A stretch of DNA of 64,000 nucleotides from an uncultured Clostridia bacterium. GTDB lineage: Bacteria; Bacillota; Clostridia; Christensenellales; UBA1242. Within the stretch, counting starts at the first letter, position 1. Every line of letters begins with the position of its first letter. Below the pieces are notes generated by a model, which saw only the letters and a program-made list of their open reading frames with translations, was not told where the DNA came from and made no database searches. Made by a program: the position numbers and the translations under genes. Below, in pieces: positions 1 through 64,000 of the stretch. Where the stretch lies: NCBI GenBank assembly GCA_930990515.1, contig CAKNPS010000004.1:1-64000 (forward strand), in the 5' to 3' direction.

Positions 1-160
1 GCAGGCTGATCTTGAAAAGTATGGAGCGAAGCGGAATTAAACCGCAAGGTCGTAGGTTCGCCCGTTCCGGCGGAGTGTTGCTTGGAACAACACTCGTTCA
101 AGCGGTAAACAATCACACAGGATTGTTTACGGTGTCGCTCTCACCCTACCTGAGGAGCCA
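1..160 (+). ncRNA. 3' part of an unidentified structured RNA (candidate)
   Basis: The first 160 bases are much richer in G+C than the following sequence and fold into several perfect hairpins: an 8-bp stem at 73-80/88-95 and a 10-bp stem at 105-114/121-130. Possible long-range pairings are GAGCGA near 26 with TCGCTC near 136, and GTAGG near 53 with CCTAC near 147. An intrinsic terminator follows at once. I see no credible protein in it; the reading frame from base 12 is rich in shadow features. The 5' end lies outside the window. It is not recognisable to me as tRNA, rRNA, RNase P, SRP RNA or tmRNA, although the 3' end (GTAGG-TTCG ... CCTACC then GAGGAGCC) is tRNA-like. The identity is open. 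Confidence 0.4.
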
Positions 161-164
161 AAAT

Positions 165-198
165 AAATCTTGCAGAAAAGTCTTGCAAGATTTTATTG
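165..198 (+). terminator. Intrinsic terminator of the leading structured RNA
   Basis: A perfect 10-bp stem (165-174 with 184-193) is followed by a T-rich run. It lies directly after the structured region and before the DUF5662-like gene, so it probably ends the RNA that begins left of the window. Confidence 0.7.
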
Positions 199-238
199 TT
201 TATATTATAATATATAAAAGTAATTGTTATGGTGTTAT

Positions 239-745
239 ATGGATAAATATTTGGAGAAATATAAACTTTATGTAGAAGATCATAGAAAGAAGGTAAAATT
301 AGCATTTAAGCTTCTTTATCCTTTCATATCTCATAATATGGATTTAAATAAAGAAGATTTGGAACAATTAAAAGTAAATATTGACAATCATGATAAAAGT
401 AAATTTGACGAAGAAGAAAATACGGCAAATGCCTATGCTGAATTTTATTATTGTGAAAATGTCGATGATGAAATATTGGAAAACTTTGAAAATGCAGTTA
501 GATTACATAAGATAAATAATCCACATCATATAAACTATTGGCATACAAGGAATCAAGAAATGCCTACTATCTATCTAATTGAGATGTTTTGTGATTGGTG
601 GTCTTTTAGTTTTGCCAAAAATGACCCAATGGAAATTTTAGATTGGTATAATAAAAATAAGGAAAGTATTAATTTGCGTGATAAAGAAATTGAAACTATA
701 CAAAAATTATTAACGTTTGTAAAAACATTAGATAAACAAAAATAA
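239..745 (+). CDS. DUF5662-like protein of unknown function
   Basis: A 168-residue soluble protein. The spaced motifs NHDKSKF near residue 50, HxxNNPHHINYW near residue 95 and EMPTIYLIEMFCDWWS near residue 110 match my recollection of the DUF5662 family. There, conserved His/Asp residues look like an HD-type metal site, but no activity is established. I chose the ATG at 239. A TTG 15 nt upstream is in frame, but neither start has a clear Shine-Dalgarno sequence. The protein has no signal peptide or membrane segment. The gene stands alone between a terminator and a convergent lipoprotein gene, so the context says nothing about function. The family assignment is from memory. Confidence 0.6.
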   Translation: MDKYLEKYKLYVEDHRKKVKLAFKLLYPFISHNMDLNKEDLEQLKVNIDNHDKSKFDEEENTANAYAEFYYCENVDDEILENFENAVRLHKINNPHHINYWHTRNQEMPTIYLIEMFCDWWSFSFAKNDPMEILDWYNKNKESINLRDKEIETIQKLLTFVKTLDKQK

Positions 746-793
746 TTTTATAATTAATTTATACATAAAATATAGATTAAAATTAATAATAAA

Positions 794-813
794 AAACTCT
801 CAAGTGAGAGTTT
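794..813 (-). terminator. Bidirectional terminator between DUF5662-like gene and lipoprotein gene
   Basis: AAACTCTC-AAGT-GAGAGTTT, with A-rich sequence on the left and TTTTATTTTA on the right. It can therefore end transcription from both convergent genes; the minus-strand lipoprotein gene stops 5 nt away. Confidence 0.75.
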
Positions 814-817
814 TATT

Positions 818-1696
818 TTATGCAAAATCTTCTTGGTTGAACCAATCTGGTTCTGAAACTTGACTATTAGATTTATCTAAACTTATTGTTACATTATTTG
901 GATATATTTCGTTTCCTGCACCGCCAAATACTTGCATACTAAAATCAAGACTATTAATATTGTCGTTGTTGTCAAAAGTTATTACGATTTCTCCAAATCC
1001 TTCATCTTTGAGTTTCTCTAGTGCTTCGCCAGTTCCAAATAAGCCGTCAGTTGAAGGTCCTACAGTTTCCATGACATAAGAAGCATATTCATACATGTTT
1101 ATTTCAATTGTTAATGTGTAGCCATCATTAATTGAAGTTTTTAAAACATCACCTCTATATGCAACTTCAAAAGCTTTATCAAGAAACATGACATCAAAAT
1201 TACACAAGATTAAACTTAAGTTGGCACTTTCTTCCGTTCCGTTTGAAAATTCTGTTTTTGTTTTTGAGCCATCAAAATTTATTTTATAAATAAAATTGCC
1301 GTCAAAATATTCTTGTGTTGAAAGATTGGTGCTATTATTGCTTACATTATAATTTAAGGCGTATTTAGACCAAGCATCACCTGTTTTTTCAATTGTTGCA
1401 GACATATTAACTGAATCAGTATATTCTGGAGTGACTAAATTACTTCTAATATAAGTGTCAGTTGTTCCAAATTTTAAGAATACATCTCTATTACCATTAT
1501 TCGCCTGAGATGATATTTGCGAAGATGTTTCATTATCTAGTGAAAGAGCATTGACAATTAGTTCCTTTGTTTCGGCAAGGGTGATTGTTTCTGACTGGTC
1601 ATTAGGTGAATCATTGCAGGCTGTTAATATAAAGCCAAAACATAAAATTAATGAAAGCAGAAGTAATATTCTAAAACTTAATGATTTTGTTTTCAT
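818..1696 (-). CDS. Putative lipoprotein, function unknown
   Basis: A 292-residue secreted protein. The N-terminus has two lysines, a hydrophobic stretch (residues 8-25) and the lipobox LTAC, so the cysteine at about 27 is probably lipidated and the protein anchored on the outer face of the membrane. The mature part is rich in Asn, Ser and Thr. It has alternating beta-strand-like segments, which suggests a LolA/LppX-like fold like many DUF lipoproteins, but I recognise no specific family. The start is supported by AAGGAG 6-7 nt upstream of the ATG. The gene is monocistronic, with a terminator directly downstream. It could be a spore- or envelope-associated lipoprotein, but nothing in the context proves this. 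Confidence 0.7.
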   Translation of the reverse strand: MKTKSLSFRILLLLSLILCFGFILTACNDSPNDQSETITLAETKELIVNALSLDNETSSQISSQANNGNRDVFLKFGTTDTYIRSNLVTPEYTDSVNMSATIEKTGDAWSKYALNYNVSNNSTNLSTQEYFDGNFIYKINFDGSKTKTEFSNGTEESANLSLILCNFDVMFLDKAFEVAYRGDVLKTSINDGYTLTIEINMYEYASYVMETVGPSTDGLFGTGEALEKLKDEGFGEIVITFDNNDNINSLDFSMQVFGGAGNEIYPNNVTISLDKSNSQVSEPDWFNQEDFA

Positions 1697-1781
1697 AATC
1701 TTCTCCTTAATGTTATTATATCATATAAACTTTTAATTTCAAAATTTTTATATAGAATTATAAAGAAAACTTGTCGTATAT

Positions 1782-1822
1782 TTGTTTATTTGATTAAACT
1801 ATGATAAAATAAGTTTATCATA
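1782..1822 (+). promoter_or_regulatory. Promoter with perfect 9-bp palindrome over the -10
   Basis: TTGTTT (1782-1787), 17 bp, then TAAAAT (1805-1810). A perfect inverted repeat with 9-bp arms and a 5-bp spacer (1800-1822) covers the -10 box and the likely start of transcription. This is a plausible operator for the membrane-protein gene that follows. It could also form a short hairpin in the RNA. Confidence 0.5.
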
Positions 1823-1841
1823 ATTTTTTTAAGGAGTTTTT

Positions 1842-2582
1842 ATAACACCGAAAATATTTGGTTGGGAGCACATCACTTTTCTTGTTGTCTTTTTTGTTTT
1901 AGCAATTCTTTCTTTAATTTTAATCAAAAAATATGTGAAGTCTGATAAAACCAAAGATATCATTGTGAGATGTGTGGCGGGAGTTTTGCTTATTACTCTT
2001 TTGTGGAACCGTATTTCACTTGCTGTCATTCAAGGGAATTGGGTGCGTATAATTCCAAACACTTTTTGTGGCATGGATAGTTTAGTTTTGGCACTTGCAG
2101 TATTGTTTGGACGAAAGAATAATAATGTTTTACACTTTGTTGTATACCTTGCTTTTGTTGGGGGATCACTCACAATTTTGTATCCAACTTTTATTGAAGA
2201 TTATGACACATTTTTTCACACAGTAACGCTTTCAGGAATGCTTCATCACGCATTAAGTTTTTATCTTTCCATATTAGTCCAAGTGGTTTGTTGGTTTATT
2301 CCTACTTACAAGAAATGGGCAAATTTAATTATAGGCTTTATGGCATATATCACACTTGGAACATTTTTAATTTTTGTTTTAGATGTAAATACAGCATTCT
2401 ATATTAGCCATCCAATTTTGTCTGGAACACCATTGACGGTATGGGTTCTTGCGCCAATATTTGCAGTAGGTTATGCACTTTATATGTTGGGACTAGAATT
2501 AATAAGACGAAATTGGAAAAGTCGAAAGAAAGAGTCTGACTCATTCAAAATTATAATGCAAACAATAAAAAAGAGTGCTTGA
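1842..2582 (+). CDS. TIGR02206/YwaF-like integral membrane protein with apparent ATA start
   Basis: From 1842 the frame encodes 246 residues, with an N-terminal GWEH motif followed by about seven hydrophobic segments. This pattern resembles the TIGR02206 (B. subtilis YwaF-like, TMEM164-related) family, whose function is not established. The oddity is the start. A good ribosome binding site, AAGGAG at 1831-1836, sits 5 nt before an ATA codon at 1842, and the frame is closed by TAA at 1830. There is no ATG, GTG or TTG in between until a GTG at 1935, which would remove GWEH and the first membrane helix. I therefore place the start at ATA. A sequence error in the start codon is the main alternative. 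The C-terminal tail is basic. The stop codon lies inside the terminator hairpin. Confidence 0.6.
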   Translation: MTPKIFGWEHITFLVVFFVLAILSLILIKKYVKSDKTKDIIVRCVAGVLLITLLWNRISLAVIQGNWVRIIPNTFCGMDSLVLALAVLFGRKNNNVLHFVVYLAFVGGSLTILYPTFIEDYDTFFHTVTLSGMLHHALSFYLSILVQVVCWFIPTYKKWANLIIGFMAYITLGTFLIFVLDVNTAFYISHPILSGTPLTVWVLAPIFAVGYALYMLGLELIRRNWKSRKKESDSFKIIMQTIKKSA

Positions 2583-2595
2583 AGCACTTTTTTTA
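2574..2595 (+). terminator. Intrinsic terminator overlapping the stop codon
   Basis: AGTGC-TTGAA-GCACT followed by seven T. The stop codon of the membrane-protein gene is in the loop. The FkbM gene converges from the right. Confidence 0.75.
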
Positions 2596-2620
2596 GTAAT
2601 ATTTGTTTTAATTTTTTCTA

Positions 2621-3577
2621 TTAAGCATTGCAATCTTTAGGAATAGCAAAAAGAACAATTTCTGTAGGGTATAGATTTCCGCCATAATTACGAAGATAGA
2701 ATTTATAGTTTTTGTTATAACTATAAATTAATTTTGGAAGTTTAAAGTAATGGTTGTTGTTGTGATATAGTGAAATCAAAAGTTTTGGGGTGTCATTTTG
2801 AATATGTTTTTTTGCTCCCATTAGTGCCAACTCTTCATCGCCTTCAATATCCATTTTGATTAACGAGATTTTTTCTTTAACATCTTCATCAAGTGATTTT
2901 GCTTCAATTTTGATTTTACCTTTATTTTTCGTTTTATTGGCAGAGTTACTTGTTGAGTTTTCGTCTAAATATAAAGTTTTTGATTTATTGCTGACGGCCA
3001 AACTTTTTATTTCTATATTTTTATAGTTTATTAAATTATTTTTTAAAGTTGGAATTATATCAGTTGTAATTTCATAGCAATAGATTTTTTTGTAAGAATT
3101 TTCTCCATAACATTTTATGAAATCTAAGACAGTGTCGCCAGTGTAACTTCCAATGTCAGCAAAAACTTCTTCTTTCATTTTTGGCAAAATATCAAAATCG
3201 AAATAATGATGGTATTTTTGATTTAAAGTTTTTTGAAGGGAAGTAAAATCGTAGTTAATAAAATTGTTTAAAATAGCGTGAAGCAAGAATTTGGAAGAGT
3301 CGTCTTCAAGTTTTCCATATAGCCAAACAAAATCATTGATATGATTTTTTATCGTTTTTGCTTTTTGTTCGATTTCGTCATAGTCTAAATTGTCTTCGTG
3401 AAGGCTTCCCCAAAACTTGTATTTGTCAAAATAGTTTTCTAAACTTGTTTTTATATTTTTGGGAAGAAAAGAATAATTAAACTTGATTTTAAAAAGTAGT
3501 TCTTCTTCGTTTAAATTTGAAATAGAGTCAACTAATTGGTAAAAATTTTTATCGTGAATATTGTTTATTTTTTGCAT
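2621..3577 (-). CDS. FkbM-family methyltransferase
   Basis: A 318-residue protein whose C-terminal two thirds is a Rossmann-type SAM-dependent methyltransferase. It has the SAM motif VFADIGSYTGDTV around residue 138, an acidic YEIT after the next strand, IKMDIEGDE with the family Asp-x-Glu-Gly signature around residue 240, and LLISLYH near the end. FkbM/Methyltransf_21 enzymes O-methylate polyketides, glycolipids or exported sugars. The first 120 residues are helical and lack a clear family. The start is supported by AGGAG 7 nt upstream of the ATG. The gene is monocistronic and convergent with the YwaF-like gene, so the substrate cannot be inferred from neighbours. Confidence 0.85.
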   Translation of the reverse strand: MQKINNIHDKNFYQLVDSISNLNEEELLFKIKFNYSFLPKNIKTSLENYFDKYKFWGSLHEDNLDYDEIEQKAKTIKNHINDFVWLYGKLEDDSSKFLLHAILNNFINYDFTSLQKTLNQKYHHYFDFDILPKMKEEVFADIGSYTGDTVLDFIKCYGENSYKKIYCYEITTDIIPTLKNNLINYKNIEIKSLAVSNKSKTLYLDENSTSNSANKTKNKGKIKIEAKSLDEDVKEKISLIKMDIEGDEELALMGAKKHIQNDTPKLLISLYHNNNHYFKLPKLIYSYNKNYKFYLRNYGGNLYPTEIVLFAIPKDCNA

Positions 3578-3738
3578 ATAATTCTCCTATTAAAATTTCT
3601 ATGAAATAATAAATAATTTTGTTATTATTAAAAATAATTGAAAAATCAATTAAAATATAATAAAAAAACAATATTTTTTGTAAATTTTTACTATTTTTTA
3701 ATTTTAATTTTGTTTTATTGGAGAAATTTAAAATGGTA

Positions 3739-3767
3739 TTGACAAAAAATATGATTTAATATATACT
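3739..3767 (+). promoter_or_regulatory. Consensus-like sigma-A promoter of the ABC exporter
   Basis: TTGACA (3739-3744), 17 bp, TATACT (3762-3767). The ATG follows 21 nt later behind GGGAGAGG. Confidence 0.8.
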
Positions 3768-3788
3768 AAGGAAGTTTAGGGAGAGGAT

Positions 3789-5576
3789 ATGAAAATTTCA
3801 TCTTATTTTAAAAAACATATTTTCGTTATAATTTTGTATATTTTATTGTATGCTATTATGACTGGGTTAAATGTGGCACTTACAATATTACTTGCAGATT
3901 CTGTAGAATATATAACTTTGGGAGAGTATGAAAATGCTGTTAAATATTTTTCTATTGGGATTCTTTGTCTTTTGATACGAATTATTCTCAACCTATTTCA
4001 TTCTTTAATGTATAACAAGTATTCTGCACTTATTGTCAGAGATATGAGTCTTGATTGTGTTAAACAAGCATTTAAATTAAATTCTGCAACCTACACTGAC
4101 CACAAAACTGGCGAGTTTACACAAAGAATTGTTGGAGATCCAAATAGAATCATTGGAAGTTTAGATACACTTATTCAATATGTGTCAGTTATTATTTCTG
4201 CTATAGTAGTTACAACTTATGTTTTTTTCTTAAATTGGGTTATTGCGTTAGTTATTGTCGGAGTAATAATAATTGCGGTAATAGTTGATATTATTAGAGT
4301 TAAACTTAGAAACAAAAATCAAAATAAATCTTTAAAACTTAACGATCAAGTTTATTCAATTGTTAATGAAGTTGTAAAAAGTGAACGGGATATTAAAACA
4401 TCAGGACTAGAAAATAAACTTGAAATCACAACAAAAGAAAAATATGATAGATACATAGAGCAGAATATCAAAACGACAAAGATTAATACAACGCTGAATA
4501 TGTTGAGAGTGTTTATTACAAATATAGGTATTTATGGAACTTTACTTTTGGGTATTTTCTTAATGGAAAAAGGACTTGTGACAATAAGTATATTTATGGT
4601 TATATATTCATATAATGGCACTCTTCGTTCTTTTCCAGCATATCTAAGCAGTCTATTGAATGTTTTTAGTGATATTAAAATTCATACAAGAAGAATTAAA
4701 CAATTATTTGATGAAGAAGAATACGTGACGGAAAAATTCGGAAATGTAAAATTAGAAAATGTTAAAGGGGAAATCAAATTTGATAATGTTGGGTTTAAAT
4801 ATAAAGTTTATGACTATAAACGCGATGAAAAAACAGATAAACTTGAAAAAACTCTAAAAAGTGAAAATGAAGTCTTAAAAGATTTAAGTTTTGAAATTGA
4901 ACCAAACACGACAGTTGCGTTTGTTGGAAGAAGTGGAAGCGGAAAATCAACAATTCTTTCGCTTATGGCAAAAATGTTAGAAACAGATAGTGGACAAGTT
5001 TTGATTGATGGTGTTGATATTAAAGACTTAGACAAAGAGACTCTTAGAAAATCAATTTCGCTGGTAAACCAATTTCCATATATTTTTGATATGAGTATAA
5101 AAGAAAATCTGCTTCTTGCAAAAGAAGACGCGAGCGATGAAGAAATTGAAAATGCCATTAAAGACTCATATCTTGATGAATTTGTAAAAACATTACCAGA
5201 AGGGCTAGATACGGTTGTGGGGGAGAGTGGAATTAAACTTTCAGGTGGTCAAAGACAACGCCTTGCGATTGCAAGAGCCCTGCTTAGAAAGTCAAGCATA
5301 ATCATTTTTGATGAAAGCACCAGTTCTCTTGATAACTTTGCACAGGAACATATTAAAAAATGTATCGATGGACTCAAAGGTAAAAGCACAATTGTGATTG
5401 TGGCACACAGACTTTCTACGATTAAAAATGTTGACAAGATTTACTTTTTGGAAGAAGGAAAGATTTCTGATACGGGAACATTTGACGAACTTTATAAAAC
5501 AAATAAAGAATTTAAAGATATGTTTACACTTGAAAATTTGCAGGAAAATTTACAATCTGAAAATCCAGAAAATTAA
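3789..5576 (+). CDS. ABC transporter, fused permease/ATPase (exporter type)
   Basis: A 595-residue half-transporter. An N-terminal type I exporter transmembrane domain of about six helices (residues 10-310) is followed by a nucleotide-binding domain with Walker A GRSGSGKST (about 378-386), Q-loop VNQFPYIFD, signature LSGGQRQ (about 484), Walker B IIIFDES and H-loop AHRLST. All catalytic residues are intact. It probably works as a homodimer in the cytoplasmic membrane, exporting a lipid, peptide or drug; the substrate is not predictable. An insertion of about 25 charged residues lies between the first strands of the ATPase domain (YDYKRDEKTDKLEK region). It stands alone with its own promoter and a GGGAGAGG ribosome binding site. 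Confidence 0.93.
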   Translation: MKISSYFKKHIFVIILYILLYAIMTGLNVALTILLADSVEYITLGEYENAVKYFSIGILCLLIRIILNLFHSLMYNKYSALIVRDMSLDCVKQAFKLNSATYTDHKTGEFTQRIVGDPNRIIGSLDTLIQYVSVIISAIVVTTYVFFLNWVIALVIVGVIIIAVIVDIIRVKLRNKNQNKSLKLNDQVYSIVNEVVKSERDIKTSGLENKLEITTKEKYDRYIEQNIKTTKINTTLNMLRVFITNIGIYGTLLLGIFLMEKGLVTISIFMVIYSYNGTLRSFPAYLSSLLNVFSDIKIHTRRIKQLFDEEEYVTEKFGNVKLENVKGEIKFDNVGFKYKVYDYKRDEKTDKLEKTLKSENEVLKDLSFEIEPNTTVAFVGRSGSGKSTILSLMAKMLETDSGQVLIDGVDIKDLDKETLRKSISLVNQFPYIFDMSIKENLLLAKEDASDEEIENAIKDSYLDEFVKTLPEGLDTVVGESGIKLSGGQRQRLAIARALLRKSSIIIFDESTSSLDNFAQEHIKKCIDGLKGKSTIVIVAHRLSTIKNVDKIYFLEEGKISDTGTFDELYKTNKEFKDMFTLENLQENLQSENPEN

Positions 5577-5686
5577 AAAAAATGCAAAAAAATAGAAAAA
5601 AGTGAAAAAATATTAAAAAATTATTGTTTTTAATTTAATTTTTTGAAACTTTATCTAATTTGGTATTATAGTTAATTTTTTAAATC

Positions 5687-5715
5687 TTGACAAAAAAGAC
5701 TATATATGGTAAAAT
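5687..5715 (+). promoter_or_regulatory. Sigma-A promoter of the following unknown gene
   Basis: TTGACA (5687-5692), 17 bp, TAAAAT (5710-5715), followed by AAAGGAG and an ATG at 5739. Confidence 0.75.
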
Positions 5716-5738
5716 AATTCTATTAAAGGAGATAAGAT

Positions 5739-6494
5739 ATGAACATACTTTTAAGTCAAGTAATTAATGCAAAAAACGGACGATATCGTGCGGTAAGTGG
5801 ATTGTCTAAGGGTGATGTTGTGTTTATACCAAAAAATCAGCAATCAATAAAACCTTCTAATTTTAAAACTGATTATAAAGATGGTTGGCTTGTTAGGTTA
5901 AAGGGAAATCCTTTTGGAGAGACATTTGAAATTGATGATAGCAAACCTATTCTTGAATGTAAGGAAGTAAAACTCGACAGAGATTATTTTTATTATAAAT
6001 GTGTTGTTCCTTATGGTTTTAAACAAAAAAATATGTATTCAATTGATGGAAAAATTTTGGTAAGAGAACAAATTACTGATGAAATTAAGTTCTTTGATGT
6101 TGATTTAAGAGAAATTAAAGATTTAACATTTTATCAACAAATGGTAAAAACTTTTAAAATTTATGAAAATCTTCCTAGAGAAAATCCGTTAGATGTAAGT
6201 TATTTCTTTCAATTTTTTAATCAATTTAAAAATGGATTAAATCCTTTTGCAAACAATACTCTTTTTAAAGATGCTGTGAAGCAGAACAAGACTTTGGAAG
6301 AATGTGATAATATAAAAGAAGTGATGCTTACTAAAGAACAAGCTGAAGAACTTCAGTCTTTTGGACTTGCAATGTGTAAATCGGCATTAACTGATGATTA
6401 TGGCAAAGTTGATCCTGATTATTTTGGTGAGTATCAATTAATGCTTCGTCAAATCGTAGAAGCAGTTGATAAGGCAAATCCTTTGGAAAAATAA
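5739..6494 (+). CDS. Protein of unknown function, 251 aa
   Basis: I do not recognise this family. The protein is cytoplasmic, without a signal peptide or membrane segment. The first ~130 residues alternate hydrophobic and charged positions in short stretches broken by Gly and Asp, as in an all-beta domain. The remainder is helical, rich in Gln, Glu, Phe and Lys, and contains repeated FFQFFNQFKNG-type aromatic patches. It is read from its own consensus promoter with a clear AAAGGAG site and ends in its own terminator, so it is a well-expressed single-gene unit rather than part of the ribosomal operon that follows. Confidence 0.6.
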   Translation: MNILLSQVINAKNGRYRAVSGLSKGDVVFIPKNQQSIKPSNFKTDYKDGWLVRLKGNPFGETFEIDDSKPILECKEVKLDRDYFYYKCVVPYGFKQKNMYSIDGKILVREQITDEIKFFDVDLREIKDLTFYQQMVKTFKIYENLPRENPLDVSYFFQFFNQFKNGLNPFANNTLFKDAVKQNKTLEECDNIKEVMLTKEQAEELQSFGLAMCKSALTDDYGKVDPDYFGEYQLMLRQIVEAVDKANPLEK

Positions 6495-6502
6495 AAATAT
6501 AT

Positions 6503-6541
6503 AAAAAATCGCAAAAAAATTAAAAATTTTGCGATTTTTTG
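6503..6541 (+). terminator. Intrinsic terminator
   Basis: ATCGCAAAA ... TTTTGCGAT hairpin with A-rich left and T-rich right flanks, directly after the unknown gene. It insulates that gene from the S10 operon. Confidence 0.75.
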
Positions 6542-6860
6542 CATTTTTTAAGTAATTTTCTATCATTTTAATTAAATTCAAACATTTAGTGTTTTTATAT
6601 ATAATCAAAAATAATTCTTTGTCGCTTTAGTTAATAAACAAATTTTGACTTTTAGATTGTGCTATTTTGCTTTATATTTATATTAGATTTCGAAGATAGG
6701 ATTTTGTCTATTTTAATATGCTTTTATTTCCGTTATTCGTTACTATTAATTATATATAAAATATATATTTTAAATTTTCATCTATATTAGGATTTACAAG
6801 TTTTAAATCCAATTTAATTTTGAAGTATAAGAATAAGAAAAAGTTTTGTATTAATTGGGA
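6542..6860. other. AT-rich spacer with no recognised gene
   Basis: About 320 bases of very AT-rich sequence with frequent stops on both strands. I see no coding frame with a ribosome binding site, no strong hairpin and no repeat. A weak TATAAT-like sequence occurs several times, as expected by composition. Confidence 0.6.
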
Positions 6861-6862
6861 GG

Positions 6863-6948
6863 GTGGTATTGTCACAAATTTAAATAATTGCGATTGCGTT
6901 ATCAAGGGCGACGACGTCGAAACAAAAAAAGTGGCAATGTCACAAATT
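6863..6948 (+). repeat. Two 18-bp direct repeats upstream of the ribosomal promoter
   Basis: The sequences at 6863-6880 and 6931-6948 both read GTGGYAWTGTCACAAATT (16 of 18 positions identical), with starts 68 bp apart. The second ends 15 bp before the -35 of the rpsJ promoter. A GC-rich stretch containing the palindrome CGACGTCG separates them. The position suggests protein-binding sites or an upstream regulatory element, but nothing identifies the factor. Confidence 0.45.
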
Positions 6949-6963
6949 ATTTTTGAAAAACTG

Positions 6964-6992
6964 TTGACATTTAATTTTTAGTCTGCTATAAT
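6964..6992 (+). promoter_or_regulatory. Main promoter of the ribosomal protein superoperon
   Basis: TTGACA (6964-6969), 17 bp, TATAAT (6987-6992), with an extended TGC before the -10. This is a full consensus sigma-A promoter. It shares most of its spacer sequence with the tyrS promoter at 60450. Confidence 0.9.
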
Positions 6993-6998
6993 ATGCTT

Positions 6999-7229
6999 GC
7001 TGTTATTTATGGGGCGAAGCACAAGGTTACTTACACTTAACAAGCAGTGGTAAGAAAATTTGTGTGGACCAAATCCTAGTCATAGATGCTAGGGTGACCG
7101 AAATGACATTTTTTTAAACTTAACAGCGCGACACACACGGGGTAGTGTTTGAGAGATGAAAAATGTGGGAAGAATTCTTGAGAATAACTATTTAAGTGTG
7201 AAATGCAACATTTCGGGGTGCTATTACAG
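6999..7229 (+). promoter_or_regulatory. Long structured leader of the ribosomal operon
   Basis: About 240 bases separate the promoter from rpsJ. They contain mutually exclusive hairpins. CCTAG (7075-7079) can pair with CTAGG (7089-7093). GTCAT (7079-7083) can instead pair with ATGAC (7103-7107), which is directly followed by seven T (7109-7115), like a weak terminator. Several further G+C-richer segments follow. Such leaders in S10 operons of other bacteria mediate feedback by a ribosomal protein. That function is an inference here, and the regulator is unknown. Confidence 0.5.
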
Positions 7230-7242
7230 GAGGTATTATTAA

Positions 7243-7551
7243 ATGGCAACACAAAAAATGAGAATTAAACTTAAAGCCTATGAACACTCTTTAATTGACC
7301 AAGCTTGCAAGAGAATTATTGAAACTGCTGGCAAGAATGGTGCAAAGGTTTCTGGGCCTATTCCACTTCCAACAGATAAAGAAGTGGTTACTGTGATCCG
7401 TTCTCCTCACAAGTATAAAGATTCAAGAGAACAATTTGAAAGCAAAACCCACAAAAGACTTATCGATATTTATAATCCAACAAACAAGGCTATTGACGCA
7501 CTTATGAAGTTAGAACTCCCTGCCGGTGTTGAGATTAAAATCAGTCTATAA
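7243..7551 (+). CDS. rpsJ: 30S ribosomal protein S10
   Basis: 102 residues, the normal length, with the family pattern [16 protein letters not shown] at the start and [28 protein letters not shown] at the end. S10 sits in the 30S head and, in transcription, forms the NusB/NusE antitermination pair. It is the first gene of the superoperon, behind a 240-base leader, with AGGAGG 9 nt before the ATG. The gap to rplC is 18 nt. Confidence 0.98.
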
Positions 7552-7569
7552 GGAAGGAGGTAAAGAGAA

Positions 7570-8199
7570 GTGAGTAAAGCAATAATCGGAAAGAAAATTG
7601 GTATGACACAAGTCTTTGCCGAAGACGGAAAAGTTATTCCTGTGACTGTTGTTGAAGCTGGCCCTATGGTTGTGGTTAGAAAGAAGACAGTTGAGACTGA
7701 TGGATACAACACTTATGTTGTAGCATTCGGCAAGAAAACAAAGAATGTCACAAAACCTATGAAAGGTGTTTATGACAAAGCAAAAGTTGAACCTATGAAG
7801 GTTTTAAAAGAATTTGACCTTGATGGTGAATACGAAATCGGAAACGAAATCAAAGCAAACATTTTCTCAGAAAATGACAAAGTTGATGTTTCTGGTATGA
7901 CAAAAGGACACGGATTTTCAGGCGTTATCAAAAGATGGAATGCTCATCGACTTAAGATGACTCACGGTACTGGTCCTGTTCACAGAGAAGTAGGTTCCTT
8001 GAGTGCAAACTCATCTCCATCGCGTGTATTTAAAAATAAACACATGCCTGGACAATATGGAAACGAAAAAGTTACCATTCAAAACTTAGAAATTGTTAAA
8101 GTCGATGCAGACAGAAACTTACTTTTAATTAAAGGTAATGTTCCAGGAGCAAAGGGAGCAATCCTTACAATTAAAGAGTCTGTTAAAAAGGCTAAATAA
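7570..8199 (+). CDS. rplC: 50S ribosomal protein L3
   Basis: 209 residues, full length. The N-terminus MSKAIIGKKIGMTQVF and the central conserved loop (HREVGSLSANSSPSRVFKNKHMPGQYG) that reaches towards the peptidyl transferase centre identify L3, an early 23S-binding assembly protein. Translation starts at GTG behind a strong AAGGAGG site; the next ATG would delete the conserved N-terminus. rplD follows after 11 nt. Confidence 0.98.
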   Translation: MSKAIIGKKIGMTQVFAEDGKVIPVTVVEAGPMVVVRKKTVETDGYNTYVVAFGKKTKNVTKPMKGVYDKAKVEPMKVLKEFDLDGEYEIGNEIKANIFSENDKVDVSGMTKGHGFSGVIKRWNAHRLKMTHGTGPVHREVGSLSANSSPSRVFKNKHMPGQYGNEKVTIQNLEIVKVDADRNLLLIKGNVPGAKGAILTIKESVKKAK

Positions 8200-8210
8200 G
8201 GAGCGAAGAA

Positions 8211-8834
8211 ATGGCAAAAGTTAAAGTATATAACATGAATGCCGAAGAAGTTGGAACAAAAACTTTAAAAGATGACATCTTCGGAGTTGAGTATAACGAA
8301 CCACTCATTCACGAAGTTATTGTTGCTTACAACGCTAACCAAAGACAAGGAACAAAAAGCACATTAACAAGAAGTGAAGTTAGAGGTCACGCAGCAAAAC
8401 CTTGGCGTCAAAAGGGAACAGGTCGTGCTAGACAAGGTTCAACAAAAGGTCCACAATGGACAGGCGGTGGAGTTGTTTTTGCTCCAAAGCCAAGAGATTT
8501 CTCTAAGAAGGTTAATAAAGTGGCAAAAAGAGTTGCTCTTCTTAGTGCATTAAGTGAAAAACTTAGAGAAAAGAATGTTACAGTTCTTGACAAATTCGAC
8601 ATTACATCAGCAAAAACTAAAGATGCTCAAAAATTCTTAGATGCATTCAAGTTTGATGGAAGCGTGGTTGTTGTTAGTGCTGATAACACAGAAAAAGAAG
8701 TTAGAGCAGTTAAAAACATTCAAAATCTTCAAACAGTTGATGTATCACTTTTGAACGTTTACGATGTTGTTGCAAACAAAAATGTTGTTTTAACTGAATC
8801 TGCAATTAAATACTTAGAGGAGGCTAACGCATAA
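8211..8834 (+). CDS. rplD: 50S ribosomal protein L4
   Basis: 207 residues. The basic internal loop ([19 protein letters not shown], about residues 62-80) that lines the exit tunnel is intact. The C-terminal half has the usual alpha/beta fold ending in [12 protein letters not shown]4 binds 23S rRNA early; in some bacteria it represses its own S10 operon through the leader, which makes the long leader here of interest. Its stop codon overlaps the rplW start by one base (TAATG), so the two are translationally coupled. Confidence 0.98.
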
Positions 8835-9136
8835 TGGACGCTAACGAAATTATCGTAAGACCACTACTTACGGAGAAAAGTTATAGTGGAATTCAAAACA
8901 AGACATACACTTTCATCGTAAACAAAAATGCGAACAAAGTTCAAATTGCTAAAGCAGTTGAAGAAAAGTTCAAAGTGGAAGTTGAGAAAGTAAACACAAT
9001 TCTTGTTAAAGGAAAGAAAAAATCACAAAACACAAAACAAGGAAGAACAGTAGGAAAAACAAGTGATTACAAAAAAGCAATCGTAACTTTAACTGAAAAA
9101 TCTAAACCTATTGCCTTCTTTGAAAGCTTATCTTAA
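8834..9136 (+). CDS. rplW: 50S ribosomal protein L23
   Basis: 100 residues, with the family opening [33 protein letters not shown] and the basic hairpin loop [17 protein letters not shown]23 lies at the tunnel exit and is the docking site for trigger factor and SRP. The gene overlaps the stop of rplD by one base. An AGGAGG in the last codons of rplD serves as ribosome binding site. Confidence 0.97.
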
Positions 9137-9148
9137 TAGGAGGGGAAA

Positions 9149-9976
9149 ATGGCTATAATTAAGAGTAATCCAACTTCAGCTGGTAGAAGATTTTACACAA
9201 AACTCGCTGCTGAAGAAATAACAAAGAAAGCACCTGAAAAATCTCTCCTTGCTGTTAAGAAAAAACATGCTGGAAAGAATGCTCAAGGTAAAATCACAGT
9301 TCGTCACAAGGGTGGCGGAAATAGACAAAAATATCGTATCATTGACTTTAAGAGAAACAAAGATAACATTCCTGCAAAGGTTGTTGGAATTGAATATGAC
9401 CCAAACAGAACGGCATATATCGCACTCCTTTCATATAAGGACGGAGAAAAAAGATATATCATCGCTCCAAACGGACTTAAAGTTGGCGATATTCTTATGA
9501 GTGGCTCAAATGTTGAAATCAGAGTTGGAAACAATCTTCCACTTTCTGATATTCCAGTTGGTTCTCTCATTCACAACATTGAACTTGAACCAAAGAAAGG
9601 CGGACAACTCGCTCGTTCTGCAGGTGCTGAAGTTCAACTTATGGCAAAAGAAGGCAAATATGCCACACTTCGTCTTCCAAGTGGCGAAATGAGAAAAGTT
9701 CTTTTAACTTGCCGTGCAACCATTGGAACAGTTGGTAACTTAGACCACGAACTTGTTTCTCTTGGTAAGGCTGGAAGAAAAAGACACATGGGTGTTCGTC
9801 CAACCGTTCGTGGTGTTGTTATGAACCCTAATGACCACCCACATGGTGGTGGTGAAGGTAAGAGCCCTGTTGGTATGGCAACACCTGTTACACCTTGGGG
9901 TAAACCTGCACTTGGATACAAGACAAGAAAGAAAAATAAACAATCTAACCGTTTAATGGTTAAGAGAATTAATTAA
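9149..9976 (+). CDS. rplB: 50S ribosomal protein L2
   Basis: 275 residues, full length. It shows the conserved [23 protein letters not shown] segment, the SH3-like core, and near the C-terminus the [17 protein letters not shown] loop, whose His contributes to peptidyl transferase function, followed by the basic tail. L2 is a primary 23S-binding protein needed for subunit association. AGGAGG precedes the ATG. The gap to rpsS is 11 nt. Confidence 0.98.
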
Positions 9977-9987
9977 GGAGCAAGAGT

Positions 9988-10266
9988 ATGAAGAAAGAAG
10001 TTAAACAGCCTTATGTTAGCCCAAGACTTATGAAAAAAGTTCTTGAAATGACTGAAAGTGGCGTTAAGAAACCAATCAAAACTTGGTCAAGAAGTTCAAC
10101 TATCTATCCAGAATTTGTCGGTTTCACTTTCGCTGTTCATAATGGAAAGAAACATATCCCTGTATACTGCACTGCAGATATGGTTGGTCATAAACTTGGT
10201 GAATTCTCTTTAACTAGAACTTTCAAAGGTCACGCAGGTCAAAAGAAAACTGCGTCAAATAGATAA
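9988..10266 (+). CDS. rpsS: 30S ribosomal protein S19
   Basis: 92 residues. The family features [46 protein letters not shown] are intact (head of the 30S subunit, next to S13). The N-terminus [17 protein letters not shown] is slightly diverged from the common SLKKGPFV form but aligns in length. The ATG has AAGGAG 9 nt upstream. rplV follows after 12 nt. Confidence 0.96.
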
Positions 10267-10278
10267 GAGAGGTGAAAA

Positions 10279-10674
10279 ATGGCTACAAGAATTAGACAAA
10301 AAGCAGAAAAAAGAGCTGTAAATAAAGATAACCGTCCTTATGCTGTTGCAAAAGATGTTCGTATGAGTTCTTCAAAGGTTAGAATTGTTTTGGACAACAT
10401 AAGAGGAAAGAAAGTTAATGAAGCAGTTGCTATCTTAACATATATGCCACAAAAAGGGGCATACGAAAGTTTGAAAGTTCTTAAAAGTGCAATCGCAAAT
10501 GCTGAAAACAATAAAGGACTTTCTGCTGACAACTTAATCGTTGCTGAATGTTATACAACACCAGGTCCTATGATGAAGAGAGTAAACTTCAGAGGTAGAG
10601 GTAGAGTTGATCATATCATTAAGAGAAGTTGTCACATCACAATCATCTTAGATGAAATGAAGGAGGCAAAATAA
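10279..10674 (+). CDS. rplV: 50S ribosomal protein L22
   Basis: 131 residues, somewhat longer than the usual ~110 because of an N-terminal extension of about 20 basic residues (MATRIRQKAEKRAVNKDNRP). The core AKDVRMSSSKVRIVLDNIRGKKVNEA and the tunnel-lining beta hairpin with PMMKRVNFRGRGRVDHIIKR are clear. L22 lines the nascent-chain tunnel. Its stop overlaps the rpsC start by one base. Confidence 0.97.
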   Translation: MATRIRQKAEKRAVNKDNRPYAVAKDVRMSSSKVRIVLDNIRGKKVNEAVAILTYMPQKGAYESLKVLKSAIANAENNKGLSADNLIVAECYTTPGPMMKRVNFRGRGRVDHIIKRSCHITIILDEMKEAK

Positions 10675-11339
10675 TGGGACAAAAAGTTAATCCTATTGGA
10701 CTTAGAATTGGTATCAATAAAGATTGGCAATCAACTTGGTATGCTAGTAAACAAGATTTTGCCGCTAACATTAAAGAAGACCACGATATTCGTGAATATT
10801 TCAAGAAAAAACATTCTGCTTCTGGCGTTTCTAAAATTGAAATTGAAAGAACAGAATCAAGACTTACAATCAATATCTACACTGGAAAACCTGGTATGAT
10901 TATCGGAACTAAAGGTGCTGGAATTGAACAAATCAAAAAAGACCTTGGAAAAATTATCCGTCCTGTTAAAAACCTTTCACTTAATGTGAAGGAAATCAAG
11001 AAACCTGACCTTGATGCTCAACTTGTTGCTGACAGCATTGCTCAACAACTTGAAAAGCGTGTTCAATGGCGTCGTGCTTTGAAACAAGGTATTCAAAAGG
11101 TTATGAAGGCAGGAGCAAAAGGTTGTAAAGTTCAAGTAAGTGGTGTTATTGATGGTGCAAACACAATGGCAAGAACTGAAAAGTATATGGAAGGTTCTCT
11201 TCCACTTCATACTCTTCGTGCTGACATTGACTATGCTACTTCCGCTGCTTACACAAACTATGGTAAACTTGGCGTTAAATGCTGGATTTTCAAGGGCGAA
11301 ATTTTGCCAAGCAAAGCCGAGAAAGGAGGGCAAGAATAA
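10674..11339 (+). CDS. rpsC: 30S ribosomal protein S3
   Basis: 221 residues. It has the N-terminal [14 protein letters not shown], a KH RNA-binding domain with [17 protein letters not shown] around residue 75, and the C-terminal S3 domain with [21 protein letters not shown]3 is part of the mRNA entry tunnel and its helicase function. It overlaps both neighbours by one base (TAATG), linking it translationally with rplV and rplP. Confidence 0.98.
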
Positions 11340-11782
11340 TGTTAATGCCTAAAAGAGTTAAAAGAAGAAAGGTTATGCGTGGCAGAATGACTGGTAAGGC
11401 AACAAGAGGCAACACTTTGACTTTTGGTTCTTACGGAATTATCGCCACAGAGCCTTGTTGGATTAAATCTAACCAAATCGAAGCTGCTCGTATTGCTCTT
11501 ACTCGTTACATTAAAAGAGGTGGTAAGGTTTGGATTAAGATTTTCCCTGATAAACCTGTAACAAAGAAACCTGCTGAAACTCGTATGGGTTCAGGTAAAG
11601 GTAATCCAGAATTCTGGGTTGCTGTTGTAAAACCAGGTAGAGTTCTTTTTGAAATTGAAGGTGTGAGTGAAGAAGTTGCTCGCGAGGCTCTTCGTCTTGC
11701 TGGACACAAACTTCCTTGCAAAGTTAAGTTCATAAAGAAAGAAACTGAAACTAACGAAGGTGGTGAGAAGAATGAAGAATGA
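11339..11782 (+). CDS. rplP: 50S ribosomal protein L16
   Basis: 147 residues starting [19 protein letters not shown]. The frame is open further upstream, but that part is read-through of rpsC in another frame. The ATG at 11339 is preceded by AAGGAGG and overlaps the rpsC stop by one base. The conserved [26 protein letters not shown] segment contacts the A-site tRNA region. It overlaps rpmC by 11 nt. Confidence 0.97.
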
Positions 11783-11981
11783 AGAAATCAAAACCCTTTC
11801 TCTTGAACAGTTAAACGCAAGACTTAAAGAATTAAAAGATGAACTCTTTAATCTTCGTTTTTCGCACGCAACAAGAAATCTTGCAAACCCACTTGCAATC
11901 AGAAATGTGAGAAAGGAAATCGCAAGAGTTAAAACAGCAATAAGAGAAAAAGAAATCGGAGGGAACAATGGAAACAAGTAG
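11772..11981 (+). CDS. rpmC: 50S ribosomal protein L29
   Basis: 69 residues, a two-helix protein at the tunnel exit next to L23. It shows [43 protein letters not shown], the standard family pattern. I use the ATG at 11772; two in-frame GTG codons just upstream form part of the GGTGGTGA ribosome binding site. The gene overlaps the end of rplP by 11 nt and rpsQ by 14 nt. Confidence 0.95.
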
Positions 11982-12228
11982 AAAACCAAGATATACACGA
12001 CAAGGTGTTGTTGTTAGTGCAAGTATGGACAAAACTGTCGTTGTTAATGTTCCTTATTTAGTTAAAAATAAACAATTCGGAAAAGTCGTAAAGAAATCTA
12101 AAAAATTCAAAGCACACGATGAAAATAATGAATGTGGTGTTGGCGATACCGTTATTATTATGGAAACTCGTCCACTTTCAAAAGACAAATACCACAGAGT
12201 TATCAAAATCGTTAAGAAAGCAGATTAA
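11968..12228 (+). CDS. rpsQ: 30S ribosomal protein S17
   Basis: 86 residues with an OB fold. It has [42 protein letters not shown] and the typical [24 protein letters not shown]. It is a primary 16S binder in the 30S body. The start lies inside the end of rpmC (14-nt overlap) behind GGAGG, and rplN follows after 11 nt. Confidence 0.97.
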
Positions 12229-12239
12229 GGAGGAGAGAT

Positions 12240-12608
12240 ATGATACAACCTCAAACAAGGCTTAAAGTTGCCGACAACACAGGTGCTAAGGAAATTATGT
12301 GCATTCGCGTTTTAGGTGGTTCTTTTAGAAGAAGTGGAAACATCGGTGATGTTATTGTTGCTTCTGTAAAAAAGGCTATCCCAGGCGGAAATGTTAAAAA
12401 AGGCGATGTTGTTAAGGCTGTTATCGTTAGAACAACAAAGGGCTTAAACAGAAATGATGGTTCTCATGTTCGTTTTGATGACAATGCTGCTGTTATCATT
12501 GATAACCAAAAACAACCAAAAGGTACTCGTGTGTTTGGACCTATCGCAAGAGAACTTCGTGATAAGGGTTATATGAGAATTATTTCTCTCGCTTCAGAAG
12601 TTATTTAA
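12240..12608 (+). CDS. rplN: 50S ribosomal protein L14
   Basis: 122 residues, exactly family length. It starts [28 protein letters not shown] and ends [19 protein letters not shown]14 lies at the subunit interface, contacts L19, and is the docking site of the silencing factor RsfS. A strong AAGGAGGAG ribosome binding site precedes the ATG. rplX follows after 14 nt. Confidence 0.98.
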
Positions 12609-12622
12609 AAGGAGAACCGAAA

Positions 12623-13183
12623 ATGAAAATGACAGTTAAAAAAGGCGATAATGTTGTTGTTATTGCAGGTAAAGAAAAAGGAAAAACTGGCAAAGTATTG
12701 GAAGTTTTCCCTAAAGATAACAGAGTTTTAGTTGACGGTGTAAACTTAGTTACTAAACACAAGAAAGCAAGAACTCAACAAGAACAAAGTGCTATTATTA
12801 AGAAAACTGCACCTATTGATGCTTCAAATGTTATGGTTGTTTGCTCAGTTTGTGGAAAAGCAACAAGAATTGCTCACAAAGAAATCGATGGAAAGAAAGT
12901 TAGAGTATGTAAAAAATGTTCTGCTTCTCTTGACAAAGAATATGTAAAACAAACAAAGAAAGAAGCAAAGAAGAATGTAAGTGCTGACAAGAAAGACACT
13001 AAAGAAACAGCAAAAAAGACAACAAAGTCTGCTGAAAAAGTTGTTGAAGCAAAAGCAAGTGAAAAGAAAACTACTGCAAAATCTACAACAACAAAGAAAA
13101 CTACATCAAAACCTGCTGGCGAAACAAAAAGCACAGCAAAAACACAAAAGTCGAACACTAAAAAAACTTCGGTTGAAGGTTAA
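12623..13183 (+). CDS. rplX: 50S ribosomal protein L24 with long Lys/Thr/Ala-rich C-terminal tail
   Basis: The first ~108 residues are a normal L24: a KOW motif (KKGDNVVVIAGKEKGKTGKV), GVNLVTKHKKARTQQEQ, and a zinc-ribbon-like CxxC pair (CSVCG near 75, CKKC near 97). It continues for about 78 more residues made almost only of Lys, Thr, Ala, Ser and Glu. Common L24 proteins end near residue 105, so the protein (186 aa) is nearly twice the usual length. The tail is probably disordered and strongly basic; its role is unknown. The reading frame has no other start, and rplE follows normally 11 nt later, so this is not an annotation artefact. Confidence 0.93.
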   Translation: MKMTVKKGDNVVVIAGKEKGKTGKVLEVFPKDNRVLVDGVNLVTKHKKARTQQEQSAIIKKTAPIDASNVMVVCSVCGKATRIAHKEIDGKKVRVCKKCSASLDKEYVKQTKKEAKKNVSADKKDTKETAKKTTKSAEKVVEAKASEKKTTAKSTTTKKTTSKPAGETKSTAKTQKSNTKKTSVEG

Positions 13184-13194
13184 GGTGGTGAAGA

Positions 13195-13743
13195 ATGAAA
13201 GAACAAAATCAAACTTTAAAACGCTACAAAGAGGAAGTTGTTCCATTTCTTATGAACGAATTTAAGTATAAGAATGTTAACGAAGTTCCAAAACTTGTTA
13301 AAATTGTTTTAAATATGGGACTTGGCGATGTTAAAGATAACTCAAAAAGTTTTAACACTGCTGTTGACGAACTTACTTTAATTGCTGGACAAAAACCTGT
13401 TGCAACAAAAGCAAAGAAAGCAATCTCTAACTTCAAAGTTAGACAAGGTATGAAGATTGGTGCAAAAGTTACTCTTCGTGGAACAAGAATGTATGAATTC
13501 TTCGATAGACTTACTGCAATCGCTCTTCCAAGAGTGAGAGACTTCCGTGGAATTTCTGATAAATCTTTTGATGGTCGTGGAAATTACTCTATGGGTATCA
13601 AAGAACAACTTATCTTCCCTGAAATCTCTTATGATAAAGTTGAGAAGATTAGAGGCCTTGACATTTCATTTATTACAACTGCAAAAACAGACGAAGAAGC
13701 AAAAGCACTTTTAAAGGCACTTGGTTTGCCTTTTGCTAGATAG
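13195..13743 (+). CDS. rplE: 50S ribosomal protein L5
   Basis: 182 residues. It has [22 protein letters not shown] near the start, [33 protein letters not shown] in the middle, and the C-terminal [28 protein letters not shown]5 binds 5S rRNA and the P-site tRNA in the central protuberance. Translation starts behind GGTGG; rpsN follows after 8 nt. Confidence 0.98.
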
Positions 13744-13751
13744 GAGGAATT

Positions 13752-13937
13752 ATGGCAAAGAAATCATTAATTGCAAAGCAACAAAAACCACAAAAATATA
13801 AATCTAGAGAATACACTCGTTGCTCAATTTGCGGAAGACCTCACGCAGTTTTAAGAAAGTATGGTATTTGCAGAATTTGTTTTAGAGAAATGGCTAACCG
13901 CGGGGAAATCCCTGGCGTTAAAAAGTCAAGTTGGTAA
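13752..13937 (+). CDS. rpsN: 30S ribosomal protein S14, zinc-binding type
   Basis: 61 residues with a four-cysteine zinc ribbon (CSIC near 27 and CRIC near 43), followed by [18 protein letters not shown]. This is the short C+ (type Z) form typical of Gram-positive bacteria. It occupies the 30S head near S10 and S3. The ribosome binding site is AGGAGG. The single S14 gene in the operon retains all four Cys, so zinc-independent replacement would need a second gene elsewhere. Confidence 0.97.
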
Positions 13938-13947
13938 GGAGGGAATT

Positions 13948-14346
13948 ATGTTAAGTACAGACCCAATCGCAGATATGTTAACTAGAATCCGTAATGCTAT
14001 TTCAGCAAAACATAAGACTGTTACTGTTCCTGCATCAAAAGAAAAGATTGCTATCGCTAAAATTCTTCTTGACGAAGGATATATCGTAAGTTACGATTTA
14101 GTTGATAACGGTAAGTTTAAAGATATTGATATCACCATCAAGTATGATGAAGAAGGTCAAAGTGTTATTCAAGGTCTTAAAAGAATTTCAAAACCTGGTC
14201 TTCGCATCTACTCAAACAAAGAAAATCTTCCAAAGGTTATAAGCGGACTTGGCATTGCCATTATTTCAACAAACAAAGGAATTGTAACTGATAAAGTTGC
14301 TCGTTCTTTGAATGTTGGTGGCGAAGTGCTCGCTTATGTTTGGTAA
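13948..14346 (+). CDS. rpsH: 30S ribosomal protein S8
   Basis: 132 residues starting [25 protein letters not shown] and ending [22 protein letters not shown]. The ATG at 13948 has AAGGAGGG just upstream; the longer open frame upstream overlaps rpsN and is not needed. S8 is a primary 16S binder and the autoregulator of the spc operon in E. coli. I saw no obvious S8 target in the gaps here. Confidence 0.98.
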
Positions 14347-14357
14347 GGAGGTATGCT

Positions 14358-14897
14358 ATGTCAAGAATAGGAAATAAACCTGTTAAACTTGAAGGTGCTA
14401 CCTTTGAGAGAAATGGAAATATTGTTACAGTTTCTGGAACAAAAGGAACTTTAACTCAAGAAATTGATAAAAACATCAAAACAGAAGTGAAAGACGGAGA
14501 AGTTCACTTCACTTATGATAAACCAGAACTTAACGCAAAACAAGGACTTGCAAGAGCACTTGTTCACAATATGGTTATTGGTGTAACAAAAGGTTGGAGC
14601 AAAAAACTTATTGTTGCCGGCGTTGGTTACAAAGCACAAGTTTCTGGTAAAAAACTTACATTAGGACTTGGTTATTCTCACCAAATTGAAATGGAAATTC
14701 CTGAGGGTATTCAAGTTACTTGTCCATCAGTTACTGAAATCTTAGTAAGTGGAACTGACAGACAAAGAGTTGGTCAATTTTGTGCCAATGTTATGAAAAA
14801 AAGACCTTATGAACCATACCACGGTTACGGTATCCATGTTGATGGTGCTCACCTTATTAGAAAGGTTGGTAAGACCGCTGGTAAAGGTAAGAAGTAG
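14358..14897 (+). CDS. rplF: 50S ribosomal protein L6
   Basis: 179 residues from [20 protein letters not shown] to a Lys-rich end. Two homologous alpha/beta domains are visible, the second with [37 protein letters not shown]6 lies near the sarcin-ricin loop. The frame is open 18 nt upstream, but the ATG at 14358 is the one with AAGGAGG at proper distance. Confidence 0.97.
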
Positions 14898-14908
14898 GAG
14901 GAAAGGAA

Positions 14909-15277
14909 ATGATTACTGTTAATGATAAAAATAAAGACAGAGTTATTCGTCATAAGAGAGTAAGAAAGAACCTTTCTGGAACAGCAAAAAGACCAAGACT
15001 TTGCGTTTACAGAAGTTTAACAAACATCTATGCTCAAATTATCGACGACGAAAAGGGAGTTACTCTCGTTTCTGCTTCTACTCTTGATAAGGAAGTTGCA
15101 AAAGAATTGAAAGGTAAAAACAAAACCGAACAAGCAAGACTTGTTGGAGAAATTGTTGGTAAAAGAGCAATTGCAAAGAAAATTAAGGCTGTTGTTTTCG
15201 ATAGAGGTGGATACCTTTACACAGGTCGTGTTCAAGCAGTTGCTGACGGTGCTAGAAGTGCCGGTTTGGAATTTTAG
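14909..15277 (+). CDS. rplR: 50S ribosomal protein L18
   Basis: 122 residues: basic N-terminus with [34 protein letters not shown] and C-terminal [27 protein letters not shown]18 binds 5S rRNA with L5. The ribosome binding site is AGGAGG. The stop codon TAG forms part of the AGGAGG that serves rpsE. Confidence 0.97.
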
Positions 15278-15286
15278 GAGGAAGTG

Positions 15287-15832
15287 ATGGCTGAAGAAAT
15301 TAAGAAAAGTAAACAAGATAGACCTCAAAAACCACGCAGAGAAAAACCTGTTAAAATTGATGATGGTTTAGACAAAAGACTTGTTTCTGTAAGAAGAGTT
15401 AGCAAGACCGTTAAAGGTGGAAGAACAATGCACTTCTCCGCTCTTGTTGTTATTGGTGATGGCAAGGGAAATGTCGGAATGGGTATTGGTAAGGCAGCAG
15501 AAGTTCCAAACGCTATTGATAAGGCGACAGTTGTTGCTAAGAAAAATATGAAAAAGATTTCTCTTAACGAAAACACAATTCCACACGAAACAGTTGGAAA
15601 ATTTAGTTCTACAAAGGTTTTAATGATTCCTGCTGAAGAAGGTCACGGAGTTATTGCCGGTGGTGCTGCTCGTGCGGTTTTGGAAGTTGCTGGTGTCAAA
15701 AACATTGTGACCAAAATTCACGGCTCAACTAACAGAATAAACGTTGTTAAGGCAACAATTAATGGACTTACTGGACTTAAAACAAGAGAAGAAATCGCTT
15801 CTCGTCGCGGTAAGAAACCAGAAGAAATTTAA
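15287..15832 (+). CDS. rpsE: 30S ribosomal protein S5
   Basis: 181 residues. A basic, Lys/Arg-rich N-terminal extension of ~25 residues precedes the double-stranded RNA-binding-like domain (LVSVRRVSKTVKGGRTMHFSALVVIGDGKGNVG). The C-terminal domain contains GGAARAVLEVAGVKNIVTKIHGSTNRINVVKAT. I use ATG 15287, 5 nt after AGGAGG, rather than the GTG directly before it. S5 works with S3 and S4 at the mRNA entry site and in decoding accuracy. Confidence 0.97.
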   Translation: MAEEIKKSKQDRPQKPRREKPVKIDDGLDKRLVSVRRVSKTVKGGRTMHFSALVVIGDGKGNVGMGIGKAAEVPNAIDKATVVAKKNMKKISLNENTIPHETVGKFSSTKVLMIPAEEGHGVIAGGAARAVLEVAGVKNIVTKIHGSTNRINVVKATINGLTGLKTREEIASRRGKKPEEI

Positions 15833-15846
15833 GCGGAGGTGAAAAA

Positions 15847-16035
15847 ATGAGTAAACAAAAAACATTGAAAGTCACCTATGTGAGAAGTGCTATTGGTTAC
15901 AACAAAAATCAAATGAAAATCTTAGAAGCACTTGGTTTTAAGAAACTACACCAAACAAGAGTTTTTCCTGACAATCCTTCTATTCGTGGAAGTTTGTATC
16001 ATGTTAGACACCTTGTTGAAGTTGTAGAAGAATAA
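15847..16035 (+). CDS. rpmD: 50S ribosomal protein L30
   Basis: 62 residues: LKVTYVRSAIGYNKNQMKILEALGFKKLHQTRVFPDNPSIRGSLYHVRHLVEV, the normal short bacterial L30. It lies on the 50S surface and is non-essential in some bacteria. GCGGAGGTG precedes the ATG; rplO follows after 10 nt, as in most spc operons. Confidence 0.97.
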   Translation: MSKQKTLKVTYVRSAIGYNKNQMKILEALGFKKLHQTRVFPDNPSIRGSLYHVRHLVEVVEE

Positions 16036-16045
16036 GGAGCATAGT

Positions 16046-16495
16046 ATGAAATTAGAAAATCTTAAACCAGCAGAAGGTTCTGTAACTAAAAAAGTTAGAG
16101 TTGGTCGTGGAATCGGTTCTGGCATTGGCAAAACAAGTGGTAAAGGCCACAAAGGTCAATGGGCTAGAAGCGGTGGCGGTGTTAAGGCTGGATTTGAAGG
16201 CGGAAACATTCCAATGATTAGAAAATTGCCTATTCGTGGTTTCAACAACTACAATAATCGCAAAAACTATTCAACAGTGAATGTTGGTGACCTTGAAGTT
16301 TTTGAACCAAACACTGTTATCACTGAAGAACTCTTATATGAAACAAGAGTTGTTGGGAAACGTATGCCATACGGACTTAAAGTTCTTGGAAATGGCGAAA
16401 TTACTAAACCTTTAACAATTAAGGCTAAAAAAGCTACTAAAGCTGCAATTGAAAAAATTGAAAAAGCGGGTGGAAAAATCGAAATAGAGGAGTAA
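16046..16495 (+). CDS. rplO: 50S ribosomal protein L15
   Basis: 149 residues. The glycine-rich basic N-terminal arm (RVGRGIGSGIGKTSGKGHKGQWARSGGGVKAGFEGG) and C-terminal globular domain are intact. L15 is a late-assembly 50S protein reaching deep into 23S rRNA. Its last codons contain the GAGGAG that serves secY, only 3 nt downstream. Confidence 0.98.
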   Translation: MKLENLKPAEGSVTKKVRVGRGIGSGIGKTSGKGHKGQWARSGGGVKAGFEGGNIPMIRKLPIRGFNNYNNRKNYSTVNVGDLEVFEPNTVITEELLYETRVVGKRMPYGLKVLGNGEITKPLTIKAKKATKAAIEKIEKAGGKIEIEE

Positions 16496-16498
16496 TTT

Positions 16499-17800
16499 AT
16501 GTTTAAAACTCTCGTAAATGCTTTTAAAGTAAAAGATATTAGAAAAAAGTTGTTAATTGTGCTCGGTCTCATTCTTATCTATAGAGTGGGCTGTGCCATT
16601 GTTTGTCCTGGTTTTGACTTCCGTGACGAAATTGCAGACAGCACGACAGGTACAACTTTCTTCTCACTTATGAATATGTTGTCAGGTAATGCGTTGTCGA
16701 ATGGTTCGATTTTGGCATTAGGGGTTTCCCCTTATATTACTGCTTCAATCGTTATTCAACTTTTGACAGTTGCTATCCCTGCACTTGAAAGAATCGCAAA
16801 GCAAGGCGAAGATGGAAAGAGAAAAATGCAGTTCTACACTCGTATCACTGCTCTCGTTTTGGCTCTTGCACAAGCAATTGGTATTGTTGTTTCTTATTCA
16901 AGTGCTATCAACACCACAGTTCTTAATATGCCAGTTTGGCTTGCAGGGTGTGGTATTGTGTTAATCTTGACAGCAGGTGCTATGTTCACTGTTTGGATTG
17001 GTGAAAAAATCACACAACTTAATGTTGTTGGAAGTGGTATGAGCTTACTTATCTTTGTTGGTATTATTGCATCATCTGCTTCTGGAATTTCCACAGCAAT
17101 TCAACAAGTTGGACAAGATATTGACAACCTTTGGATGATTATCATCTATGTCGTTGCACTCGTTCTTATCTTTGGTTTCATTGTATTTATGGATTCCAGT
17201 GAAAGAAGAATTCCTGTAAGTTATGCAAAACAAATTAAGGGTAGAAAAATGTATGGCGGACAAGACACTTTCATTCCAATCAAAGTGAATAGTTCTGGTG
17301 TTATGCCAATCATTTTTGCAACATCACTTTTAACATTGCCACAACTTATTATCAGTATGTTCTGGCCAGAATCTGAGGCTATGGTTTGGTATCAAACTTG
17401 GCTAGGGACAAGTTCGTGGGTATATATAGTTGTGCTTGCACTTTTGATTTTTGCATTTGCTTTCTTCTATTCTATGATAACTTTCGATACCAACGATATT
17501 TCAAGACGATTACAGCAACAAGGTGGATTTATTAAGGGTATAAGACCTGGGCGAGAGACTTCGGAATATTTGAAGAAAATCTCTAAGCGTATAACTCTTT
17601 TTGGAGCATTCTTCTTAGCGATAATCGCACTTATTCCAAGTTTAGCATTCAAAGTTATTTCAGACAATTTGATTATGACAACATTAGTAAACGCATTCAG
17701 TACAACCGGACTTATGATTATGGTTTCTGTTGCACTTGAATTTGACAAAAATCTTGAGGCACAAATGTATATGAGAAACTATAAAGGCTTTTTAGACTAA
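16499..17800 (+). CDS. secY: Protein translocase subunit SecY
   Basis: 433 residues, full length, with ten predicted transmembrane helices. It shows conserved SecY segments: ALGVSPYITASIVIQLL in TM2, ISxxF-type pore region, IPVKVNSSGVMPIIFA before TM7, and the RPG-containing cytosolic loop (IRPGRETSEYLKKI) that touches SecA and the ribosome. It forms the membrane channel with SecE and SecG encoded elsewhere. Position after rplO is universal in this operon. Confidence 0.98.
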   Translation: MFKTLVNAFKVKDIRKKLLIVLGLILIYRVGCAIVCPGFDFRDEIADSTTGTTFFSLMNMLSGNALSNGSILALGVSPYITASIVIQLLTVAIPALERIAKQGEDGKRKMQFYTRITALVLALAQAIGIVVSYSSAINTTVLNMPVWLAGCGIVLILTAGAMFTVWIGEKITQLNVVGSGMSLLIFVGIIASSASGISTAIQQVGQDIDNLWMIIIYVVALVLIFGFIVFMDSSERRIPVSYAKQIKGRKMYGGQDTFIPIKVNSSGVMPIIFATSLLTLPQLIISMFWPESEAMVWYQTWLGTSSWVYIVVLALLIFAFAFFYSMITFDTNDISRRLQQQGGFIKGIRPGRETSEYLKKISKRITLFGAFFLAIIALIPSLAFKVISDNLIMTTLVNAFSTTGLMIMVSVALEFDKNLEAQMYMRNYKGFLD

Positions 17801-17819
17801 AAGTTAAAGAGAGGTATTT

Positions 17820-18443
17820 ATGAAAATCATATTACTTGGAGCACCATTTTCTGGAAAAGGAACTCTTGCAAGAAACATTATGAAGGACTTTGATGTCGTT
17901 CAAATTTCTACGGGAGACCTTTTCCGTGAAAATATTAAAAATGGCACAGAAGTTGGAAAACTTGCTAAATCTTATATGGACAAAGGCGAACTTGTGCCTG
18001 ATGAAGTAACAATTAAAATGCTTGCAGAACGCATTAAGAAAGATGATTGCAAAGAGGGTTTCATCTTAGACGGCTTCCCAAGAAGTATTGCTCAGGCTGA
18101 AGCACTTAAAACAATCACTGACATTGATGCGGTAATTGAGTTGGACGTTCCGCTTGACGAAATCAAGCGTCGTTGCGTAGGTAGAAGAATATGTTCTAAA
18201 TGTGGTGAAATTTATAACACTTCCACTTACGATAAAACCACATGTCAAAAATGTGGAGCACCATTGTTCCAAAGAGATGACGATAATCTGGAAACAATTA
18301 CACTTCGTCTGGAAGTTTATGAAAAAACAACCGCACCACTCATAAACTTCTACGCTGACAAGTTGTTTGTTGCTAAAGGTTCCGATAAAGGACCAGAAGA
18401 AACATACAAACCTGTAAAAACTTTCTTAAAGGGGTTAAAGTAA
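17820..18443 (+). CDS. adk: Adenylate kinase, zinc LID type
   Basis: 207 residues. The P-loop is GAPFSGKGT (residues 7-15, Phe where most have Gly). The NMP-binding region and GFPRSIAQAE are normal. The LID carries two CxxC pairs (CSKCG and CQKCG, near 128 and 148), which bind a structural zinc as in Gram-positive enzymes. It converts ATP + AMP to 2 ADP in the cytoplasm. The enzyme ends slightly early but keeps all catalytic arginines I can locate. The stop overlaps the map start by one base. Confidence 0.97.
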   Translation: MKIILLGAPFSGKGTLARNIMKDFDVVQISTGDLFRENIKNGTEVGKLAKSYMDKGELVPDEVTIKMLAERIKKDDCKEGFILDGFPRSIAQAEALKTITDIDAVIELDVPLDEIKRRCVGRRICSKCGEIYNTSTYDKTTCQKCGAPLFQRDDDNLETITLRLEVYEKTTAPLINFYADKLFVAKGSDKGPEETYKPVKTFLKGLK

Positions 18444-19228
18444 TGCTACAAAAAACTCCTGCCGAAATTGTCCTTATCAAAAAGGCTTGTGAAATCACTC
18501 GAGATGCTTTAATACTCGCAAAATCTTTAATTAAAGAAGGAATTTCCACTTTTGATATTGACAAATCGATAGAAAAGTTTATAATAGATAGTGGTGGTTC
18601 TGCTCCTTGCATAGGCTATATGGGTTATCCGTCTGCAACTTGCATTTCGGTTAACGATACAGTCGTTCACGGCATTCCAAACAAAAATATCATTTTGAAA
18701 AAAGGCGATATTGTCAGTGTTGATATTGTTGTTTCTTACAAAGGATATTGCGGAGATGCCACAAGAACTTACTGCGTGGGAGAAGTTGATGGCGAAAAAG
18801 AAAAACTTGTTCGCGTCACCAAAGAATGTTTTTTCAAGGGAATTGAAAATGCACGAGTTGGGGATAGAATAGGAAAAATCTCATCAGCCATTCAACATCA
18901 CGCTGAAAGTAACGGATTTTCGGTTGTCCGTGAACTCACAGGGCACGGCATTGGCAGAAAAATGCACGAGCCTCCAGAAGTTCTTAACTATGGAAAGGAA
19001 ACAGACGGTGCGGTCATTAAGGAAAATATGACCATTGCCATTGAGCCGATGATAAACGCTGGAAAGAAAGAAATCTATGTTCTTCCAGACGGCTGGGGCG
19101 TTAAAACTCGCGATGGCAAACCTGCAGCACATTATGAGAACACTGTTCTTTTCACTGCAAGTGGAGTGGAAGTCTTGACCTTGGAGAAAGATGATGAGTA
19201 TTACTCAAAATACTGTCCAAAAGGGTGA
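18443..19228 (+). CDS. map: Methionine aminopeptidase type I
   Basis: 261 residues. The metal ligands of the pita-bread fold are present: VSVDIVVSYKGYCGDATRT supplies two Asp, GHGIGRKMHEPP the His, IAIEPM and YENTV the two Glu. VVHGIP carries the substrate-site His. It removes the initiator Met from nascent proteins. It overlaps adk by one base and extends about 38 nt past the start of the KOW gene, indicating coupled translation. Confidence 0.97.
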   Translation: MLQKTPAEIVLIKKACEITRDALILAKSLIKEGISTFDIDKSIEKFIIDSGGSAPCIGYMGYPSATCISVNDTVVHGIPNKNIILKKGDIVSVDIVVSYKGYCGDATRTYCVGEVDGEKEKLVRVTKECFFKGIENARVGDRIGKISSAIQHHAESNGFSVVRELTGHGIGRKMHEPPEVLNYGKETDGAVIKENMTIAIEPMINAGKKEIYVLPDGWGVKTRDGKPAAHYENTVLFTASGVEVLTLEKDDEYYSKYCPKG

Positions 19229-19484
19229 TGTGGTGATTGCCACAGCCGGCAAAGAGAAAAATCAAATTTTTGTTGTAATTGAAAAAGACGAAAAATATTG
19301 TTATCTCGTTGACGGAAAAAGACTTAAAATAGTAAAACCGAAGAAAAAAAGCCTAAAACATGTCCAAAGGGCTTCAAAAACACCTTTTCCAATGGAAAGG
19401 TTATCTGGACAAGAAAAAGACAATGCGGAAATTCGAAAATTTTTAAAGGAGAGAAGCGATTATGTCAAAACAAGATGTCATTGA
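19191..19484 (+). CDS. Small KOW-domain RNA-binding protein
   Basis: 97 residues. Residues 8-60 form a KOW/SH3-like barrel ([39 protein letters not shown]), followed by a basic linker and a short helix. Clostridia commonly carry an L14e-like KOW protein exactly between map and infA; its function is unknown but it presumably binds RNA or the ribosome. Start is ATG at 19191 (a second ATG follows directly) behind TTGGAG inside map. It overlaps map by 38 nt and infA by 23 nt, so expression depends on the operon. Confidence 0.85.
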
Positions 19485-19683
19485 ATTTGAGGGAGTTGTT
19501 ACTGAAGTTTTACCAAGTATGACTTTTAAGGTTACTCTTTCTAATGGGCATGTGATTACTGCCTACATTTCTGGCAAACTTAGACAAAACTTCATTCGCA
19601 TCATTGAAGGCGACAAAGTAAAAATTGAGATGAGTCCGTATGACCTCTCGAAAGGCCGTATAACTTGGAGAGAAAAAGGTTAA
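19462..19683 (+). CDS. infA: Translation initiation factor IF-1
   Basis: 73 residues with an OB fold: [70 protein letters not shown]-1 binds the 30S A site during initiation with IF-2 and IF-3. The ribosome binding site AAGGAGAG is inside the end of the KOW gene. Standard position before rpmJ. Confidence 0.98.
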
Positions 19684-19696
19684 AAAGGAGAAAAAA

Positions 19697-19813
19697 ATGA
19701 AAGTCAGAGCATCGGTTAAACCAATGTGTGATAAATGCAAAGTTATCAAAAGAGATGGAAAAGTTATGGTTATTTGTTCAAAGAGCAAAAAACATAAACA
19801 AACACAAGGTTAA
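19697..19813 (+). CDS. rpmJ: 50S ribosomal protein L36
   Basis: 38 residues, the usual length. It starts [20 protein letters not shown], with zinc ligands Cys11, Cys14, Cys27 and His33. This is the zinc-binding form of L36. It is preceded by AAAAAGGAG at 19683-19690 and lies 13 nt after infA and 17 nt before rpsM, the conserved order. Confidence 0.97.
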
Positions 19814-19830
19814 AAAGGAGATTATAGAAA

Positions 19831-20208
19831 ATGGCAAGAATTGCTGGTGTTGACCTTCCAAACGACAAAAGATTGGAATATGGCTTAACTTATATTTATG
19901 GTATTGGTCCAAAAACTTCTCGTGAAATTTGCGAAAAAACAGGAATTTCTATGGATGTTCGTGTTAAAGATTTAACTGAAGACCAAGTTGCTAAACTTCG
20001 TTCCTACATTGAAAATCAACTTATCGTTGAAGGTGAACTTAAATCAAAAGTTAGTATGAATATCAAGAAGTTAAACGAAATTGGTTGCTATCGTGGTATT
20101 CGTCATCGTAAGGGATTACCTGTTCGTGGACAAAGCACAAAAAATAATGCTAGAACAAGAAAAGGTCCAAAGAAAATCGTAAGCGGTAGTTCTAAGAAGG
20201 GTAAATAA
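19831..20208 (+). CDS. rpsM: 30S ribosomal protein S13
   Basis: 125 residues: [33 protein letters not shown], then [29 protein letters not shown]. Full length, with the basic C-terminal tail that contacts P-site tRNA. It is the first gene of the alpha-operon part. The ribosome binding site is AAGGAG; rpsK is 10 nt downstream. Confidence 0.98.
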
Positions 20209-20218
20209 GAGGTAGATT

Positions 20219-20614
20219 ATGGCAAACACAAATAAGAAAACTAAAACAAGAAAAAGAGTTAATCAAAAAATTGAAAAAGGTCAAGTTCACATCACAACCT
20301 CTTTCAATAACACAATCGTTTCCTTCACTGATATTGCAGGAAATGTTATTTCTCAATGCTCTTCTGGCAGACTTGGACTTAAAGGTTCTAAGAAAAGCAC
20401 TCCTTTCGCTGCACAAACTTGCGTGGAAAGAGCCGCTGAAACTGCACTCAATATGGGTATGAAGAGTGTGGAAGTTTATGTTAAAGGACCAGGTACTGGT
20501 AGAGAGAGTGCTATTCGTGCTCTTGGTACTCTTGGTTTTGATGTTACATTAATTAAGGATGTTTCTCCAATCGCTCATAACGGTTGCAGACCTCCTAAAA
20601 GAAGAAGAGTTTAA
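20219..20614 (+). CDS. rpsK: 30S ribosomal protein S11
   Basis: 131 residues with a Lys/Arg-rich N-terminal arm and the core [46 protein letters not shown]. It ends [11 protein letters not shown] as usual. S11 forms part of the platform contacting mRNA at the E site. The ribosome binding site is a weaker AGAGGT. rpsD follows after 15 nt. Confidence 0.98.
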
Positions 20615-20629
20615 AAGGAGGAAAGGACA

Positions 20630-21250
20630 ATGGCAAGAAAAATCGAACCAGACTGCCGTCAATGTAGAAGAGAAGGTCGTAAACTCTTCCTTAAAGGCGA
20701 AAGATGTACAACTAAGAAATGTGCTATGGAAAGAAGACCTGTTATTCCTGGACAACATGGTGCATCAAGAAAAAGAGTTACTGAATACGGACTTCAACTT
20801 CGTGAAAAACAAAAAGTTAAAAGAATGTATGGCATTTTAGAGAAACAATTTAGAAAGTATTATGATGAAGCAGTTAGACTTAAGGGTGTTACTGGTGAAA
20901 ATATGCTTTCACTCATTGAAAGAAGACTTGACAATGTTATTTATAGAATGGGTATTGGTGCTTCAAGAGCAGAATGTCGTCAAATCGTAAATCACGGTCA
21001 AATCACTGTAAACGGCAAGACTGTTAGTATCGCTTCTTACATCGTTAAAGTTGGTGATGTTATCTCTATTAAGGAAAACAAACGTGACCTTGAAATGTTC
21101 AAACAACTTAAAGGTATGAAGATTGTTATGCCTAAATGGTTAGAATTTGACACTGAAACTTTGACAGGAAAAATTTTAGCAAATCCTGAAAGAGCAGATA
21201 TTGACACCGATATTAAAGAACAACTTATCGTTGAGTTCTATTCTAGATAA
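20630..21250 (+). CDS. rpsD: 30S ribosomal protein S4
   Basis: 206 residues. A zinc-type N-terminus has CRQCRREGRKLFLKGERCTTKKC (Cys pairs near 8-11 and 26-31), followed by PGQHGASRKRVTEYGLQLREKQKVKRMYG, and an S4 RNA-binding domain with RRLDNVIYRMGIGASRAECRQIVNHGQITVNGK. It is a primary 16S binder that in other bacteria represses the alpha operon. Placement between rpsK and rpoA is typical of Clostridia and many others, unlike Bacillus. Confidence 0.98.
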   Translation: MARKIEPDCRQCRREGRKLFLKGERCTTKKCAMERRPVIPGQHGASRKRVTEYGLQLREKQKVKRMYGILEKQFRKYYDEAVRLKGVTGENMLSLIERRLDNVIYRMGIGASRAECRQIVNHGQITVNGKTVSIASYIVKVGDVISIKENKRDLEMFKQLKGMKIVMPKWLEFDTETLTGKILANPERADIDTDIKEQLIVEFYSR

Positions 21251-21270
21251 TTTTGAGGAGGAAATTTATT

Positions 21271-22224
21271 ATGATGGAAATGGAAAAACCAAGAATCACT
21301 TGTGAAGAAACTGATGGCGGAAATTTTGCTAGATTTGTTGTCGAACCACTTGAAAAAGGATATGGTATCACACTTGGAAACTGTATGAGAAGAACACTTT
21401 TAAGTGCACTTCCAGGTTCTGCTCCTATCGCTTTTAGAATTGCTGGGGTATCTCACGAATTTTCAACTATTAGAGGAGTGACTGAAGATGTTGTTGACAT
21501 CGTTCTTAACTTGAAAAGTCTTGCAGTTAAATGCACAAATCAAGAAAAGAATTTCATCACATATCTTCGTTTAAGAAAAAATACTCCTGGTGAAGTAACA
21601 GCAAAAGATTTTGAATTTAATGATGAATGTGAAATCTTAAATCCAGACCTTCACATTTGCACAATGGACGAAGGCGCTGTTTTAGACCTTGACCTTATGA
21701 TTGGAAATGGTCGTGGTTATGTTTCCGCAGACGACAACAAAGAAAAATATGATAACATTGATTTCATTGCAATGGACAGTATTTTCTCACCTGTAAAGCG
21801 TGTTAATTTCAATGTTGAACCAACTCGTGTTGGAAATAGTATTGATTATGATAAACTTGTTTTGGAAGTTACAACAAATGGAACAACTTCAGCAAGAGAA
21901 ATCGTAAGTTTGGCAGGTAAGATTGTTAATGAACATGTTAATCTTTTCATTGAACTTTGTGCTCAAATGAGCGAAATGAACATCTTGGTTTCAAAAGAAG
22001 AAGATAAACAAGTGAAACTTATGGAACTTCCAATTGAAGAAATGGATCTCTCTGTTAGATCTTATAACTGCTTAAAGAGAGCAGGAATTAATGTCATTGC
22101 AGACCTTCTCAAAAAGTCTAAGAGTGATATGTTTAAAGTTCGTAACTTGGGTGCTAAGAGTGTTGAAGAAGTTATCAACAAATTGGAAAGTTATGGACTC
22201 AGTCTTCGTAAAGATGAAGAATAA
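21271..22224 (+). CDS. rpoA: RNA polymerase alpha subunit
   Basis: 317 residues. The N-terminal dimerisation domain includes GYGITLGNCMRRTLLSALPGSAP and the RNAP-assembly region. The C-terminal domain contains helix-hairpin-helix elements (LSVRSYNCLKRAGINVIADLLKKSKSDMFKVRNLGAKSVEEV) that bind UP elements and activators. I start at ATG 21271 behind GAGGAGG; an in-frame TTG 18 nt earlier overlaps that site. The gap to rplQ is 20 nt. Confidence 0.98.
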   Translation: MMEMEKPRITCEETDGGNFARFVVEPLEKGYGITLGNCMRRTLLSALPGSAPIAFRIAGVSHEFSTIRGVTEDVVDIVLNLKSLAVKCTNQEKNFITYLRLRKNTPGEVTAKDFEFNDECEILNPDLHICTMDEGAVLDLDLMIGNGRGYVSADDNKEKYDNIDFIAMDSIFSPVKRVNFNVEPTRVGNSIDYDKLVLEVTTNGTTSAREIVSLAGKIVNEHVNLFIELCAQMSEMNILVSKEEDKQVKLMELPIEEMDLSVRSYNCLKRAGINVIADLLKKSKSDMFKVRNLGAKSVEEVINKLESYGLSLRKDEE

Positions 22225-22244
22225 TTTATAAAAGGAGAAAGAAA

Positions 22245-22754
22245 ATGGCTAACGATAAATTAGGCAGACCTTCAAAAGAAAGAAAGGCTCTTCTTCGTGG
22301 ACAAGTTTCCACTCTTCTTTGGAATGGTAAGATTGAAACAACTCTTGCAAAAGCAAAATCAACTGCTAGAGTTGCTGAAAAAATTATCACTCTTGCAATT
22401 AATTCCTATGAAGACACTTTGAAAGTGGTAAAAGAAGTTAAGGGTGCCGATGGAAAGAAAGTAAAACAAGAAGTTCTCAACGATGGACCAAAGAAACTTG
22501 CTGCTAGAAGAAAGATTATGAGTTATGTTTATGACCTTCAAGAACAAAGAAAAGAGAAAGAATCAAAAGAAACTTTCAAAGCTCGTATTGAAGGAATTAA
22601 CCACCCATTGATTGAAAAAATCTTCAATGTTTATGCTCCAAAATATGCTCAAAGAGCAAAAGACAAAGGTGTTGGCGGTGGTTACACAAGAATAACCAAA
22701 CTTGGTGCTCGTCGTGGCGATGCAACTGAAATGGCAATTGTTGAACTTATATAA
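22245..22754 (+). CDS. rplQ: 50S ribosomal protein L17 with internal insertion
   Basis: 169 residues, longer than the usual 115-130. The N-terminal LGRPSKERKALLRGQVSTLLWNGKIETTLAKAK and the C-terminal GGGYTRITKLGARRGDATEMAIVELI are standard. The excess is a charged stretch around residues 58-110 (KGADGKKVKQEV and QRKEKESKETFKARI). L17 lies at the base of the 50S subunit near the tunnel exit. It is the last gene of the superoperon and is followed by a terminator. Confidence 0.95.
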   Translation: MANDKLGRPSKERKALLRGQVSTLLWNGKIETTLAKAKSTARVAEKIITLAINSYEDTLKVVKEVKGADGKKVKQEVLNDGPKKLAARRKIMSYVYDLQEQRKEKESKETFKARIEGINHPLIEKIFNVYAPKYAQRAKDKGVGGGYTRITKLGARRGDATEMAIVELI

Positions 22755-22822
22755 TTTTTGATAATACTTAATGCATTTTCAAAAGTCTTATTTAACCTTT
22801 TGATATATTTATTTAAAAATTT

Positions 22823-22848
22823 CCTATGATTTCATAGGATTTTTTTAT
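22823..22848 (+). terminator. Terminator of the ribosomal superoperon
   Basis: CCTATG-ATTT-CATAGG followed by ATTTTTTTATTTTT. It is the first convincing terminator after rpsJ, 15.5 kb upstream. Confidence 0.85.
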
Positions 22849-22946
22849 TTTTGTGACTATATATTATTTAGTTTTAAAACCTATTTTTTAAATATAGTTT
22901 ATAATTAATAATTGTATAAATCTTAAAAAATAGGAAGTATTAAAAG

Positions 22947-22995
22947 CAACCACAGGTTGTAAAAGTTAATGAAATTTAGAAACAATCGCGGATTG
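22947..22995 (+). repeat. Pair of 13-nt mini-hairpins upstream of murB
   Basis: CAACC-ACA-GGTTG (22947-22959) and CAATC-GCG-GATTG (22983-22995) are two similar hairpins with 5-bp stems and 3-nt loops, in the leader of murB, which lacks a clear ribosome binding site. They resemble the units of the cluster at 54309. A single unit is not significant by itself. Confidence 0.35.
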
Positions 22996-23012
22996 AAAAC
23001 ATAAATAAAATT

Positions 23013-23864
23013 ATGTTTAATGGAATTGAAATTATTGATAATGCTGACTTGAAAAAATATTGCACTTTCAAAATTGGTGGTCGAGGGACGATTGTTTTTC
23101 CGAAAAATGTGAATGAATTAAAAAGAATTGTTAAAGAGTGTGATAAAAATAATTTAAATTATTTTATTTTAGGAAATGGGAGCAACTTGCTCTTTTCTGA
23201 TTTTGAGATAAATACAATTCTTGTGTCATTAAAATATTTTAATGAAATTAGGCAAGTGAAAAAAGACGAAGTCTTTGTTGGAGCGGGAGTTAATCTTTTT
23301 CCGCTTAATATTTATTTAAAAAATCATAATTTAAGTGGACTAGAGTGGTCCTATGGCATTCCTGGGAGCATAGGTGGAGCAATATTTATGAATGCTGGGG
23401 CATTTGGTCACTCAATTTCAGAAAACATTTTAAATATAAAAGTATTAAAATGTGGAAAAGTGGAAAATATATCAAAGAAAAATTTAGAATTTTCCTATCG
23501 TAAAAGTAATATAAATGGCATTATTCTTGGAGCGACAATGAAATTTAAGGAAGGAAATCTTGATGAAATTGCATTTTTACAACAAGACTATCTTGAAAGA
23601 CGAAAGATGAGTCAACCTTATGATAAATTTTCTGCTGGAAGTGTTTTTAAAAGGAATATTGAAAAAAACATTATCCCTGCCAAAATCATTGACACTTTTG
23701 GGCTTAAAGGAACAAGAATTGGTGGTGCGGAGATTTCTAAAAAGCACGCGGGGTTCATAGTTAATAATGGCGATGCCAAGGCGATTGATGTTTTGGCTTT
23801 GATTGAATACATAAAATATAAAACTGGCGAAGATTTGGAACTTGAAATAATTTATGTAAAATAA
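23013..23864 (+). CDS. murB: UDP-N-acetylenolpyruvoylglucosamine reductase
   Basis: 283 residues. The FAD-binding PCMH-type domain has FILGNGSNLLFSD near residue 55 and WSYGIPGSIGGAIFMNAGAFGHSISENI near 112. The substrate domain has SYRKS and the catalytic-loop segment FSAGSVFKRN near 206. It ends with KKHAGFIVNNGDAKAIDVL. It reduces UDP-GlcNAc-enolpyruvate to UDP-MurNAc with NADPH, the second committed step of peptidoglycan synthesis. The ATG at 23013 lacks a Shine-Dalgarno sequence. In Clostridia murB often opens a murB-rapZ-yvcK-whiA cluster; here the middle genes are absent. Confidence 0.95.
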   Translation: MFNGIEIIDNADLKKYCTFKIGGRGTIVFPKNVNELKRIVKECDKNNLNYFILGNGSNLLFSDFEINTILVSLKYFNEIRQVKKDEVFVGAGVNLFPLNIYLKNHNLSGLEWSYGIPGSIGGAIFMNAGAFGHSISENILNIKVLKCGKVENISKKNLEFSYRKSNINGIILGATMKFKEGNLDEIAFLQQDYLERRKMSQPYDKFSAGSVFKRNIEKNIIPAKIIDTFGLKGTRIGGAEISKKHAGFIVNNGDAKAIDVLALIEYIKYKTGEDLELEIIYVK

Positions 23865-23934
23865 AATATCTATCGCTTTTCACTTTTATCTTCTTATAAA
23901 AAATGTTATAATAAAAAGGCTATAGGAGATAAAT

Positions 23935-24378
23935 ATGAAAGCAGTAATTCAAGTGGTAAACGGGGCAACCTTAAAAGTTGATGGTGAGATTATATCTCAA
24001 ATTGATAAGGGGCTTGTTGTTTATTTTTGTGTAGAAAAAGACGATAAGGAAGAATTATTAGATTATTTTGCTAAAAAAATTTCTAATATGAGAATCTTTG
24101 TTGATAGCAATGATAAAATGAATTTATCAGTCAAAGATATAGGTGGAGAAATTTTGCTTGTCTCTCAATTTACTCTTGCGGGTGATTGTGAACATGGAAA
24201 TCGTCCATCTTTTATAGGAGCAGAACTTCCAGAGCGAGCAAATATGCTTTATGAAAAACTTGGAGAAAAAATTGAAAAGGAGTATAACATCAAAGTTAAG
24301 TTCGGACGCTTTGGAGCAGATATGAAAATAGCTCAAGAAAATTCAGGCCCAGTTACAATTATTTTAAATAATAAATAA
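23935..24378 (+). CDS. dtd: D-aminoacyl-tRNA deacylase
   Basis: 147 residues with both active-site motifs of the DTD family: LLVSQFTLAGDC (SQFT, near 79) and NSGPVTIIL near the C-terminus (NxGPVT with cross-subunit Gly-cisPro). It removes D-amino acids, and glycine from tRNA-Ala, in the cytoplasm as a homodimer. The N-terminal KAVIQVVNGATLKVDGE is slightly diverged. The start has TAGGAG 9 nt upstream. It has a possible TATAAT at about 23908. Confidence 0.95.
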   Translation: MKAVIQVVNGATLKVDGEIISQIDKGLVVYFCVEKDDKEELLDYFAKKISNMRIFVDSNDKMNLSVKDIGGEILLVSQFTLAGDCEHGNRPSFIGAELPERANMLYEKLGEKIEKEYNIKVKFGRFGADMKIAQENSGPVTIILNNK

Positions 24379-24594
24379 TTATTAATTAATTTAAAAATAA
24401 TTAAAAAAATAACAAAAAAATGCAAATTTTATTTATTTTTTGCCATTATTTTAGGTATTTTTATTATTTTTTGACTTTTTTTAATAAACTTTATTTATTT
24501 TTTAATTTTATTTTAATTAATTATAAAAATTGATAATTTAATTAAAATATTAATAAGTTGAAAGTTTATAAACTATTATATTATAATTTAAAAT
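24379..24594. other. Extremely AT-rich spacer
   Basis: About 215 bases made almost entirely of A and T with no open frame behind a ribosome binding site. Near its right end a TTGAAA (about 24558) and a TATAAT lie just before the next hairpin. Otherwise I see nothing in it. Confidence 0.6.
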
Positions 24595-24619
24595 GCAATC
24601 AAAGATTGCTTGTTTTTTT
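24595..24619 (+). terminator. Terminator overlapping the next promoter
   Basis: GCAATC-AAA-GATTGC followed by TTG and seven T. The T-run overlaps the -35 box of the promoter of the PHP gene. The distance to dtd is 216 nt. Confidence 0.65.
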
Positions 24620-24638
24620 GTCTTAATCGTGATAAAAT
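24610..24638 (+). promoter_or_regulatory. Promoter of the PHP phosphoesterase gene
   Basis: TTGTTT (24610-24615), 17 bp, TAAAAT (24633-24638), then AAGGAG and ATG at 24657. Confidence 0.65.
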
Positions 24639-24656
24639 ATTCATAAGGAGATTTGT

Positions 24657-25421
24657 ATGTTATTATATGGAGATTTTCACACTCATTCAATATATTCTCG
24701 TCACAATCACGGTAAAGGGACAGTTTTAGAAAATGCGTCCGTTGCTGCAGACAAAGGACTTAAGCAAATTGCCATAACTGACCACGGTTTTAATCATAAG
24801 GCTTATGGAATTAGAAGAAAAGATATTCCACTTCTTCAAGAAGATATTTTAAATGCTAGGGAAATCACTGGGGTTGATATTTTGCTTGGAGTGGAAGCGA
24901 ATTTAATTTCTTTAAATGGCGATGTTGATGTTATTGAAGAAGACTATGAATTTTTAGATATTTTTCTTATGGGCTATCATAGATTTGTCAATACGACAAC
25001 TTTCAAAGATAAAGTTATGCTAAATTGGGCAACTGACTGGGCAAAAATTTTCCACCCATCACAAGAACAAATCAACAGAAACACCACTGCCTTTTTGAAA
25101 GCACTTGACCGATACCCAATTGATGTTATAACTCATTTAAATTATGGTTTTCAAACTGATACACTTGCAGTTGCCAAAATGTGCAAACAAAAAGGAGTTT
25201 ATGTTGAACTCAATGGCAAACGCATCAATTTCACTGATGAAGAAGTTTTGACAATGGCAAGCGAAGGTGTTAAATTTATTGTAAACTCTGATGCCCACAC
25301 TCCTGACAGAGTTGGAGAAGTGAACAATGGGTTGAACCTTATTTATCGACTTAATATTCCACTTTCACAAGTTGCAAATGTGGACAAGTTGCCAAAGTTT
25401 AACAAAAAGCGTGGTTTCTAG
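24657..25421 (+). CDS. PHP-domain phosphoesterase (YcdX-like)
   Basis: 254 residues forming one PHP domain. Metal-binding motifs are visible in order: DFHTHSIYSRHNHGKG (HxH, residues 6-21), ITDHGFNH (about 44), VEANLIS (Glu, about 82), GYHRF, THLNYG (about 159), and NSDAHTPDRVG (DAH, about 215). Such enzymes carry a trinuclear metal centre and hydrolyse phosphate esters; histidinol-phosphate phosphatase or a regulatory nucleotidase are possible. It has its own promoter and lies before whiA, a common place for PHP genes in Clostridia. Confidence 0.88.
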   Translation: MLLYGDFHTHSIYSRHNHGKGTVLENASVAADKGLKQIAITDHGFNHKAYGIRRKDIPLLQEDILNAREITGVDILLGVEANLISLNGDVDVIEEDYEFLDIFLMGYHRFVNTTTFKDKVMLNWATDWAKIFHPSQEQINRNTTAFLKALDRYPIDVITHLNYGFQTDTLAVAKMCKQKGVYVELNGKRINFTDEEVLTMASEGVKFIVNSDAHTPDRVGEVNNGLNLIYRLNIPLSQVANVDKLPKFNKKRGF

Positions 25422-25523
25422 GTGTCAGCGACATTTTTTAGATTCTTACAAATTGAATTTTATAAGAAAAATTAGTTTATTAAATTGAAAAATAAATAAA
25501 ATTAAAAGCATAGGAGTGAAAAA

Positions 25524-26486
25524 TTGAGTTTTTCTAGACAATCAAAAATTGAAATTTTAAAAACGCCAATGGAAGATGATACTTCTTCTATTGCTTTTTT
25601 GTCTGGGCTTTTTCATTCTTGTGGGGAAATAGGGAAAAATGGTAGTAAGTTTTTTGTTTCCATTGTTTCTGACATTCAAGAACTTTTCCCTTATGTCAAA
25701 AATATTGTTAAAAAGCTTTATGGCAACAATGTGGAAGAAGAAATAAGCGAAAACTATTTAATCAACAAAAACACCTTCTACGAAATGCGTTTTGATGTGG
25801 AAACTTTTCAACAACTTCTTCTTGATGTTGGGGTTATTGATTTTTCTAACGGAATTTCATTTATTTTTGAATTGAACAAAAGTTTGCTTTCTGAAGATGC
25901 CTCTTGTCGTGCATTTATTAAGGGAGTCTATATTGGCTGTTCCACATCAAGCATTAAATTTTCGGAAGGGGCGCACAGGAGTGAATTAACAGGCTATCAC
26001 TTAGAATTTGTTTCTAAAAATCACGAATTTTTGCTTGAATTTTCTTCCATTCTTGCAAATTATAATATAATTGGCAAGATTTTTGAAAGAAAAGGTGATT
26101 TTGTGTATTATTTAAAAGATGTCAATGCCATCACTGACCTTTTAGCCTTAATTGGTGCAAATGAAAGTGTTTTAAAGTTATCAAACGAACTTGTTACACG
26201 CGAACTTCGCAACAAAGTGAACAGACAAGTGAATTGCATAAATGCCAATATTAACAAAACTGTGGAAGCGAGTATGAAACAAGTTGATGCAATAAACACC
26301 ATTATCTCAACAATTGGACTGGAAAGTCTCACTGAAGATTTGAAAGAAGTTGCTCTTCTTCGTCTTGCAAACCAAGAAGAAAGTTTAGATGAACTTTTAA
26401 AACTCTCCACAATCAAACTCACAAAGTCAGGTTTAAATCATAGGTTCAGAAAGTTAATTAAAATTGCTAAGGAGTTAGAAGAATGA
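25524..26486 (+). CDS. whiA: WhiA-family DNA-binding regulator
   Basis: 320 residues. Start is TTG at 25524 behind TAGGAG with 7-nt spacing; the N-terminus MSFSRQSKIEIL agrees with family length. The N-terminal two domains are the degenerate LAGLIDADG-homing-endonuclease fold (FLSGLFHSCGEIG, FIKGVYIGCSTSS). The C-terminal domain is a helix-turn-helix near SKLTKSGLNHRFRKL. WhiA is needed for sporulation in Streptomyces and influences division and chromosome segregation in Bacillus. Its stop overlaps dnaE by four bases (ATGA). Confidence 0.94.
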   Translation: MSFSRQSKIEILKTPMEDDTSSIAFLSGLFHSCGEIGKNGSKFFVSIVSDIQELFPYVKNIVKKLYGNNVEEEISENYLINKNTFYEMRFDVETFQQLLLDVGVIDFSNGISFIFELNKSLLSEDASCRAFIKGVYIGCSTSSIKFSEGAHRSELTGYHLEFVSKNHEFLLEFSSILANYNIIGKIFERKGDFVYYLKDVNAITDLLALIGANESVLKLSNELVTRELRNKVNRQVNCINANINKTVEASMKQVDAINTIISTIGLESLTEDLKEVALLRLANQEESLDELLKLSTIKLTKSGLNHRFRKLIKIAKELEE

Positions 26487-29400
26487 AAGATTTTGTCCAT
26501 TTACATTTGCATAGCGAGTTTTCACTTTTGGACGGTATCGCCAGAATTAATAAAGTTGTGGAACTTACAAAAGAACGCGGTTATTCTGCTTGTGCTATCA
26601 CTGACCACGGAAATATGTTTGGAACATTGCAATTTTTCGAGTCCTGTGTTAAAGCGGGCATTAAACCTATTATTGGTTGCGAGTTTTATATTTGCGAAGA
26701 TTTACATAAGAAAACAGGGAAAGATGACATTGGGCATATCATTCTTTTAGCGAAAAATAATGATGGCTTACATAATCTTTACAAACTCAACGGAATTGCT
26801 TATGTTGACGGGTTTTACTATAAACCAAGAATTGACTATAAAACACTTGCAGAACATAGTGAAGGGGTAATTTGTCTTTCTGCTTGCCTTGCAGGACACA
26901 TTCCATCTTTAATTTTACAGAGAAGATTTAGTGAAGCAGACGAACTTGCCCTTAAACTTAAAAATATGTTTGCGGAAGGAGATTTTTATCTTGAACTTCA
27001 AGACCATGGTCTTGAAGAACAAAAGGTTGTCAATTCCTATCTTTACGAACTTGCCAAAAAGATAAATGTCAAACTTGTCGCAACAAATGATGTCCATTAC
27101 ATAAACAAAGAAGACGCAGAAATGCAAGATGTTTTGATGTGCGTTCAAATGGGTAAATATCTTGAAGATGAAGATAGACTACGCTTCCACTCTCAAGAAT
27201 TTTATCTTAAAACTCGTGAAGAGATGGAAGAGAGATTTCCTAGCGAAGTTTTGGACACCACTGTTGAAATTGCAAATAAGTGTGATGTCGTCATTAAGAC
27301 AAAATCACTTGGCGAAGCAGCGGGAGTTGATGAAAAATATAAATTACCAAGTAACAAAAACTATATTCCAGTTTATAAACCTTCCACTGGCGAAACCGCC
27401 TATGATTTTCTTCGCCGTATTTCTTATGAAGGCTTGTATAAAAATTATAAGGAAGTGACGCAAGACCTTATTGACAGAATGGAAATGGAACTTTCTGTCA
27501 TTAAAGAGCAGGGCTTTGTGGAATATTTCTTGATTGTTTGGGACTATATAAACTGGTCGCGTGAACACGACATTCCAGTAGGTCCAGGTCGTGGAAGCGG
27601 TGCCGGAAGTTTGGTGGCATATTGCTCTGGAATTACTCGCGTTGACCCAATCAAATATAATTTGTTCTTTGAACGCTTTATCAACAAAGAACGTGTGTCA
27701 ATGCCGGACTTCGACGTTGACTTCTGCACTGATAGGCGTGGAGAAAGCATTGAATATACTCGCCAAAGATATGGTGCTGATCATGTCGCTCTTATTGTCA
27801 CTTTTGGTCGTATGCAGGCAAAGAATGCCATTCGCGATGTTGCCAGAGTTCTTAGAACTCCATATCCAGAAGTTGACAAAATCACCAAACTTATTCCAGC
27901 AAAACTTCCAGATGGAATTAAAAAACCGCCAGTTTTGAAATACTATTTTGGAACAACTGGAAAACCAGAGAATGACAAATATATCATTCCTGAATTAAAA
28001 GAAATGTATGACAATGACCCTAGCGTTAAGCGTATTGCTGATATGGCAATCAAACTTGAAGGGGTGCCACGTAACACTTCCACTCACGCGGCTGGAGTTC
28101 TTATTTCGCCAGAACCAGTTTCCAACTTCGTTCCGCTTGCAAGAAACGGCGATGATATTGTTACTCAATACGATATGATTGAACTTGAGCACTTGGGGCT
28201 TCTTAAGATGGACTTCTTGGGGCTTATCACTCTTACCGATATTAAAAAGGCGTGCGATTATGTTTATGAAGACCATGGTATTAAAATTGATTTTTATGCT
28301 ATGGATTATGATGACCCTAAGGTTTTTGAGCTTATCTCTTCGGGAAAAACTGATGCGGTGTTCCAACTTGAAAGTGCTGGTATGAAACGCTTTATGAAAG
28401 ACTTGAAACCAACTTGTATGGACGACGTTATCGCTGGAATTTCTCTTTATCGACCGGGGCCAATGGACTTTATTCCAAAATTTGTGAAAAATAAGCAAGA
28501 CCCAGAACATATCGAATATGAAGACCCATGTCTAGAAAGTATTCTTGATGTTACTTATGGTTGCATTGTATATCAAGAACAAGTTATGAAAATCTTTCAA
28601 GTTATGGCGGGTTATAGTCTTGGTCAAGCGGACAATATTCGTCGTATTATGGGTAAAAAGCAAGTTGACAAAATTGACAAGGAAAGAGTTAAGTTTGTCA
28701 ATGGTTGGGAAGACCCAGAAGGCAAAAAATCTATTCCTGGTGCTATTAAACTTGGTCATAAAAAGGAAGTTGCGGAAAAGATATTTGATGAAATGAAAGA
28801 ATTTGCAAAATATGCTTTCAACAAATCTCACGCGGCTGCTTATACATATTTATCTTATCAAACAGCTTATTTAAAGTGCTATTATGAAGTGGAATTTTTG
28901 ACCGCAGTTTTAAACAACAGAATTACAAAGGCAGACAGTTTGACAAAATATGTCAACTTTGCAAAAAGCGAAGGCATTCAAGTTTTTCCACCAGATGTCA
29001 ACAAGAGTGGAACATACTTCAAAGTGGAAAATGGTGGTATTCGTTTTGGTCTAGGTGGACTTAAACATGTTGGAACAAGTATTATTGAGCAAATGGAAAA
29101 CGAGCGTTCAACAAACGGACCATTCAAGAGTATGGAAGACTTCATTGATAGAATGAGTGACTATCCAATCAATAAAAAAATGATTGAATGTTTAATTTTA
29201 AGTGGAGCTTTTGATTCGTTTGGAAAGACTCGTTCAGCATGTATGGCAATTTATGAAAAACTTATGCAAAGAGCACATAATGACAAAAAGAATCGTCAAC
29301 ATGGGCAGATTTCCTTCTTTGCAACAAATGATATAGAAGATACAGTGGAATATCCAGACATTAAAGAATTTTCTAAAAAGGCATTACTTCGTTATGAAAG

Positions 29401-30079
29401 AGATATTATTGGTGTTTATATGTCTGGACACCCACTTGAAGACCATGTCGACAAATTTAAAAACTTCACTTTGACTTCTGAGATGTATAACACAATGGTT
29501 CAACCATCAGAAGAAGAGATGGTGGAAGATAGTGACGAATATGATAAGTTCCAAGAAGATATCGCTCTTTTAGATGGGCAAACTTTTACCTGTGGCGGAA
29601 TTATTATTGAAGCAAAGAAAAATCGAACAAAATCTGGAAAAGATATGTGCTATCTTAAAGTGGAAGATTTGACTGGAACAATGGAATTTACTCTTTTCCC
29701 TGCAAATTACGCAAAGTATAGAAATATTTTAGTTGAAGACAATATGGTCACAATTAAAGGCAAAATTAATGTCCGTGATGGGAATTCAGTTTCGTTAATT
29801 GGGGAAGCGGTCTTCCTTTGGGACGATGAAGAGAAAGTTAAGAAAGAAGATGGCAAAGGAAAATTATTTTTAAGATTTGACACCAAAGATATTGATGTAT
29901 ATTCCAAAGTTAAAAACTCTTTATCTTCCTATCCAGGAGAGTCACAGGTAATTATTCGTTGCACTTCAACGGGGTCTGCTTTTAATTATCAAAATAAGGT
30001 GACAATTAATAATTATTTATTAAATGAACTTTCGGGAATAATTGGTAATGAAAATATTGTTGTGCAGGGGGTAAAATGA
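26483..30079 (+). CDS. dnaE: DNA polymerase III alpha subunit, DnaE type
   Basis: 1198 residues. It has an N-terminal PHP domain (HLHLHSEFSLLDG, ITDHGNMFG), a palm with the catalytic aspartates in MPDFDVDFCTDRRGE (about 405-419), fingers with GRGSGAGSLVAYC, beta-binding helix-hairpin-helix region with NKSHAAAYTYLSYQTAYLKCYY, and a C-terminal OB fold (TFTCGGIIIEAKKNRTKSGKDMCYLKVEDLTG, about 1030-1075). This is the DnaE form; the main replicase PolC of Firmicutes is not in the window. It overlaps whiA and the pfk-like gene by four bases each, so the three are one translationally coupled unit. Confidence 0.97.
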   Translation: MKDFVHLHLHSEFSLLDGIARINKVVELTKERGYSACAITDHGNMFGTLQFFESCVKAGIKPIIGCEFYICEDLHKKTGKDDIGHIILLAKNNDGLHNLYKLNGIAYVDGFYYKPRIDYKTLAEHSEGVICLSACLAGHIPSLILQRRFSEADELALKLKNMFAEGDFYLELQDHGLEEQKVVNSYLYELAKKINVKLVATNDVHYINKEDAEMQDVLMCVQMGKYLEDEDRLRFHSQEFYLKTREEMEERFPSEVLDTTVEIANKCDVVIKTKSLGEAAGVDEKYKLPSNKNYIPVYKPSTGETAYDFLRRISYEGLYKNYKEVTQDLIDRMEMELSVIKEQGFVEYFLIVWDYINWSREHDIPVGPGRGSGAGSLVAYCSGITRVDPIKYNLFFERFINKERVSMPDFDVDFCTDRRGESIEYTRQRYGADHVALIVTFGRMQAKNAIRDVARVLRTPYPEVDKITKLIPAKLPDGIKKPPVLKYYFGTTGKPENDKYIIPELKEMYDNDPSVKRIADMAIKLEGVPRNTSTHAAGVLISPEPVSNFVPLARNGDDIVTQYDMIELEHLGLLKMDFLGLITLTDIKKACDYVYEDHGIKIDFYAMDYDDPKVFELISSGKTDAVFQLESAGMKRFMKDLKPTCMDDVIAGISLYRPGPMDFIPKFVKNKQDPEHIEYEDPCLESILDVTYGCIVYQEQVMKIFQVMAGYSLGQADNIRRIMGKKQVDKIDKERVKFVNGWEDPEGKKSIPGAIKLGHKKEVAEKIFDEMKEFAKYAFNKSHAAAYTYLSYQTAYLKCYYEVEFLTAVLNNRITKADSLTKYVNFAKSEGIQVFPPDVNKSGTYFKVENGGIRFGLGGLKHVGTSIIEQMENERSTNGPFKSMEDFIDRMSDYPINKKMIECLILSGAFDSFGKTRSACMAIYEKLMQRAHNDKKNRQHGQISFFATNDIEDTVEYPDIKEFSKKALLRYERDIIGVYMSGHPLEDHVDKFKNFTLTSEMYNTMVQPSEEEMVEDSDEYDKFQEDIALLDGQTFTCGGIIIEAKKNRTKSGKDMCYLKVEDLTGTMEFTLFPANYAKYRNILVEDNMVTIKGKINVRDGNSVSLIGEAVFLWDDEEKVKKEDGKGKLFLRFDTKDIDVYSKVKNSLSSYPGESQVIIRCTSTGSAFNYQNKVTINNYLLNELSGIIGNENIVVQGVK

Positions 30080-30945
30080 GAGTTTTAGTTTTATGTAGTG
30101 GTGGTGATGCTCCAGGAATGAATAGATTTATCTACACTCTTTCAAAAAACATTGATGGAGAACTTTTCTATGCCAAAGAAGGCTTTAAAGGTCTTGTCAA
30201 AGGAGAAATTTTTAAGATTGATGAAGAAAAAATTGAAAATGCTAAAGATGAAGCAGGAACAATTATTTTAACTTCTCGCTACCCTGAATTTAAAGAAAAA
30301 AAGTTTTTTAACAAAGGTGTTAAAAATGCTAAAAATTTTGATTATGTGGTAATTTTAGGAGGAAATGGCTCTCAAAAAGGCGCGAAAAGTCTTAATGATG
30401 CTGGTGTAAATGCCATTTTCGTGCCAGCAACAATTGATAATGATGTGGCAAATTCCTTTTATTCTATCGGTTTTGATTCGGCAGTCAATCAATGCGTCTA
30501 TGTTGTTAATAACACAATGCCTAGCATTCAGTCGACTCTGCAAACATCATTCTTTGAAATTATGGGGAATAAGAGCTCCCTTCTCACAGAAACAGTTTCA
30601 AAATTAGTTAATGCAGATTATACCATTTGCGAAGAAAAAGACATTGATTATAAAAAAATTGGCAAAGTGATTAAAGAAAATCTTAAAAAAGAAAAAGCAA
30701 CCTTAATTGTCATTAAAGAAAAAATCAAAAATGTGTATGAGATTGAAAAAGATTTGGAAGATATGGGCTATTATGTTTGGTCACAAGTTGTCGGTAAACT
30801 TCAACGCGGTGGGAAACCAACTAAAAAAGAAATCAAAATGGTAGACAAGTTTGCTTTGGGTGCTGTTAAGATTATTAAAAATAAAGAACGCGGAGAAATG
30901 GTTTTGGCAGATGAAAAAGAAAAAATCCAAATTGTTGAATATTAA
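30076..30945 (+). CDS. Phosphofructokinase-like protein, diverged
   Basis: 289 residues, shorter than PfkA (~320). Motifs of group A phosphofructokinase are visible: LCSGGDAPGMNRFI (8-21), the ATP site GGNGSQKGA (about 94-102, usual GGDGS), PATIDNDV with the catalytic TIDND Asp (about 117), and LQRGGKPT near 245. The normally invariant MGR substrate loop is MGNKSS and lacks its Arg, and the following region is unusual. It may still phosphorylate a sugar phosphate, or have become a regulatory paralogue. pfkA after dnaE is a conserved Firmicutes order, so descent from PfkA is likely. It overlaps dnaE by four bases. Confidence 0.8.
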   Translation: MRVLVLCSGGDAPGMNRFIYTLSKNIDGELFYAKEGFKGLVKGEIFKIDEEKIENAKDEAGTIILTSRYPEFKEKKFFNKGVKNAKNFDYVVILGGNGSQKGAKSLNDAGVNAIFVPATIDNDVANSFYSIGFDSAVNQCVYVVNNTMPSIQSTLQTSFFEIMGNKSSLLTETVSKLVNADYTICEEKDIDYKKIGKVIKENLKKEKATLIVIKEKIKNVYEIEKDLEDMGYYVWSQVVGKLQRGGKPTKKEIKMVDKFALGAVKIIKNKERGEMVLADEKEKIQIVEY

Positions 30946-30946
30946 A

Positions 30947-30978
30947 AAACAGCAAAATAATTTGCTGTTTTTTTTGTT
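30947..30978 (+). terminator. Terminator of the whiA-dnaE-pfk unit
   Basis: Perfect 10-bp stem AAACAGCAAA / TTTGCTGTTT with loop ATAA, followed by T-rich sequence. Confidence 0.88.
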
Positions 30979-31034
30979 TTAGATATTTAGATTTTGCTTT
31001 ATATGTTTAGTTCTGATTTTTAAATTTTATAAAT

Positions 31035-31754
31035 TTAATTATAGTTTGCTAAAATAATATTGCAATACGCAAGTTTAATCGCACTTGAAAAATTTTCTTT
31101 GGAGTTTGTCAAAGTTTCTAATTCGCTAGAAATTGTGTTAAAAAGTTCTCTTATTGTTTTGATATCGTTATTATTTTTTTCTGAGAACAAAGTTTCAAAG
31201 TTGTTTTTTGTTGTTAAAAAGTTGGAATATATTTCGTTCACATTAAAGCGTGCAGTAAGTTCGTCATAAACATTGGTGTCAAGAGAAACAGAAACATCAT
31301 ATAAACTTTTATAAATTTTGTTTTGAACTTGAAGGCAATCTTTTAAAACTTGTTGCTCTGGGGTTGAGAAGTTTCCTTCAAGTGAAAACCCACTAATTTT
31401 ATAGTTTAAAATCTCCACAGTGTAACCGTTTGCTTGCAGACTACTTTTTACAAGTTCAGCATCGTTTACATTGTCGTAAATACTGGCAATGATATGATAT
31501 TTCCCGTCGTTTTCATAGATATATCCGGCACAACCTTGATTTTGAAAATTTTGTAGATTATTTTCACAATCTTCTTTATTTTCATTTTGATATATAGATA
31601 AAAGATAGTATGTGTTATTTTGACTTTCCACTTTTGAAGTGGTTTGAAAAAGATTTGTTGTAACAACAAGTGTGGAAATTAAATATCCAACTGAAACACA
31701 CAAAACTAGGGTCAAAAATGCAAAAAATGTTGTAAAATATGGAAATTTTTTCAT
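31035..31754 (-). CDS. Membrane-anchored SPOR-domain protein
   Basis: 239 residues: a short cytoplasmic N-terminus (MKKFPYF), one transmembrane helix (residues 8-32), then an extracytoplasmic part. Residues ~48-118 (YYLLSIYQNENKEDCENNLQNF ... YHIIASIYDN) match the pattern of a SPOR domain, which binds denuded glycan strands at division or engulfment septa. The rest is helical. A SpoIIB-like role in the forespore septum fits the presence of spoIIE and cwlD, but remains inference. No Shine-Dalgarno is visible before the ATG. Confidence 0.72.
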   Translation of the reverse strand: MKKFPYFTTFFAFLTLVLCVSVGYLISTLVVTTNLFQTTSKVESQNNTYYLLSIYQNENKEDCENNLQNFQNQGCAGYIYENDGKYHIIASIYDNVNDAELVKSSLQANGYTVEILNYKISGFSLEGNFSTPEQQVLKDCLQVQNKIYKSLYDVSVSLDTNVYDELTARFNVNEIYSNFLTTKNNFETLFSEKNNNDIKTIRELFNTISSELETLTNSKENFSSAIKLAYCNIILANYN

Positions 31755-31833
31755 ATTTTAATATATTTTTTCGTTTTTTATTTTAGAATTAAAATTATTT
31801 TTAATTTTATTTTTATTTTGAAAAAAAGTTTGA

Positions 31834-31845
31834 TATAATAAAATT
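31834..31845 (+). promoter_or_regulatory. -10 box directly before ATG (leaderless candidate)
   Basis: TATAAT (31834-31839) ends 6 nt before the ATG at 31846, and there is no ribosome binding site. Transcription would be expected to start at or next to the A of the ATG. The -35 is weak. Confidence 0.5.
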
Positions 31846-32694
31846 ATGAAAAACATTTTTAACCTTTTTAAAAGAAAGATAAAAATTGGTGTGGCTTTTG
31901 GTGGCGGTGGTGCCAAAGGTATTACTCATATTGGGGTTATCAAGGCCTTTCAAGAATTTGGACTTAATTTTGACTATGTGGCAGGCACAAGTGTGGGAAG
32001 TATTATGGGTGCATGCTATGCCAACAATATGAAATATGACGAAATTTTAAAAATTGCCAAGACTTTAAAGACAAGTGATATTAGAACAAGTAAACTTTTT
32101 TTTATTCCTTCCAAAACAGAAGGGATTGAAACAATGATGAAAGACACTTTTGGTGATATTAACATCGAAAATTTGAAGAAACCATTTTCTTGTGTTGCTG
32201 TTGACATCAAAAGCACAAAAGAACTTTGCATTTCAAAAGGGAATTTGTCTAAAGCAGTGGCTGGAAGTTGTTGTGTTCCGGGTGTTTTTCAACCAGTTGA
32301 ATTTGGCGATTATCTTCTCTGTGACGGCGGACTTCAAAACAATATACCTGCGAACATTCCACGCTTTTTTGGTTGCGACTATGTTATTGCAGTTGACTGT
32401 AACAGCACCAGAACCTATGGAACGGACAGTTCAAAAACTCTCGATGTTTTGGCTTGTTCAATAAGAATTTTGATGAAAAGTAACTCAATTAAGGGGTATA
32501 TGAATGCCGACCTTACCATTGCAAGCGATACCAAAAAGTTTAAATCAACAGAACTTCAGGGACTTGATGAAATGGTGGATATTGGTTATCGAAATGCGGT
32601 TGATATGATGCCAGAAATCATGAAAATTTTTGCTGGAAAGTATCCAAAGCGAAAAAATAAAGATTTTGGAAAGGACGATATTTTATTTATTTAG
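31846..32694 (+). CDS. Patatin-like phospholipase
   Basis: 282 residues. It has the oxyanion-hole motif GGGGAKG (about 19-25), the nucleophile motif GTSVG (about 49-53), and the Asp of the catalytic dyad in LCDGGLQNNIP (about 163). This is the RssA/YchK class of bacterial patatin, a cytoplasmic or membrane-peripheral acyl hydrolase; the substrate is not known. The mRNA appears leaderless. The stop is followed after 1 nt by the ComEC-like gene, so both are one operon. Confidence 0.9.
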   Translation: MKNIFNLFKRKIKIGVAFGGGGAKGITHIGVIKAFQEFGLNFDYVAGTSVGSIMGACYANNMKYDEILKIAKTLKTSDIRTSKLFFIPSKTEGIETMMKDTFGDINIENLKKPFSCVAVDIKSTKELCISKGNLSKAVAGSCCVPGVFQPVEFGDYLLCDGGLQNNIPANIPRFFGCDYVIAVDCNSTRTYGTDSSKTLDVLACSIRILMKSNSIKGYMNADLTIASDTKKFKSTELQGLDEMVDIGYRNAVDMMPEIMKIFAGKYPKRKNKDFGKDDILFI

Positions 32695-32695
32695 T

Positions 32696-33814
32696 ATGCA
32701 AAAGATAAGTGTTTACGTTAATCAAATCAAAAATTTCAAAATCACAAGAAAAATTGTTATTCAGATTTTTCTTGTTTTATTATTATCAATGATTTTTTCT
32801 CTTGTCTATTTTAATCTTACAACCATTTCACTATATCTTCATAATTTTGGTAGCATCTATAATTCTAGACTTCAATTATATAGTATCTATGTGGGACAAG
32901 GAGATTCTTCCTTTATCATTCTTCCGAACAAAACTTCAATTTTAATAGATACTGGAACCGAAGAATATGCCGAAAAATTTTGTGATGAACTTGAAAGTGT
33001 TATGGATGCAAATAGTTTAGAAAAAATTGATTATATGTTTTTAACACACCCACATAGTGACCATATTGGCGGAGCATTAAAAGTTTTTGAACAATTTGAA
33101 GTTGTAAACATTTTTAGGCCAATCATTTGCTCTCCACTAGAAGAAAATTTGCAAGGCTATGACGTGAGTGATGATTTTTTGTATATTGAAGTTTTGGAAA
33201 GAGCCGAACAAGAAGGAAATGTTGAATTTATCTTGCCAAAAGAAATAAATGTTGACGATTATACCTTGAAAATTTGGACTCCACTTTCTACAAATTACTC
33301 AGATTTAAATGATTATTCTCCAATTATTACAATTCAAAATGCAGAAAATTCTTTGATGTTTACAGGCGATTTGACGATTGATGGCGAAGCAGAATTTTTA
33401 AATACATATAAAGATATAGAAATTGATGTTGATGTTCTTAAAGTCGCTCATCACGGTTCAGAAAATGCTACAAGTGCAGAATTTTTGGAAAAAGTAAATC
33501 CAGAAATTGCCATTATTAGTGCAGGTGTTGATAATATCTATAATTTTCCTAACGACCAATTGATGCAAAGGTTGAATGATAGCGGAGTAAATAAGATTTT
33601 ATCAACAAATATGGCTGGAACAATCGGCATGAGCGTTTCGGGCGATGTTTATAATTTTGCGACTGGTTTTATTTTTCATGATAGAGTAGTTTTTGTTGTT
33701 ATATATTTCATTTTGCTATTTGCCATTTTTTCCGTGAAAAAGAACGGAACATTAAAGAAAGTGGAAAGAATAAGAGCAGGTAGCAATTTGATTGTTTCAA
33801 AGAAAAATTTTTGA
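32696..33814 (+). CDS. ComEC-like metallo-beta-lactamase hydrolase with membrane anchors
   Basis: 372 residues from the ATG at 32696; the open frame upstream lies within the patatin gene. A transmembrane helix (about 20-45) is followed by a metallo-beta-lactamase domain with YVGQGDSSFI, THPHSDHIGGAL (HxHxDH), MFTGDLT and VAHHGSENATS. A second hydrophobic helix sits near 330-350 and a basic tail follows. It resembles the C-terminal, DNA-degrading domain of ComEC without the channel domain, so an extracellular nuclease or hydrolase is plausible. It starts 1 nt after the patatin stop without its own strong ribosome binding site. Confidence 0.82.
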   Translation: MQKISVYVNQIKNFKITRKIVIQIFLVLLLSMIFSLVYFNLTTISLYLHNFGSIYNSRLQLYSIYVGQGDSSFIILPNKTSILIDTGTEEYAEKFCDELESVMDANSLEKIDYMFLTHPHSDHIGGALKVFEQFEVVNIFRPIICSPLEENLQGYDVSDDFLYIEVLERAEQEGNVEFILPKEINVDDYTLKIWTPLSTNYSDLNDYSPIITIQNAENSLMFTGDLTIDGEAEFLNTYKDIEIDVDVLKVAHHGSENATSAEFLEKVNPEIAIISAGVDNIYNFPNDQLMQRLNDSGVNKILSTNMAGTIGMSVSGDVYNFATGFIFHDRVVFVVIYFILLFAIFSVKKNGTLKKVERIRAGSNLIVSKKNF

Positions 33815-33969
33815 AATATTCTTTCCTAAAAGTTGAAAATAAAATTTAATTATAATAAAAACTTAAAATTTTCTTTTACTTTTAAAAGTTATGAAATCAA
33901 AATTATTTTGTTGTTTAGACATTTTGCTATAGAAACTTTAAATCAAAACTAAAAATGTCTTAAATTTGT

Positions 33970-33997
33970 TTGTTAAAAATGAAGTTTGTGGTAAAAT
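33970..33997 (+). promoter_or_regulatory. Promoter placed for a leaderless transcript
   Basis: TTGTTA (33970-33975), 16 bp, TAAAAT (33992-33997); the ATG at 34004 follows after 6 nt with no ribosome binding site. Confidence 0.6.
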
Positions 33998-34003
33998 AAC
34001 ACT

Positions 34004-34477
34004 ATGAACAAAAATTTACCAAACAAAATTGTGATTATATCATTGTGCGAAAAATTCTCAAATGAAATTGCAAAGATGATTTCACAAGATTTAGGTATGC
34101 TTTTTTGTAATGCACGAGAACTTATTGAATATGAACTAATCGACAGAAAGCGTGTGGAAGAAATTGCCAGTGTTAAATATGTCAAAGATGTCGAGAAAAA
34201 AGTTTTAAAAAATTTGGCGAGTTATGAAAATGTTTGCATATCATTGTCTTATGAGCATTTTATGACAAGTTACAAATCTTTTGAAAACAATAGTTTAATA
34301 ATTTTTCTTGATTTGCCTAAAAATTACATTAAAGAAAATGAAATGGTAAGTTTTTTAGACTATGATGAGAGAAAGAAGAATTTAAGTGAACTTTCCACAT
34401 GTTTAGTATGTGTAAGAAAACTAGATAAAAATTTTGTTAAAGACAAAGTTTTGAAAATTCTTGGAGGTATTCTATGA
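34004..34477 (+). CDS. Shikimate-kinase-like protein lacking the P-loop
   Basis: 157 residues. The layout resembles shikimate/cytidylate kinases: a first strand KIVIISL, a helix, LGMLFCNARELIEYEL, an IASVKYVKDVEKKVL segment resembling the FRxxE region, and strand-rich C-terminal half. The Walker A motif GxxxxGKS is absent (ISLCEKFSNEIAK occurs at its place), so ATP phosphorylation by the usual mechanism is unlikely. It overlaps the transketolase gene by four bases (ATGA), suggesting a partner or regulator of it. The family assignment is tentative. Confidence 0.5.
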   Translation: MNKNLPNKIVIISLCEKFSNEIAKMISQDLGMLFCNARELIEYELIDRKRVEEIASVKYVKDVEKKVLKNLASYENVCISLSYEHFMTSYKSFENNSLIIFLDLPKNYIKENEMVSFLDYDERKKNLSELSTCLVCVRKLDKNFVKDKVLKILGGIL

Positions 34478-36441
34478 ATATAACACAAAAGGCATTAAAT
34501 TATTTGAAAGCAATTTCTGCGGAAACAATTTCAAATGCAAAGTCGGGACATTTAGGTGTGACACTTGGGGCATCTTCCATTTTGTTTGCCTTTTTTAAAG
34601 ATCATTACAATTTTGATGCTTCAGACTCTGACTTTTTAAATCGTGACAGATTTGTGATGTCAGCAGGCCACGGCAGTGCGTTATATTACACTCTTTTATC
34701 AATGTTCGGATTCGATATTAGCTTGCAAGATTTAAAGAATTTTCGCTCGTATAAGTCAAAAACACCAGGGCACCCGGAATATCGCGTGACAGATGGTGTG
34801 GAAATAACTACTGGAGCATTAGGTCAAGGGGTTGCCAATGCTGTTGGTATGGCAATTGCTGAAAGTGTTATGGAAGAACGTTTTAATACAGTTGGTTTTA
34901 ACATCATTGACCACTACACTTATTGCTTTATGGGTGATGGTTGTCTTATGGAAGGTATTTCTCAAGAAGCAATCAGCCTTGCTGGAAATTTGAAGTTAAG
35001 AAAACTCATCTTTTTGTATGATAGCAATAATGTAACTATTGATGGTCCATTAAATTTAGCAAATAAGGAAAATGTTGCCAAAAAATTTCATTCCATGGGC
35101 TGGTCGGTAATTAAAGTTAAGAACGGAAATTCTTATCGTGCCTGCACATCAGCAATTGCTCGAGCAAAGAAAAGCACGAAACCAACAATCATCATCTTTA
35201 ACACCACAATAGGCATTGGCACAGAAAAAGAAGGGACTTCTTCTGTTCATGGGGCATATTTAAATCAAGGCGAACTTGAAGCATTTAAAGAAAAACTTGG
35301 GGTCAAAGAGAGTTTCTTCATTCCAAGTGATGTTAGAGAACTTTGTATGGCAACAACTCGTCGAGGGAAACTTGAACACGAAAAGTGGAATCAACTTCTT
35401 GCAATGTATAGTAGCACACACCCAGAACTTTATAAAAGTTTTCTTGCTTTCTTTGATAGAAAGAAAATAAATTACGAAAGAATCATTAAAAATATTGCAA
35501 AATATGATGGGCAAAGCACAAGAAGAATCAATCATTTTGCTTTAAGCGAACTTGCTTATCAATGCCCACAATTAATTGGAGGAACTGCCGATGTTGGGCC
35601 TTCTACACAAGCATATATTGACAATGCTGGAAATTTTTCTGCTGGAAATAGGCGGGGAAAAAACATACATTTTGGTGTTCGTGAACATGCAATGGCAGGA
35701 ATTGTTAACGGAATTGCGGTATATGAAGATTTCATCACTTTTGATTCCACATTTTTAACCTTTTCTAACTATATGATTCCAGCCATTCGCATGCGTGCAA
35801 TGATGAAACTTCCAGTTCTAAGTTTCTTCACGCATGACAGTATAGCAGTGGGGCAAGATGGTCCAACACATCAGCCAATAGAACAAATTGGGCAACTTAG
35901 AAGTATTATAGGTAACACTGTTTTTCGTCCTTGTGATTATAAAGAACTTATTGCTGGCTATCAATATTGTTTAAAAAATTACACTCCTGTTGCATTTGCT
36001 TTAACAAGACAAGATGTTCCGCATGTTGATAACACATCTTTTGAACTTGCTTTAAATGGTGGTTATACAGTTGTTGATTGTGGACAAAAACCAGATGTAA
36101 TTTTGGTGGCAAGTGGGAGTGAAGTGCCACTTGCAGTAAATTCAGCAAAAGAAATTTCCAAAAAGTATAAGGTTAATGTTGTGAGTATGCCATCTTTGGA
36201 AGTATTTGAAAATCAATCAACACAATACAAAACCAAAGTTTTGCCAAAAGATGCACTAACAATCTATGTTGAGTTAAGTAATGATACAAAACCATTAAAA
36301 ATTTTACCTAAAAATAGTTATTTATATGGGGTTGAAAACTATCAATATAGTGGCAATGGCGAAGTTGTTATGGAAAAGGCTGGTTTTAATGTTAAAGCCT
36401 TGACACGATTTGTGGAAAGTAAGATAAAACAACAAATTTAG
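34474..36441 (+). CDS. tkt: Transketolase
   Basis: 655 residues, near full length. The thiamine diphosphate domain has GHLGVTLGASSI, MSAGHGSALYYTLL, TPGHPE, GALGQGVANAVGMA, and the ThDP-binding GDGCLMEGISQEA ... NNVTIDG. The pyrimidine domain has FGVREHAMAGIVNG and HDSIAVGQDGPTHQPIEQ. It moves two-carbon units between ketose and aldose phosphates in the non-oxidative pentose phosphate pathway. It is coupled to the preceding P-loop-less protein by an ATGA overlap. Confidence 0.96.
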   Translation: MNITQKALNYLKAISAETISNAKSGHLGVTLGASSILFAFFKDHYNFDASDSDFLNRDRFVMSAGHGSALYYTLLSMFGFDISLQDLKNFRSYKSKTPGHPEYRVTDGVEITTGALGQGVANAVGMAIAESVMEERFNTVGFNIIDHYTYCFMGDGCLMEGISQEAISLAGNLKLRKLIFLYDSNNVTIDGPLNLANKENVAKKFHSMGWSVIKVKNGNSYRACTSAIARAKKSTKPTIIIFNTTIGIGTEKEGTSSVHGAYLNQGELEAFKEKLGVKESFFIPSDVRELCMATTRRGKLEHEKWNQLLAMYSSTHPELYKSFLAFFDRKKINYERIIKNIAKYDGQSTRRINHFALSELAYQCPQLIGGTADVGPSTQAYIDNAGNFSAGNRRGKNIHFGVREHAMAGIVNGIAVYEDFITFDSTFLTFSNYMIPAIRMRAMMKLPVLSFFTHDSIAVGQDGPTHQPIEQIGQLRSIIGNTVFRPCDYKELIAGYQYCLKNYTPVAFALTRQDVPHVDNTSFELALNGGYTVVDCGQKPDVILVASGSEVPLAVNSAKEISKKYKVNVVSMPSLEVFENQSTQYKTKVLPKDALTIYVELSNDTKPLKILPKNSYLYGVENYQYSGNGEVVMEKAGFNVKALTRFVESKIKQQI

Positions 36442-36448
36442 TTTAATT

Positions 36449-36476
36449 TTGACAAAAATTAACAAAATTTTAATAA
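36449..36476 (+). promoter_or_regulatory. Possible promoter of the 36.5-kb unknown gene
   Basis: TTGACA (36449-36454), 16 bp, TAATAA (36471-36476). A TATACT at 36498 lacks a matching -35. The assignment is weak. Confidence 0.4.
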
Positions 36477-36529
36477 TTTTCATATAACCTTTCAAATTAT
36501 ACTATTAATGTAATTTGAGAGGTTTTTTT

Positions 36530-37456
36530 ATGACTAAAAAAAGTATAGTCTTAAGTGATGTGAATGGAAATTCTCCTTTAAAAGCTGTTTTGACTTTGGA
36601 AAGGAAAGATGATGATATCGCTGGAATGATAAGGTTTTATAATTTACCATTTGAAGTTGACGGCCTTTTGACTTTGGGGTTTTATGTTGATGGCAAAGTG
36701 ATTAAAAGTGGTTTAACAAGAAAAAATGGCTCGCTTTACACATTTTTTCTTTCTGAAGATTTTTTGGATAAAAATTTTTCTTGTGCGGTAATTATGTTTA
36801 AAGATGCGGAAAGAGTTCCTCTTTTATATGGTTCAAGTGCTGGACGAGAAGAAGATATATATGCAAGCATAATTAATGAAATTTCTGGAGATTCTTCTGT
36901 TCAAAATGTCACTAAAGTGTTAGATAAATATGGTGTAGACTTTGATGAAGAAGAACAAAAAGAAATAGACAGAAAGATTGATGAATGTATGGAAGAAAAC
37001 AAATGCTCAAAGTGTTTTTATAAAGAACAATTTTATAATAATAAAAAATTTGAAACTCAATCAACCGAAGAAAAGGAAAAAGTGATTGAAGAAAAAGAAG
37101 AACCTAAGGAAGAAAAGATAACATTTTTTAACAGGTTAAAACCACAAATTGACAAACTTTTTGAGAATAATCCTATTGAAAGAAATCTTGAAGAAATGAT
37201 ACCATCATCAAAATGGGTTAAAGTGGAATATGAAGATGACGGCGATTTTTATGTTTTTGGTCTTTTATATGAAGGACATGACATAAAATATGTTTGTTAT
37301 GGTATACCTGCTGTATTTGAAGAAGAACCACCAAAAGAACTTTCTGGTTATCCCATTTTTTTACCACTTGATAAAGATAATAAAAGGGGTTTTGGTTACT
37401 GGCTCACATATCAAGATGCCGAAACGGGCGAGCCAGTAAAAGCCATAATTGAATAA
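36530..37456 (+). CDS. Unknown protein with conserved C-terminal domain
   Basis: 308 residues from the ATG with GAGAGG 7 nt upstream. Three parts can be seen. An N-terminal beta-rich domain (about 1-105) contains FYVDGKVIKSGLTRKNGSLYTFFL. A charged linker (about 105-190) contains a CSKC pair and a run of Glu/Lys. The C-terminal domain (about 195-308) begins FFNRLKPQIDKLFENNPIE and contains SKWVKVEYEDDGDFYVFGLLYEGHD and GYWLTYQDAETGEPVKAI. I have an impression of this domain recurring in uncultured Clostridia as a domain of unknown function, but cannot name it reliably. No signal peptide is present. Confidence 0.6.
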   Translation: MTKKSIVLSDVNGNSPLKAVLTLERKDDDIAGMIRFYNLPFEVDGLLTLGFYVDGKVIKSGLTRKNGSLYTFFLSEDFLDKNFSCAVIMFKDAERVPLLYGSSAGREEDIYASIINEISGDSSVQNVTKVLDKYGVDFDEEEQKEIDRKIDECMEENKCSKCFYKEQFYNNKKFETQSTEEKEKVIEEKEEPKEEKITFFNRLKPQIDKLFENNPIERNLEEMIPSSKWVKVEYEDDGDFYVFGLLYEGHDIKYVCYGIPAVFEEEPPKELSGYPIFLPLDKDNKRGFGYWLTYQDAETGEPVKAIIE

Positions 37457-37465
37457 GGGTGTTTA

Positions 37466-38404
37466 ATGAGAATTTTAGCATGGATTGTAATTGGTTTAGT
37501 CATTATAATTTTTGTAGGACTGTTGGCATATCTAATTTTAGGAGCAATACTTTTTCATTTTAGTTTAGGAAGAAAAGAACTTAAAAAACGAGTAAGAAAA
37601 AATAATTTAAAACAAAATTTAGAAAAATATCAAATTGACTTATGTTGGTGGGATAATTTTGATTTTAAAAGGGTGGAAATTAATAGTTTTGACGGTTTAA
37701 AACTTGTAGGGCACTATCTTGACCAGAAAAGCGATTTGACGATTTTGTTAGTTCACGGATATAGTGCAAACTATAAAGAGATGCAAAAATATGCTAAGTT
37801 TTTCTATCAAAAAGGGTATAACTTATTATGCGTGGAAAATCGAGCGCATGGGGACAGCGAAGGCGAATGTGTTGGAATGGGTTATTTGGACAAATTCGAC
37901 TTAAAAAACTGGATTGATTTTCTAAATGAAAGCGAAAAAAAGAAAATTATTTTGTTTGGTTTGTCAATGGGAGCAAGTGCTGTTTGTGCTGTGAGCGGAG
38001 AAAATTTACCTAATAATGTTGTTGGTATTATTGCAGATTCTGCTTTTGATGATGTTGAAAAACAAATTAAATACATTTTAAGAAAGGCGGGACCTTTAAA
38101 AAATTTACTTTTTAAAGTCCTAAAAAGTTATACCAAAAAGCGATATGAGTTTAATCTTAGTGATGCAAAGTTTACTAAGGCTGTAAAAAACACCAAGATT
38201 CCCATTCTTTATTTCCATGGCAAAGCAGATAAATATGTTTTGCCTGAATGTTCGGAAAATTTGTATAATGCAACACCTGAAAATTTGAGAGAATTAGTAT
38301 TGGTAGATGAAGCAGACCATGCTATGAGTTATGTGCTTTTAGGTAATATGTATGAAAGAAAAATAAATAAATTTTTTAGTAAATTTAAAATTATAGGAGA
38401 GTAA
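37466..38404 (+). CDS. Alpha/beta hydrolase with N-terminal membrane anchor
   Basis: 312 residues. One transmembrane helix (about 5-30) is followed by a basic stretch and an alpha/beta-hydrolase domain with oxyanion region VHGYSANYKEM, VENRAHGDSEGE, nucleophile elbow GLSMGAS (about 168-174), an Asp in FHGKADKYV and the catalytic His in DEADHAMSY. This is the YqkD/BAAT-like class; the substrate is unknown. The domain is probably cytoplasmic or external at the membrane surface. It begins 9 nt after the preceding gene behind GGGTG, so the two are co-transcribed. Confidence 0.88.
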   Translation: MRILAWIVIGLVIIIFVGLLAYLILGAILFHFSLGRKELKKRVRKNNLKQNLEKYQIDLCWWDNFDFKRVEINSFDGLKLVGHYLDQKSDLTILLVHGYSANYKEMQKYAKFFYQKGYNLLCVENRAHGDSEGECVGMGYLDKFDLKNWIDFLNESEKKKIILFGLSMGASAVCAVSGENLPNNVVGIIADSAFDDVEKQIKYILRKAGPLKNLLFKVLKSYTKKRYEFNLSDAKFTKAVKNTKIPILYFHGKADKYVLPECSENLYNATPENLRELVLVDEADHAMSYVLLGNMYERKINKFFSKFKIIGE

Positions 38405-38405
38405 A

Positions 38406-38492
38406 ATGAAAAAAATTAATAAAAAAATAAAAAATAATGAAGAAAAACAATTTAAATTTATTTTAAATATTTTAAAAACTGAAAATATGTAA
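38406..38492 (+). CDS. Possible 28-residue basic peptide
   Basis: ATG at 38406, directly after the hydrolase stop, with TAGGAGAG at good distance inside the end of that gene. The product is almost entirely Lys, Asn, Ile and Phe and could be an expressed small peptide or a chance frame in AT-rich sequence. The ribosome binding site is the only support. Confidence 0.3.
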   Translation: MKKINKKIKNNEEKQFKFILNILKTENM

Positions 38493-38542
38493 TAAAAAAT
38501 TGTTTTTAAATATTAATAAAAAAATAATTTTTAATATTTTTA

Positions 38543-38571
38543 ATAAAATAAAAAAACAGGCACAGCCTGTT
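38543..38571 (-). terminator. Terminator of the 51-residue small protein gene
   Basis: On the minus strand AACAGGC-TGT-GCCTGTT followed by T-rich sequence; the stop codon overlaps the stem. Confidence 0.75.
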
Positions 38572-38725
38572 AATTTTCATTTGCAACTTCGTGGTCGCTT
38601 TGTGCATTGGTTGAATTTTCCAGTGTTTTAATTCTATCTTCAAGTTCAGGTATGGTTTTTCTTGTTAGGTGCCATACCAATTTTTTTAAATCTTCAACTT
38701 CTGTTTCAATACTATAAAAATTCAT
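38570..38725 (-). CDS. Small coiled-coil protein, 51 aa
   Basis: A short gene with AAAGGAG 8 nt upstream of the ATG and its own terminator. The product begins MNFYSIETEVEDLKKLVWHL and has a clear heptad pattern through TIPELEDRIKTLENS, then a polar tail. It is cytoplasmic and probably a dimeric coiled coil, in size and pattern similar to SlyX-like proteins but not assignable. Codon use and regulatory signals support a real gene. The SH3-like gene lies 50 nt upstream on the same strand. Confidence 0.7.
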   Translation of the reverse strand: MNFYSIETEVEDLKKLVWHLTRKTIPELEDRIKTLENSTNAQSDHEVANEN

Positions 38726-38775
38726 TTTTTTCTCCTTTGGTAATAAGTTTAATTTAGATTTCTTCTGAAAACAAG

Positions 38776-39465
38776 TTATTGTGACATTTTTTTCTTTTTA
38801 TTTTTGTTTTTCATAAAAAGGAATGCCATAATAATTCCAATGCACGCAAGTGCAATCGTGATGGCATATATGATTGCAGGATTAATGCCATCAGGGGATA
38901 TTTCTTCGGTTTTGATGTAGCCATATTCTAAAGAGTTTTCCACTTTGACAGCGACTCTTGTGTAAGGAAGGCTATTGTCATATCCTTCATAGAGATATAC
39001 TCTTGAACCTTTTACTAATAGTGTTTCTGTTGGCGTTATTTCTTCGCCAGTTGCCTCATATAGATAAACATCATTTTTTAAGGTTGCATTGAAAGTTGGA
39101 TATGTTTCAATGTTAGAGATATTTTCTGTCACAAAATCTGAAAAGATATATCCTTGTGTGATTGTTGTATTGTTAACTGATAGAACGGCGTAAAAAAGTT
39201 GCCCCTCACTATCTTCGTAAGTGTTTAAGCCATTTTCTCCTTCTTCCAAAATCAAGATGTCTTTGTGCCTAACAATAATAGGTTCATTATTTTCATCTAT
39301 GACTTTTTCAGAAGTAAAAGATGGAGAAGAATAGATGTAGCAATAGTTTGCAATACAAATCCACTCTTTTTCGCTTTCGGCACTTACAAAGTTTACACTA
39401 GGCAAACATAATAAAAGAAAACTTAATAAGAGTAAAATTTTTCTCACTTCCCTATTATCTAACAT
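38776..39465 (-). CDS. Secreted SH3-like protein with C-terminal membrane anchor
   Basis: 229 residues. It has a signal peptide (about 8-29, ending VSAES), two beta-rich modules (about 35-110 and 125-190, the first with CYIYSSPSFTSEKV typical of bacterial SH3 domains), then a transmembrane helix (about 200-222) and a Lys-rich tail. It is likely to face the cell wall and bind peptidoglycan or a spore-envelope component. The start is uncertain. The ATG at 39465 has only a weak AAGTGA site and lies between a good -35 and -10 on this strand. A GTG at 39447 is the alternative. Confidence 0.7.
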   Translation of the reverse strand: MLDNREVRKILLLLSFLLLCLPSVNFVSAESEKEWICIANYCYIYSSPSFTSEKVIDENNEPIIVRHKDILILEEGENGLNTYEDSEGQLFYAVLSVNNTTITQGYIFSDFVTENISNIETYPTFNATLKNDVYLYEATGEEITPTETLLVKGSRVYLYEGYDNSLPYTRVAVKVENSLEYGYIKTEEISPDGINPAIIYAITIALACIGIIMAFLFMKNKNKKKKMSQ

Positions 39466-39483
39466 TTCAAATCACTTTGTCAA
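39454..39483 (-). promoter_or_regulatory. Promoter-like sequence overlapping the start of the SH3-like gene
   Basis: On the minus strand TTGACA (39478-39483), 18 bp, GATAAT (39454-39459). If used, transcription would begin after the ATG at 39465, favouring a GTG start at 39447. Confidence 0.4.
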
Positions 39484-39587
39484 GCAAAAGGGGAAGATAA
39501 AAAAATAATTTCCGATTATGTCGAAAATTATTTACGTTAAAGATAAGATTATATTTAAAAATTTATGTTTTAAGTTTATTTGACGAT

Positions 39588-40010
39588 TTAATCTTCTTTT
39601 TCATTTGGTTTACAATGCACTTCATAAATTTGTTCTAAAACTCTGTCGCTTGGAATATCTAATCTTCCTGAATAGACTTTACGAAAAGTCCATCGTATTA
39701 TTTCTTGCACATCTTTAATTTCAATATTATAGTCTTTTGAAAATTCTTCTATCGTTTGTGGAATAGGATTATTTTCATCAAGTCCATAAAGTTTAGTAAA
39801 AACAATTTGTCCCGCTTTTGGGAAATGCTTAAAAAGACTTTTAATTGCTTCAACAAATCTTCTTTTTTCGCAAACAACTTTGTTTTTTAAAAAATATTCT
39901 CCGAATTTTAAGTAATTTTTATATAAAACAAAATCTCGGTAATAATCATCCGATTTAATGAATTTTTCTAGTTGTTCTTTGCTCATTTTATCAATATCAT
40001 AATTTTCCAT
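39588..40010 (-). CDS. Sigma region-4-like helix-turn-helix protein
   Basis: 140 residues. After a helical N-terminal part, residues ~70-115 (VFTKLYGLDENNPIPQTIEEFSKDYNIEIKDVQEIIRWTFRKV) follow the pattern of sigma-70 region 4.2: LRYGLDG ... TLEEIGKxLGVSRERVRQIExxAL. Regions 2 and 3 are missing, so it is not a complete sigma factor. It could be an anti-sigma, phage-type regulator or DNA-binding protein. Its promoter predicts a leaderless transcript. It lies on the left edge of the cwlD cassette region and in the orientation of the cargo genes. Confidence 0.6.
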   Translation of the reverse strand: MENYDIDKMSKEQLEKFIKSDDYYRDFVLYKNYLKFGEYFLKNKVVCEKRRFVEAIKSLFKHFPKAGQIVFTKLYGLDENNPIPQTIEEFSKDYNIEIKDVQEIIRWTFRKVYSGRLDIPSDRVLEQIYEVHCKPNEKED

Positions 40011-40016
40011 AGCTAT

Positions 40017-40045
40017 ATTTTATCAAACAATTCTCATCTTGTCAA
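40017..40045 (-). promoter_or_regulatory. Strong promoter for a leaderless transcript
   Basis: On the minus strand TTGACA (40040-40045), 17 bp, TAAAAT (40017-40022), then 6 nt and the ATG at 40010. There is no ribosome binding site. Confidence 0.7.
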
Positions 40046-40105
40046 TAGCGGAAAATATCGGCGAATTAGTTTTGTGTGTGATTTTACTTTGCTTTTTTAT
40101 TGACA

Positions 40106-40201
40106 TTTGCTATGCGGTCAAGACGCTAAGTTCGCCAAAGACACAATATACCATTGTTATTGATGCGGGGTATTCGGATTAGAGGTTGAGTTAGGATAGT
40201 A
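40106..40201 (+). pseudogene. Decayed cwlD 5' fragment, copy 0
   Basis: About 95 bases align with codons ~27-55 of the other copies (TTTGCTATGCGGTCA near 40106, TTCGCCAAAG near 40131, CCATTGTTATTGATGCGGGG at 40151-40170), followed by a variant end motif TTGAGTTAGGATAGTA. The upstream part is worn down to a few matching stretches. It is the leftmost and most degraded copy, as expected for the oldest insertion. Confidence 0.7.
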
Positions 40202-40213
40202 TATTACTAAGAA

Positions 40214-40239
40214 AAAACAGAACGATACTGTTCTGTTTT
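40214..40239 (+). terminator. Bidirectional terminator after copy 0
   Basis: Ten-bp stem AAAACAGAAC / GTTCTGTTTT with a 6-nt loop. The stop of the minus-strand cargo gene lies directly to the right. Confidence 0.8.
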
Positions 40240-40614
40240 TTATGACTTATAATCATAAGGAATTTTGTTTTTCTTTTTACCTAGTAGGTTTACAATGTAA
40301 CCATTTTCCACCTTGCACCAAGCGGTTTTATCGGGTAACATTTCATATATATCTTCATCAGTAGCATTGCTTTCCTTAATCACTTCCATGTCTTCAATTT
40401 TAACATCAATTAGAATATCGTCTTCTATTGTTTCAATATTTTCGTCAGTCCAATGAAAGTTTTTATCAAAAAAGCGTTTATCAATAAAAACAACTTCAAA
40501 ACTATCTTCATGAATTTCAGGGGAATTTATTCTTCCTATTCTTCCTTTATAAATTCCATTTTCTGTATAAGAATTACAAGTATTTAAAACTTTTATCTCA
40601 TCAAATAATTTCAT
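40240..40614 (-). CDS. Small acidic protein, possible immunity partner
   Basis: 124 residues, very acidic and beta-rich in the first half (YTENGIYKGRIGRINSPEIHEDSFEVVFID), then EDDILIDVKIEDMEVIKESNATDEDIYEMLPD. The length, acidity and four-base overlap with the upstream gene suggest an immunity or antitoxin partner, comparable to DUF4926-type immunity proteins. This is inference from context only. It is the 3' gene of cassette A. Confidence 0.5.
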   Translation of the reverse strand: MKLFDEIKVLNTCNSYTENGIYKGRIGRINSPEIHEDSFEVVFIDKRFFDKNFHWTDENIETIEDDILIDVKIEDMEVIKESNATDEDIYEMLPDKTAWCKVENGYIVNLLGKKKNKIPYDYKS

Positions 40615-41249
40615 TTTGTCCAGCCTCCTATTGGTGTATTATTTTTTAATTGTCCATTTGGATAAACAATATAACTAGATGTAATTAGAAAAATTCTGTT
40701 TGCTTTTTCTCTTTTTCCTGGGAACTGAAGTTTAATTCTTATTCTAAAACCATATTTTTTCTTGTCTTTTGGTGGGGGATTGTTAGTATAATTTCCATTG
40801 CAATATGATTCTTTACTTAATGATTCAATAAGTTGAAAAACTTCTTGTTTATCTTCAATATTATAACCCATTGATAGCAACCAGTCTTTTTTATCTAAAA
40901 ACAAGTAATCCATTCTTCGCTCTAAATCAAAAATAATAATTTGATTTGGATTAGGTTTGGTTATAGAATTAGTTTCACAATGACAATTAGGGTGATATAA
41001 ACCTCTTTTGTTTATTGGAATTAGTGGAGTAAATAGGTAATTAAATTCTTCCGGTTTTTTGCCATCTTCATTTTTAAACCAACATTGATTTATAATAGTG
41101 CAATCAACACAATGCGGTTTTATTAATTGCTCATTAAAATTTATCTTTGAAAAACTTTCAATTGTCCAAGGATTTCTATCATCATAAATTTCTACCCATT
41201 CACTAAAATTTGTAATTAATTTTTCATAAACACTATCAAATACACTCAT
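40611..41249 (-). CDS. Cys/His-containing protein, possible DUF6883-like toxin
   Basis: 212 residues. The central part has Cys and His residues (HCVDCTIINQCW, YHPNCHCE) of the HPNCHC type seen in phage head morphogenesis and toxin proteins. The C-terminal ~100 residues (KKDWLLSMGYN ... KKYGFRIRIKLQFPG ... NRIFLITSSYIVYPNG) recall the DUF6883 domain found in polymorphic toxins. No secretion signal is seen. Together with the overlapping acidic gene it forms a candidate toxin/immunity pair. AAGGAG lies 14 nt before the ATG, a long spacing. All assignments are tentative. Confidence 0.5.
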   Translation of the reverse strand: MSVFDSVYEKLITNFSEWVEIYDDRNPWTIESFSKINFNEQLIKPHCVDCTIINQCWFKNEDGKKPEEFNYLFTPLIPINKRGLYHPNCHCETNSITKPNPNQIIIFDLERRMDYLFLDKKDWLLSMGYNIEDKQEVFQLIESLSKESYCNGNYTNNPPPKDKKKYGFRIRIKLQFPGKREKANRIFLITSSYIVYPNGQLKNNTPIGGWTK

Positions 41250-41381
41250 ATATTAACATATTTCTCCTTCTCTTTAAAACTAATTTTATGACAAAAAGAG
41301 AATAACACTCAAAATTTGCATATTAAATGTTTTGTGTCATTTTTTTATTAAATAAACGAAATTAGTTTAATAAAATATAAT

Positions 41382-41567
41382 ATGAAATTTTTAACAATAA
41401 AAAAGCACACAATGTGTGTTCTTTTGGTGGGTGTAATTTTGATTTGCTCTATTGTTGGTGTTTGCTATGTGGTCAGGGTGGCAAGTTCGCCAAAGATAGT
41501 GCGCACCATTGTTATTGATGCGGGGCATGGCGGGCGAGATTTCAAGTTAGGACGGTATGTAAAATAA
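41382..41567 (+). pseudogene. Truncated cwlD 5' end, copy 1
   Basis: Encodes 61 residues: MKFLTIKKHTMCVLLVGVIL, the rest of a membrane helix, SSPKIVRTIVIDAGHGGRD, then FKLGRYVK and a stop. It matches the N-terminus of the intact amidase through the catalytic His and then enters the 16-bp end motif (41542-41557). The promoter is retained: TAAAAT ends 5 nt before the ATG, without a ribosome binding site. If expressed it gives a membrane-inserted peptide without enzyme activity. Confidence 0.8.
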
Positions 41568-41598
41568 AAAAGCATATCGGATTGATATGCTTTTTTTA
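41566..41598 (+). terminator. Bidirectional terminator after copy 1 (GCATATC type)
   Basis: AAGCATATC-GGATT-GATATGCTT with A-rich and T-rich flanks. The same hairpin recurs at 43986, 45470 and 52035. Confidence 0.85.
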
Positions 41599-42645
41599 TA
41601 TTGTATTATGCTGGCATTTAGTGCAAAGCGGTGCCAAGTTTAAGTTGTACTTATCAACAATTTTTTTAGATTTTTTATAGACATCATTAAGAAAAGATGC
41701 AGAAGGATAATTGCCAATATTGTTGTAAGGTATGTAAGGGGATAACATTGGCATACAACCACACTTGCAAATTTCTTCAACTGCTTTAAGAGTGTCTTTT
41801 TTACTTTCTAAACCAACAATCAAGCCAGATCTTACGTTTTGCGAACCAAAGATTTCACTGGCAATTTTCAGGAAATAAAAATAATTATCTCTACCTAATT
41901 TATATTTTTCGGGGCAATATTTTGCACATATTTCGTTGTTATATAATTCAACATTTACCGAAAGTCCACTTACGCCAATTTTTTTAAGATGCTCTATATA
42001 AGGTTTAAATTGACTTCTATCTGTATAGCTATCAAAACCTCTTGGAGTTGTCATCACATCAAAATCGTATTTAGGAAACTTCTTACAAAAATATTCGTAT
42101 ACTTTTGTCAAATATTCTAAATCGCATTGTTTTGGACTCCCGCCAGATATAAGGATATGAGTTACTCTCTCATCTTTTAACAAATATTTTAAACAAGTAT
42201 TTATATCTTCAATACTATTTTTTTTGTATTTTATTGAATTCATAGAGCAGAATGCACAATGATTATTGCAGCCGTTTATTGGAGATATTCTAACACGATC
42301 AAAGTGAGAAACTGCTATATTTGATTTTAGTAAATCATGAGTTTTTTGATCAATGTTTTTAGCGATGCAAAGCCATGGTTCCCAAATTTTTATGGATTCT
42401 CTTATTCTTTTATGTTTAAGTATTAAATTATTTTGTTCTAATATAATTTTATATGAAGATTTGGAATTAATGCGACTTGTAACATAAAAATTGTTACCAA
42501 GTTCTATCATTATGCCAGTAGTTGTTATATAATCGTCGTTATAAAATTTTTCTCCAAAATTTTTGTATAAATATTTTAAAGCTTTATTTTCAATATCAAC
42601 CCCATTAGTCATAAGGTTAATTTTAATTTTTTGTAAATTTTTCAT
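41596..42645 (-). CDS. Radical SAM enzyme
   Basis: 349 residues. The radical SAM cluster motif GCNNHCAFCS (CxxxCxxC, about 125-134) lies in a TIM-barrel region with ISGGSPKQ (GGEP-like motif binding SAM) and SVNVELYN. A final CTKCQHNT near the C-terminus adds Cys residues that could bind an auxiliary cluster. The N-terminal ~110 residues are a separate domain. Directly upstream on the same strand is an ATP-grasp gene, so the pair looks like a small biosynthetic or peptide-modifying operon, although no precursor peptide is evident. It is the cargo of cassette B. Confidence 0.88.
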   Translation of the reverse strand: MKNLQKIKINLMTNGVDIENKALKYLYKNFGEKFYNDDYITTTGIMIELGNNFYVTSRINSKSSYKIILEQNNLILKHKRIRESIKIWEPWLCIAKNIDQKTHDLLKSNIAVSHFDRVRISPINGCNNHCAFCSMNSIKYKKNSIEDINTCLKYLLKDERVTHILISGGSPKQCDLEYLTKVYEYFCKKFPKYDFDVMTTPRGFDSYTDRSQFKPYIEHLKKIGVSGLSVNVELYNNEICAKYCPEKYKLGRDNYFYFLKIASEIFGSQNVRSGLIVGLESKKDTLKAVEEICKCGCMPMLSPYIPYNNIGNYPSASFLNDVYKKSKKIVDKYNLNLAPLCTKCQHNTI

Positions 42646-42661
42646 CCGTAAATTTCCTTTT

Positions 42662-43606
42662 TTAGTTAAAGTTTTTTGTTAAAAGATTTAATTGCTTATC
42701 AAATAATGATTTTTTTCCTTTTTTTAACAACATTTCATTCAGTTTTGCTGTTGAACCTTGGAAGCGGGCGTTTATTTCCATAAAATATAAAGTGTTATTT
42801 GATAAAATAAAATCTATTCCAAGAACTCCTTGATATCCAATGTCAAGCAAGAATCTCTTCCCAATCTTTTTTGCTTCTCTTCTAACAAGATTTTCAGTAG
42901 AATTGCTTAAATTAAATAAAGCGCCATCATAATTCATCTGATTGTTATCGGTTTTTATGATTTGTTGGGAAGGGGTAAAATATTCCACTTGACCATTTTG
43001 TATAAAAAGATGTATATTGATAGGAAAAAAATTTTTTTGTAAGACTGAAATACAGTATGTTGTAAAATGTTTTAATTTTTTTAATTGTTGTTTGTAATTG
43101 TTTTTTGTAAAGATATATGTATTAGCTCCAGCGAAACCAAATTTTTCTTGCAGAACAAAATCACAGTTTTCTGTTTTCCAATGATTGAGTAGATAATTTT
43201 TTATTTTTCTTTTCCCATGAATATAATCATAATGTAAAATATTTGTAATATTTTTTAGTTTTTTTCTGATTTCAAATTTATTGTTAAGTAAATTATAAAT
43301 TTGATATTTATTAGCACTTAAAATGTGGTATTTTCGCAAATTAAAATGTTTTAAATTGTGTTCATTATAGCGAATAAAATATGCATTTTTGTTCTTTTTG
43401 ATTATCTTTTTTATGCATTTAATATAAAACCTGTCTATCTTATCTAAATCTGCAATATTATTGTGGTCCACAGATTTGTTAGGATAAACATCTTTAAAAC
43501 AAATATTGTCTTTCGTATTAAAATTCCTTTCTACAGTTATTGAACCACAAAAATTATTTTGAGTTTGTAAAATGTTATCGTTAATACCAATAAAATATAT
43601 GTCCAT
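42662..43606 (-). CDS. ATP-grasp family ligase
   Basis: 314 residues, very AT-rich and Lys/Asn-rich. The C-terminal half shows ATP-grasp features: VLQEKFGFAGANTYIF (strand and flexible glycine loop), a Lys-rich stretch, GVLGIDFILSNNTLYFMEINARFQGSTAKL with the Mg-binding Glu and Asn. Such enzymes join a carboxylate to an amine or thiol using ATP. The partner radical SAM gene starts 16 nt downstream. AAGGAAA precedes the ATG. The substrate is unknown; peptide or amino-acid conjugation is an inference. Confidence 0.85.
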   Translation of the reverse strand: MDIYFIGINDNILQTQNNFCGSITVERNFNTKDNICFKDVYPNKSVDHNNIADLDKIDRFYIKCIKKIIKKNKNAYFIRYNEHNLKHFNLRKYHILSANKYQIYNLLNNKFEIRKKLKNITNILHYDYIHGKRKIKNYLLNHWKTENCDFVLQEKFGFAGANTYIFTKNNYKQQLKKLKHFTTYCISVLQKNFFPINIHLFIQNGQVEYFTPSQQIIKTDNNQMNYDGALFNLSNSTENLVRREAKKIGKRFLLDIGYQGVLGIDFILSNNTLYFMEINARFQGSTAKLNEMLLKKGKKSLFDKQLNLLTKNFN

Positions 43607-43758
43607 AATTTTTCCTTGCTATTCCTATCCTTATAAAGTTTATTATACATTAATTTTAATACAATGCAAAATGATTTAATTAAAATATAGATAATAATTT
43701 GCCTATAAAAATTTTTTATTAATGTTATATAAAATATTTTTACTTAATAGAATACAAT

Positions 43759-43935
43759 ATGAAGATTTTTACAATAAAAAAGCACACAATGTGTGTTCTT
43801 TTGGTGGGTGTAATTTTGATTTGCTCTATTGTTGGTGTTTGCTATGCTGTAAATGCGACAACTTCGCCAAAAGCATTATACACCATTGTCATTGATGCAG
43901 GGCATGGTGGAGTAGATGTCAAGTTAGGACAGTAA
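43759..43935 (+). pseudogene. Truncated cwlD 5' end, copy 2
   Basis: 58 codons: MKIFTIKKHTMCVLLVGVIL..., TTSPKALYTIVIDAGHGG, then VDVKLGQ and a stop within the 16-bp end motif (43919-43934). TAGAAT ends 5 nt before the ATG, again predicting a leaderless RNA. It is highly similar to copies 1 and 3 and less so to the N-terminus of the intact gene. Confidence 0.82.
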
Positions 43936-43983
43936 GTTTTTAAAATTTTAATAGAAAAAAGACACATATTTTATAAGTGTAAA

Positions 43984-44012
43984 AAAAGCATATCGGTTGA
44001 TATGCTTAATTT
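43984..44012 (+). terminator. Bidirectional terminator after copy 2 (GCATATC type)
   Basis: AAGCATATC-GGTT-GATATGCTT between the end of copy 2 and the 3' end of the zinc-ribbon gene. Confidence 0.8.
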
Positions 44013-44018
44013 TTTATT

Positions 44019-45056
44019 TTATAAATAGCAAGGATTTTCAACTTTCTCCCAAATATCTCGGACATATTCATTGTCTATCTTGGCGTTTTTGATAAAATCT
44101 TCCTTGTCTTTGAAATATGCAACTTCATCATCGTTTGGTCCCCAACTAAATTCAATTTTAGATAGTTCCTTATTTTTATCATGAATAAGAAATAAACAGA
44201 AATCTTTATTTTTATAACTAAATACAACTTCGCTATAAACATAAAGCATTTCCATAAATTCATTTAAGTTAGGTTTAAAGGGTTTTCCTTCTTTATAAAG
44301 TTGTTTGGCCTTATTTAATGAAATCAAGTTTGGAAAAAGGACGTCGTTTTTCATTTTTTCTCCAAGGACATCAAATTTCCAGCCACATTTATTGCATTCT
44401 CCATTTCCATATTGGTCTTTTATGCAATTAGTTTTGCACACAGGGCATTTGCAACTTCTATATATTCTTTTGAAAGAACTTTCTTTCCCACAAACTGGAC
44501 ACCTGCCTTTTTGCGAATTAACGGTGATATAACTTCCGCATGCACAAGTGTAGTGAGCGGCATAGAAAAAGCCCCTTCTCTTCACTGACATTTTTCTAAT
44601 GATTTCTTCAATTTGACTTGGCGAAGAGAAGTCGATTTTAATGCGAAACTCGCGTGATTTTGAATTTTTGATATTATTTTTGCGCTCTTTTGTATCCATT
44701 GAGTCAAAAAATTGATGATTGTCAGTGCTGTAAACACTAAACTCAAAGTGATTAAGTTTGGCAAAATTGAATTTTAAAATTTCATTTTTTGCGAGAGTAA
44801 ATTTGATAAAGCCAAGATAGTTTGTGGCGGTTGCAAGGTCAAATCCGATTTGAGTTTTGTATCCATGGAGACGGCAGGTGATAACAGGTATTGGATAATT
44901 TCTGTAAATCAGTTCTCCGTCAATACGAGAGGAGATTTGATTATTAAAACTTAGTGCATTCTCAATATGATAAGAAAAAAGTAATTTCAAAATTTCATCT
45001 GCTAAAGATAGTGCAGAGGAATAGAGCTTGTTTAATTGTAAGATTTTATCTTTCAT
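44019..45056 (-). CDS. Zinc-ribbon protein with CPCC-like domain
   Basis: 345 residues. The N-terminal ~165 residues are a mixed alpha/beta region of unknown family. A cysteine block follows (CACGS, CPVCG, CKCPVCKTNC, CNKCGW; about 170-230), which can hold two zinc ions. After it, LFPNLISLNKAKQLYKEGKPF resembles the end of the CPCC cysteine-rich immunity-type domain (CGWEDDP ... SLNEARKNY). The C-terminal ~90 residues form another small domain. It is the single cargo of cassette C. TATAAT ends 6 nt before the ATG with TTGTGT 17 bp upstream, so the mRNA is probably leaderless. Confidence 0.6.
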   Translation of the reverse strand: MKDKILQLNKLYSSALSLADEILKLLFSYHIENALSFNNQISSRIDGELIYRNYPIPVITCRLHGYKTQIGFDLATATNYLGFIKFTLAKNEILKFNFAKLNHFEFSVYSTDNHQFFDSMDTKERKNNIKNSKSREFRIKIDFSSPSQIEEIIRKMSVKRRGFFYAAHYTCACGSYITVNSQKGRCPVCGKESSFKRIYRSCKCPVCKTNCIKDQYGNGECNKCGWKFDVLGEKMKNDVLFPNLISLNKAKQLYKEGKPFKPNLNEFMEMLYVYSEVVFSYKNKDFCLFLIHDKNKELSKIEFSWGPNDDEVAYFKDKEDFIKNAKIDNEYVRDIWEKVENPCYL

Positions 45057-45062
45057 AAGTTT

Positions 45063-45091
45063 ATTATATCAAGTTTTGAACCAACACACAA
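45063..45091 (-). promoter_or_regulatory. Promoter for a leaderless transcript
   Basis: On the minus strand TTGTGT, 17 bp, TATAAT (45063-45068), then 6 nt and the ATG at 45056. No ribosome binding site. Confidence 0.6.
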
Positions 45092-45238
45092 AGCATATTT
45101 TTAATTTTCTAAAATCTTTCTAGATATTTTTAAAAGACTTTTTTGTTTGGAAATAATTTATAATAAAGATTTTGTTAATTCAATATTTACTGTCATCTTT
45201 TTGTGATAATTACAAAATTTCTCAAATAAAATATTTTG

Positions 45239-45421
45239 ATGAAACTTAAATTTTTAATAATAAAAAAGCACACGTTGTGTGTTATTTTGGTGAGTGTGAT
45301 TTTGATTTGCTCGGTGGTTGGTGTGTGCTATGCGGTTAGGGTGGTAAGTTCGCCAAAGATAGTGCGCACCATTGTGATCGATGCAGGGCATGGTGGAGTG
45401 GATGTCAAGATAGGGCAGTGA
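45239..45421 (+). pseudogene. Truncated cwlD 5' end, copy 3
   Basis: 60 codons from the ATG at 45239: MKLKFLIIKKHTLCVILVSV..., VVSSPKIVRTIVIDAGHGG, then VDVKIGQ and TGA in the end motif (45405-45420). TAAAAT ends 6 nt before the ATG. The stop and the sequence after the core again differ from the intact gene and agree with the other copies. Confidence 0.82.
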
Positions 45422-45467
45422 GTTTTTTATTTTAAAAGGGAAAACATATATATTTTAGGAGTATAAA

Positions 45468-45495
45468 AAAAGCATATCAAATGATATGCTTTAAT
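45468..45495 (+). terminator. Bidirectional terminator after copy 3 (GCATATC type)
   Basis: AAGCATATC-AAAT-GATATGCTT; identical in stem and loop to the hairpin at 52035. Confidence 0.8.
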
Positions 45496-45510
45496 TCGTT
45501 TGATTAAATT

Positions 45511-45804
45511 TTAAATTCCAAATGGATTGTTTTTTAAAAATTCTTCAATGTCAACTTTTTGTAGAACAAGTTTATCAAGTTCGTCCGCCAAAACTTTTTC
45601 GTCCATTGTCATAATATTGGGATTTTGATAGAAAAGGTCTGGCAAAGCTTCTTTTGGGTAGCCATAAAAATTTAAAACTTGTATCACACCTTTAACTTCT
45701 TTTAGTGTGGTCACATCAAGAGTCGGAGCGATGTTTTTCATATCTTCAATTTCATTTTTTGAAAACTTCATCTGGAGCAAAAATTTTTCCAAATCTTTTT
45801 CCAT
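45511..45804 (-). CDS. Small helical protein, single mTERF-like unit
   Basis: 97 residues from the ATG with AAAGGAG 6 nt upstream, 1 nt after the stop of the large repeat protein. It is all-helical. The stretch KGVIQVLNFYGYPKEALPDLFYQNPNIMTMDEK follows the mTERF pattern (hydrophobic helix, Gly-Tyr, then a helix ending xNPxIM). It may interact with, or be a minimal relative of, the upstream repeat protein. Function unknown. Confidence 0.6.
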   Translation of the reverse strand: MEKDLEKFLLQMKFSKNEIEDMKNIAPTLDVTTLKEVKGVIQVLNFYGYPKEALPDLFYQNPNIMTMDEKVLADELDKLVLQKVDIEEFLKNNPFGI

Positions 45805-45805
45805 A

Positions 45806-47215
45806 TTATTCTCCTTTCCCTTTATCTTTTTTCTGCAAATCTTCAAATTTAGTTTCAAGTTTTTTGTCCCCATTTTTCTCGGCAAGTTTGTTATATTCGC
45901 TGTTTACAAACCTTACAACTTCTTTTGTGATTGGGAATTTTTCCATAAGTTCATTGCTTTCAATGCCATACTTTTTTTGAAACCTTTTTTCATTACATAA
46001 GATATCAGCGGGTTTTGCTCTTTCATTCTGCTTTATATATGCATATCTTGCCCAAGTTTTCTTTTCACTTGTCATATACCAAATTGTGTCAAGAAAACTT
46101 TTGTTCCCAAAATCAATATATAAAAGCATATATCTAAAAATAAAACTGTTTGATGGTGCAGTTAAAATGGAAGGATTTTTTATGATATCGTTTTTATCTA
46201 ATCCAATTTTGTCAATGTTTTTCTTCTTATCTAACACGCTTCCATTATTATAACCCAAAAGAGCAGGTAGTGTTTTAAACATTTTACTAAATTCAGTTTG
46301 TGTTAAATTGAATGTTTTCATATAAAAGTTTGCTTTATCTAAAACACTTTCATTATTTAAACTCAAAAGAGTAGGTAGTGTTTTAAACATTTTACTAAAT
46401 TCAGCTTGTGTTAAATCAAATGTGCTTTTATAAAAATTCACTTTATCTAAAACACTTTCATTATTATAACTCAAAAGAGCAGGCGAAGTTTTTAGCATTT
46501 TGTTAAATTCAGCTTGAGTTAAATCAAATGTGCTTTTATAAAAATTCACTTTATCTAAAACACTTTCATTATTATAACTCAAAAGAGCAGGCGAAGTTTT
46601 TAGCATTTTGTTAAATTCAGCTTGAGTTAAATCAAATGTCTTTTTATAAAAATTTACTTTATCTAGCACACTTTCATTATTTAAACTCAAAAGAGTAGGC
46701 AAAGTTTTAAGTATTTTGTTAAATTCAGCTTGTGTTAGATCAAATGTTTCCATATAAAAATTTACTTTATGTAACACACTTTCGTTGTTTAAACCCAAAA
46801 GAGTAGGCAAAGTTTTAAGTATTTTATTAAATTCAGTTTGTGTTAAATCAAATGTGCTTTTATAAAAATTCACTTTATCTAAAACACTTTCTTTATTATA
46901 ATTCAAAAGAGTAGGTAGTGTTTTAAACATTTTGCTAAATTCAGTTTGTGTTAAATTAAATGTTGTTAAATAAAAATTCACTTTGTCTAAAATACTTTCG
47001 TTGTTTAAACCCAAAAGAGTAGGCAAAGTTTTAAGTATTTTATTAAATTCAGTTTGAGTTAAACTGAAAGTTGTCATATAAAATTTTGCCCTTTTTAAAA
47101 TTTCTTCTTTTTCAAGGTAATAAATGGATGAAAGAAGATTCTCTTTTCTTTTAACATCTTCATCTGTCAAATCAAAATATTCTTTCAAGGTTTCTATAAC
47201 ACTTACTAAACTCAT
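45806..47215 (-). CDS. Protein with eight 36-residue mTERF-like repeats
   Basis: 469 residues from the ATG at 47215, which has GGAG 5-6 nt upstream; an in-frame TTG 12 nt earlier lies on that site. After ~38 residues come eight near-identical 36-residue units (residues 39-326) of the form VLDKVNFYKSTFDLTQ-EFNKILKTLPTLL-xxNNES, then a degenerate ninth and a Lys-rich 110-residue C-terminus. The LxxxPxLLxxxxxxLxxKVxFY spacing matches the helical repeats of mTERF proteins, nucleic-acid binders of mitochondria and plastids. A nucleic-acid-binding or protein-scaffold role is plausible. It is the main cargo of cassette D. Confidence 0.65.
   Translation of the reverse strand: MSLVSVIETLKEYFDLTDEDVKRKENLLSSIYYLEKEEILKRAKFYMTTFSLTQTEFNKILKTLPTLLGLNNESILDKVNFYLTTFNLTQTEFSKMFKTLPTLLNYNKESVLDKVNFYKSTFDLTQTEFNKILKTLPTLLGLNNESVLHKVNFYMETFDLTQAEFNKILKTLPTLLSLNNESVLDKVNFYKKTFDLTQAEFNKMLKTSPALLSYNNESVLDKVNFYKSTFDLTQAEFNKMLKTSPALLSYNNESVLDKVNFYKSTFDLTQAEFSKMFKTLPTLLSLNNESVLDKANFYMKTFNLTQTEFSKMFKTLPALLGYNNGSVLDKKKNIDKIGLDKNDIIKNPSILTAPSNSFIFRYMLLYIDFGNKSFLDTIWYMTSEKKTWARYAYIKQNERAKPADILCNEKRFQKKYGIESNELMEKFPITKEVVRFVNSEYNKLAEKNGDKKLETKFEDLQKKDKGKGE
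46238..47101 (-). repeat. Tandem 108-bp repeats inside the mTERF-like gene
   Basis: Eight in-frame units of 108 bp. Two adjacent units around 46430-46640 are almost identical at DNA level, including third positions, which indicates recent unit duplication. Copy number is likely to vary between strains. Confidence 0.85.
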
Positions 47216-47305
47216 TTTAATCTCCAATCAAATTTTATCACAATCTATTAAAGTTGTCAATATGAGGAGTAAGAGTTTTTGGCATCGATATATTCAAGCA
47301 TATTG

Positions 47306-47334
47306 TTATAAAGTCTAATTTTCAAAAATACAAT
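47306..47334 (+). promoter_or_regulatory. Promoter of the intact cwlD-like gene (leaderless layout)
   Basis: TACAAT (47329-47334) ends 5 nt before the ATG. The -35 is weak: TTATAA (47306-47311) gives a 17-bp spacer, and TTGTTA at 47303 gives 20 bp. No ribosome binding site is present, as in copies 1-3. Confidence 0.5.
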
Positions 47335-47339
47335 ACTTT

Positions 47340-48038
47340 ATGAAAGTTTTGACATTGAGAAAACGGGCGATTGTAATCGGGTTGTGTGTTTTGTTGTGCG
47401 TGGCGGGAGTGGTGATTTATTTCACTGCCATTCGTCCAACCTTCCAGCCCAAACCACAATACACCATTGTCATTGACGCGGGGCACGGTGGGAGAGATGG
47501 GGGAGCGGTTGGAAAGACTACTGAAACAACTGAAAGTTATTTGAATTTGCAATTTTCATTAAAACTCAAAAGCATCTGTGAAGAATATGGCTTTAAGGTT
47601 GTGTTGACACGAAAAGATATGAATGGGATTTATTCTGCTTTTGCTAGCAATAAAAAACGAAGTGAAATGGAAAAGCGAATGGAAATTATTGAAAGCGCAA
47701 ATCCTGATTTAGTTGTCAGCATTCATATGAATAGTTTTTCTAATTCTTCTGCTCGGGGAGCACAGGTTTTTTATGCAGAAAATTTTCCAGAAAACGAAGA
47801 ATTTGCCCAAACTGTTCAAGATGCCTTAAATGAGAAAATTCCTAATGCAAAGAAAACGCCAAAATCAAGCGACTTCTATGTTATTAACACCACATCAAAA
47901 CCAAGTATTTTGGTGGAATGTGGTTTCTTGTCAAACCCAGAAGAAGAACGCTTGCTTGTGAGTGAAGAATATCAAGAAGATTTTTGTTATGTTCTTTTCT
48001 ATGGAATTTTATCTTATTTTTCAGTAAACAATCTTTAA
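47340..48038 (+). CDS. cwlD: N-acetylmuramoyl-L-alanine amidase, CwlD type
   Basis: 232 residues. An N-terminal membrane helix (about 10-30) is followed by an Amidase_3 domain: TIVIDAGHGGRDGG with zinc ligand His49, ETTESYLNL with ligand Glu65, VVSIHMNSFS with ligand His129, and ILVECGFLSNPEEE with the catalytic Glu near 201. It cleaves the MurNAc-L-Ala bond. CwlD of Bacillus prepares muramic-delta-lactam in the spore cortex, and the neighbouring spoIIE supports a sporulation role. Its 5' end differs from the four truncated copies upstream and may have come with the last cassette. No Shine-Dalgarno sequence. Confidence 0.9.
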   Translation: MKVLTLRKRAIVIGLCVLLCVAGVVIYFTAIRPTFQPKPQYTIVIDAGHGGRDGGAVGKTTETTESYLNLQFSLKLKSICEEYGFKVVLTRKDMNGIYSAFASNKKRSEMEKRMEIIESANPDLVVSIHMNSFSNSSARGAQVFYAENFPENEEFAQTVQDALNEKIPNAKKTPKSSDFYVINTTSKPSILVECGFLSNPEEERLLVSEEYQEDFCYVLFYGILSYFSVNNL

Positions 48039-48080
48039 AATTTTTATAAAAAATAAAAAAGTGACATTCTCACTCTTTTT

Positions 48081-48111
48081 TTGACAAAAAAATCGAAATT
48101 TTTGCTATAAA
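48081..48111 (+). promoter_or_regulatory. Promoter of spoIIE with long spacer
   Basis: TTGACA (48081-48086) and TATAAA (48106-48111) are separated by 19 bp. Over-long sigma-A spacers are known for Spo0A-activated spoIIE in Bacillus. I see no convincing Spo0A box. Confidence 0.5.
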
Positions 48112-48151
48112 ATTTGAAATTTTTAGATTTACAATCTTTTTGAGGTTGTAA

Positions 48152-50449
48152 ATGAAAAAAATAAATCTTAATAATTATTTAAATTCACTTTTAAAATTTG
48201 TTATATTTATCTTTCTTTTCTTTGTTTTGTTCAAGGCAAACATCAACAACATTCTTTCGCCTTTTGCTTTTGGCATGCTTTTTGCACTCACTTGGGCAAA
48301 CCAAAAAGTTTACTTACTCGCCCCAGCATATTTAGTTGCAGGGCTTTTAAATCAATTTAGTTTTGAAAATGCTATTTCACTTTTATGCACTTTATTTGTT
48401 TTGATTATGCCGTATTTTATCCACATATTATGCAAAAAGAATATGAAAAAATGGGAGTTTGGCATTTTTGCAGTTTTAAGTCAGACAGCACAAGTTGTAT
48501 TTGAAATTTTGTCAGGTTTTTCGCCAATCCTTTCAGTTGTCAACATAGTTTTAGGCACACTTTTTATGTATTCTTCAATTGTCATTTTTGAAGCCTTAAT
48601 CATTCGCGGTTTTACAAACAAATTGACGAGTTTGGAACTTGTTTCTCTTTTTACAATTGTTTTGAGTTTAAGTGCAGGGCTAGTTAATCTCAATATCTAC
48701 AATTTTTCCTTTTTAAAGTTGTTTGTAAGTTTTTTAATTTTAGTTTTTGCCTATTCTTCAACACCAATTCTAACATTATTAGTTGCCATAACAGGTGGGC
48801 TTGGGGCATTGCTTTCAAGTAATAATCCGATGTATGTCACGCCATTTGTTTTGTGGGCACTACTTGCTCTCATTTTCAAAAATCACCACAAAATTTTTAT
48901 GATTGTTGGAGTTTTATGTGTTGAAGTTTTAGCGGGGCTATATTTTAACCTTTATACAAGTTTTGGCATTGTTGAAGTTTTACCGCTTATTCTTTCAAGT
49001 TTGTCATTTTTCCTTATTCCTAAAAAGGTTTTAAACGAAATTGCTGTCATCTTCAATTTTTCAAAAGATAGACTGGCGATGAAAAATGTGGTTAATAGAA
49101 ATCGAGAACTTTTGCATAAAAGACTAGGAAATCTTGCGGAAGTTTTTAATGATATGAACATTATTTATCGCAATATGTTAAAAAAGAATATGACAAGAGA
49201 AGATGTGACAAAAATTTTAAATGAAGAAATTTGCGACAAAATTTGTTCGTATTGCCCAGAAAGAAATCATTGTCACCGCACATTTCAAGAAGATACAAAA
49301 AAAGTGTTTGACGAACTTATTAATGTGGCTTTTGATAGGGGAAGGGTTACTCTGCTTGATATTCCTTCCTATCTCACATCGCGTTGCAAACAAACAAGCG
49401 CAATTCTAGGTAGTGTTAATGCGTTGACAAGTCAATACAAAAAATATTTAACAATGATGAGTGATGTCGACACTAGCAAAGTTTTAATTGCTGACCAACT
49501 TCTTGGAATTTCAAAAGTGATTTCATCACTTTCTAAAGAAGTTGAAAGTAATATATCTTTTGATACAGTTCGCGAAAATAAGATTTTAGATGAACTCACT
49601 TATCATAATGTTGTCTGTATTGATACTGTTGTTTATGAAAAAGATATTCACACAGAGATTGCTTCACTAGTTGTTAGGAACGAAGACAGTGCTCGCCTTA
49701 GAATTGAAGATTGTGTTAGTAAAGTATGTGGGTGTAAAATGGCTCTTTATGAAAGTTTTCCTAGTGTTAGACCAAACTATACTGTTTTAAATTTAAGAAC
49801 TGCTCCAAGATTTGATTGTATTTTTGGCATTGCACAAAAAACCAAAGAAAATTCAAAAGTGAGTGGCGACACATATTCACTTGTTCGACTTGATGGCGAT
49901 AGGATTTTGTTTGCCATAAGTGATGGTATGGGAAGCGGAGAAAGGGCGGAAGATGTGAGTGAAATTTCCATTTCATTGATTGAAAATTTCTATAAGGCTG
50001 GGTTTGATAATGAAATCATATTGTCCACAGTGAATAAACTTTTAAATCTTCATAAGGAAGATATTTTCTCAGCATTAGATATTGGCGTGATTGATTTACG
50101 AAATGGCATTGTTGATTTTATTAAAATGGCAAGCCCTGTCACACATATTTTAAACGAAGACGGTGTGAAAGTTATCACTTCTTCAACTCTTCCAATGGGA
50201 ATTGTTGAAGATTTAAATCCTATTGTCAAAAAAGAAGTGATAAATGCAAACGATTATATCATTATGGTTTCAGATGGTATAAGTGACAGTTTTGAAAATG
50301 ATGAAGTTTTCAAAGAAGAGATTAAAAGTTTAAAAATAAAAAATCCACAAGAGCTTGCAGATGCAATTTTAAACAAAGCATTAAATCAAAATAATGGATA
50401 TGCGGTTGATGACTTGACTGTGCTTGTTTTAAAAATTTTTGAAAGCTAA
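48152..50449 (+). CDS. spoIIE: Stage II sporulation protein E, PP2C-type phosphatase
   Basis: 765 residues. The N-terminal ~300 residues contain about ten membrane helices. The middle regulatory region has a Cys-rich segment (CDKICSYCPERNHC, about 365-380). The C-terminal PP2C domain (about 560-765) has metal-binding motifs ISGDTYSLV-like VSGDTYSL, FAISDGMGSGERA, VSDGISDSF and VDDLTVLVL. SpoIIE dephosphorylates SpoIIAA to switch on sigma-F in the forespore and takes part in polar septation. tilS downstream is the conserved Firmicutes neighbour. The start is ATG 48152 after TTTGAGGTTG. Confidence 0.95.
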   Translation: MKKINLNNYLNSLLKFVIFIFLFFVLFKANINNILSPFAFGMLFALTWANQKVYLLAPAYLVAGLLNQFSFENAISLLCTLFVLIMPYFIHILCKKNMKKWEFGIFAVLSQTAQVVFEILSGFSPILSVVNIVLGTLFMYSSIVIFEALIIRGFTNKLTSLELVSLFTIVLSLSAGLVNLNIYNFSFLKLFVSFLILVFAYSSTPILTLLVAITGGLGALLSSNNPMYVTPFVLWALLALIFKNHHKIFMIVGVLCVEVLAGLYFNLYTSFGIVEVLPLILSSLSFFLIPKKVLNEIAVIFNFSKDRLAMKNVVNRNRELLHKRLGNLAEVFNDMNIIYRNMLKKNMTREDVTKILNEEICDKICSYCPERNHCHRTFQEDTKKVFDELINVAFDRGRVTLLDIPSYLTSRCKQTSAILGSVNALTSQYKKYLTMMSDVDTSKVLIADQLLGISKVISSLSKEVESNISFDTVRENKILDELTYHNVVCIDTVVYEKDIHTEIASLVVRNEDSARLRIEDCVSKVCGCKMALYESFPSVRPNYTVLNLRTAPRFDCIFGIAQKTKENSKVSGDTYSLVRLDGDRILFAISDGMGSGERAEDVSEISISLIENFYKAGFDNEIILSTVNKLLNLHKEDIFSALDIGVIDLRNGIVDFIKMASPVTHILNEDGVKVITSSTLPMGIVEDLNPIVKKEVINANDYIIMVSDGISDSFENDEVFKEEIKSLKIKNPQELADAILNKALNQNNGYAVDDLTVLVLKIFES

Positions 50450-50641
50450 AATTTTAAATTTTCAAAAAATGAAGAAAAATCTCTTAAAAATGCAAAATTT
50501 TTGCTAAAAAGTATTGTTTTTTCTATAATTTTAATGTATACTAAATATATAAATAGTCGGAGTTAATAATTTTAAGTGTATAAAATTTATGTTTGGTTTT
50601 TAAAAAATTCCGATTAAATTATGCGTTTTAAGGATAAAATT

Positions 50642-51970
50642 ATGGAAGAAATTTTAGATTTTATTAAAGAGAACAAACTTATCAAAAAGGGAGAAGTCAT
50701 TGGAGTTGGAGTTAGTGGTGGAGTTGATTCAATGTGTCTTCTTCATTTTTTAAATGCAAATAAAGAAAAACTTGATATTGATGTTGTTGGTATTCATATC
50801 AATCACGGAATTAGAGAAGAAAGTTATGACGAAGCAAGATTTGTTTTAGAAAAATGCAAAGAGATGGGAATAAGAGTGTATAAATTCACTATTGATGCAC
50901 CTAAAATTGCTAAAGACAAAAAGTTGAGTGTGGAAACTGCTGCAAGAGAAGGCAGATATGGAGTTTTTGAAGCACTTATTAAAAAAGATATTGTTGATAA
51001 AATTGCACTTGCTCATCATCAAAGTGACCAAGCAGAAACAATTTTGATGCATATCTTTCGTGGAGCAGGTGTTGCTGGAGCAAAAGGTATGGAACCAATT
51101 CGTGACGGCATTTATATTAGACCAATGCTTCAAACTTCAAAGAAAGACATTTTAGAATATGCTTCACTTAATGACATTGAATATATTGAAGATAATAGCA
51201 ATCAAGATAATTCCTATAACCGAAATTTCATTCGCAATGTAATTATGAAGGAAGTTTTGAAACGCTATCCAAATGCCGTTGAAGCAATCAATAATTTTTC
51301 AAAGTCAGTTTGTGAAGATGATGATTATATCAACCAAAATCTTGATTTAAACAACTTGATTATTGATGAAAAATCTGTCCAACTTCCTTGCAGTATTTTC
51401 AAACTTCATAGTGCGGTTTATTCTCGTTTAATTTTTAAAGCACTTGATGCAATTAATGTTAAAAAAGACATCGAAAGAAAACATATTGAAATGATAAAGA
51501 ATTTGGCTTTGAATCTTGAAAATGGCAAGAAAATCAAACTTCCACTTGATGTTACTGTGACAAAAGAATATGGTTTCTTAACTTTCCAAAATGTTTATGT
51601 TGAAAAACCAACCTTAAGAAAACCAAACAAGTGTATGACTTTCAGTGTGGAAGGCTTTGGAACTGTGACAGTTAAACGCGTTAAACTTGATGCAGTTTTA
51701 GAAAACGGACTTTATTTTGACTATCGAAAAGTTCCAAAAGATGCGGTTTGGCGTTTTAGAGAAGACGGAGATGTTTTTGAAAAATTTGGCGGTGGCACAA
51801 AGAAATTAAAATCTTTCTTCATTGACAAAAAAATTCCTGTAAGAAAAAGAGATATAATTCCAGTGCTTGCAAGCGGAAACGAAGTTTATGTCATTGCAGG
51901 AATGGCAATTTCTGAAAAAGTCAGAGTGGAAAATGTTCCAACTTGCTATTGTTGCAAAGTTGATAGTTAA
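50642..51970 (+). CDS. tilS: tRNA(Ile)-lysidine synthase
   Basis: 442 residues from ATG 50642, which has AAGGA 8 nt upstream; an ATG 21 nt earlier is in frame but has no ribosome binding site. The PP-loop GVSGGVDSMCLL (SGGxDS) opens the N-terminal domain, followed by HINHGIREES, AHHQSDQAET and the YIEDNSNQDNSYNRNFIRN signature. The C-terminal domains end with VIAGMAISEKVRV. It modifies C34 of the CAU anticodon to lysidine so that tRNA reads AUA as Ile. hpt and ftsH, which usually follow, are absent here. Confidence 0.95.
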   Translation: MEEILDFIKENKLIKKGEVIGVGVSGGVDSMCLLHFLNANKEKLDIDVVGIHINHGIREESYDEARFVLEKCKEMGIRVYKFTIDAPKIAKDKKLSVETAAREGRYGVFEALIKKDIVDKIALAHHQSDQAETILMHIFRGAGVAGAKGMEPIRDGIYIRPMLQTSKKDILEYASLNDIEYIEDNSNQDNSYNRNFIRNVIMKEVLKRYPNAVEAINNFSKSVCEDDDYINQNLDLNNLIIDEKSVQLPCSIFKLHSAVYSRLIFKALDAINVKKDIERKHIEMIKNLALNLENGKKIKLPLDVTVTKEYGFLTFQNVYVEKPTLRKPNKCMTFSVEGFGTVTVKRVKLDAVLENGLYFDYRKVPKDAVWRFREDGDVFEKFGGGTKKLKSFFIDKKIPVRKRDIIPVLASGNEVYVIAGMAISEKVRVENVPTCYCCKVDS

Positions 51971-52028
51971 GCGTTTTTGATTAAATTTAAACAAAATTTT
52001 AATTTTTATAACTTTATACGATTTAATA

Positions 52029-52058
52029 ATAAAAAAGCATATCAAATGATATGCTTTT
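52029..52058. terminator. Bidirectional terminator (GCATATC type)
   Basis: AAAAAAGCATATC-AAAT-GATATGCTTTTTT between convergent tilS and the propeller-like gene. It is the same hairpin as at the cassette ends. Confidence 0.85.
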
Positions 52059-52126
52059 TTCAATTAAAATGTAAAGCTTATTAAGATTTCGTTGTTTATT
52101 GTTTTTTAATTTATGTTAAATTAAAT

Positions 52127-53164
52127 TTATTCAATGGTCGGAAGTTCAATGCTGTAAGCCGTTTTAAAGTTGTCGCGAGTGAAATATTTATATTTGTTGC
52201 AAGCATTTTCAAAAAGTATGAAAAGTCTATCATCTTTAACTGCAATTTCTTCGCTCATACATGGAGCCTTGATTGTTTTTGCTGGGGTGTCTAAAATGTA
52301 AGTGTCAACTTCTTCTTCCACATTTTCAAAAGTCATTTTAATTGGCTCTAAACCTGAGTTTAAAACATTTTTATAAACATACAAATTTGAACTTGGGAGA
52401 GAGTAAGAAGTTGAAAGAATGATGCTATCATCTGTTATTGCCATTCCTTGCACAAGTGATGTTGTGGAAATTGCATACACAGGGTTAAGATTTCGTAGTC
52501 CATATTCGCTGTTGTTATCAATTTCGTAAGCAAATGTCACAGCATGATTTGTCCCATTTGTTGTTTCAATTACATGGCTTTCAGATGTGTCATATTTGCC
52601 TTCTCTATGAAATTCTCCAACAAGCAATTTGTTATCACAAATTGTCAAGAAATCTGCACCATTTGGAGCATTAAAATATGAGTCTGCCACAATTTGTCCG
52701 CCATCATCTACATATATGATGTCTTCATATTTAAAATAGTAAACATAACTTTCGCCACAGAACCAAACCCCGTTTCCGTCAGTTTTAATTCCGCCACAAT
52801 GTCCAACATAATCAACAATATTGTCATTTTCATCTAAGTAAGCTAGAGAAAAGGATTTTAAAGTTACATAAGTATTGGCATCAACAACATAAACTCTTGA
52901 GGCTTTGCCATCACTCATATAACCGCCAACTAAGAATATGTTGTTTGCGTCATCTTTAAAATAACATAAGCTTTGTGGAACGAGATTGTCAGAAAGTCCA
53001 ACAATTTCAAATTCTTGTTTTGCAGTTTTGTAAAAATCGGTGTAAGGCTCGCCAAAATAGTAAACAAAAGCAAAAATTGTGAATGCCACAAAAATAACCA
53101 TCATTACAATTGCTGTCGCAAATTTAGATTTTGTGATATGTTTGTTGTCATTTGTTTCTTCCAT
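52127..53164 (-). CDS. Membrane-anchored beta-propeller-like protein
   Basis: 345 residues from the ATG with GGAGGG 4-5 nt upstream. An N-terminal helix (about 16-38) anchors an extracytoplasmic domain. The domain has repeated strand patterns (NIFLVGGYMSDGKASRVYVVDANTY, GIKTDGNGVWFCGESYVYYFK, MAITDDSIILSTSYSLPSSNLYVY, IAVKDDRLFILFENA) as in a beta propeller or a quinoprotein-like fold. I recognise no specific family. Function may be in envelope or spore surface. Convergent with tilS; the promoter side faces DegV. Confidence 0.7.
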   Translation of the reverse strand: MEETNDNKHITKSKFATAIVMMVIFVAFTIFAFVYYFGEPYTDFYKTAKQEFEIVGLSDNLVPQSLCYFKDDANNIFLVGGYMSDGKASRVYVVDANTYVTLKSFSLAYLDENDNIVDYVGHCGGIKTDGNGVWFCGESYVYYFKYEDIIYVDDGGQIVADSYFNAPNGADFLTICDNKLLVGEFHREGKYDTSESHVIETTNGTNHAVTFAYEIDNNSEYGLRNLNPVYAISTTSLVQGMAITDDSIILSTSYSLPSSNLYVYKNVLNSGLEPIKMTFENVEEEVDTYILDTPAKTIKAPCMSEEIAVKDDRLFILFENACNKYKYFTRDNFKTAYSIELPTIE

Positions 53165-53265
53165 AATACCCTCCATAACATAAGTTTAACATATAATTTC
53201 TTAATAAGGCAAATAAAAAATAGTTTTAAAATTTAAATTATTTTTGAAAATCTAAAAAAAATAGT

Positions 53266-53293
53266 TTGAAATTTGTTTTTAATCTATTATAAT
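53266..53293 (+). promoter_or_regulatory. Promoter of the degV-family gene
   Basis: TTGAAA (53266-53271), 16 bp, TATAAT (53288-53293). A small hairpin AAGTTG-TGTAT-CAACTT lies in the ~65-nt leader. Confidence 0.6.
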
Positions 53294-53362
53294 TAATATA
53301 AGTTGTGTATCAACTTAAAATTTGTTTAAAATTATGTCAATAATTATAATATAGGGGGATAT

Positions 53363-54214
53363 ATGAAAATTGCAATTTCTGCTGAAAGCACAGTTGATTT
53401 ACCTAAGGAATTATTAAAAGAATACGATATTCACACCATTCCTTACACAATCATTATGAATGGGCAAGAATATTTGGACGGAGAAATAATGCCAGAAGAA
53501 ATTTTTACCAAAGCGGAAGAAACAAAATCTCTTCCTAAAACGTCGGCAATCAATGAAACTCAGTATGAAGAATATTTTGCTTCACTTTTAAAGGAATATG
53601 ATGGAATTGTTCATTTTTCACTATCTAGTGAAATTTCATCCGCTTGCAAAAATGCTGTGTTAGCGAGTGAAAAGTTTAAAAATGTTTATGTTTGTGACAG
53701 CAAGTCGCTTTCAACCGGCATCGCACTTCTTGCAATTTATGCAAGAAAACTTGCGAATGAAGGGTTGTCAGCAAAAGAAGTTTATGAAAAGGCAAATGCT
53801 CGTGTACCAAAAGTTCAAGCAAGTTTTGTTTTGAAAAAGTTGGAATATTTATATAAAGGTGGGAGATGCTCGGCTCTTTCTTATTTTGGAGCAAATCTTC
53901 TTCACATTCGTCCGCAAATTATCTTGAAAGATGGAAAAATGGGTCCATATAAAAAATACCGTGGCAATATGGACAAGGTTGTGGAAAATTATTGCAAGGA
54001 CACACTTGAAGAGTTTAACACACCAGATTTGTCAGTTGGCTTCGTGACATACACAACTGCAACTGATGAAATGGTGAGAGTGGCAAAGCAAAGTCTGATT
54101 GATAGGGGGTTCAAAACTATCTATGTGACAAAAGCAGGTGCAACAATTTCTAGCCACTGTGGAGAAAACACCCTTGGAATTTTGTATATCAATGACAATT
54201 TGCAAGAAGATTAG
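53363..54214 (+). CDS. DegV family fatty-acid-binding protein
   Basis: 283 residues. It shows the family landmarks ISAESTVDLPKELL at the start, PKTSAINETQYEEYF (TSxPS-type loop around residue 60), CDSKSLSTGIALLA, LEYLYKGGRCS and the C-terminal GAVTSHCGxG-like GATISSHCGENTLGILY. DegV/FakB proteins bind a fatty acid and present it to FakA for phosphorylation. FakA is not in the window. GGGGG precedes the ATG. Confidence 0.93.
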   Translation: MKIAISAESTVDLPKELLKEYDIHTIPYTIIMNGQEYLDGEIMPEEIFTKAEETKSLPKTSAINETQYEEYFASLLKEYDGIVHFSLSSEISSACKNAVLASEKFKNVYVCDSKSLSTGIALLAIYARKLANEGLSAKEVYEKANARVPKVQASFVLKKLEYLYKGGRCSALSYFGANLLHIRPQIILKDGKMGPYKKYRGNMDKVVENYCKDTLEEFNTPDLSVGFVTYTTATDEMVRVAKQSLIDRGFKTIYVTKAGATISSHCGENTLGILYINDNLQED

Positions 54215-54216
54215 GT

Positions 54217-54231
54217 GGGTATCAATGATAC
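54217..54231 (+). repeat. Six-bp hairpin just after degV gene
   Basis: GGTATC-AAT-GATACC. It has no T-run and is not a good terminator; it has the same stem-triloop form as the cluster at 54309. Confidence 0.4.
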
Positions 54232-54308
54232 CAAAGTTGACACAAAAGTGGCTTGGTTGTTTATTGGTGCAAAACAAAATTCATAAATTTAAGAAAACAA
54301 TTTAAAGA

Positions 54309-54402
54309 GTGTCACGGGCACATAATAAAAAGTGCTACAAGCATAGTGCTGTGAGCACGCAATAGAGAGTGCTGTTGGCATAATAGAAAGTGCCAATGGC
54401 AC
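54309..54402 (+). repeat. Cluster of five 13-nt stem-triloop mini-hairpins
   Basis: Units at 54309-54321, 54332-54344, 54346-54358, 54369-54381 and 54390-54402 all follow GTGYY-NNN-RRCAY, with loops ACG, ACA, GTG, GTT and AAT. The loops vary while the arms keep pairing (including G-T pairs). The cluster lies between the DegV gene and the stop of a small minus-strand gene. Confidence 0.65.
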
Positions 54403-54403
54403 C

Positions 54404-54523
54404 CTAGAGGTCGTCGGCATCTTGTTGTGGTGGGTCATAAGGATTTTCTGGCACACCCGTGTAAGAACCTAATGGGTCAGTTTTACTTTGAAATTTTTTC
54501 TTTTTTCGTTTAAATATACTCAT
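54404..54523 (-). CDS. Small protein, 39 aa, conserved-looking tail
   Basis: The product is MSIFKRKKKK, a Lys-rich start, then DPLGSYTGVPENPYDPPQQD and ADDL. The Pro/Tyr/Asp-rich, acidic C-terminus reads as real protein and resembles short proteins I associate with Clostridia, though I cannot name a family. The start lies in the arm of an 11-bp inverted repeat (54512-54522/54534-54544), which could hide it in the mRNA. No ribosome binding site is obvious, so confidence is moderate. Confidence 0.5.
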   Translation of the reverse strand: MSIFKRKKKKFQSKTDPLGSYTGVPENPYDPPQQDADDL

Positions 54524-54551
54524 AAAAATAGTTTGAGTATATTTTTCTTTA
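54512..54551 (+). terminator. 11-bp inverted repeat with T-run
   Basis: AAATATACTCA (54512-54522) and TGAGTATATTT (54534-54544) pair perfectly and are followed by TTCTTT on the plus strand. It may end plus-strand transcription from degV; on the minus strand it covers the start of the 39-residue gene. Confidence 0.5.
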
Positions 54552-54562
54552 TTATGCAAGAA

Positions 54563-54591
54563 TTGACAAAGGAAATGGTGATATGTTAATA
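54563..54591 (+). promoter_or_regulatory. Promoter for a leaderless transcript of ttcA-like gene
   Basis: TTGACA (54563-54568), 17 bp, TTAATA (54586-54591); the ATG at 54599 follows after 7 nt with no ribosome binding site. Confidence 0.65.
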
Positions 54592-54598
54592 TATTTTT

Positions 54599-55459
54599 AT
54601 GGAAAAAGCACTATCTAAAGCACAACTTGTGGAGCGCAGTTTAATGAAAAAATTTCGTAAGTCCATTTGGACGAAATTTATTCTTGCTCTTAAAAGATAT
54701 AACCTTGTGGAAAAAGGTGATAAAATTGCTGTTTGCGTTTCTGGTGGAAAAGATAGTATGCTTCTTGCCAAACTTTTTCAACTGTTAAAAAGAATAAGCG
54801 AAGTCAATTTTGAAGTGGTTTATCTTTCTATGAACCCGGGCTATAATCAAGCAAACCTAAATCAAATAGAAAGCAATGCCAAAATGCTGGAAATTCCACT
54901 CACAATTTTTGAAACGAACATTTTTGACAGCGTTGTCAACATTGAAAAATCGCCTTGCTATCTCTGTGCCAGAATGAGAAGGGGATATTTATATAACGAA
55001 GCGAAGAAACTTGGTTGCAACAAAATTGCTCTTGCTCATCATAATAGCGATGTGATTGAAACCACACTTATGGGAATGTTTTATGGGGCACAAATTCAAG
55101 CAATGCCACCAAAACTATGGTCGAAGAATTTTGAAGGAATGGAGTTAATCCGTCCACTATATTTTGTTAGCGAAGAAGATATAATTGCGTGGAAAGACTA
55201 TAACGAATTGAAGTTTTTGCAATGTGCTTGCCGTTTCACAGAAATGAGTAATTTAAGTGAAGATGAAATTTCCCCTTCTGCAAGAAAGAACATAAAAAAT
55301 CTTATTAAAAATCTTAAAAAAGATATTCCAGAGATTGAAAATCATATTTTTAAAAGCATTCATAACTGCCAAGTTGACACAATGCTTGGAGTTAAACACG
55401 ACGGAAAATATTATGACTTTAATGAAATTTTTGAAGCAAATAAACCGAAGAAAGAGTAA
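54599..55459 (+). CDS. TtcA-like tRNA thiolation/ATP pyrophosphatase protein
   Basis: 286 residues. The PP-loop ICVSGGKDSMLLAKL-type motif (AVCVSGGKDSMLL, about 45-57), the CYLCARMRRGYLYN motif (CxxC, near 121) and AHHNSDVIETTLMGMFYGAQ place it in the TtcA/TilS/TtuA group. TtcA makes 2-thiocytidine at tRNA position 32 with an Fe-S cluster bound by CxxC and a further Cys. A second pair occurs as FLQCACRF near 203, so cluster binding is plausible. The C-terminal ~70 residues are lysine-rich. The mRNA is likely leaderless. A terminator follows. Confidence 0.85.
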   Translation: MEKALSKAQLVERSLMKKFRKSIWTKFILALKRYNLVEKGDKIAVCVSGGKDSMLLAKLFQLLKRISEVNFEVVYLSMNPGYNQANLNQIESNAKMLEIPLTIFETNIFDSVVNIEKSPCYLCARMRRGYLYNEAKKLGCNKIALAHHNSDVIETTLMGMFYGAQIQAMPPKLWSKNFEGMELIRPLYFVSEEDIIAWKDYNELKFLQCACRFTEMSNLSEDEISPSARKNIKNLIKNLKKDIPEIENHIFKSIHNCQVDTMLGVKHDGKYYDFNEIFEANKPKKE

Positions 55460-55481
55460 AATTCTAATATTAAAATAAAAA

Positions 55482-55508
55482 ATGTGTGAGCTATTCACAC
55501 ATTTTTTT
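55482..55508 (+). terminator. Terminator of the ttcA-like gene
   Basis: TGTGTGA-GCTAT-TCACACA followed by seven T. Confidence 0.85.
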
Positions 55509-55568
55509 GTGTCACTGACACCTTTTGTGTTTAAAGTTTTGAAAATCAAATTTACAAACTTTTAAACT

Positions 55569-55724
55569 CTATTTTTCTAAAACATAATATGAACCTTCGT
55601 GTTGTGTTGGTGGGAATGTTTCGCCTTTTTCAAGGTGAGTTGTTCCACCATTTCTTCCACCGTTGCTATATGCAGTGTAATCACCACTTTCTTGAACGGT
55701 TTCGCCTGGTCTATATTTTTCCAT
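55569..55724 (-). CDS. YjzC-like small protein, 51 aa
   Basis: A short gene with GGGAGGT 6-7 nt before its ATG. The product begins MEKYRPGETVQESGDYTAYS, continues through NGGRNGGTTHLEKG, and ends ETFPPTQHEGSYYVLEK. The RPGE-xx-xSGxY ... GexFPPt pattern is that of the YjzC family, whose function is unknown but which is common in Firmicutes; zinc-ribbon relatives exist. Both start and family pattern support a real gene. It is monocistronic. Confidence 0.8.
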   Translation of the reverse strand: MEKYRPGETVQESGDYTAYSNGGRNGGTTHLEKGETFPPTQHEGSYYVLEK

Positions 55725-55884
55725 ATTTACCTCCCGCTAATATTGTTTGCAGTGGAAGAAAAAATATTCAAAAATAATTTTAAAATTTAAATCAGAAAAA
55801 TTTTAATTAATATAAATAATATTAAATTAATTAAAAAATATTTAAATAAATTGTAAAAAATAATAAAAAACACATTTTTTTGCA

Positions 55885-55928
55885 AAAAAATACGCAATTT
55901 TTGATATTTTTTGCGTATTTTTTAATAA
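55885..55928 (-). terminator. Terminator after galU
   Basis: AAAATACGCAA and TTGCGTATTTTT arms around an AT-rich loop. The flanks allow function on both strands; on the minus strand it lies 30-70 nt after galU. Confidence 0.65.
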
Positions 55929-55954
55929 TTTTTGTTTTTTAGTTTTAATTTTAT

Positions 55955-56824
55955 TTAATTTAATGGCAGGGATTTTAAATATTCTTTTAAATCATCTTTT
56001 ATATCATTTTCGTTTAAACCAAATTCAATCATACATTTAATATATTCAAGTTTATTTCCACAGTCATAGTAATTTGCATCAAATTCGTAACTTGCCACTC
56101 TGCCTTTTCTTGCCAAATTGTCTATGGCATCAGTTAGGTAATATTCTGTATTTTTTGGAGTGCAATTTAAGATTTCATCAAAAATTTCACTTGTCAAAAC
56201 ATAGCGGGCAAGCCCTACCAAATTTGAAGGGGGATTTTTAGGTTTTTCAATAATGCCATCAATATCATAACACCTATCAAAAAGTTTTTCTTTTGTGATA
56301 ATGGAAGAATATCTTGGAATAACTTCTAATGGAAAGGGTCTTGCACCGATGATATTTTTACCAGTTTTTTCATAGGCATCAATTACTTGTTTCATAACTG
56401 GAACATTTTTAGAAATACATAGGTCATCACCATTCACAACAACAAATGGTTCTCCTTTTGCCCATTCTTTGATAGAATAAACTGCTCCTCCTGAGCCATT
56501 GATATTTCCTTGATAGATGAAATCAATTTCAAGATTGTCGATAACTTCGTTTAGTTCTTGTAAAAGTTCGAATTTTCCAGATTTTTTAAGTTGTCCTTCC
56601 AAAGCGTAGTCGTGTTTAAAAAATTCTTTGACGCCTTCTTTTTCTTTAGAAATGACAAGACAAACTCTTTTTATTCCACTTTTTAATGCTTCCACTAAAT
56701 GAAAAAGTAAAATTGGTTTATTGCCAATTGGGAAAAGTTCTTTGGCAACTGCACGGGTTGCAGGTAAAAATCTAGTGCCTTTGCCAGCCATTAAAATGAC
56801 ACATTGTTCAACTTTTTGTTTCAT
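55955..56824 (-). CDS. galU: UTP-glucose-1-phosphate uridylyltransferase
   Basis: 289 residues from the ATG at 56824 with AAAGGAG 6-7 nt upstream; the frame is open further but without a ribosome binding site. It has the nucleotidyltransferase motif LMAGKGTRFLPATRAVAKELFPIGNKP, FVVVNGDDLC with the metal-binding Asp, IIEKPKNPPSNLVGLARYVL, and GRVASYEFDANYYDCGNKLEYI. It makes UDP-glucose for glycolipids and wall polymers. A hairpin TCACAC-AAC-GTGTGA lies directly in front of the ribosome binding site (56836-56850). Confidence 0.94.
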   Translation of the reverse strand: MKQKVEQCVILMAGKGTRFLPATRAVAKELFPIGNKPILLFHLVEALKSGIKRVCLVISKEKEGVKEFFKHDYALEGQLKKSGKFELLQELNEVIDNLEIDFIYQGNINGSGGAVYSIKEWAKGEPFVVVNGDDLCISKNVPVMKQVIDAYEKTGKNIIGARPFPLEVIPRYSSIITKEKLFDRCYDIDGIIEKPKNPPSNLVGLARYVLTSEIFDEILNCTPKNTEYYLTDAIDNLARKGRVASYEFDANYYDCGNKLEYIKCMIEFGLNENDIKDDLKEYLKSLPLN

Positions 56825-56949
56825 AATTTCTCCTTTCACACGTTGTGTGATATTTTTATTTAACGGTTTAATGCATGCTTCCATTTTTAGATTTATCGCA
56901 TCTTATTATATATGGTAAATTTAAATTTTACGTTTAAGGAAAAGAAAAA

Positions 56950-56978
56950 ATCAAAATGAAAAGTCATTTTGATTTCAA
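56950..56978 (-). terminator. Terminator of the GGGtGRT operon
   Basis: Perfect 10-bp stem ATCAAAATGA / TCATTTTGAT with loop AAAG (plus-strand reading), T-rich on the minus strand; 10 nt after the GGGtGRT stop. Confidence 0.8.
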
Positions 56979-56982
56979 ATCT

Positions 56983-57948
56983 TTATGCTAAAGCAACTGC
57001 CACAGCAAGAGAAACTGTTGCTCCAACCATTGGGTTATTGCCCATTCCGATAAAGCCCATCATTGCAACGTGTGCAGGAACGGAACTACTGCCGGCAAAT
57101 TGTGCATCGCTATGCATTCTTCCAATTGTGTCGGTCATTCCATAACTTGCAGGGCCACATCTCATATTGTCTGGGTGAAGTGTTCTTCCTGTGCCACCAC
57201 CAGAAGCAACTGAGAAATACTTTTTGCCATTTTCATAGCACCATTTTTTGTATGTTCCAGCAACTGGGTGTTGGAAACGAAGCGGATTTGTGGAGTTTCC
57301 AGTGATTGAAACATCAACTTTTTCATGTTGCATAATTGCCACACCTTCGGAAACGTCATAAGCACCATAAATTTTAACAGCGGCTCTTTCGCCTTTTGAA
57401 AATGCCTTTTCACCTAAAATTTTCAAACTTTGACTTTCTCTGTCAAATTGTGTGTTCACATAAGTGAAACCATTGATTCTTGCTATGATATACGCAGCAT
57501 CTTTGCCAAGTCCATTTAAAATGACTTTAAGTGGAGTTTTTCTAATTTTGTTTGCCGTTCTTGCAATTCCCATTGCTCCTTCTGCAGCAGCAAAACTTTC
57601 GTGACCTGCAAGGAAGCAGAAACATTTTGTTTCTTCGTCAAGAAGACGAGAAGCAAGATTTCCGTGTCCAAGACCGATTTTTCTTTCGTCTGCAACAGAA
57701 CCTTTCACGCAAAAAGCTTGAAGTCCTTCGCCAATTTTTTCAGCGGCTTCGCAAGCATTTTTTGTTTTTGAAAGAAGGGCAATCGCCGTTCCAAGAGTGT
57801 AAGCTTCAACAGCGTTATCAAAGCAAATTGGCTGAATTTCGCGAACAATTTTTTCTACGTCAATATTTTTTTCCGAGCAAATCTTTTTAGCATCTTCAAG
57901 ACTTTTTAAATTATATTTCTTTAAGGTTTCGTTTACATAATTTTCCAT
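56983..57948 (-). CDS. GGGtGRT protein
   Basis: 321 residues. The family signature SGGGTGRTLHPDNMRCGP lies around residue 248. Other glycine-rich conserved blocks are GLGHGNLASRLL, FLAGHESFAAAEGAMGIARTA and FIGMGNNPMVGATVSLAVAVALA at the C-terminus. The function is not established, but the gene nearly always follows a NifU/Fe-S scaffold-like gene in anaerobes, and that is so here with a one-base overlap. Involvement in a metal or Fe-S centre is the usual inference. Confidence 0.9.
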   Translation of the reverse strand: MENYVNETLKKYNLKSLEDAKKICSEKNIDVEKIVREIQPICFDNAVEAYTLGTAIALLSKTKNACEAAEKIGEGLQAFCVKGSVADERKIGLGHGNLASRLLDEETKCFCFLAGHESFAAAEGAMGIARTANKIRKTPLKVILNGLGKDAAYIIARINGFTYVNTQFDRESQSLKILGEKAFSKGERAAVKIYGAYDVSEGVAIMQHEKVDVSITGNSTNPLRFQHPVAGTYKKWCYENGKKYFSVASGGGTGRTLHPDNMRCGPASYGMTDTIGRMHSDAQFAGSSSVPAHVAMMGFIGMGNNPMVGATVSLAVAVALA

Positions 57949-58619
57949 TATTCACCTCTTGGATTGATAACTTTTTTCGCGTCATCAAATCTACCATAAA
58001 CTTTTGTCGACTTTTGAAGTGCTTCTTTGCAAGAAAGGTTTTCATCACTTGTCATATTTTTAAGAAGAAGTCCAAGGTTAACATATTCGTAGCCGATAAC
58101 TTCGTCATTTTCGTCAAGTGCCATTTTTGTGATATAGCCTTCTGTTAGGTTAAGATAGCGAACACCTGTTTTTTCTGTTGAGAAGATTGTTCCAATTTGG
58201 CTTGTCTTGTATTTTCCTAGATCTTCCATTGACGCACCAACTTCAAGTCCGCCGAGTGAGAAAGCAGATTGACTTCTTCCATAAACGAGTTGAAGGAAGA
58301 TGTTTTTCATTGCATCATTGATGGCATCACAAACAAGGTCAGTGTTCAAGGCTTCCAAGATTGTTTTCCCAATCAAGATTTCGCCTGCCATTGCAGCAGA
58401 ATGTGTCATACCACTGCAACCAATTGTTTCGATAAGTGCTTCCTTAATAATTCCGTTTTTCACATTGAGAGTGAGTTTGCAAGTGCCTTGTTGTGGGGCA
58501 CACATACCGCAACCATGAGAAAAACCAGAAATGGAAGTGATTTCTTTGACTTGGTCCCATTTTCCTTCTTGTGGAATAGGAGATGGTCCAAAGCCACTCA
58601 TATTTTTTACACAACTCAT
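57948..58619 (-). CDS. Iron-sulfur cluster assembly scaffold-like protein (NifU-type), GGGtGRT partner
   Basis: 223 residues. The N-terminal half resembles the NifU/IscU fold with Cys in HGCGMCAPQQGTC (about 35-47) and ETIGCSGMTHSAAMAGEILIGKT. The C-terminal half (STEKTGVRYLNLTEGYITKMALDENDEVIGYEYVNLG) is particular to the GGGtGRT-associated subfamily. It probably builds or carries an Fe-S cluster. AAGGAG lies 8-9 nt upstream with a TATAAT-like -10 near 58645. It overlaps its partner by one base. Confidence 0.85.
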   Translation of the reverse strand: MSCVKNMSGFGPSPIPQEGKWDQVKEITSISGFSHGCGMCAPQQGTCKLTLNVKNGIIKEALIETIGCSGMTHSAAMAGEILIGKTILEALNTDLVCDAINDAMKNIFLQLVYGRSQSAFSLGGLEVGASMEDLGKYKTSQIGTIFSTEKTGVRYLNLTEGYITKMALDENDEVIGYEYVNLGLLLKNMTSDENLSCKEALQKSTKVYGRFDDAKKVINPRGE

Positions 58620-58723
58620 AATATTTACTCCTTTACCGAAAATAATTATAACAAATTGAAAAAAAATCTCAAAATGAAATATTAAAATTTATCATTTAAT
58701 TTTGTAGATTTCAGCCATAAAGA

Positions 58724-58748
58724 AAAAAGAAGAAAAAATCTTCTTTTT
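58724..58748 (-). terminator. Terminator of aspS
   Basis: AAAAAAGAAGA / TCTTCTTTTTT stem with A-loop, T-rich on the minus strand, adjoining the aspS stop. Confidence 0.7.
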
Positions 58749-60064
58749 TATGGAAATAATCTTTTTGGGCCTCTAAATAGAAAAGTTACTTCTTTAACCC
58801 CAGGAAGTTCAAATAAACTTGTTAAAGTTCTTGTGATGCCGATTGCAAAACCACCATGAGTTGGAGCTCCATATTTAAAGAACTCTAAATATTCTTTCAT
58901 ATTTTCTGGTTTTATTCCGTTCTCAATAATACGTTCTTTTAATTTTTCATAGCGATGTTCTCTTTGAGCGCCAGAAGTTATTTCTAGTCCTTTAAAAAGT
59001 AAGTCGTAAGAATTGCAGATTTCAGGATTTTCTTCATTTTTCATTGTATAGAATGCACGGGCACTTGTTGGAAAGTCTGTGATAAAAACGAAGTCAGAAC
59101 CATATTTTTCTTTGACATATTCACAAATCAATCTTTCGCCCTGAGGATCTAAGTCGCCTTTAAGTTCTCTTGGGACTTCATAATTTTTATGAGTTTTTAA
59201 AATCTCATAAACTTCATATAATTTGATTCTTGGAATTGGATTTTCTATTTGTGGAACCTCAATATTTAATATCTTTTTGAATTCTTGACCAAATTCTTCT
59301 TTTAAGTTTTTTAAAATGTATTTTAGAAGTTCTTCTTCGGCGTCCATAACATCGTGATGTGAATGAATGTATGATATTTCCACGTCAATTCCAGTAAATT
59401 CAGTGTCGTGGCGAGAAGTGAAAGATGGATTTGCTCTAAAATATTCGCCAATTTCAAAAGTTCTATCAAAGCCAGCCATCATTGACATTTGTTTATATAA
59501 TTGTGGAGATTGTGTTAAATAAGCTTTTTGTCCAAAATAATCTTTAAGTTCAAAAACTTCAGAACCGCCTTCTGACGACAAAGCAGTTATCTTAGGGGTA
59601 TGAATGGAAATATAGCCATTTTTTGTGAAATATTCCCAAGCATACTTTTCAAAAGCAGTTTGAATTTTAAAATAAAATAATTTTTTTTCATTACGAAGGT
59701 CTATCCATCTATAGTCCAATCTTAAATCCTGAGCAGAATTTTGTGAAATAGGGGAAGTTTCTGCAATTGATAAGACATTAATGTTTGATGGATAAATTTC
59801 AATACCATTAAGTTTTACATTTACGGCAGAAACACATTTTCCTATCACTTCAATAAAACTATTTGTTGTTAATTTTTCAACTATTTCAACAAGAGTTGGA
59901 TATTCTGATTTAATGATAGTAATTTGAGCGGATCCAGTAGCATCAGTTAAAACAAGAAAAATCATATTTTTTTGATTTCGTATAGTTTCAATATATCCTG
60001 CAACAAGCACTTCTTCTGTTGGTTTTAAATTTTTTATATATGTTCGTTTAATAGTTTCTTTCAT
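58748..60064 (-). CDS. aspS: Aspartyl-tRNA synthetase, archaeal (non-discriminating) type
   Basis: 438 residues: an N-terminal OB anticodon-binding domain (about 18-105) and a class II catalytic core with motif 2 FRANPSFTSRHDTEFTGIDVE (about 213) and motif 3 GGFAIGITRTLTSLF (about 403). The bacterial GAD insertion (which makes AspRS ~590 residues) is absent, so this is the archaeal/eukaryal form (AspS2). Such enzymes often charge both tRNA-Asp and tRNA-Asn and are paired with an Asp-tRNA-Asn amidotransferase, which is not in this window. It is expressed from the leader described at 60236-60421. AGGAGA precedes the ATG. Confidence 0.92.
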   Translation of the reverse strand: MKETIKRTYIKNLKPTEEVLVAGYIETIRNQKNMIFLVLTDATGSAQITIIKSEYPTLVEIVEKLTTNSFIEVIGKCVSAVNVKLNGIEIYPSNINVLSIAETSPISQNSAQDLRLDYRWIDLRNEKKLFYFKIQTAFEKYAWEYFTKNGYISIHTPKITALSSEGGSEVFELKDYFGQKAYLTQSPQLYKQMSMMAGFDRTFEIGEYFRANPSFTSRHDTEFTGIDVEISYIHSHHDVMDAEEELLKYILKNLKEEFGQEFKKILNIEVPQIENPIPRIKLYEVYEILKTHKNYEVPRELKGDLDPQGERLICEYVKEKYGSDFVFITDFPTSARAFYTMKNEENPEICNSYDLLFKGLEITSGAQREHRYEKLKERIIENGIKPENMKEYLEFFKYGAPTHGGFAIGITRTLTSLFELPGVKEVTFLFRGPKRLFP

Positions 60065-60136
60065 ATTATTCTCCTAATTTAAATTCTTAATTTAGATTTT
60101 TTAATTATAATTAATATTATATTCCTAAATAATAAA

Positions 60137-60202
60137 CTAACACTTCGCCCTGCCAAAGGCGTCAATACTTTTTACTGAACCAATATTAATATTAATTTTC
60201 AT
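60137..60202 (-). CDS. Possible second small leader frame before aspS
   Basis: 21 codons with AAAGAGGT 5-6 nt upstream of the ATG, between the attenuator and aspS. The product (MKINI... SIDAFGRAKC) has no known pattern. It may be a chance frame or may couple ribosome loading to aspS. Support is the ribosome binding site only. Confidence 0.3.
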   Translation of the reverse strand: MKININIGSVKSIDAFGRAKC

Positions 60203-60235
60203 ATTTACCTCTTTAACCTTATAATTTTGTTGTTT

Positions 60236-60275
60236 AAATAAAAATAAGCCTTGGGTTCTGTTTCCCAAAGGCTTT
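60236..60275 (-). terminator. Attenuator terminator in the aspS leader
   Basis: On the minus strand AAGCCTTTGGG and CCCAAGGCTT pair (one A bulged, 60247-60256 with 60265-60275) and are followed by ATTTTTATTT. Its 3' arm and loop contain GAACCC (60254-60259), which can instead pair with GGGTTC at 60303-60308, just after the leader-peptide stop. Confidence 0.75.
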
Positions 60276-60310
60276 TTATAACTATTTTTGCCATGAAACA
60301 ATGAACCCGA

Positions 60311-60370
60311 CTAAATCGTGTTTGAATCATCGTCATCGTTTACATTAACAATTGAGTGGATGTTTTTCAT
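60311..60370 (-). CDS. aspS leader peptide with four Asp codons
   Basis: 19 codons: MKNIHSIVNVNDDDDSNTI. Residues 12-15 are four consecutive Asp codons, and Asn codons occur at 3, 9, 11 and 17. AAGGA sits 7 nt before the ATG and a consensus promoter lies just upstream. The stop codon is followed after 2 nt by the antiterminator strand GGGTTC. The arrangement is that of a classical amino-acid-dependent attenuator: stalling at Asp codons leaves GGGTTC free, while a ribosome at the stop covers it and lets the terminator form. Confidence 0.7.
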   Translation of the reverse strand: MKNIHSIVNVNDDDDSNTI

Positions 60371-60392
60371 GACATTTTCCTTTTATGCTATA

Positions 60393-60421
60393 ATTATAGA
60401 ACGATAAAATTAATTTGTCAA
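60393..60421 (-). promoter_or_regulatory. Consensus promoter of the aspS leader
   Basis: On the minus strand TTGACA (60416-60421), 17 bp, TATAAT (60393-60398). It is divergent from and 28 bp away from the tyrS promoter. Confidence 0.85.
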
Positions 60422-60449
60422 CATTTAAATGAAAATATTTTTTAAATTC

Positions 60450-60478
60450 TTGACATTTAAAATTTTGTCTGCTATACT
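60450..60478 (+). promoter_or_regulatory. tyrS promoter
   Basis: TTGACA (60450-60455), 17 bp, TATACT (60473-60478), with extended TGC before the -10. Its spacer closely resembles that of the rpsJ promoter. Confidence 0.88.
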
Positions 60479-60484
60479 TTGTTT

Positions 60485-60864
60485 GTTTTAATCAAAATGG
60501 CGGAATAGGACTAGTAGATTTAAAAATTACCTTTTAGAGAGAGATTGGCTGGTGAAAAATCTTGGGAGTTTTAAGTTGAATTACACTTGTTTCAAGTTTT
60601 GCGTTAGTCCACGAACGGACATAATAAGGGTTATTGACTTTTGAATTTGCTTGTGGGATCAAAACTTCTTTAAGTTGCGACAAAACGCCAATGTAGAGAA
60701 GCGTAATGCGTTTTCGCTTGGTCGCAGATGTTGAAAAACAAGTGAAAGGCGATGCTTTTTGAAAAATCTCAAAAACGAGCAAGAGCGAAAGTTTTTCAAC
60801 CGAATTTAGGTGGTACCACGAACGCACGCTTCGTCCTAAAAATTTGGGAGAGCGTGCTTTTTTA
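60485..60864 (+). promoter_or_regulatory. T-box leader of tyrS
   Basis: A ~380-nt leader holds the T-box sequence AGGTGGTACCACG (60808-60820) that pairs with the acceptor end of uncharged tRNA. It then has the terminator GCACGCT (60824-60830) / AGCGTGC (60851-60857) with a T-run. Upstream helices form a stem I region; a TAC (near 60582, in GAATTACACTTG) is the likely Tyr specifier. Uncharged tRNA-Tyr would favour the antiterminator and expression of tyrS. Confidence 0.88.
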
Positions 60865-60876
60865 TAGGGAGAATGT

Positions 60877-62112
60877 ATGAAAGTTGACACAAATTTATTT
60901 AAGGTTTTGAAAGAAAGGGGCCTTTTATATCAATGCACTGATGAAGATGCCCTTAAAAAAGTTTTGGAAAGTGGAAAACCTATCGCTTTATATGAAGGAA
61001 CTGACCCAACGGTTGATAGTTTGCATATTGGACACTGCGTTCCATATTGCATTTTGCGTCGTTTCCAACAAGCAGGTCACAAAGTTGTGCTTTTAATGGG
61101 CGGTGCAACAGCATCAATTGGCGACCCAACAGGAAAAAGTGAAATGAGAAAGGTGCTTGATAAAGACACCATTAACTCTAATATTGAAAAAATCAAAAAT
61201 TCACTCAAAGTTTTCCTTAAATTTGACGGAGATAACCCAGCAATCATTGTCAATAATAAAGATTGGTTCACAGGCTATGATTATGTTGATTTTATGCGTG
61301 ATATTGGCAGACATTTCAATGTGAACAAAATGCTTGCAAATGAAATTTATGCCAATCGTATTAAAGAAGGGGGCTTGACACTTTTTGAACTTGGTTATAT
61401 GCCAATGCAGGCTTATGACTTTATACATTTAAATAAAGAACACAACTGCACGCTTGAATGGGGTGGTGCTGACCAATGGGGAAATATTGTCGCAGGTGTG
61501 GAGCTTGCAAGAAAACTTAACTATGAAAATGGAACAAACATTGAACTTATTGGAGCAACAAATCCACTTCTTTTAACTCCAGAAGGAAAGAAAATGGGAA
61601 AAACAGAAAAAGGTGCAATTTGGATTGATAAAGATAAGATTTCTGCTTATGATTTCTATCAAGGAATTTATCAAACACCAGATGCTTGTGTTGAGATGAT
61701 GTTTGCCCTTTTCACTGATTTACCAATGGAAGAAATTAGGGGTCTTATCAAAGAAGATATTGTCAAAGCAAAGAAAAGACTTTGCTATGAAATGACCAAA
61801 TTTGTTCGTGGCGAAGAAGATGCGATTGAAGCCCAAAAGATGAGTGAAAACTTGTTTGCTGAAGGTGGGAGTGATGCGCCAGTTGTGGAAATTGCAAAGG
61901 GCGATTTTCCAATGAATATCTGCGATTTACTTTTCAGAACAAAACTTGCTCCTTCAAAAAGCGAAGCAAGACGACTTATTCAAGGTGGAGCAATAACTTT
62001 CAAAAGCGAAAAAGTGACTGATTTCTCAATGCAAGTGTCAGCAAGCGATATTGAAGGTGGAGCACTACTTAAAAAAGGCAAAAAGAATTTCATTAAAGTT
62101 GAATTAAATTAA
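60877..62112 (+). CDS. tyrS: Tyrosyl-tRNA synthetase
   Basis: 411 residues. The class I Rossmann fold carries DSLHIGHCVPY (HIGH, about 49-52), GGATASIGDPTGKS, the tyrosine-site region GYMPMQAYDF, WGGADQWGN, and KMGKTEKG in place of KMSKS (about 246). An S4-like RNA-binding domain ends the protein (SEARRLIQGGAITFKSEKV). This is the TyrZ-like group by length. Controlled by the T-box leader; GGGAGAATG supplies the ribosome binding site. Confidence 0.97.
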   Translation: MKVDTNLFKVLKERGLLYQCTDEDALKKVLESGKPIALYEGTDPTVDSLHIGHCVPYCILRRFQQAGHKVVLLMGGATASIGDPTGKSEMRKVLDKDTINSNIEKIKNSLKVFLKFDGDNPAIIVNNKDWFTGYDYVDFMRDIGRHFNVNKMLANEIYANRIKEGGLTLFELGYMPMQAYDFIHLNKEHNCTLEWGGADQWGNIVAGVELARKLNYENGTNIELIGATNPLLLTPEGKKMGKTEKGAIWIDKDKISAYDFYQGIYQTPDACVEMMFALFTDLPMEEIRGLIKEDIVKAKKRLCYEMTKFVRGEEDAIEAQKMSENLFAEGGSDAPVVEIAKGDFPMNICDLLFRTKLAPSKSEARRLIQGGAITFKSEKVTDFSMQVSASDIEGGALLKKGKKNFIKVELN

Positions 62113-62140
62113 GAGCAAATCATTTTGCTCTTTTTTATTT
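62111..62140 (+). terminator. Terminator of tyrS
   Basis: AAGAGCAAA-TCA-TTTGCTCTT and T-run; the small minus-strand gene ends in its right arm. Confidence 0.8.
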
Positions 62141-62356
62141 TTTTATAATAAACATATTTTCATATTCAATGCCTATTATTCTTGACAAGCGAACAATTTG
62201 ATGTAACTTATATTTTGAATTATTTTCTAATATAAAAACTAATTCTTCTTTCTCAAATCCACATAATTTTGCCATTTTTTCTATTGATAAATTATGCTTA
62301 TGCATATATTTTTCTATAATTTCAGTATTAATCATATAACTTTTACTTTTTTCCAT
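62135..62356 (-). CDS. Small helix-turn-helix (XRE-like) protein
   Basis: 73 residues from ATG 62356 with AAAGGA about 10 nt upstream. The sequence IEKYMHKHNLSIEKMAKLCGFEKEELVFILENNSKYKLHQIVRLSRIIGI matches a minimal Cro/C1-type HTH: helix, LSxxxxAxxxGF turn, recognition helix, then two helices. It is probably a DNA-binding regulator. No toxin partner is next to it. Confidence 0.65.
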   Translation of the reverse strand: MEKSKSYMINTEIIEKYMHKHNLSIEKMAKLCGFEKEELVFILENNSKYKLHQIVRLSRIIGIEYENMFIIKK

Positions 62357-62480
62357 TTTATTAATTCCTTTTAGTTTGATTTTGGATATCCAACTAGAGA
62401 ATAACACATAGAAAATAAAATTTTGTTGCTATTACCGAACGGGAATAAAAACAAAAAAGGAATTTAATGTAAATATTTAT

Positions 62481-62510
62481 TTGCTAAAAAATCTAAAAAT
62501 TTGTTAAAAT
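62481..62510 (+). promoter_or_regulatory. Promoter for a leaderless transcript
   Basis: TTGCTA (62481-62486), 18 bp, TAAAAT (62505-62510), then 6 nt and ATG at 62517; no ribosome binding site. Confidence 0.6.
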
Positions 62511-62516
62511 GTTTAT

Positions 62517-62885
62517 ATGAATGTGGAATTTAAAAAGATAATTGAAATTGTGGAAAAGAAGTCTAGGTTTTTGGGCTATCGTTCGCCGTGTAAAACTGTG
62601 GACGAAGTGGAAAGGGCACTAGAATTTTTAAGGAAAGAACATAAAAAAGCCACTCATATTTGTTATGCCTATTCTCTTAAATCTCCCTTTCTTGAAAAAG
62701 CAGTCGATGACGGAGAACCAGGTGGAACAGCAGGGCGACCTATTCTTTCCGTTATTCAAAAACGGGGTGTCACTGACACTTGTGTTTTTGTGGTTAGATA
62801 TTTTGGTGGAATAAAACTTGGGGCGGGTGGACTTGTCCGTGCTTACACAAAAGTGACAAGTGAAGTTTTGAAGGAAGAAAAATGA
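62517..62885 (+). CDS. YigZ/IMPACT-family protein, N-terminal domain only
   Basis: 122 residues. The UPF0029 (Impact N-terminal) signature is clear: SRFLGYRSPCKTVDEV, KATHICYAYSL, DDGEPGGTAGRPIL and VVRYFGGIKLGAGGLVRAYT. Usual YigZ proteins (~200 aa) carry a second DUF1949 domain, which is missing here; the stop overlaps the next gene by four bases, so the shortening is established rather than a recent frameshift. The family may act on ribosome-associated or nucleotide targets; the precise role is unknown. Confidence 0.88.
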   Translation: MNVEFKKIIEIVEKKSRFLGYRSPCKTVDEVERALEFLRKEHKKATHICYAYSLKSPFLEKAVDDGEPGGTAGRPILSVIQKRGVTDTCVFVVRYFGGIKLGAGGLVRAYTKVTSEVLKEEK

Positions 62886-63196
62886 AAGTTTTAACAATTT
62901 GTGGAAGTATGCGTTTTGAAAAACAAATGATTGAAATTGCAACGGAACTTGAATTTAAAGGTTTTTGTGTTTTGCAATGTGTTTACTTTGATAAAAATAA
63001 AAATGTGGCAAAAGAAGAATATCAAAATTTAGAGAAAGCACACCTAAAGAAGATAGATTTGAGTGACGGAATTTATGTTGTGAATTGCGGTGGCTATATT
63101 GGTGAAAGCACACAAAAAGAAATTGAATATGCTTTAAAAAACGGCAAAGAAGTTATCTATTTAGAGCCAAACGGGAGAAAAAATGACAATAACTGA
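62882..63196 (+). CDS. Nucleoside 2-deoxyribosyltransferase-like / DUF4406-like protein
   Basis: 104 residues: KVLTICGSMRFEKQMIEIATELEFKGF, then HLKKIDLSDGIYVVNCGGYIGESTQKEIEYALKNGKEVIYLEP. The GSMRF, AHxxKIDxSDxxYVVN and GYIGESTxxEIEYA elements are those of the deoxyribosyltransferase-like Rossmann superfamily. It may cleave or transfer a nucleoside or serve in nucleotide sanitation. It overlaps yigZ by four bases and recX by 14, so all are one operon. Confidence 0.78.
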   Translation: MKVLTICGSMRFEKQMIEIATELEFKGFCVLQCVYFDKNKNVAKEEYQNLEKAHLKKIDLSDGIYVVNCGGYIGESTQKEIEYALKNGKEVIYLEPNGRKNDNN

Positions 63197-63809
63197 AATT
63201 AAGAAAACTAAAAATGCAATGCGATATCATCTTTATGTTGATGATAAGTTTTTTGGTATTTTTTTAGATGAAATCTTGGCAAAATATGCCTTGAAAACTG
63301 GGCAAGAGATTGAAAAAGAAGATTTGGAAGAAATAAAAAAAGAAAATGACGGCAAACTTGCTTTTTTGATGTCGATTTCATATCTTGAAAAATATAATGT
63401 TTCCAAAAAGGGAATTGTGGACTATCTCAAGAAGAAGGGGATTGATAAAAATGCTATTGATGGTGCAGTCATTAAACTTGAAAACTATGGCTACATTGAT
63501 GACAAAGTTTTTGCGAAAAACTATTTTGAAAGTTTGAAAAACACAAAGGGGAAGCGAGCAATCGTGCAAAAACTTAAAGAAAAAGGAATAAATAGTGAGA
63601 TTATATCGGAACTTGTGGAAAACATTGATGACGAGTGCGAAGAAGAACGAGCGTTACTCCTTGCAAAGAAATTCGCCAAAAATCGTGAGAATAACCTAAA
63701 AAACAAACAAAAGTGCCTTGCTCATTTAATCTATAAAGGGTATGATTATAGTGTAGCACAAAGAGTGGTAAACAAAATTTACGCAGGAGATGAAAATGAT
63801 TGGATTTGA
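63183..63809 (+). CDS. recX: Regulatory protein RecX
   Basis: 208 residues, three-helix repeats typical of RecX: KLAFLMSISYLEKYNVSKKGIVDYLKKKGIDKNAIDGAVIKLENYGYIDDKVFAKNYFESLKNTKGKRAIVQKLKEKGI (repeats 1-2), then KCLAHLIYKGYDYSVAQRVV. It modulates RecA filaments. recA is not in the window. GGGAG precedes the ATG, within the preceding gene; the end overlaps acpS by 14 nt. Confidence 0.92.
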   Translation: MTITEIKKTKNAMRYHLYVDDKFFGIFLDEILAKYALKTGQEIEKEDLEEIKKENDGKLAFLMSISYLEKYNVSKKGIVDYLKKKGIDKNAIDGAVIKLENYGYIDDKVFAKNYFESLKNTKGKRAIVQKLKEKGINSEIISELVENIDDECEEERALLLAKKFAKNRENNLKNKQKCLAHLIYKGYDYSVAQRVVNKIYAGDENDWI

Positions 63810-64000
63810 CCTTGAACACATTTCAAGAATTAAAAATGCTGACAAATTGCTGGAAAAAATTGCAACTGCAAGTGAAATTGCCTACATAGAGAAATTTAAA
63901 AACAAACTTGAAAAAGTTGCATCACTTTGGGCAGTTAAGGAAGCAACCTTTAAGGCTCTTGACATTTCGGCTGGAGAAATTTCCTATAAAGAGATTGAAC
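63796..64000 (+). CDS. acpS: Holo-[acyl-carrier-protein] synthase, partial
   Basis: The first 68 codons only; the gene runs off the window. It begins MIGFDLEHISRIKN with the Mg-binding Asp of the GxDxxxIxR motif, and LWAVKEATFKALDIS contains the catalytic KEA/F element (usual FAAKEAFFKAL). It transfers phosphopantetheine from CoA to acyl carrier protein. GGAG lies 8 nt upstream; the start is inside the end of recX. Confidence 0.88.
   Translation, partial: MIGFDLEHISRIKNADKLLEKIATASEIAYIEKFKNKLEKVASLWAVKEATFKALDISAGEISYKEIE

Follow-up and report, generated by a model that had tools for sequence, protein, structure and literature searches.

A pTERF gene pair among the cargo of a cwlD-anchored cassette array in uncultured Clostridia

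The mTERF superfamily is mainly associated with mitochondria and chloroplasts. Although the mTERF family has been called apparently absent from prokaryotes in the literature on its plant members (PMC3981765), bacterial mTERF-like proteins were published in 2024 under the name "pTERF" (Hu et al., NAR; PMC11417379), and their existence is thus not new. According to the pTERF passages of that paper, these proteins come mainly from Bacillota MAGs, carry 3-11 tandem three-helix mTERF-like repeats and, where obtained from ruminant-gut Clostridia MAGs, are sequence-specific, nanomolar DNA binders: pTERF1 has a Kd of 1.87 nM and the motif ACTNNNAGTC, and the motif of pTERF2 differs (PMC11417379). The protein described here, P0001, is likewise bacterial, has eight such repeats and has homologues in Clostridia MAGs. 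The same passages mention no partner gene or genomic context (PMC11417379), whereas P0001 has both. P0001 is a further pTERF, and what is newly seen is an acidic partner and the array of gene cassettes around the pair, which is anchored in the sporulation gene cwlD.

Several known mobile systems resemble this array in part. In integrons and CALINs, too, small cassettes that share a constant end carry unrelated cargo, and the most recent one lies beside a fixed anchor. They are recognised by an IntI integrase or attC sites; in the array-bearing genome G073 no dedicated tyrosine or serine recombinase was found, and no attC-like site was recognised in the unfolded sequence of the cwlD array. The anchor here lies at the beginning of the coding sequence of a sporulation gene, and each cassette carries the promoter and N-terminus of that host gene. 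SXT/R391 elements, inserted in prfC, are large integrase-encoding elements found at gene 5' ends. As in the cwlD array, the gene that they enter is restored to function by a replacement promoter and 5' end, but the cwlD units are of 0.8-4.3 kb, stand in series and encode no integrase. In the orphan toxin/immunity modules of Rhs/CDI loci, fragments of a displaced gene likewise alternate with small cargo of toxin/immunity type; what is displaced in the present case is the start of the spore gene cwlD, to which the cargo is not fused. Finally, the dif (pdif) modules of Acinetobacter are integrase-free and shuffle (e.g. PMC6449649, PMC13141974), which the cwlD cassettes also do; the cwlD site, in contrast, is not dif-like beyond chance and is chromosomal and within a gene. 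Nothing relevant on cwlD insertion sites was found in the open-access literature, and the array appears to be undescribed in the literature that is searchable as open-access text.

From a window of 64,000 nucleotides, the whole stretch of Clostridia DNA that was analysed, and from its comparison with related genomes, we consider it probable that P0001, a pTERF of mTERF fold, and its partner P0002 form a pair that is carried as cargo in a cassette array anchored at the cwlD 5' end.

The pTERF protein and its acidic partner

The gene pair occupies the following positions of the window:
45806..47215, minus strand: pTERF P0001, 469 aa, with an N-terminal cap, eight 36-aa repeats and a non-repeat C-terminal domain
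46238..47101, minus strand: eight 108-nt repeat units
45511..45804, minus strand: acidic partner P0002, 97 aa, with mTERF-like helices, 1 bp past the pTERF stop

The boundaries of the P0001 reading frame are exact (ATG at 47215, TAA at 45806), and the eight 36-residue repeats reported in the initial annotation are indeed present as eight in-frame units spaced by 108 nt, far above chance; the gap between LKTLPTLL and VLDKVNFY, given there as eight residues, is of six (e.g. GLNNES). Identity between units is 61-97% at the protein level and 74-95% at the DNA level, units 5 and 6 being the closest pair (DNA 95%, protein 97%). The recent expansion proposed earlier is therefore right for this pair, as expansion or homogenisation. 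Among 33 units tabulated from four species, positions P27, L29, L30, F7, Y8, F12, L14, K21 and K24 are invariant and positions 3, 9, 10, 13, 17, 28 and 31 the most variable. The mTERF motif of proline 8 with hydrophobic residues at 11, 18 and 25 is found in the bacterial units: proline is present in 33/33, the leucine three residues past it is invariant, and the other two positions hold V/I and Tyr. pTERF1, in contrast, is described in the pTERF passages of PMC11417379 as being without the canonical Pro8/hydrophobic heptad features that the window family retains.

Assignment to the mTERF superfamily, as first proposed, is borne out by Pfam, by profile searches of the PDB and by the predicted fold. 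The mTERF model PF02536 matches P0001 with 121.8 bits (curated cut-off 23.1; E 3.6e-35) and matches 25/25 divergent bacterial homologues. A phmmer search of P0001 against the PDB retrieved MTERF3 at 8e-5, and a profile built from 25 bacterial homologues retrieved MTERF3, MTERF1, mS93 and MTERF4 at 3e-21 to ~1e-9, MTERF3 and MTERF1 being best at ~1e-21. In the latter alignments the C-terminal 'iiknpailtaPaeklklryai' of the bacterial profile aligns with 'IIENPRVLDSSISTLKSRIKEL' of MTERF1, a transition of the form 'NP-x-x-L ... R' common to both. The AlphaFold2 model of P0001 (pLDDT 92.6) shows units built of a long helix, a helix and a short helix, and a Foldseek search against the PDB gave 15 matches with E <= 0.001, all of them mTERF. 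Viral structures yielded no significant structural match to the model.

It could be argued that P0001 is some other helical repeat protein (TPR, LRR or TALE-like) that resembles mTERF by chance, since near-identical repeats do yield spurious Pfam matches on it (DUF7443 etc.) and a TALE structure occurs among the structural matches (E 0.03). Against this, the first seventeen structural matches are all mTERF (17/17), with no TPR or leucine-rich fold among the strong ones, and PF02536 is also matched by every one of the divergent homologues, so that a chance resemblance is extremely improbable. The protein is basic (pI 9.0), and its gene lies on a bacterial chromosome and is not nuclear-encoded for an organelle, which makes it a homologue within the superfamily and not an organellar mTERF. 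P0001 is here classed as a pTERF of the mTERF superfamily. It shares with MTERF1, MTERF3 and MTERF4 the repeat fold and the conserved proline and hydrophobic positions, and differs from them in its bacterial chromosomal location, in the regularity of its 36-aa tandem repeats, in a C-terminal domain of its own and in its acidic partner.

This partner, noticed earlier as a smaller single-unit companion, is real and directly follows the repeat gene, its start codon lying 1 bp beyond the P0001 stop. P0002 is acidic (pI 4.6), as opposed to the basic P0001, and the basic/acidic pattern recurs in every pair. It matches the mTERF profile with E 1e-3, slightly short of the Pfam cut-off, and all of its homologues (11/11) match weakly as well, the best at 3.5e-6. 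When 112 genomes of the genus were searched with a profile, 11 genuine P0002 homologues were recovered, each located directly downstream of a pTERF gene, and two further weak matches, both within pTERF genes. The P0002 model (pLDDT 96) resembles mTERF structures with query-normalised TM-scores of up to 0.79, at E-values that are not significant.

The search for other bacterial members and their neighbours, suggested at the outset, recovered homologues together with the acidic partner and the cwlD context. Clear pTERFs occur in ~20 of the 112 genomes, and strong members, within multi-gene clusters, are also present in two further families of the class; beyond the class, matches are weak only. 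Named pTERF records are those of uncultured Clostridia MAGs (CALVTF010000031.1, CALWKD010000006.1, CALVMX010000007.1, CALWEZ010000027.1). A second pTERF clade, from several species of the genus, lies between lepA and a glycerophosphodiesterase gene, divergent from lepA (L070, for example at 9382-10716, L071, L072, L075, L077, L079, L080). It is without the small acidic partner and has nearby what we take, from its sequence, to be an RsmD-like gene. A search of these loci for lepA 5' fragments found none, and a cwlD-like array at lepA was rejected on this ground. Among the pTERF genes of the other families (L081:7723-10377, L082:8165-10178, L083:9865-11370, L085:7877-8998), two are in clusters that directly adjoin spo0A, and the pair at L085 adjoins the spoIIIA operon; proximity of pTERF to sporulation genes was thus seen repeatedly, as a descriptive observation.

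As to activity, the superhelical groove of P0001 is most likely where a specific sequence of double-stranded DNA is bound, the protein probably serving as a regulator or as a roadblock to transcription or replication. For the co-translated, acidic, single-unit P0002, the likeliest role would be that of a dedicated binding partner or inhibitor. We consider unlikely the alternative that pTERF acts on RNA or ribosomes, in the manner of MTERF4-NSUN4 or Tetrahymena mS93, and not on DNA. MTERF4 and mS93 do occur among its PDB profile and fold matches, and the clade beside lepA has the RsmD-like gene, named from sequence, nearby; yet MTERF3 and DNA-bound MTERF1 match best. In plants, mTERFs act on RNA (PMC10226603), but both bacterial relatives that were tested, pTERF1 and pTERF2, bind dsDNA with high affinity and with different motifs (PMC11417379), and it is by analogy with these measured cases that DNA binding and specificity are attributed to P0001.

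Anatomy of the cwlD array

The array extends in the window from the conserved gene F2 to intact cwlD, over 7.9 kb, as follows:
38776..39465, minus strand: F2, predicted secreted protein, conserved, far border of the array
39588..40010, minus strand: leftmost gene, between F2 and FRAG1, with no Pfam match, possibly the oldest cargo
40066..40179, plus strand: FRAG1, degenerate truncated cwlD 5' copy
40240..41249, minus strand: cargo cassette of two small genes, function not assigned
41379..41567, plus strand: FRAG2, truncated cwlD 5' copy
41538..41556, plus strand: junction motif of FRAG2, 2 mismatches to GATGTCAAGTTAGGACAGT
41596..43606, minus strand: cargo cassette of a radical SAM enzyme (41596-42645) and an ATP-grasp enzyme (42662-43606)
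43756..43933, plus strand: FRAG3, truncated cwlD 5' copy, almost the same as the intact cwlD 5' end of G066
43915..43933, plus strand: junction motif of FRAG3, exact GATGTCAAGTTAGGACAGT
44019..45056, minus strand: cargo before the pTERF cassette, CPCC zinc-ribbon-like protein of the commonest cargo family (15 genomes)
45236..45421, plus strand: FRAG4, truncated cwlD 5' copy, left border of the pTERF cassette
45401..45419, plus strand: junction motif of FRAG4, 2 mismatches to GATGTCAAGTTAGGACAGT
47340..48038, plus strand: intact cwlD, spore N-acetylmuramoyl-L-alanine amidase, the anchor
about 47434-47491: putative recombination zone in intact cwlD, codons ~33-51

The best NCBIfam match of the amidase gene is CwlD, under its strict cut-off, and a search for the amidase across the genus returned full genes along with many matches limited to residues 1 to ~53. 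Four such 5' fragments lie upstream of intact cwlD in the window, all on the plus strand, and cargo genes occupy the gaps between them. Three of the four end at codon ~51 and continue into GATGTCAAGTTAGGACAGT, FRAG1 being degenerate; the cwlD frame is kept through IDAGHGG (codon ~51), after which GATGTCAAGTTAGGACAGTA replaces the amidase body. The junction motif occurs 3 times in the window against 0 in shuffles (0 expected by chance). Look-alikes of the cargo genes at 40240..41249 are found in G127, and for one of them also in G110, and the radical SAM gene is present in G066 and G020 as well.

Other features of the window were recorded. The radical SAM and ATP-grasp pair may constitute a peptide- or small-molecule-modifying pathway. 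The arrangement GTTATA - about 15 nt - AATAAAATA, ending a few bases before the cwlD ATG, recurs in many copies (47265-47340 and upstream of fragments) and could be a sporulation promoter with a leaderless start. A hairpin, GCATATC-loop-GATATGC, occurs at 41572, 43988, 45472 and 52037 and behind unrelated genes in the genus; it was rejected as a cassette end and is a common terminator, because the copy at 52037 follows tilS.

Among the 112 genomes of the genus the junction pattern was found in 26, at 35 sites, and the reversed control pattern had no match. All fragments with an intact cwlD on the same fetched locus (27/27) lie upstream of it and collinear with it, at spacings of 0.77-4.3 kb. 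Comparison of 42 fragments with 35 intact genes revealed conservation of the junction even at synonymous positions that vary among the intact genes: at two third-codon sites 39/42 copies agree, whereas intact genes are mixed. Beyond codon ~52, nearly all 42 fragments have the same non-cwlD 16 nt, beside 29 unrelated cargo families. These families comprise the 81 ORFs of 42 cassettes, 62 of them on the strand opposite to cwlD, and 11 families recur in two or more genomes. By Pfam, the cargo includes a barnase-type ribonuclease, DUF4417, ankyrin and BspA-type LRR repeats, peptidyl-arginine deiminase and a glycosyltransferase. Empty sites were seen in two array-free genomes, in which F2 and cwlD are separated by 222 bp (G045) and 266 bp (G046).

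In two species the barnase-family ribonuclease and a small adjoining gene form an apparent toxin/immunity pair (L190:7922-8934, L196:6369-7365). The array of L182 (G016) has three fragments, including those at 11504 and 12985, and behind two of them lies nearly the same ~140-bp leader, which suggests a recent cassette duplication. No homologues or junctions were found in phage, plasmid or viral contigs, and an origin from these was rejected; so was a role in anti-phage defence, PADLOC having given no meaningful match for P0001, P0002 or the cargo.

Displacement, shuffling and transfer between species

As regards DISPLACEMENT and transfer, the intact cwlD of G066 is, over the 300 bp 5' of its junction, 96% identical to window FRAG3 and 51% to window intact cwlD, whereas over the 160 bp 3' of the junction it is 24% identical to FRAG3 and 78% to intact cwlD, the switch falling within about codons 33-51. 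Judged by sequence, window FRAG3 is a cwlD 5' end that is functional in a relative (G066). Between the window and G086, identity is 100% from ~46600 to ~47454 (~850 bp) and then falls to ~60% inside cwlD; the backbone genes spoIIE and tilS are 66-70% identical in nucleotides, as against 87-100% for two consecutive cassettes (pTERF, CPCC). Compared with G066, the cassettes are again the more similar part (pTERF 95%, CPCC 96%, radical-SAM/ATP-grasp 94-98%; backbone 77-88%), and their order there is unlike that of the window, with pTERF beside F2 and radical-SAM/ATP-grasp beside cwlD. The pTERF cassette of G086 spans a contig break, and the exact crossover point differs between comparisons. Taken together, the displaced 5' ends, the identity contrast and the changed order indicate that cassettes move and shuffle, and placement in the array plus cross-species identity indicate that pTERF is mobile cargo of it. 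The earlier suggestion of a mobile cassette therefore stands, the pair lying between truncated and intact cwlD 5' copies with a diagnostic junction and within the ~850 bp shared with a species of much more divergent cwlD body.

In G057, G066, G095 and G109 the pTERF pair borders F2 directly, no fragment intervening, and may thus be a native neighbour of cwlD in these genomes; the pair may have begun as such and become a cassette only in the lineage of G000 and G086. An explanation without any mobility, in which inheritance is vertical and the fragments arose by tandem duplication of cwlD and later decay, would account for the F2-pTERF-cwlD order common to several species, but not for the fixed breakpoint and foreign junction common to the fragments, nor for the shuffled order, the sharp identity switches at cwlD and the empty sites. 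We give it very little credence, the genome comparisons already refuting it unless the MAGs, all genomes compared being draft MAGs or drafts, are chimeric. In view of the fragments, the junction and the identity switches, the reading that pTERF simply neighbours cwlD by vertical descent was rejected.

Proposed cassette movement and its implications

Each cassette comprises a cargo of one to a few genes, a cwlD start that supplies the full promoter and codons 1-~51, and, on the right, an invariable end of about 20 nt (GATGTCAAGTTAGGACAGTAT) that adjoins cwlD codon ~51. In the proposed mechanism, such a unit, presumably as a circular intermediate, would enter by recombination inside cwlD codons ~33-51, giving intact cwlD a new promoter and N-terminus and reducing the previous 5' end to a truncated fragment. 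As the old 5' end would be displaced at each insertion, the newest cassette should be the one adjoining intact cwlD. A recombination machinery and a benefit to the host are likewise presumed in this proposal.

No recombinase was found to track the array: the array-bearing G073 (100% complete) has only the conserved XerS-like tyrosine recombinase, and serine recombinases are absent from several array-bearing genomes, including the complete G073. A tyrosine recombinase of one conserved type is present in 16/16 genomes tested, and is XerS-like in the two scanned. Directly behind the XerS-like gene lies a large conserved palindrome (e.g. ATATAGTGTGTTATGCGGTGCATACTACACTATAT; L203, L206, L208, L209, L214), probably the dif site of the lineage. 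The similarity of ATGCNGGNCAT to the cwlD core was no better than that of random 105-bp stretches of the window, and a Xer/dif module was rejected, the likeness of the junction core to the presumed dif-like palindromes not being above chance.

Homologous recombination alone could also move the array, with the recurring cwlD 5' segments, of at most ~250 bp, serving as homology, donor cassettes entering by transformation and old 5' ends being displaced like the orphan toxin modules of Rhs/CDI loci. We regard this as a serious competitor, at somewhat short of even chances: no recombinase tracks the array, crossover points vary between pairs, and the fragments of one genome tend toward the same core, as gene conversion would give. 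Homology would explain shuffling and transfer; it cannot, however, by itself join unrelated new cargo to one constant end, and the same 16 nt follow codon ~52 beside 29 unrelated cargo families. A site-specific step in cassette movement is therefore favoured, with moderate confidence. Tentatively, and with a probability that we would also place below one half, the array may represent a new integrase-free cassette system with a dedicated site in the cwlD coding start, in which each cassette swaps promoter and N-terminus, cassettes stand in order of arrival, the cargo is toxin/immunity-like, enzymatic or of mTERF type, and movement between species of this genus of uncultured Clostridia is effected by a putative recombinase.

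These results place the recently named bacterial relatives of mTERF in a genomic setting and assign them a dedicated partner protein and a way of spreading. They also describe an array of cassettes whose anchor is a developmental gene, in which each insertion swaps the promoter and first codons of the anchor. Should a site-specific machinery be at work, gut Clostridia with sporulation genes would possess an integron-like system. The junction motif offers a direct handle on the recombinase, on free cassettes and on further cargo, including tandem-repeat DNA-binding proteins.
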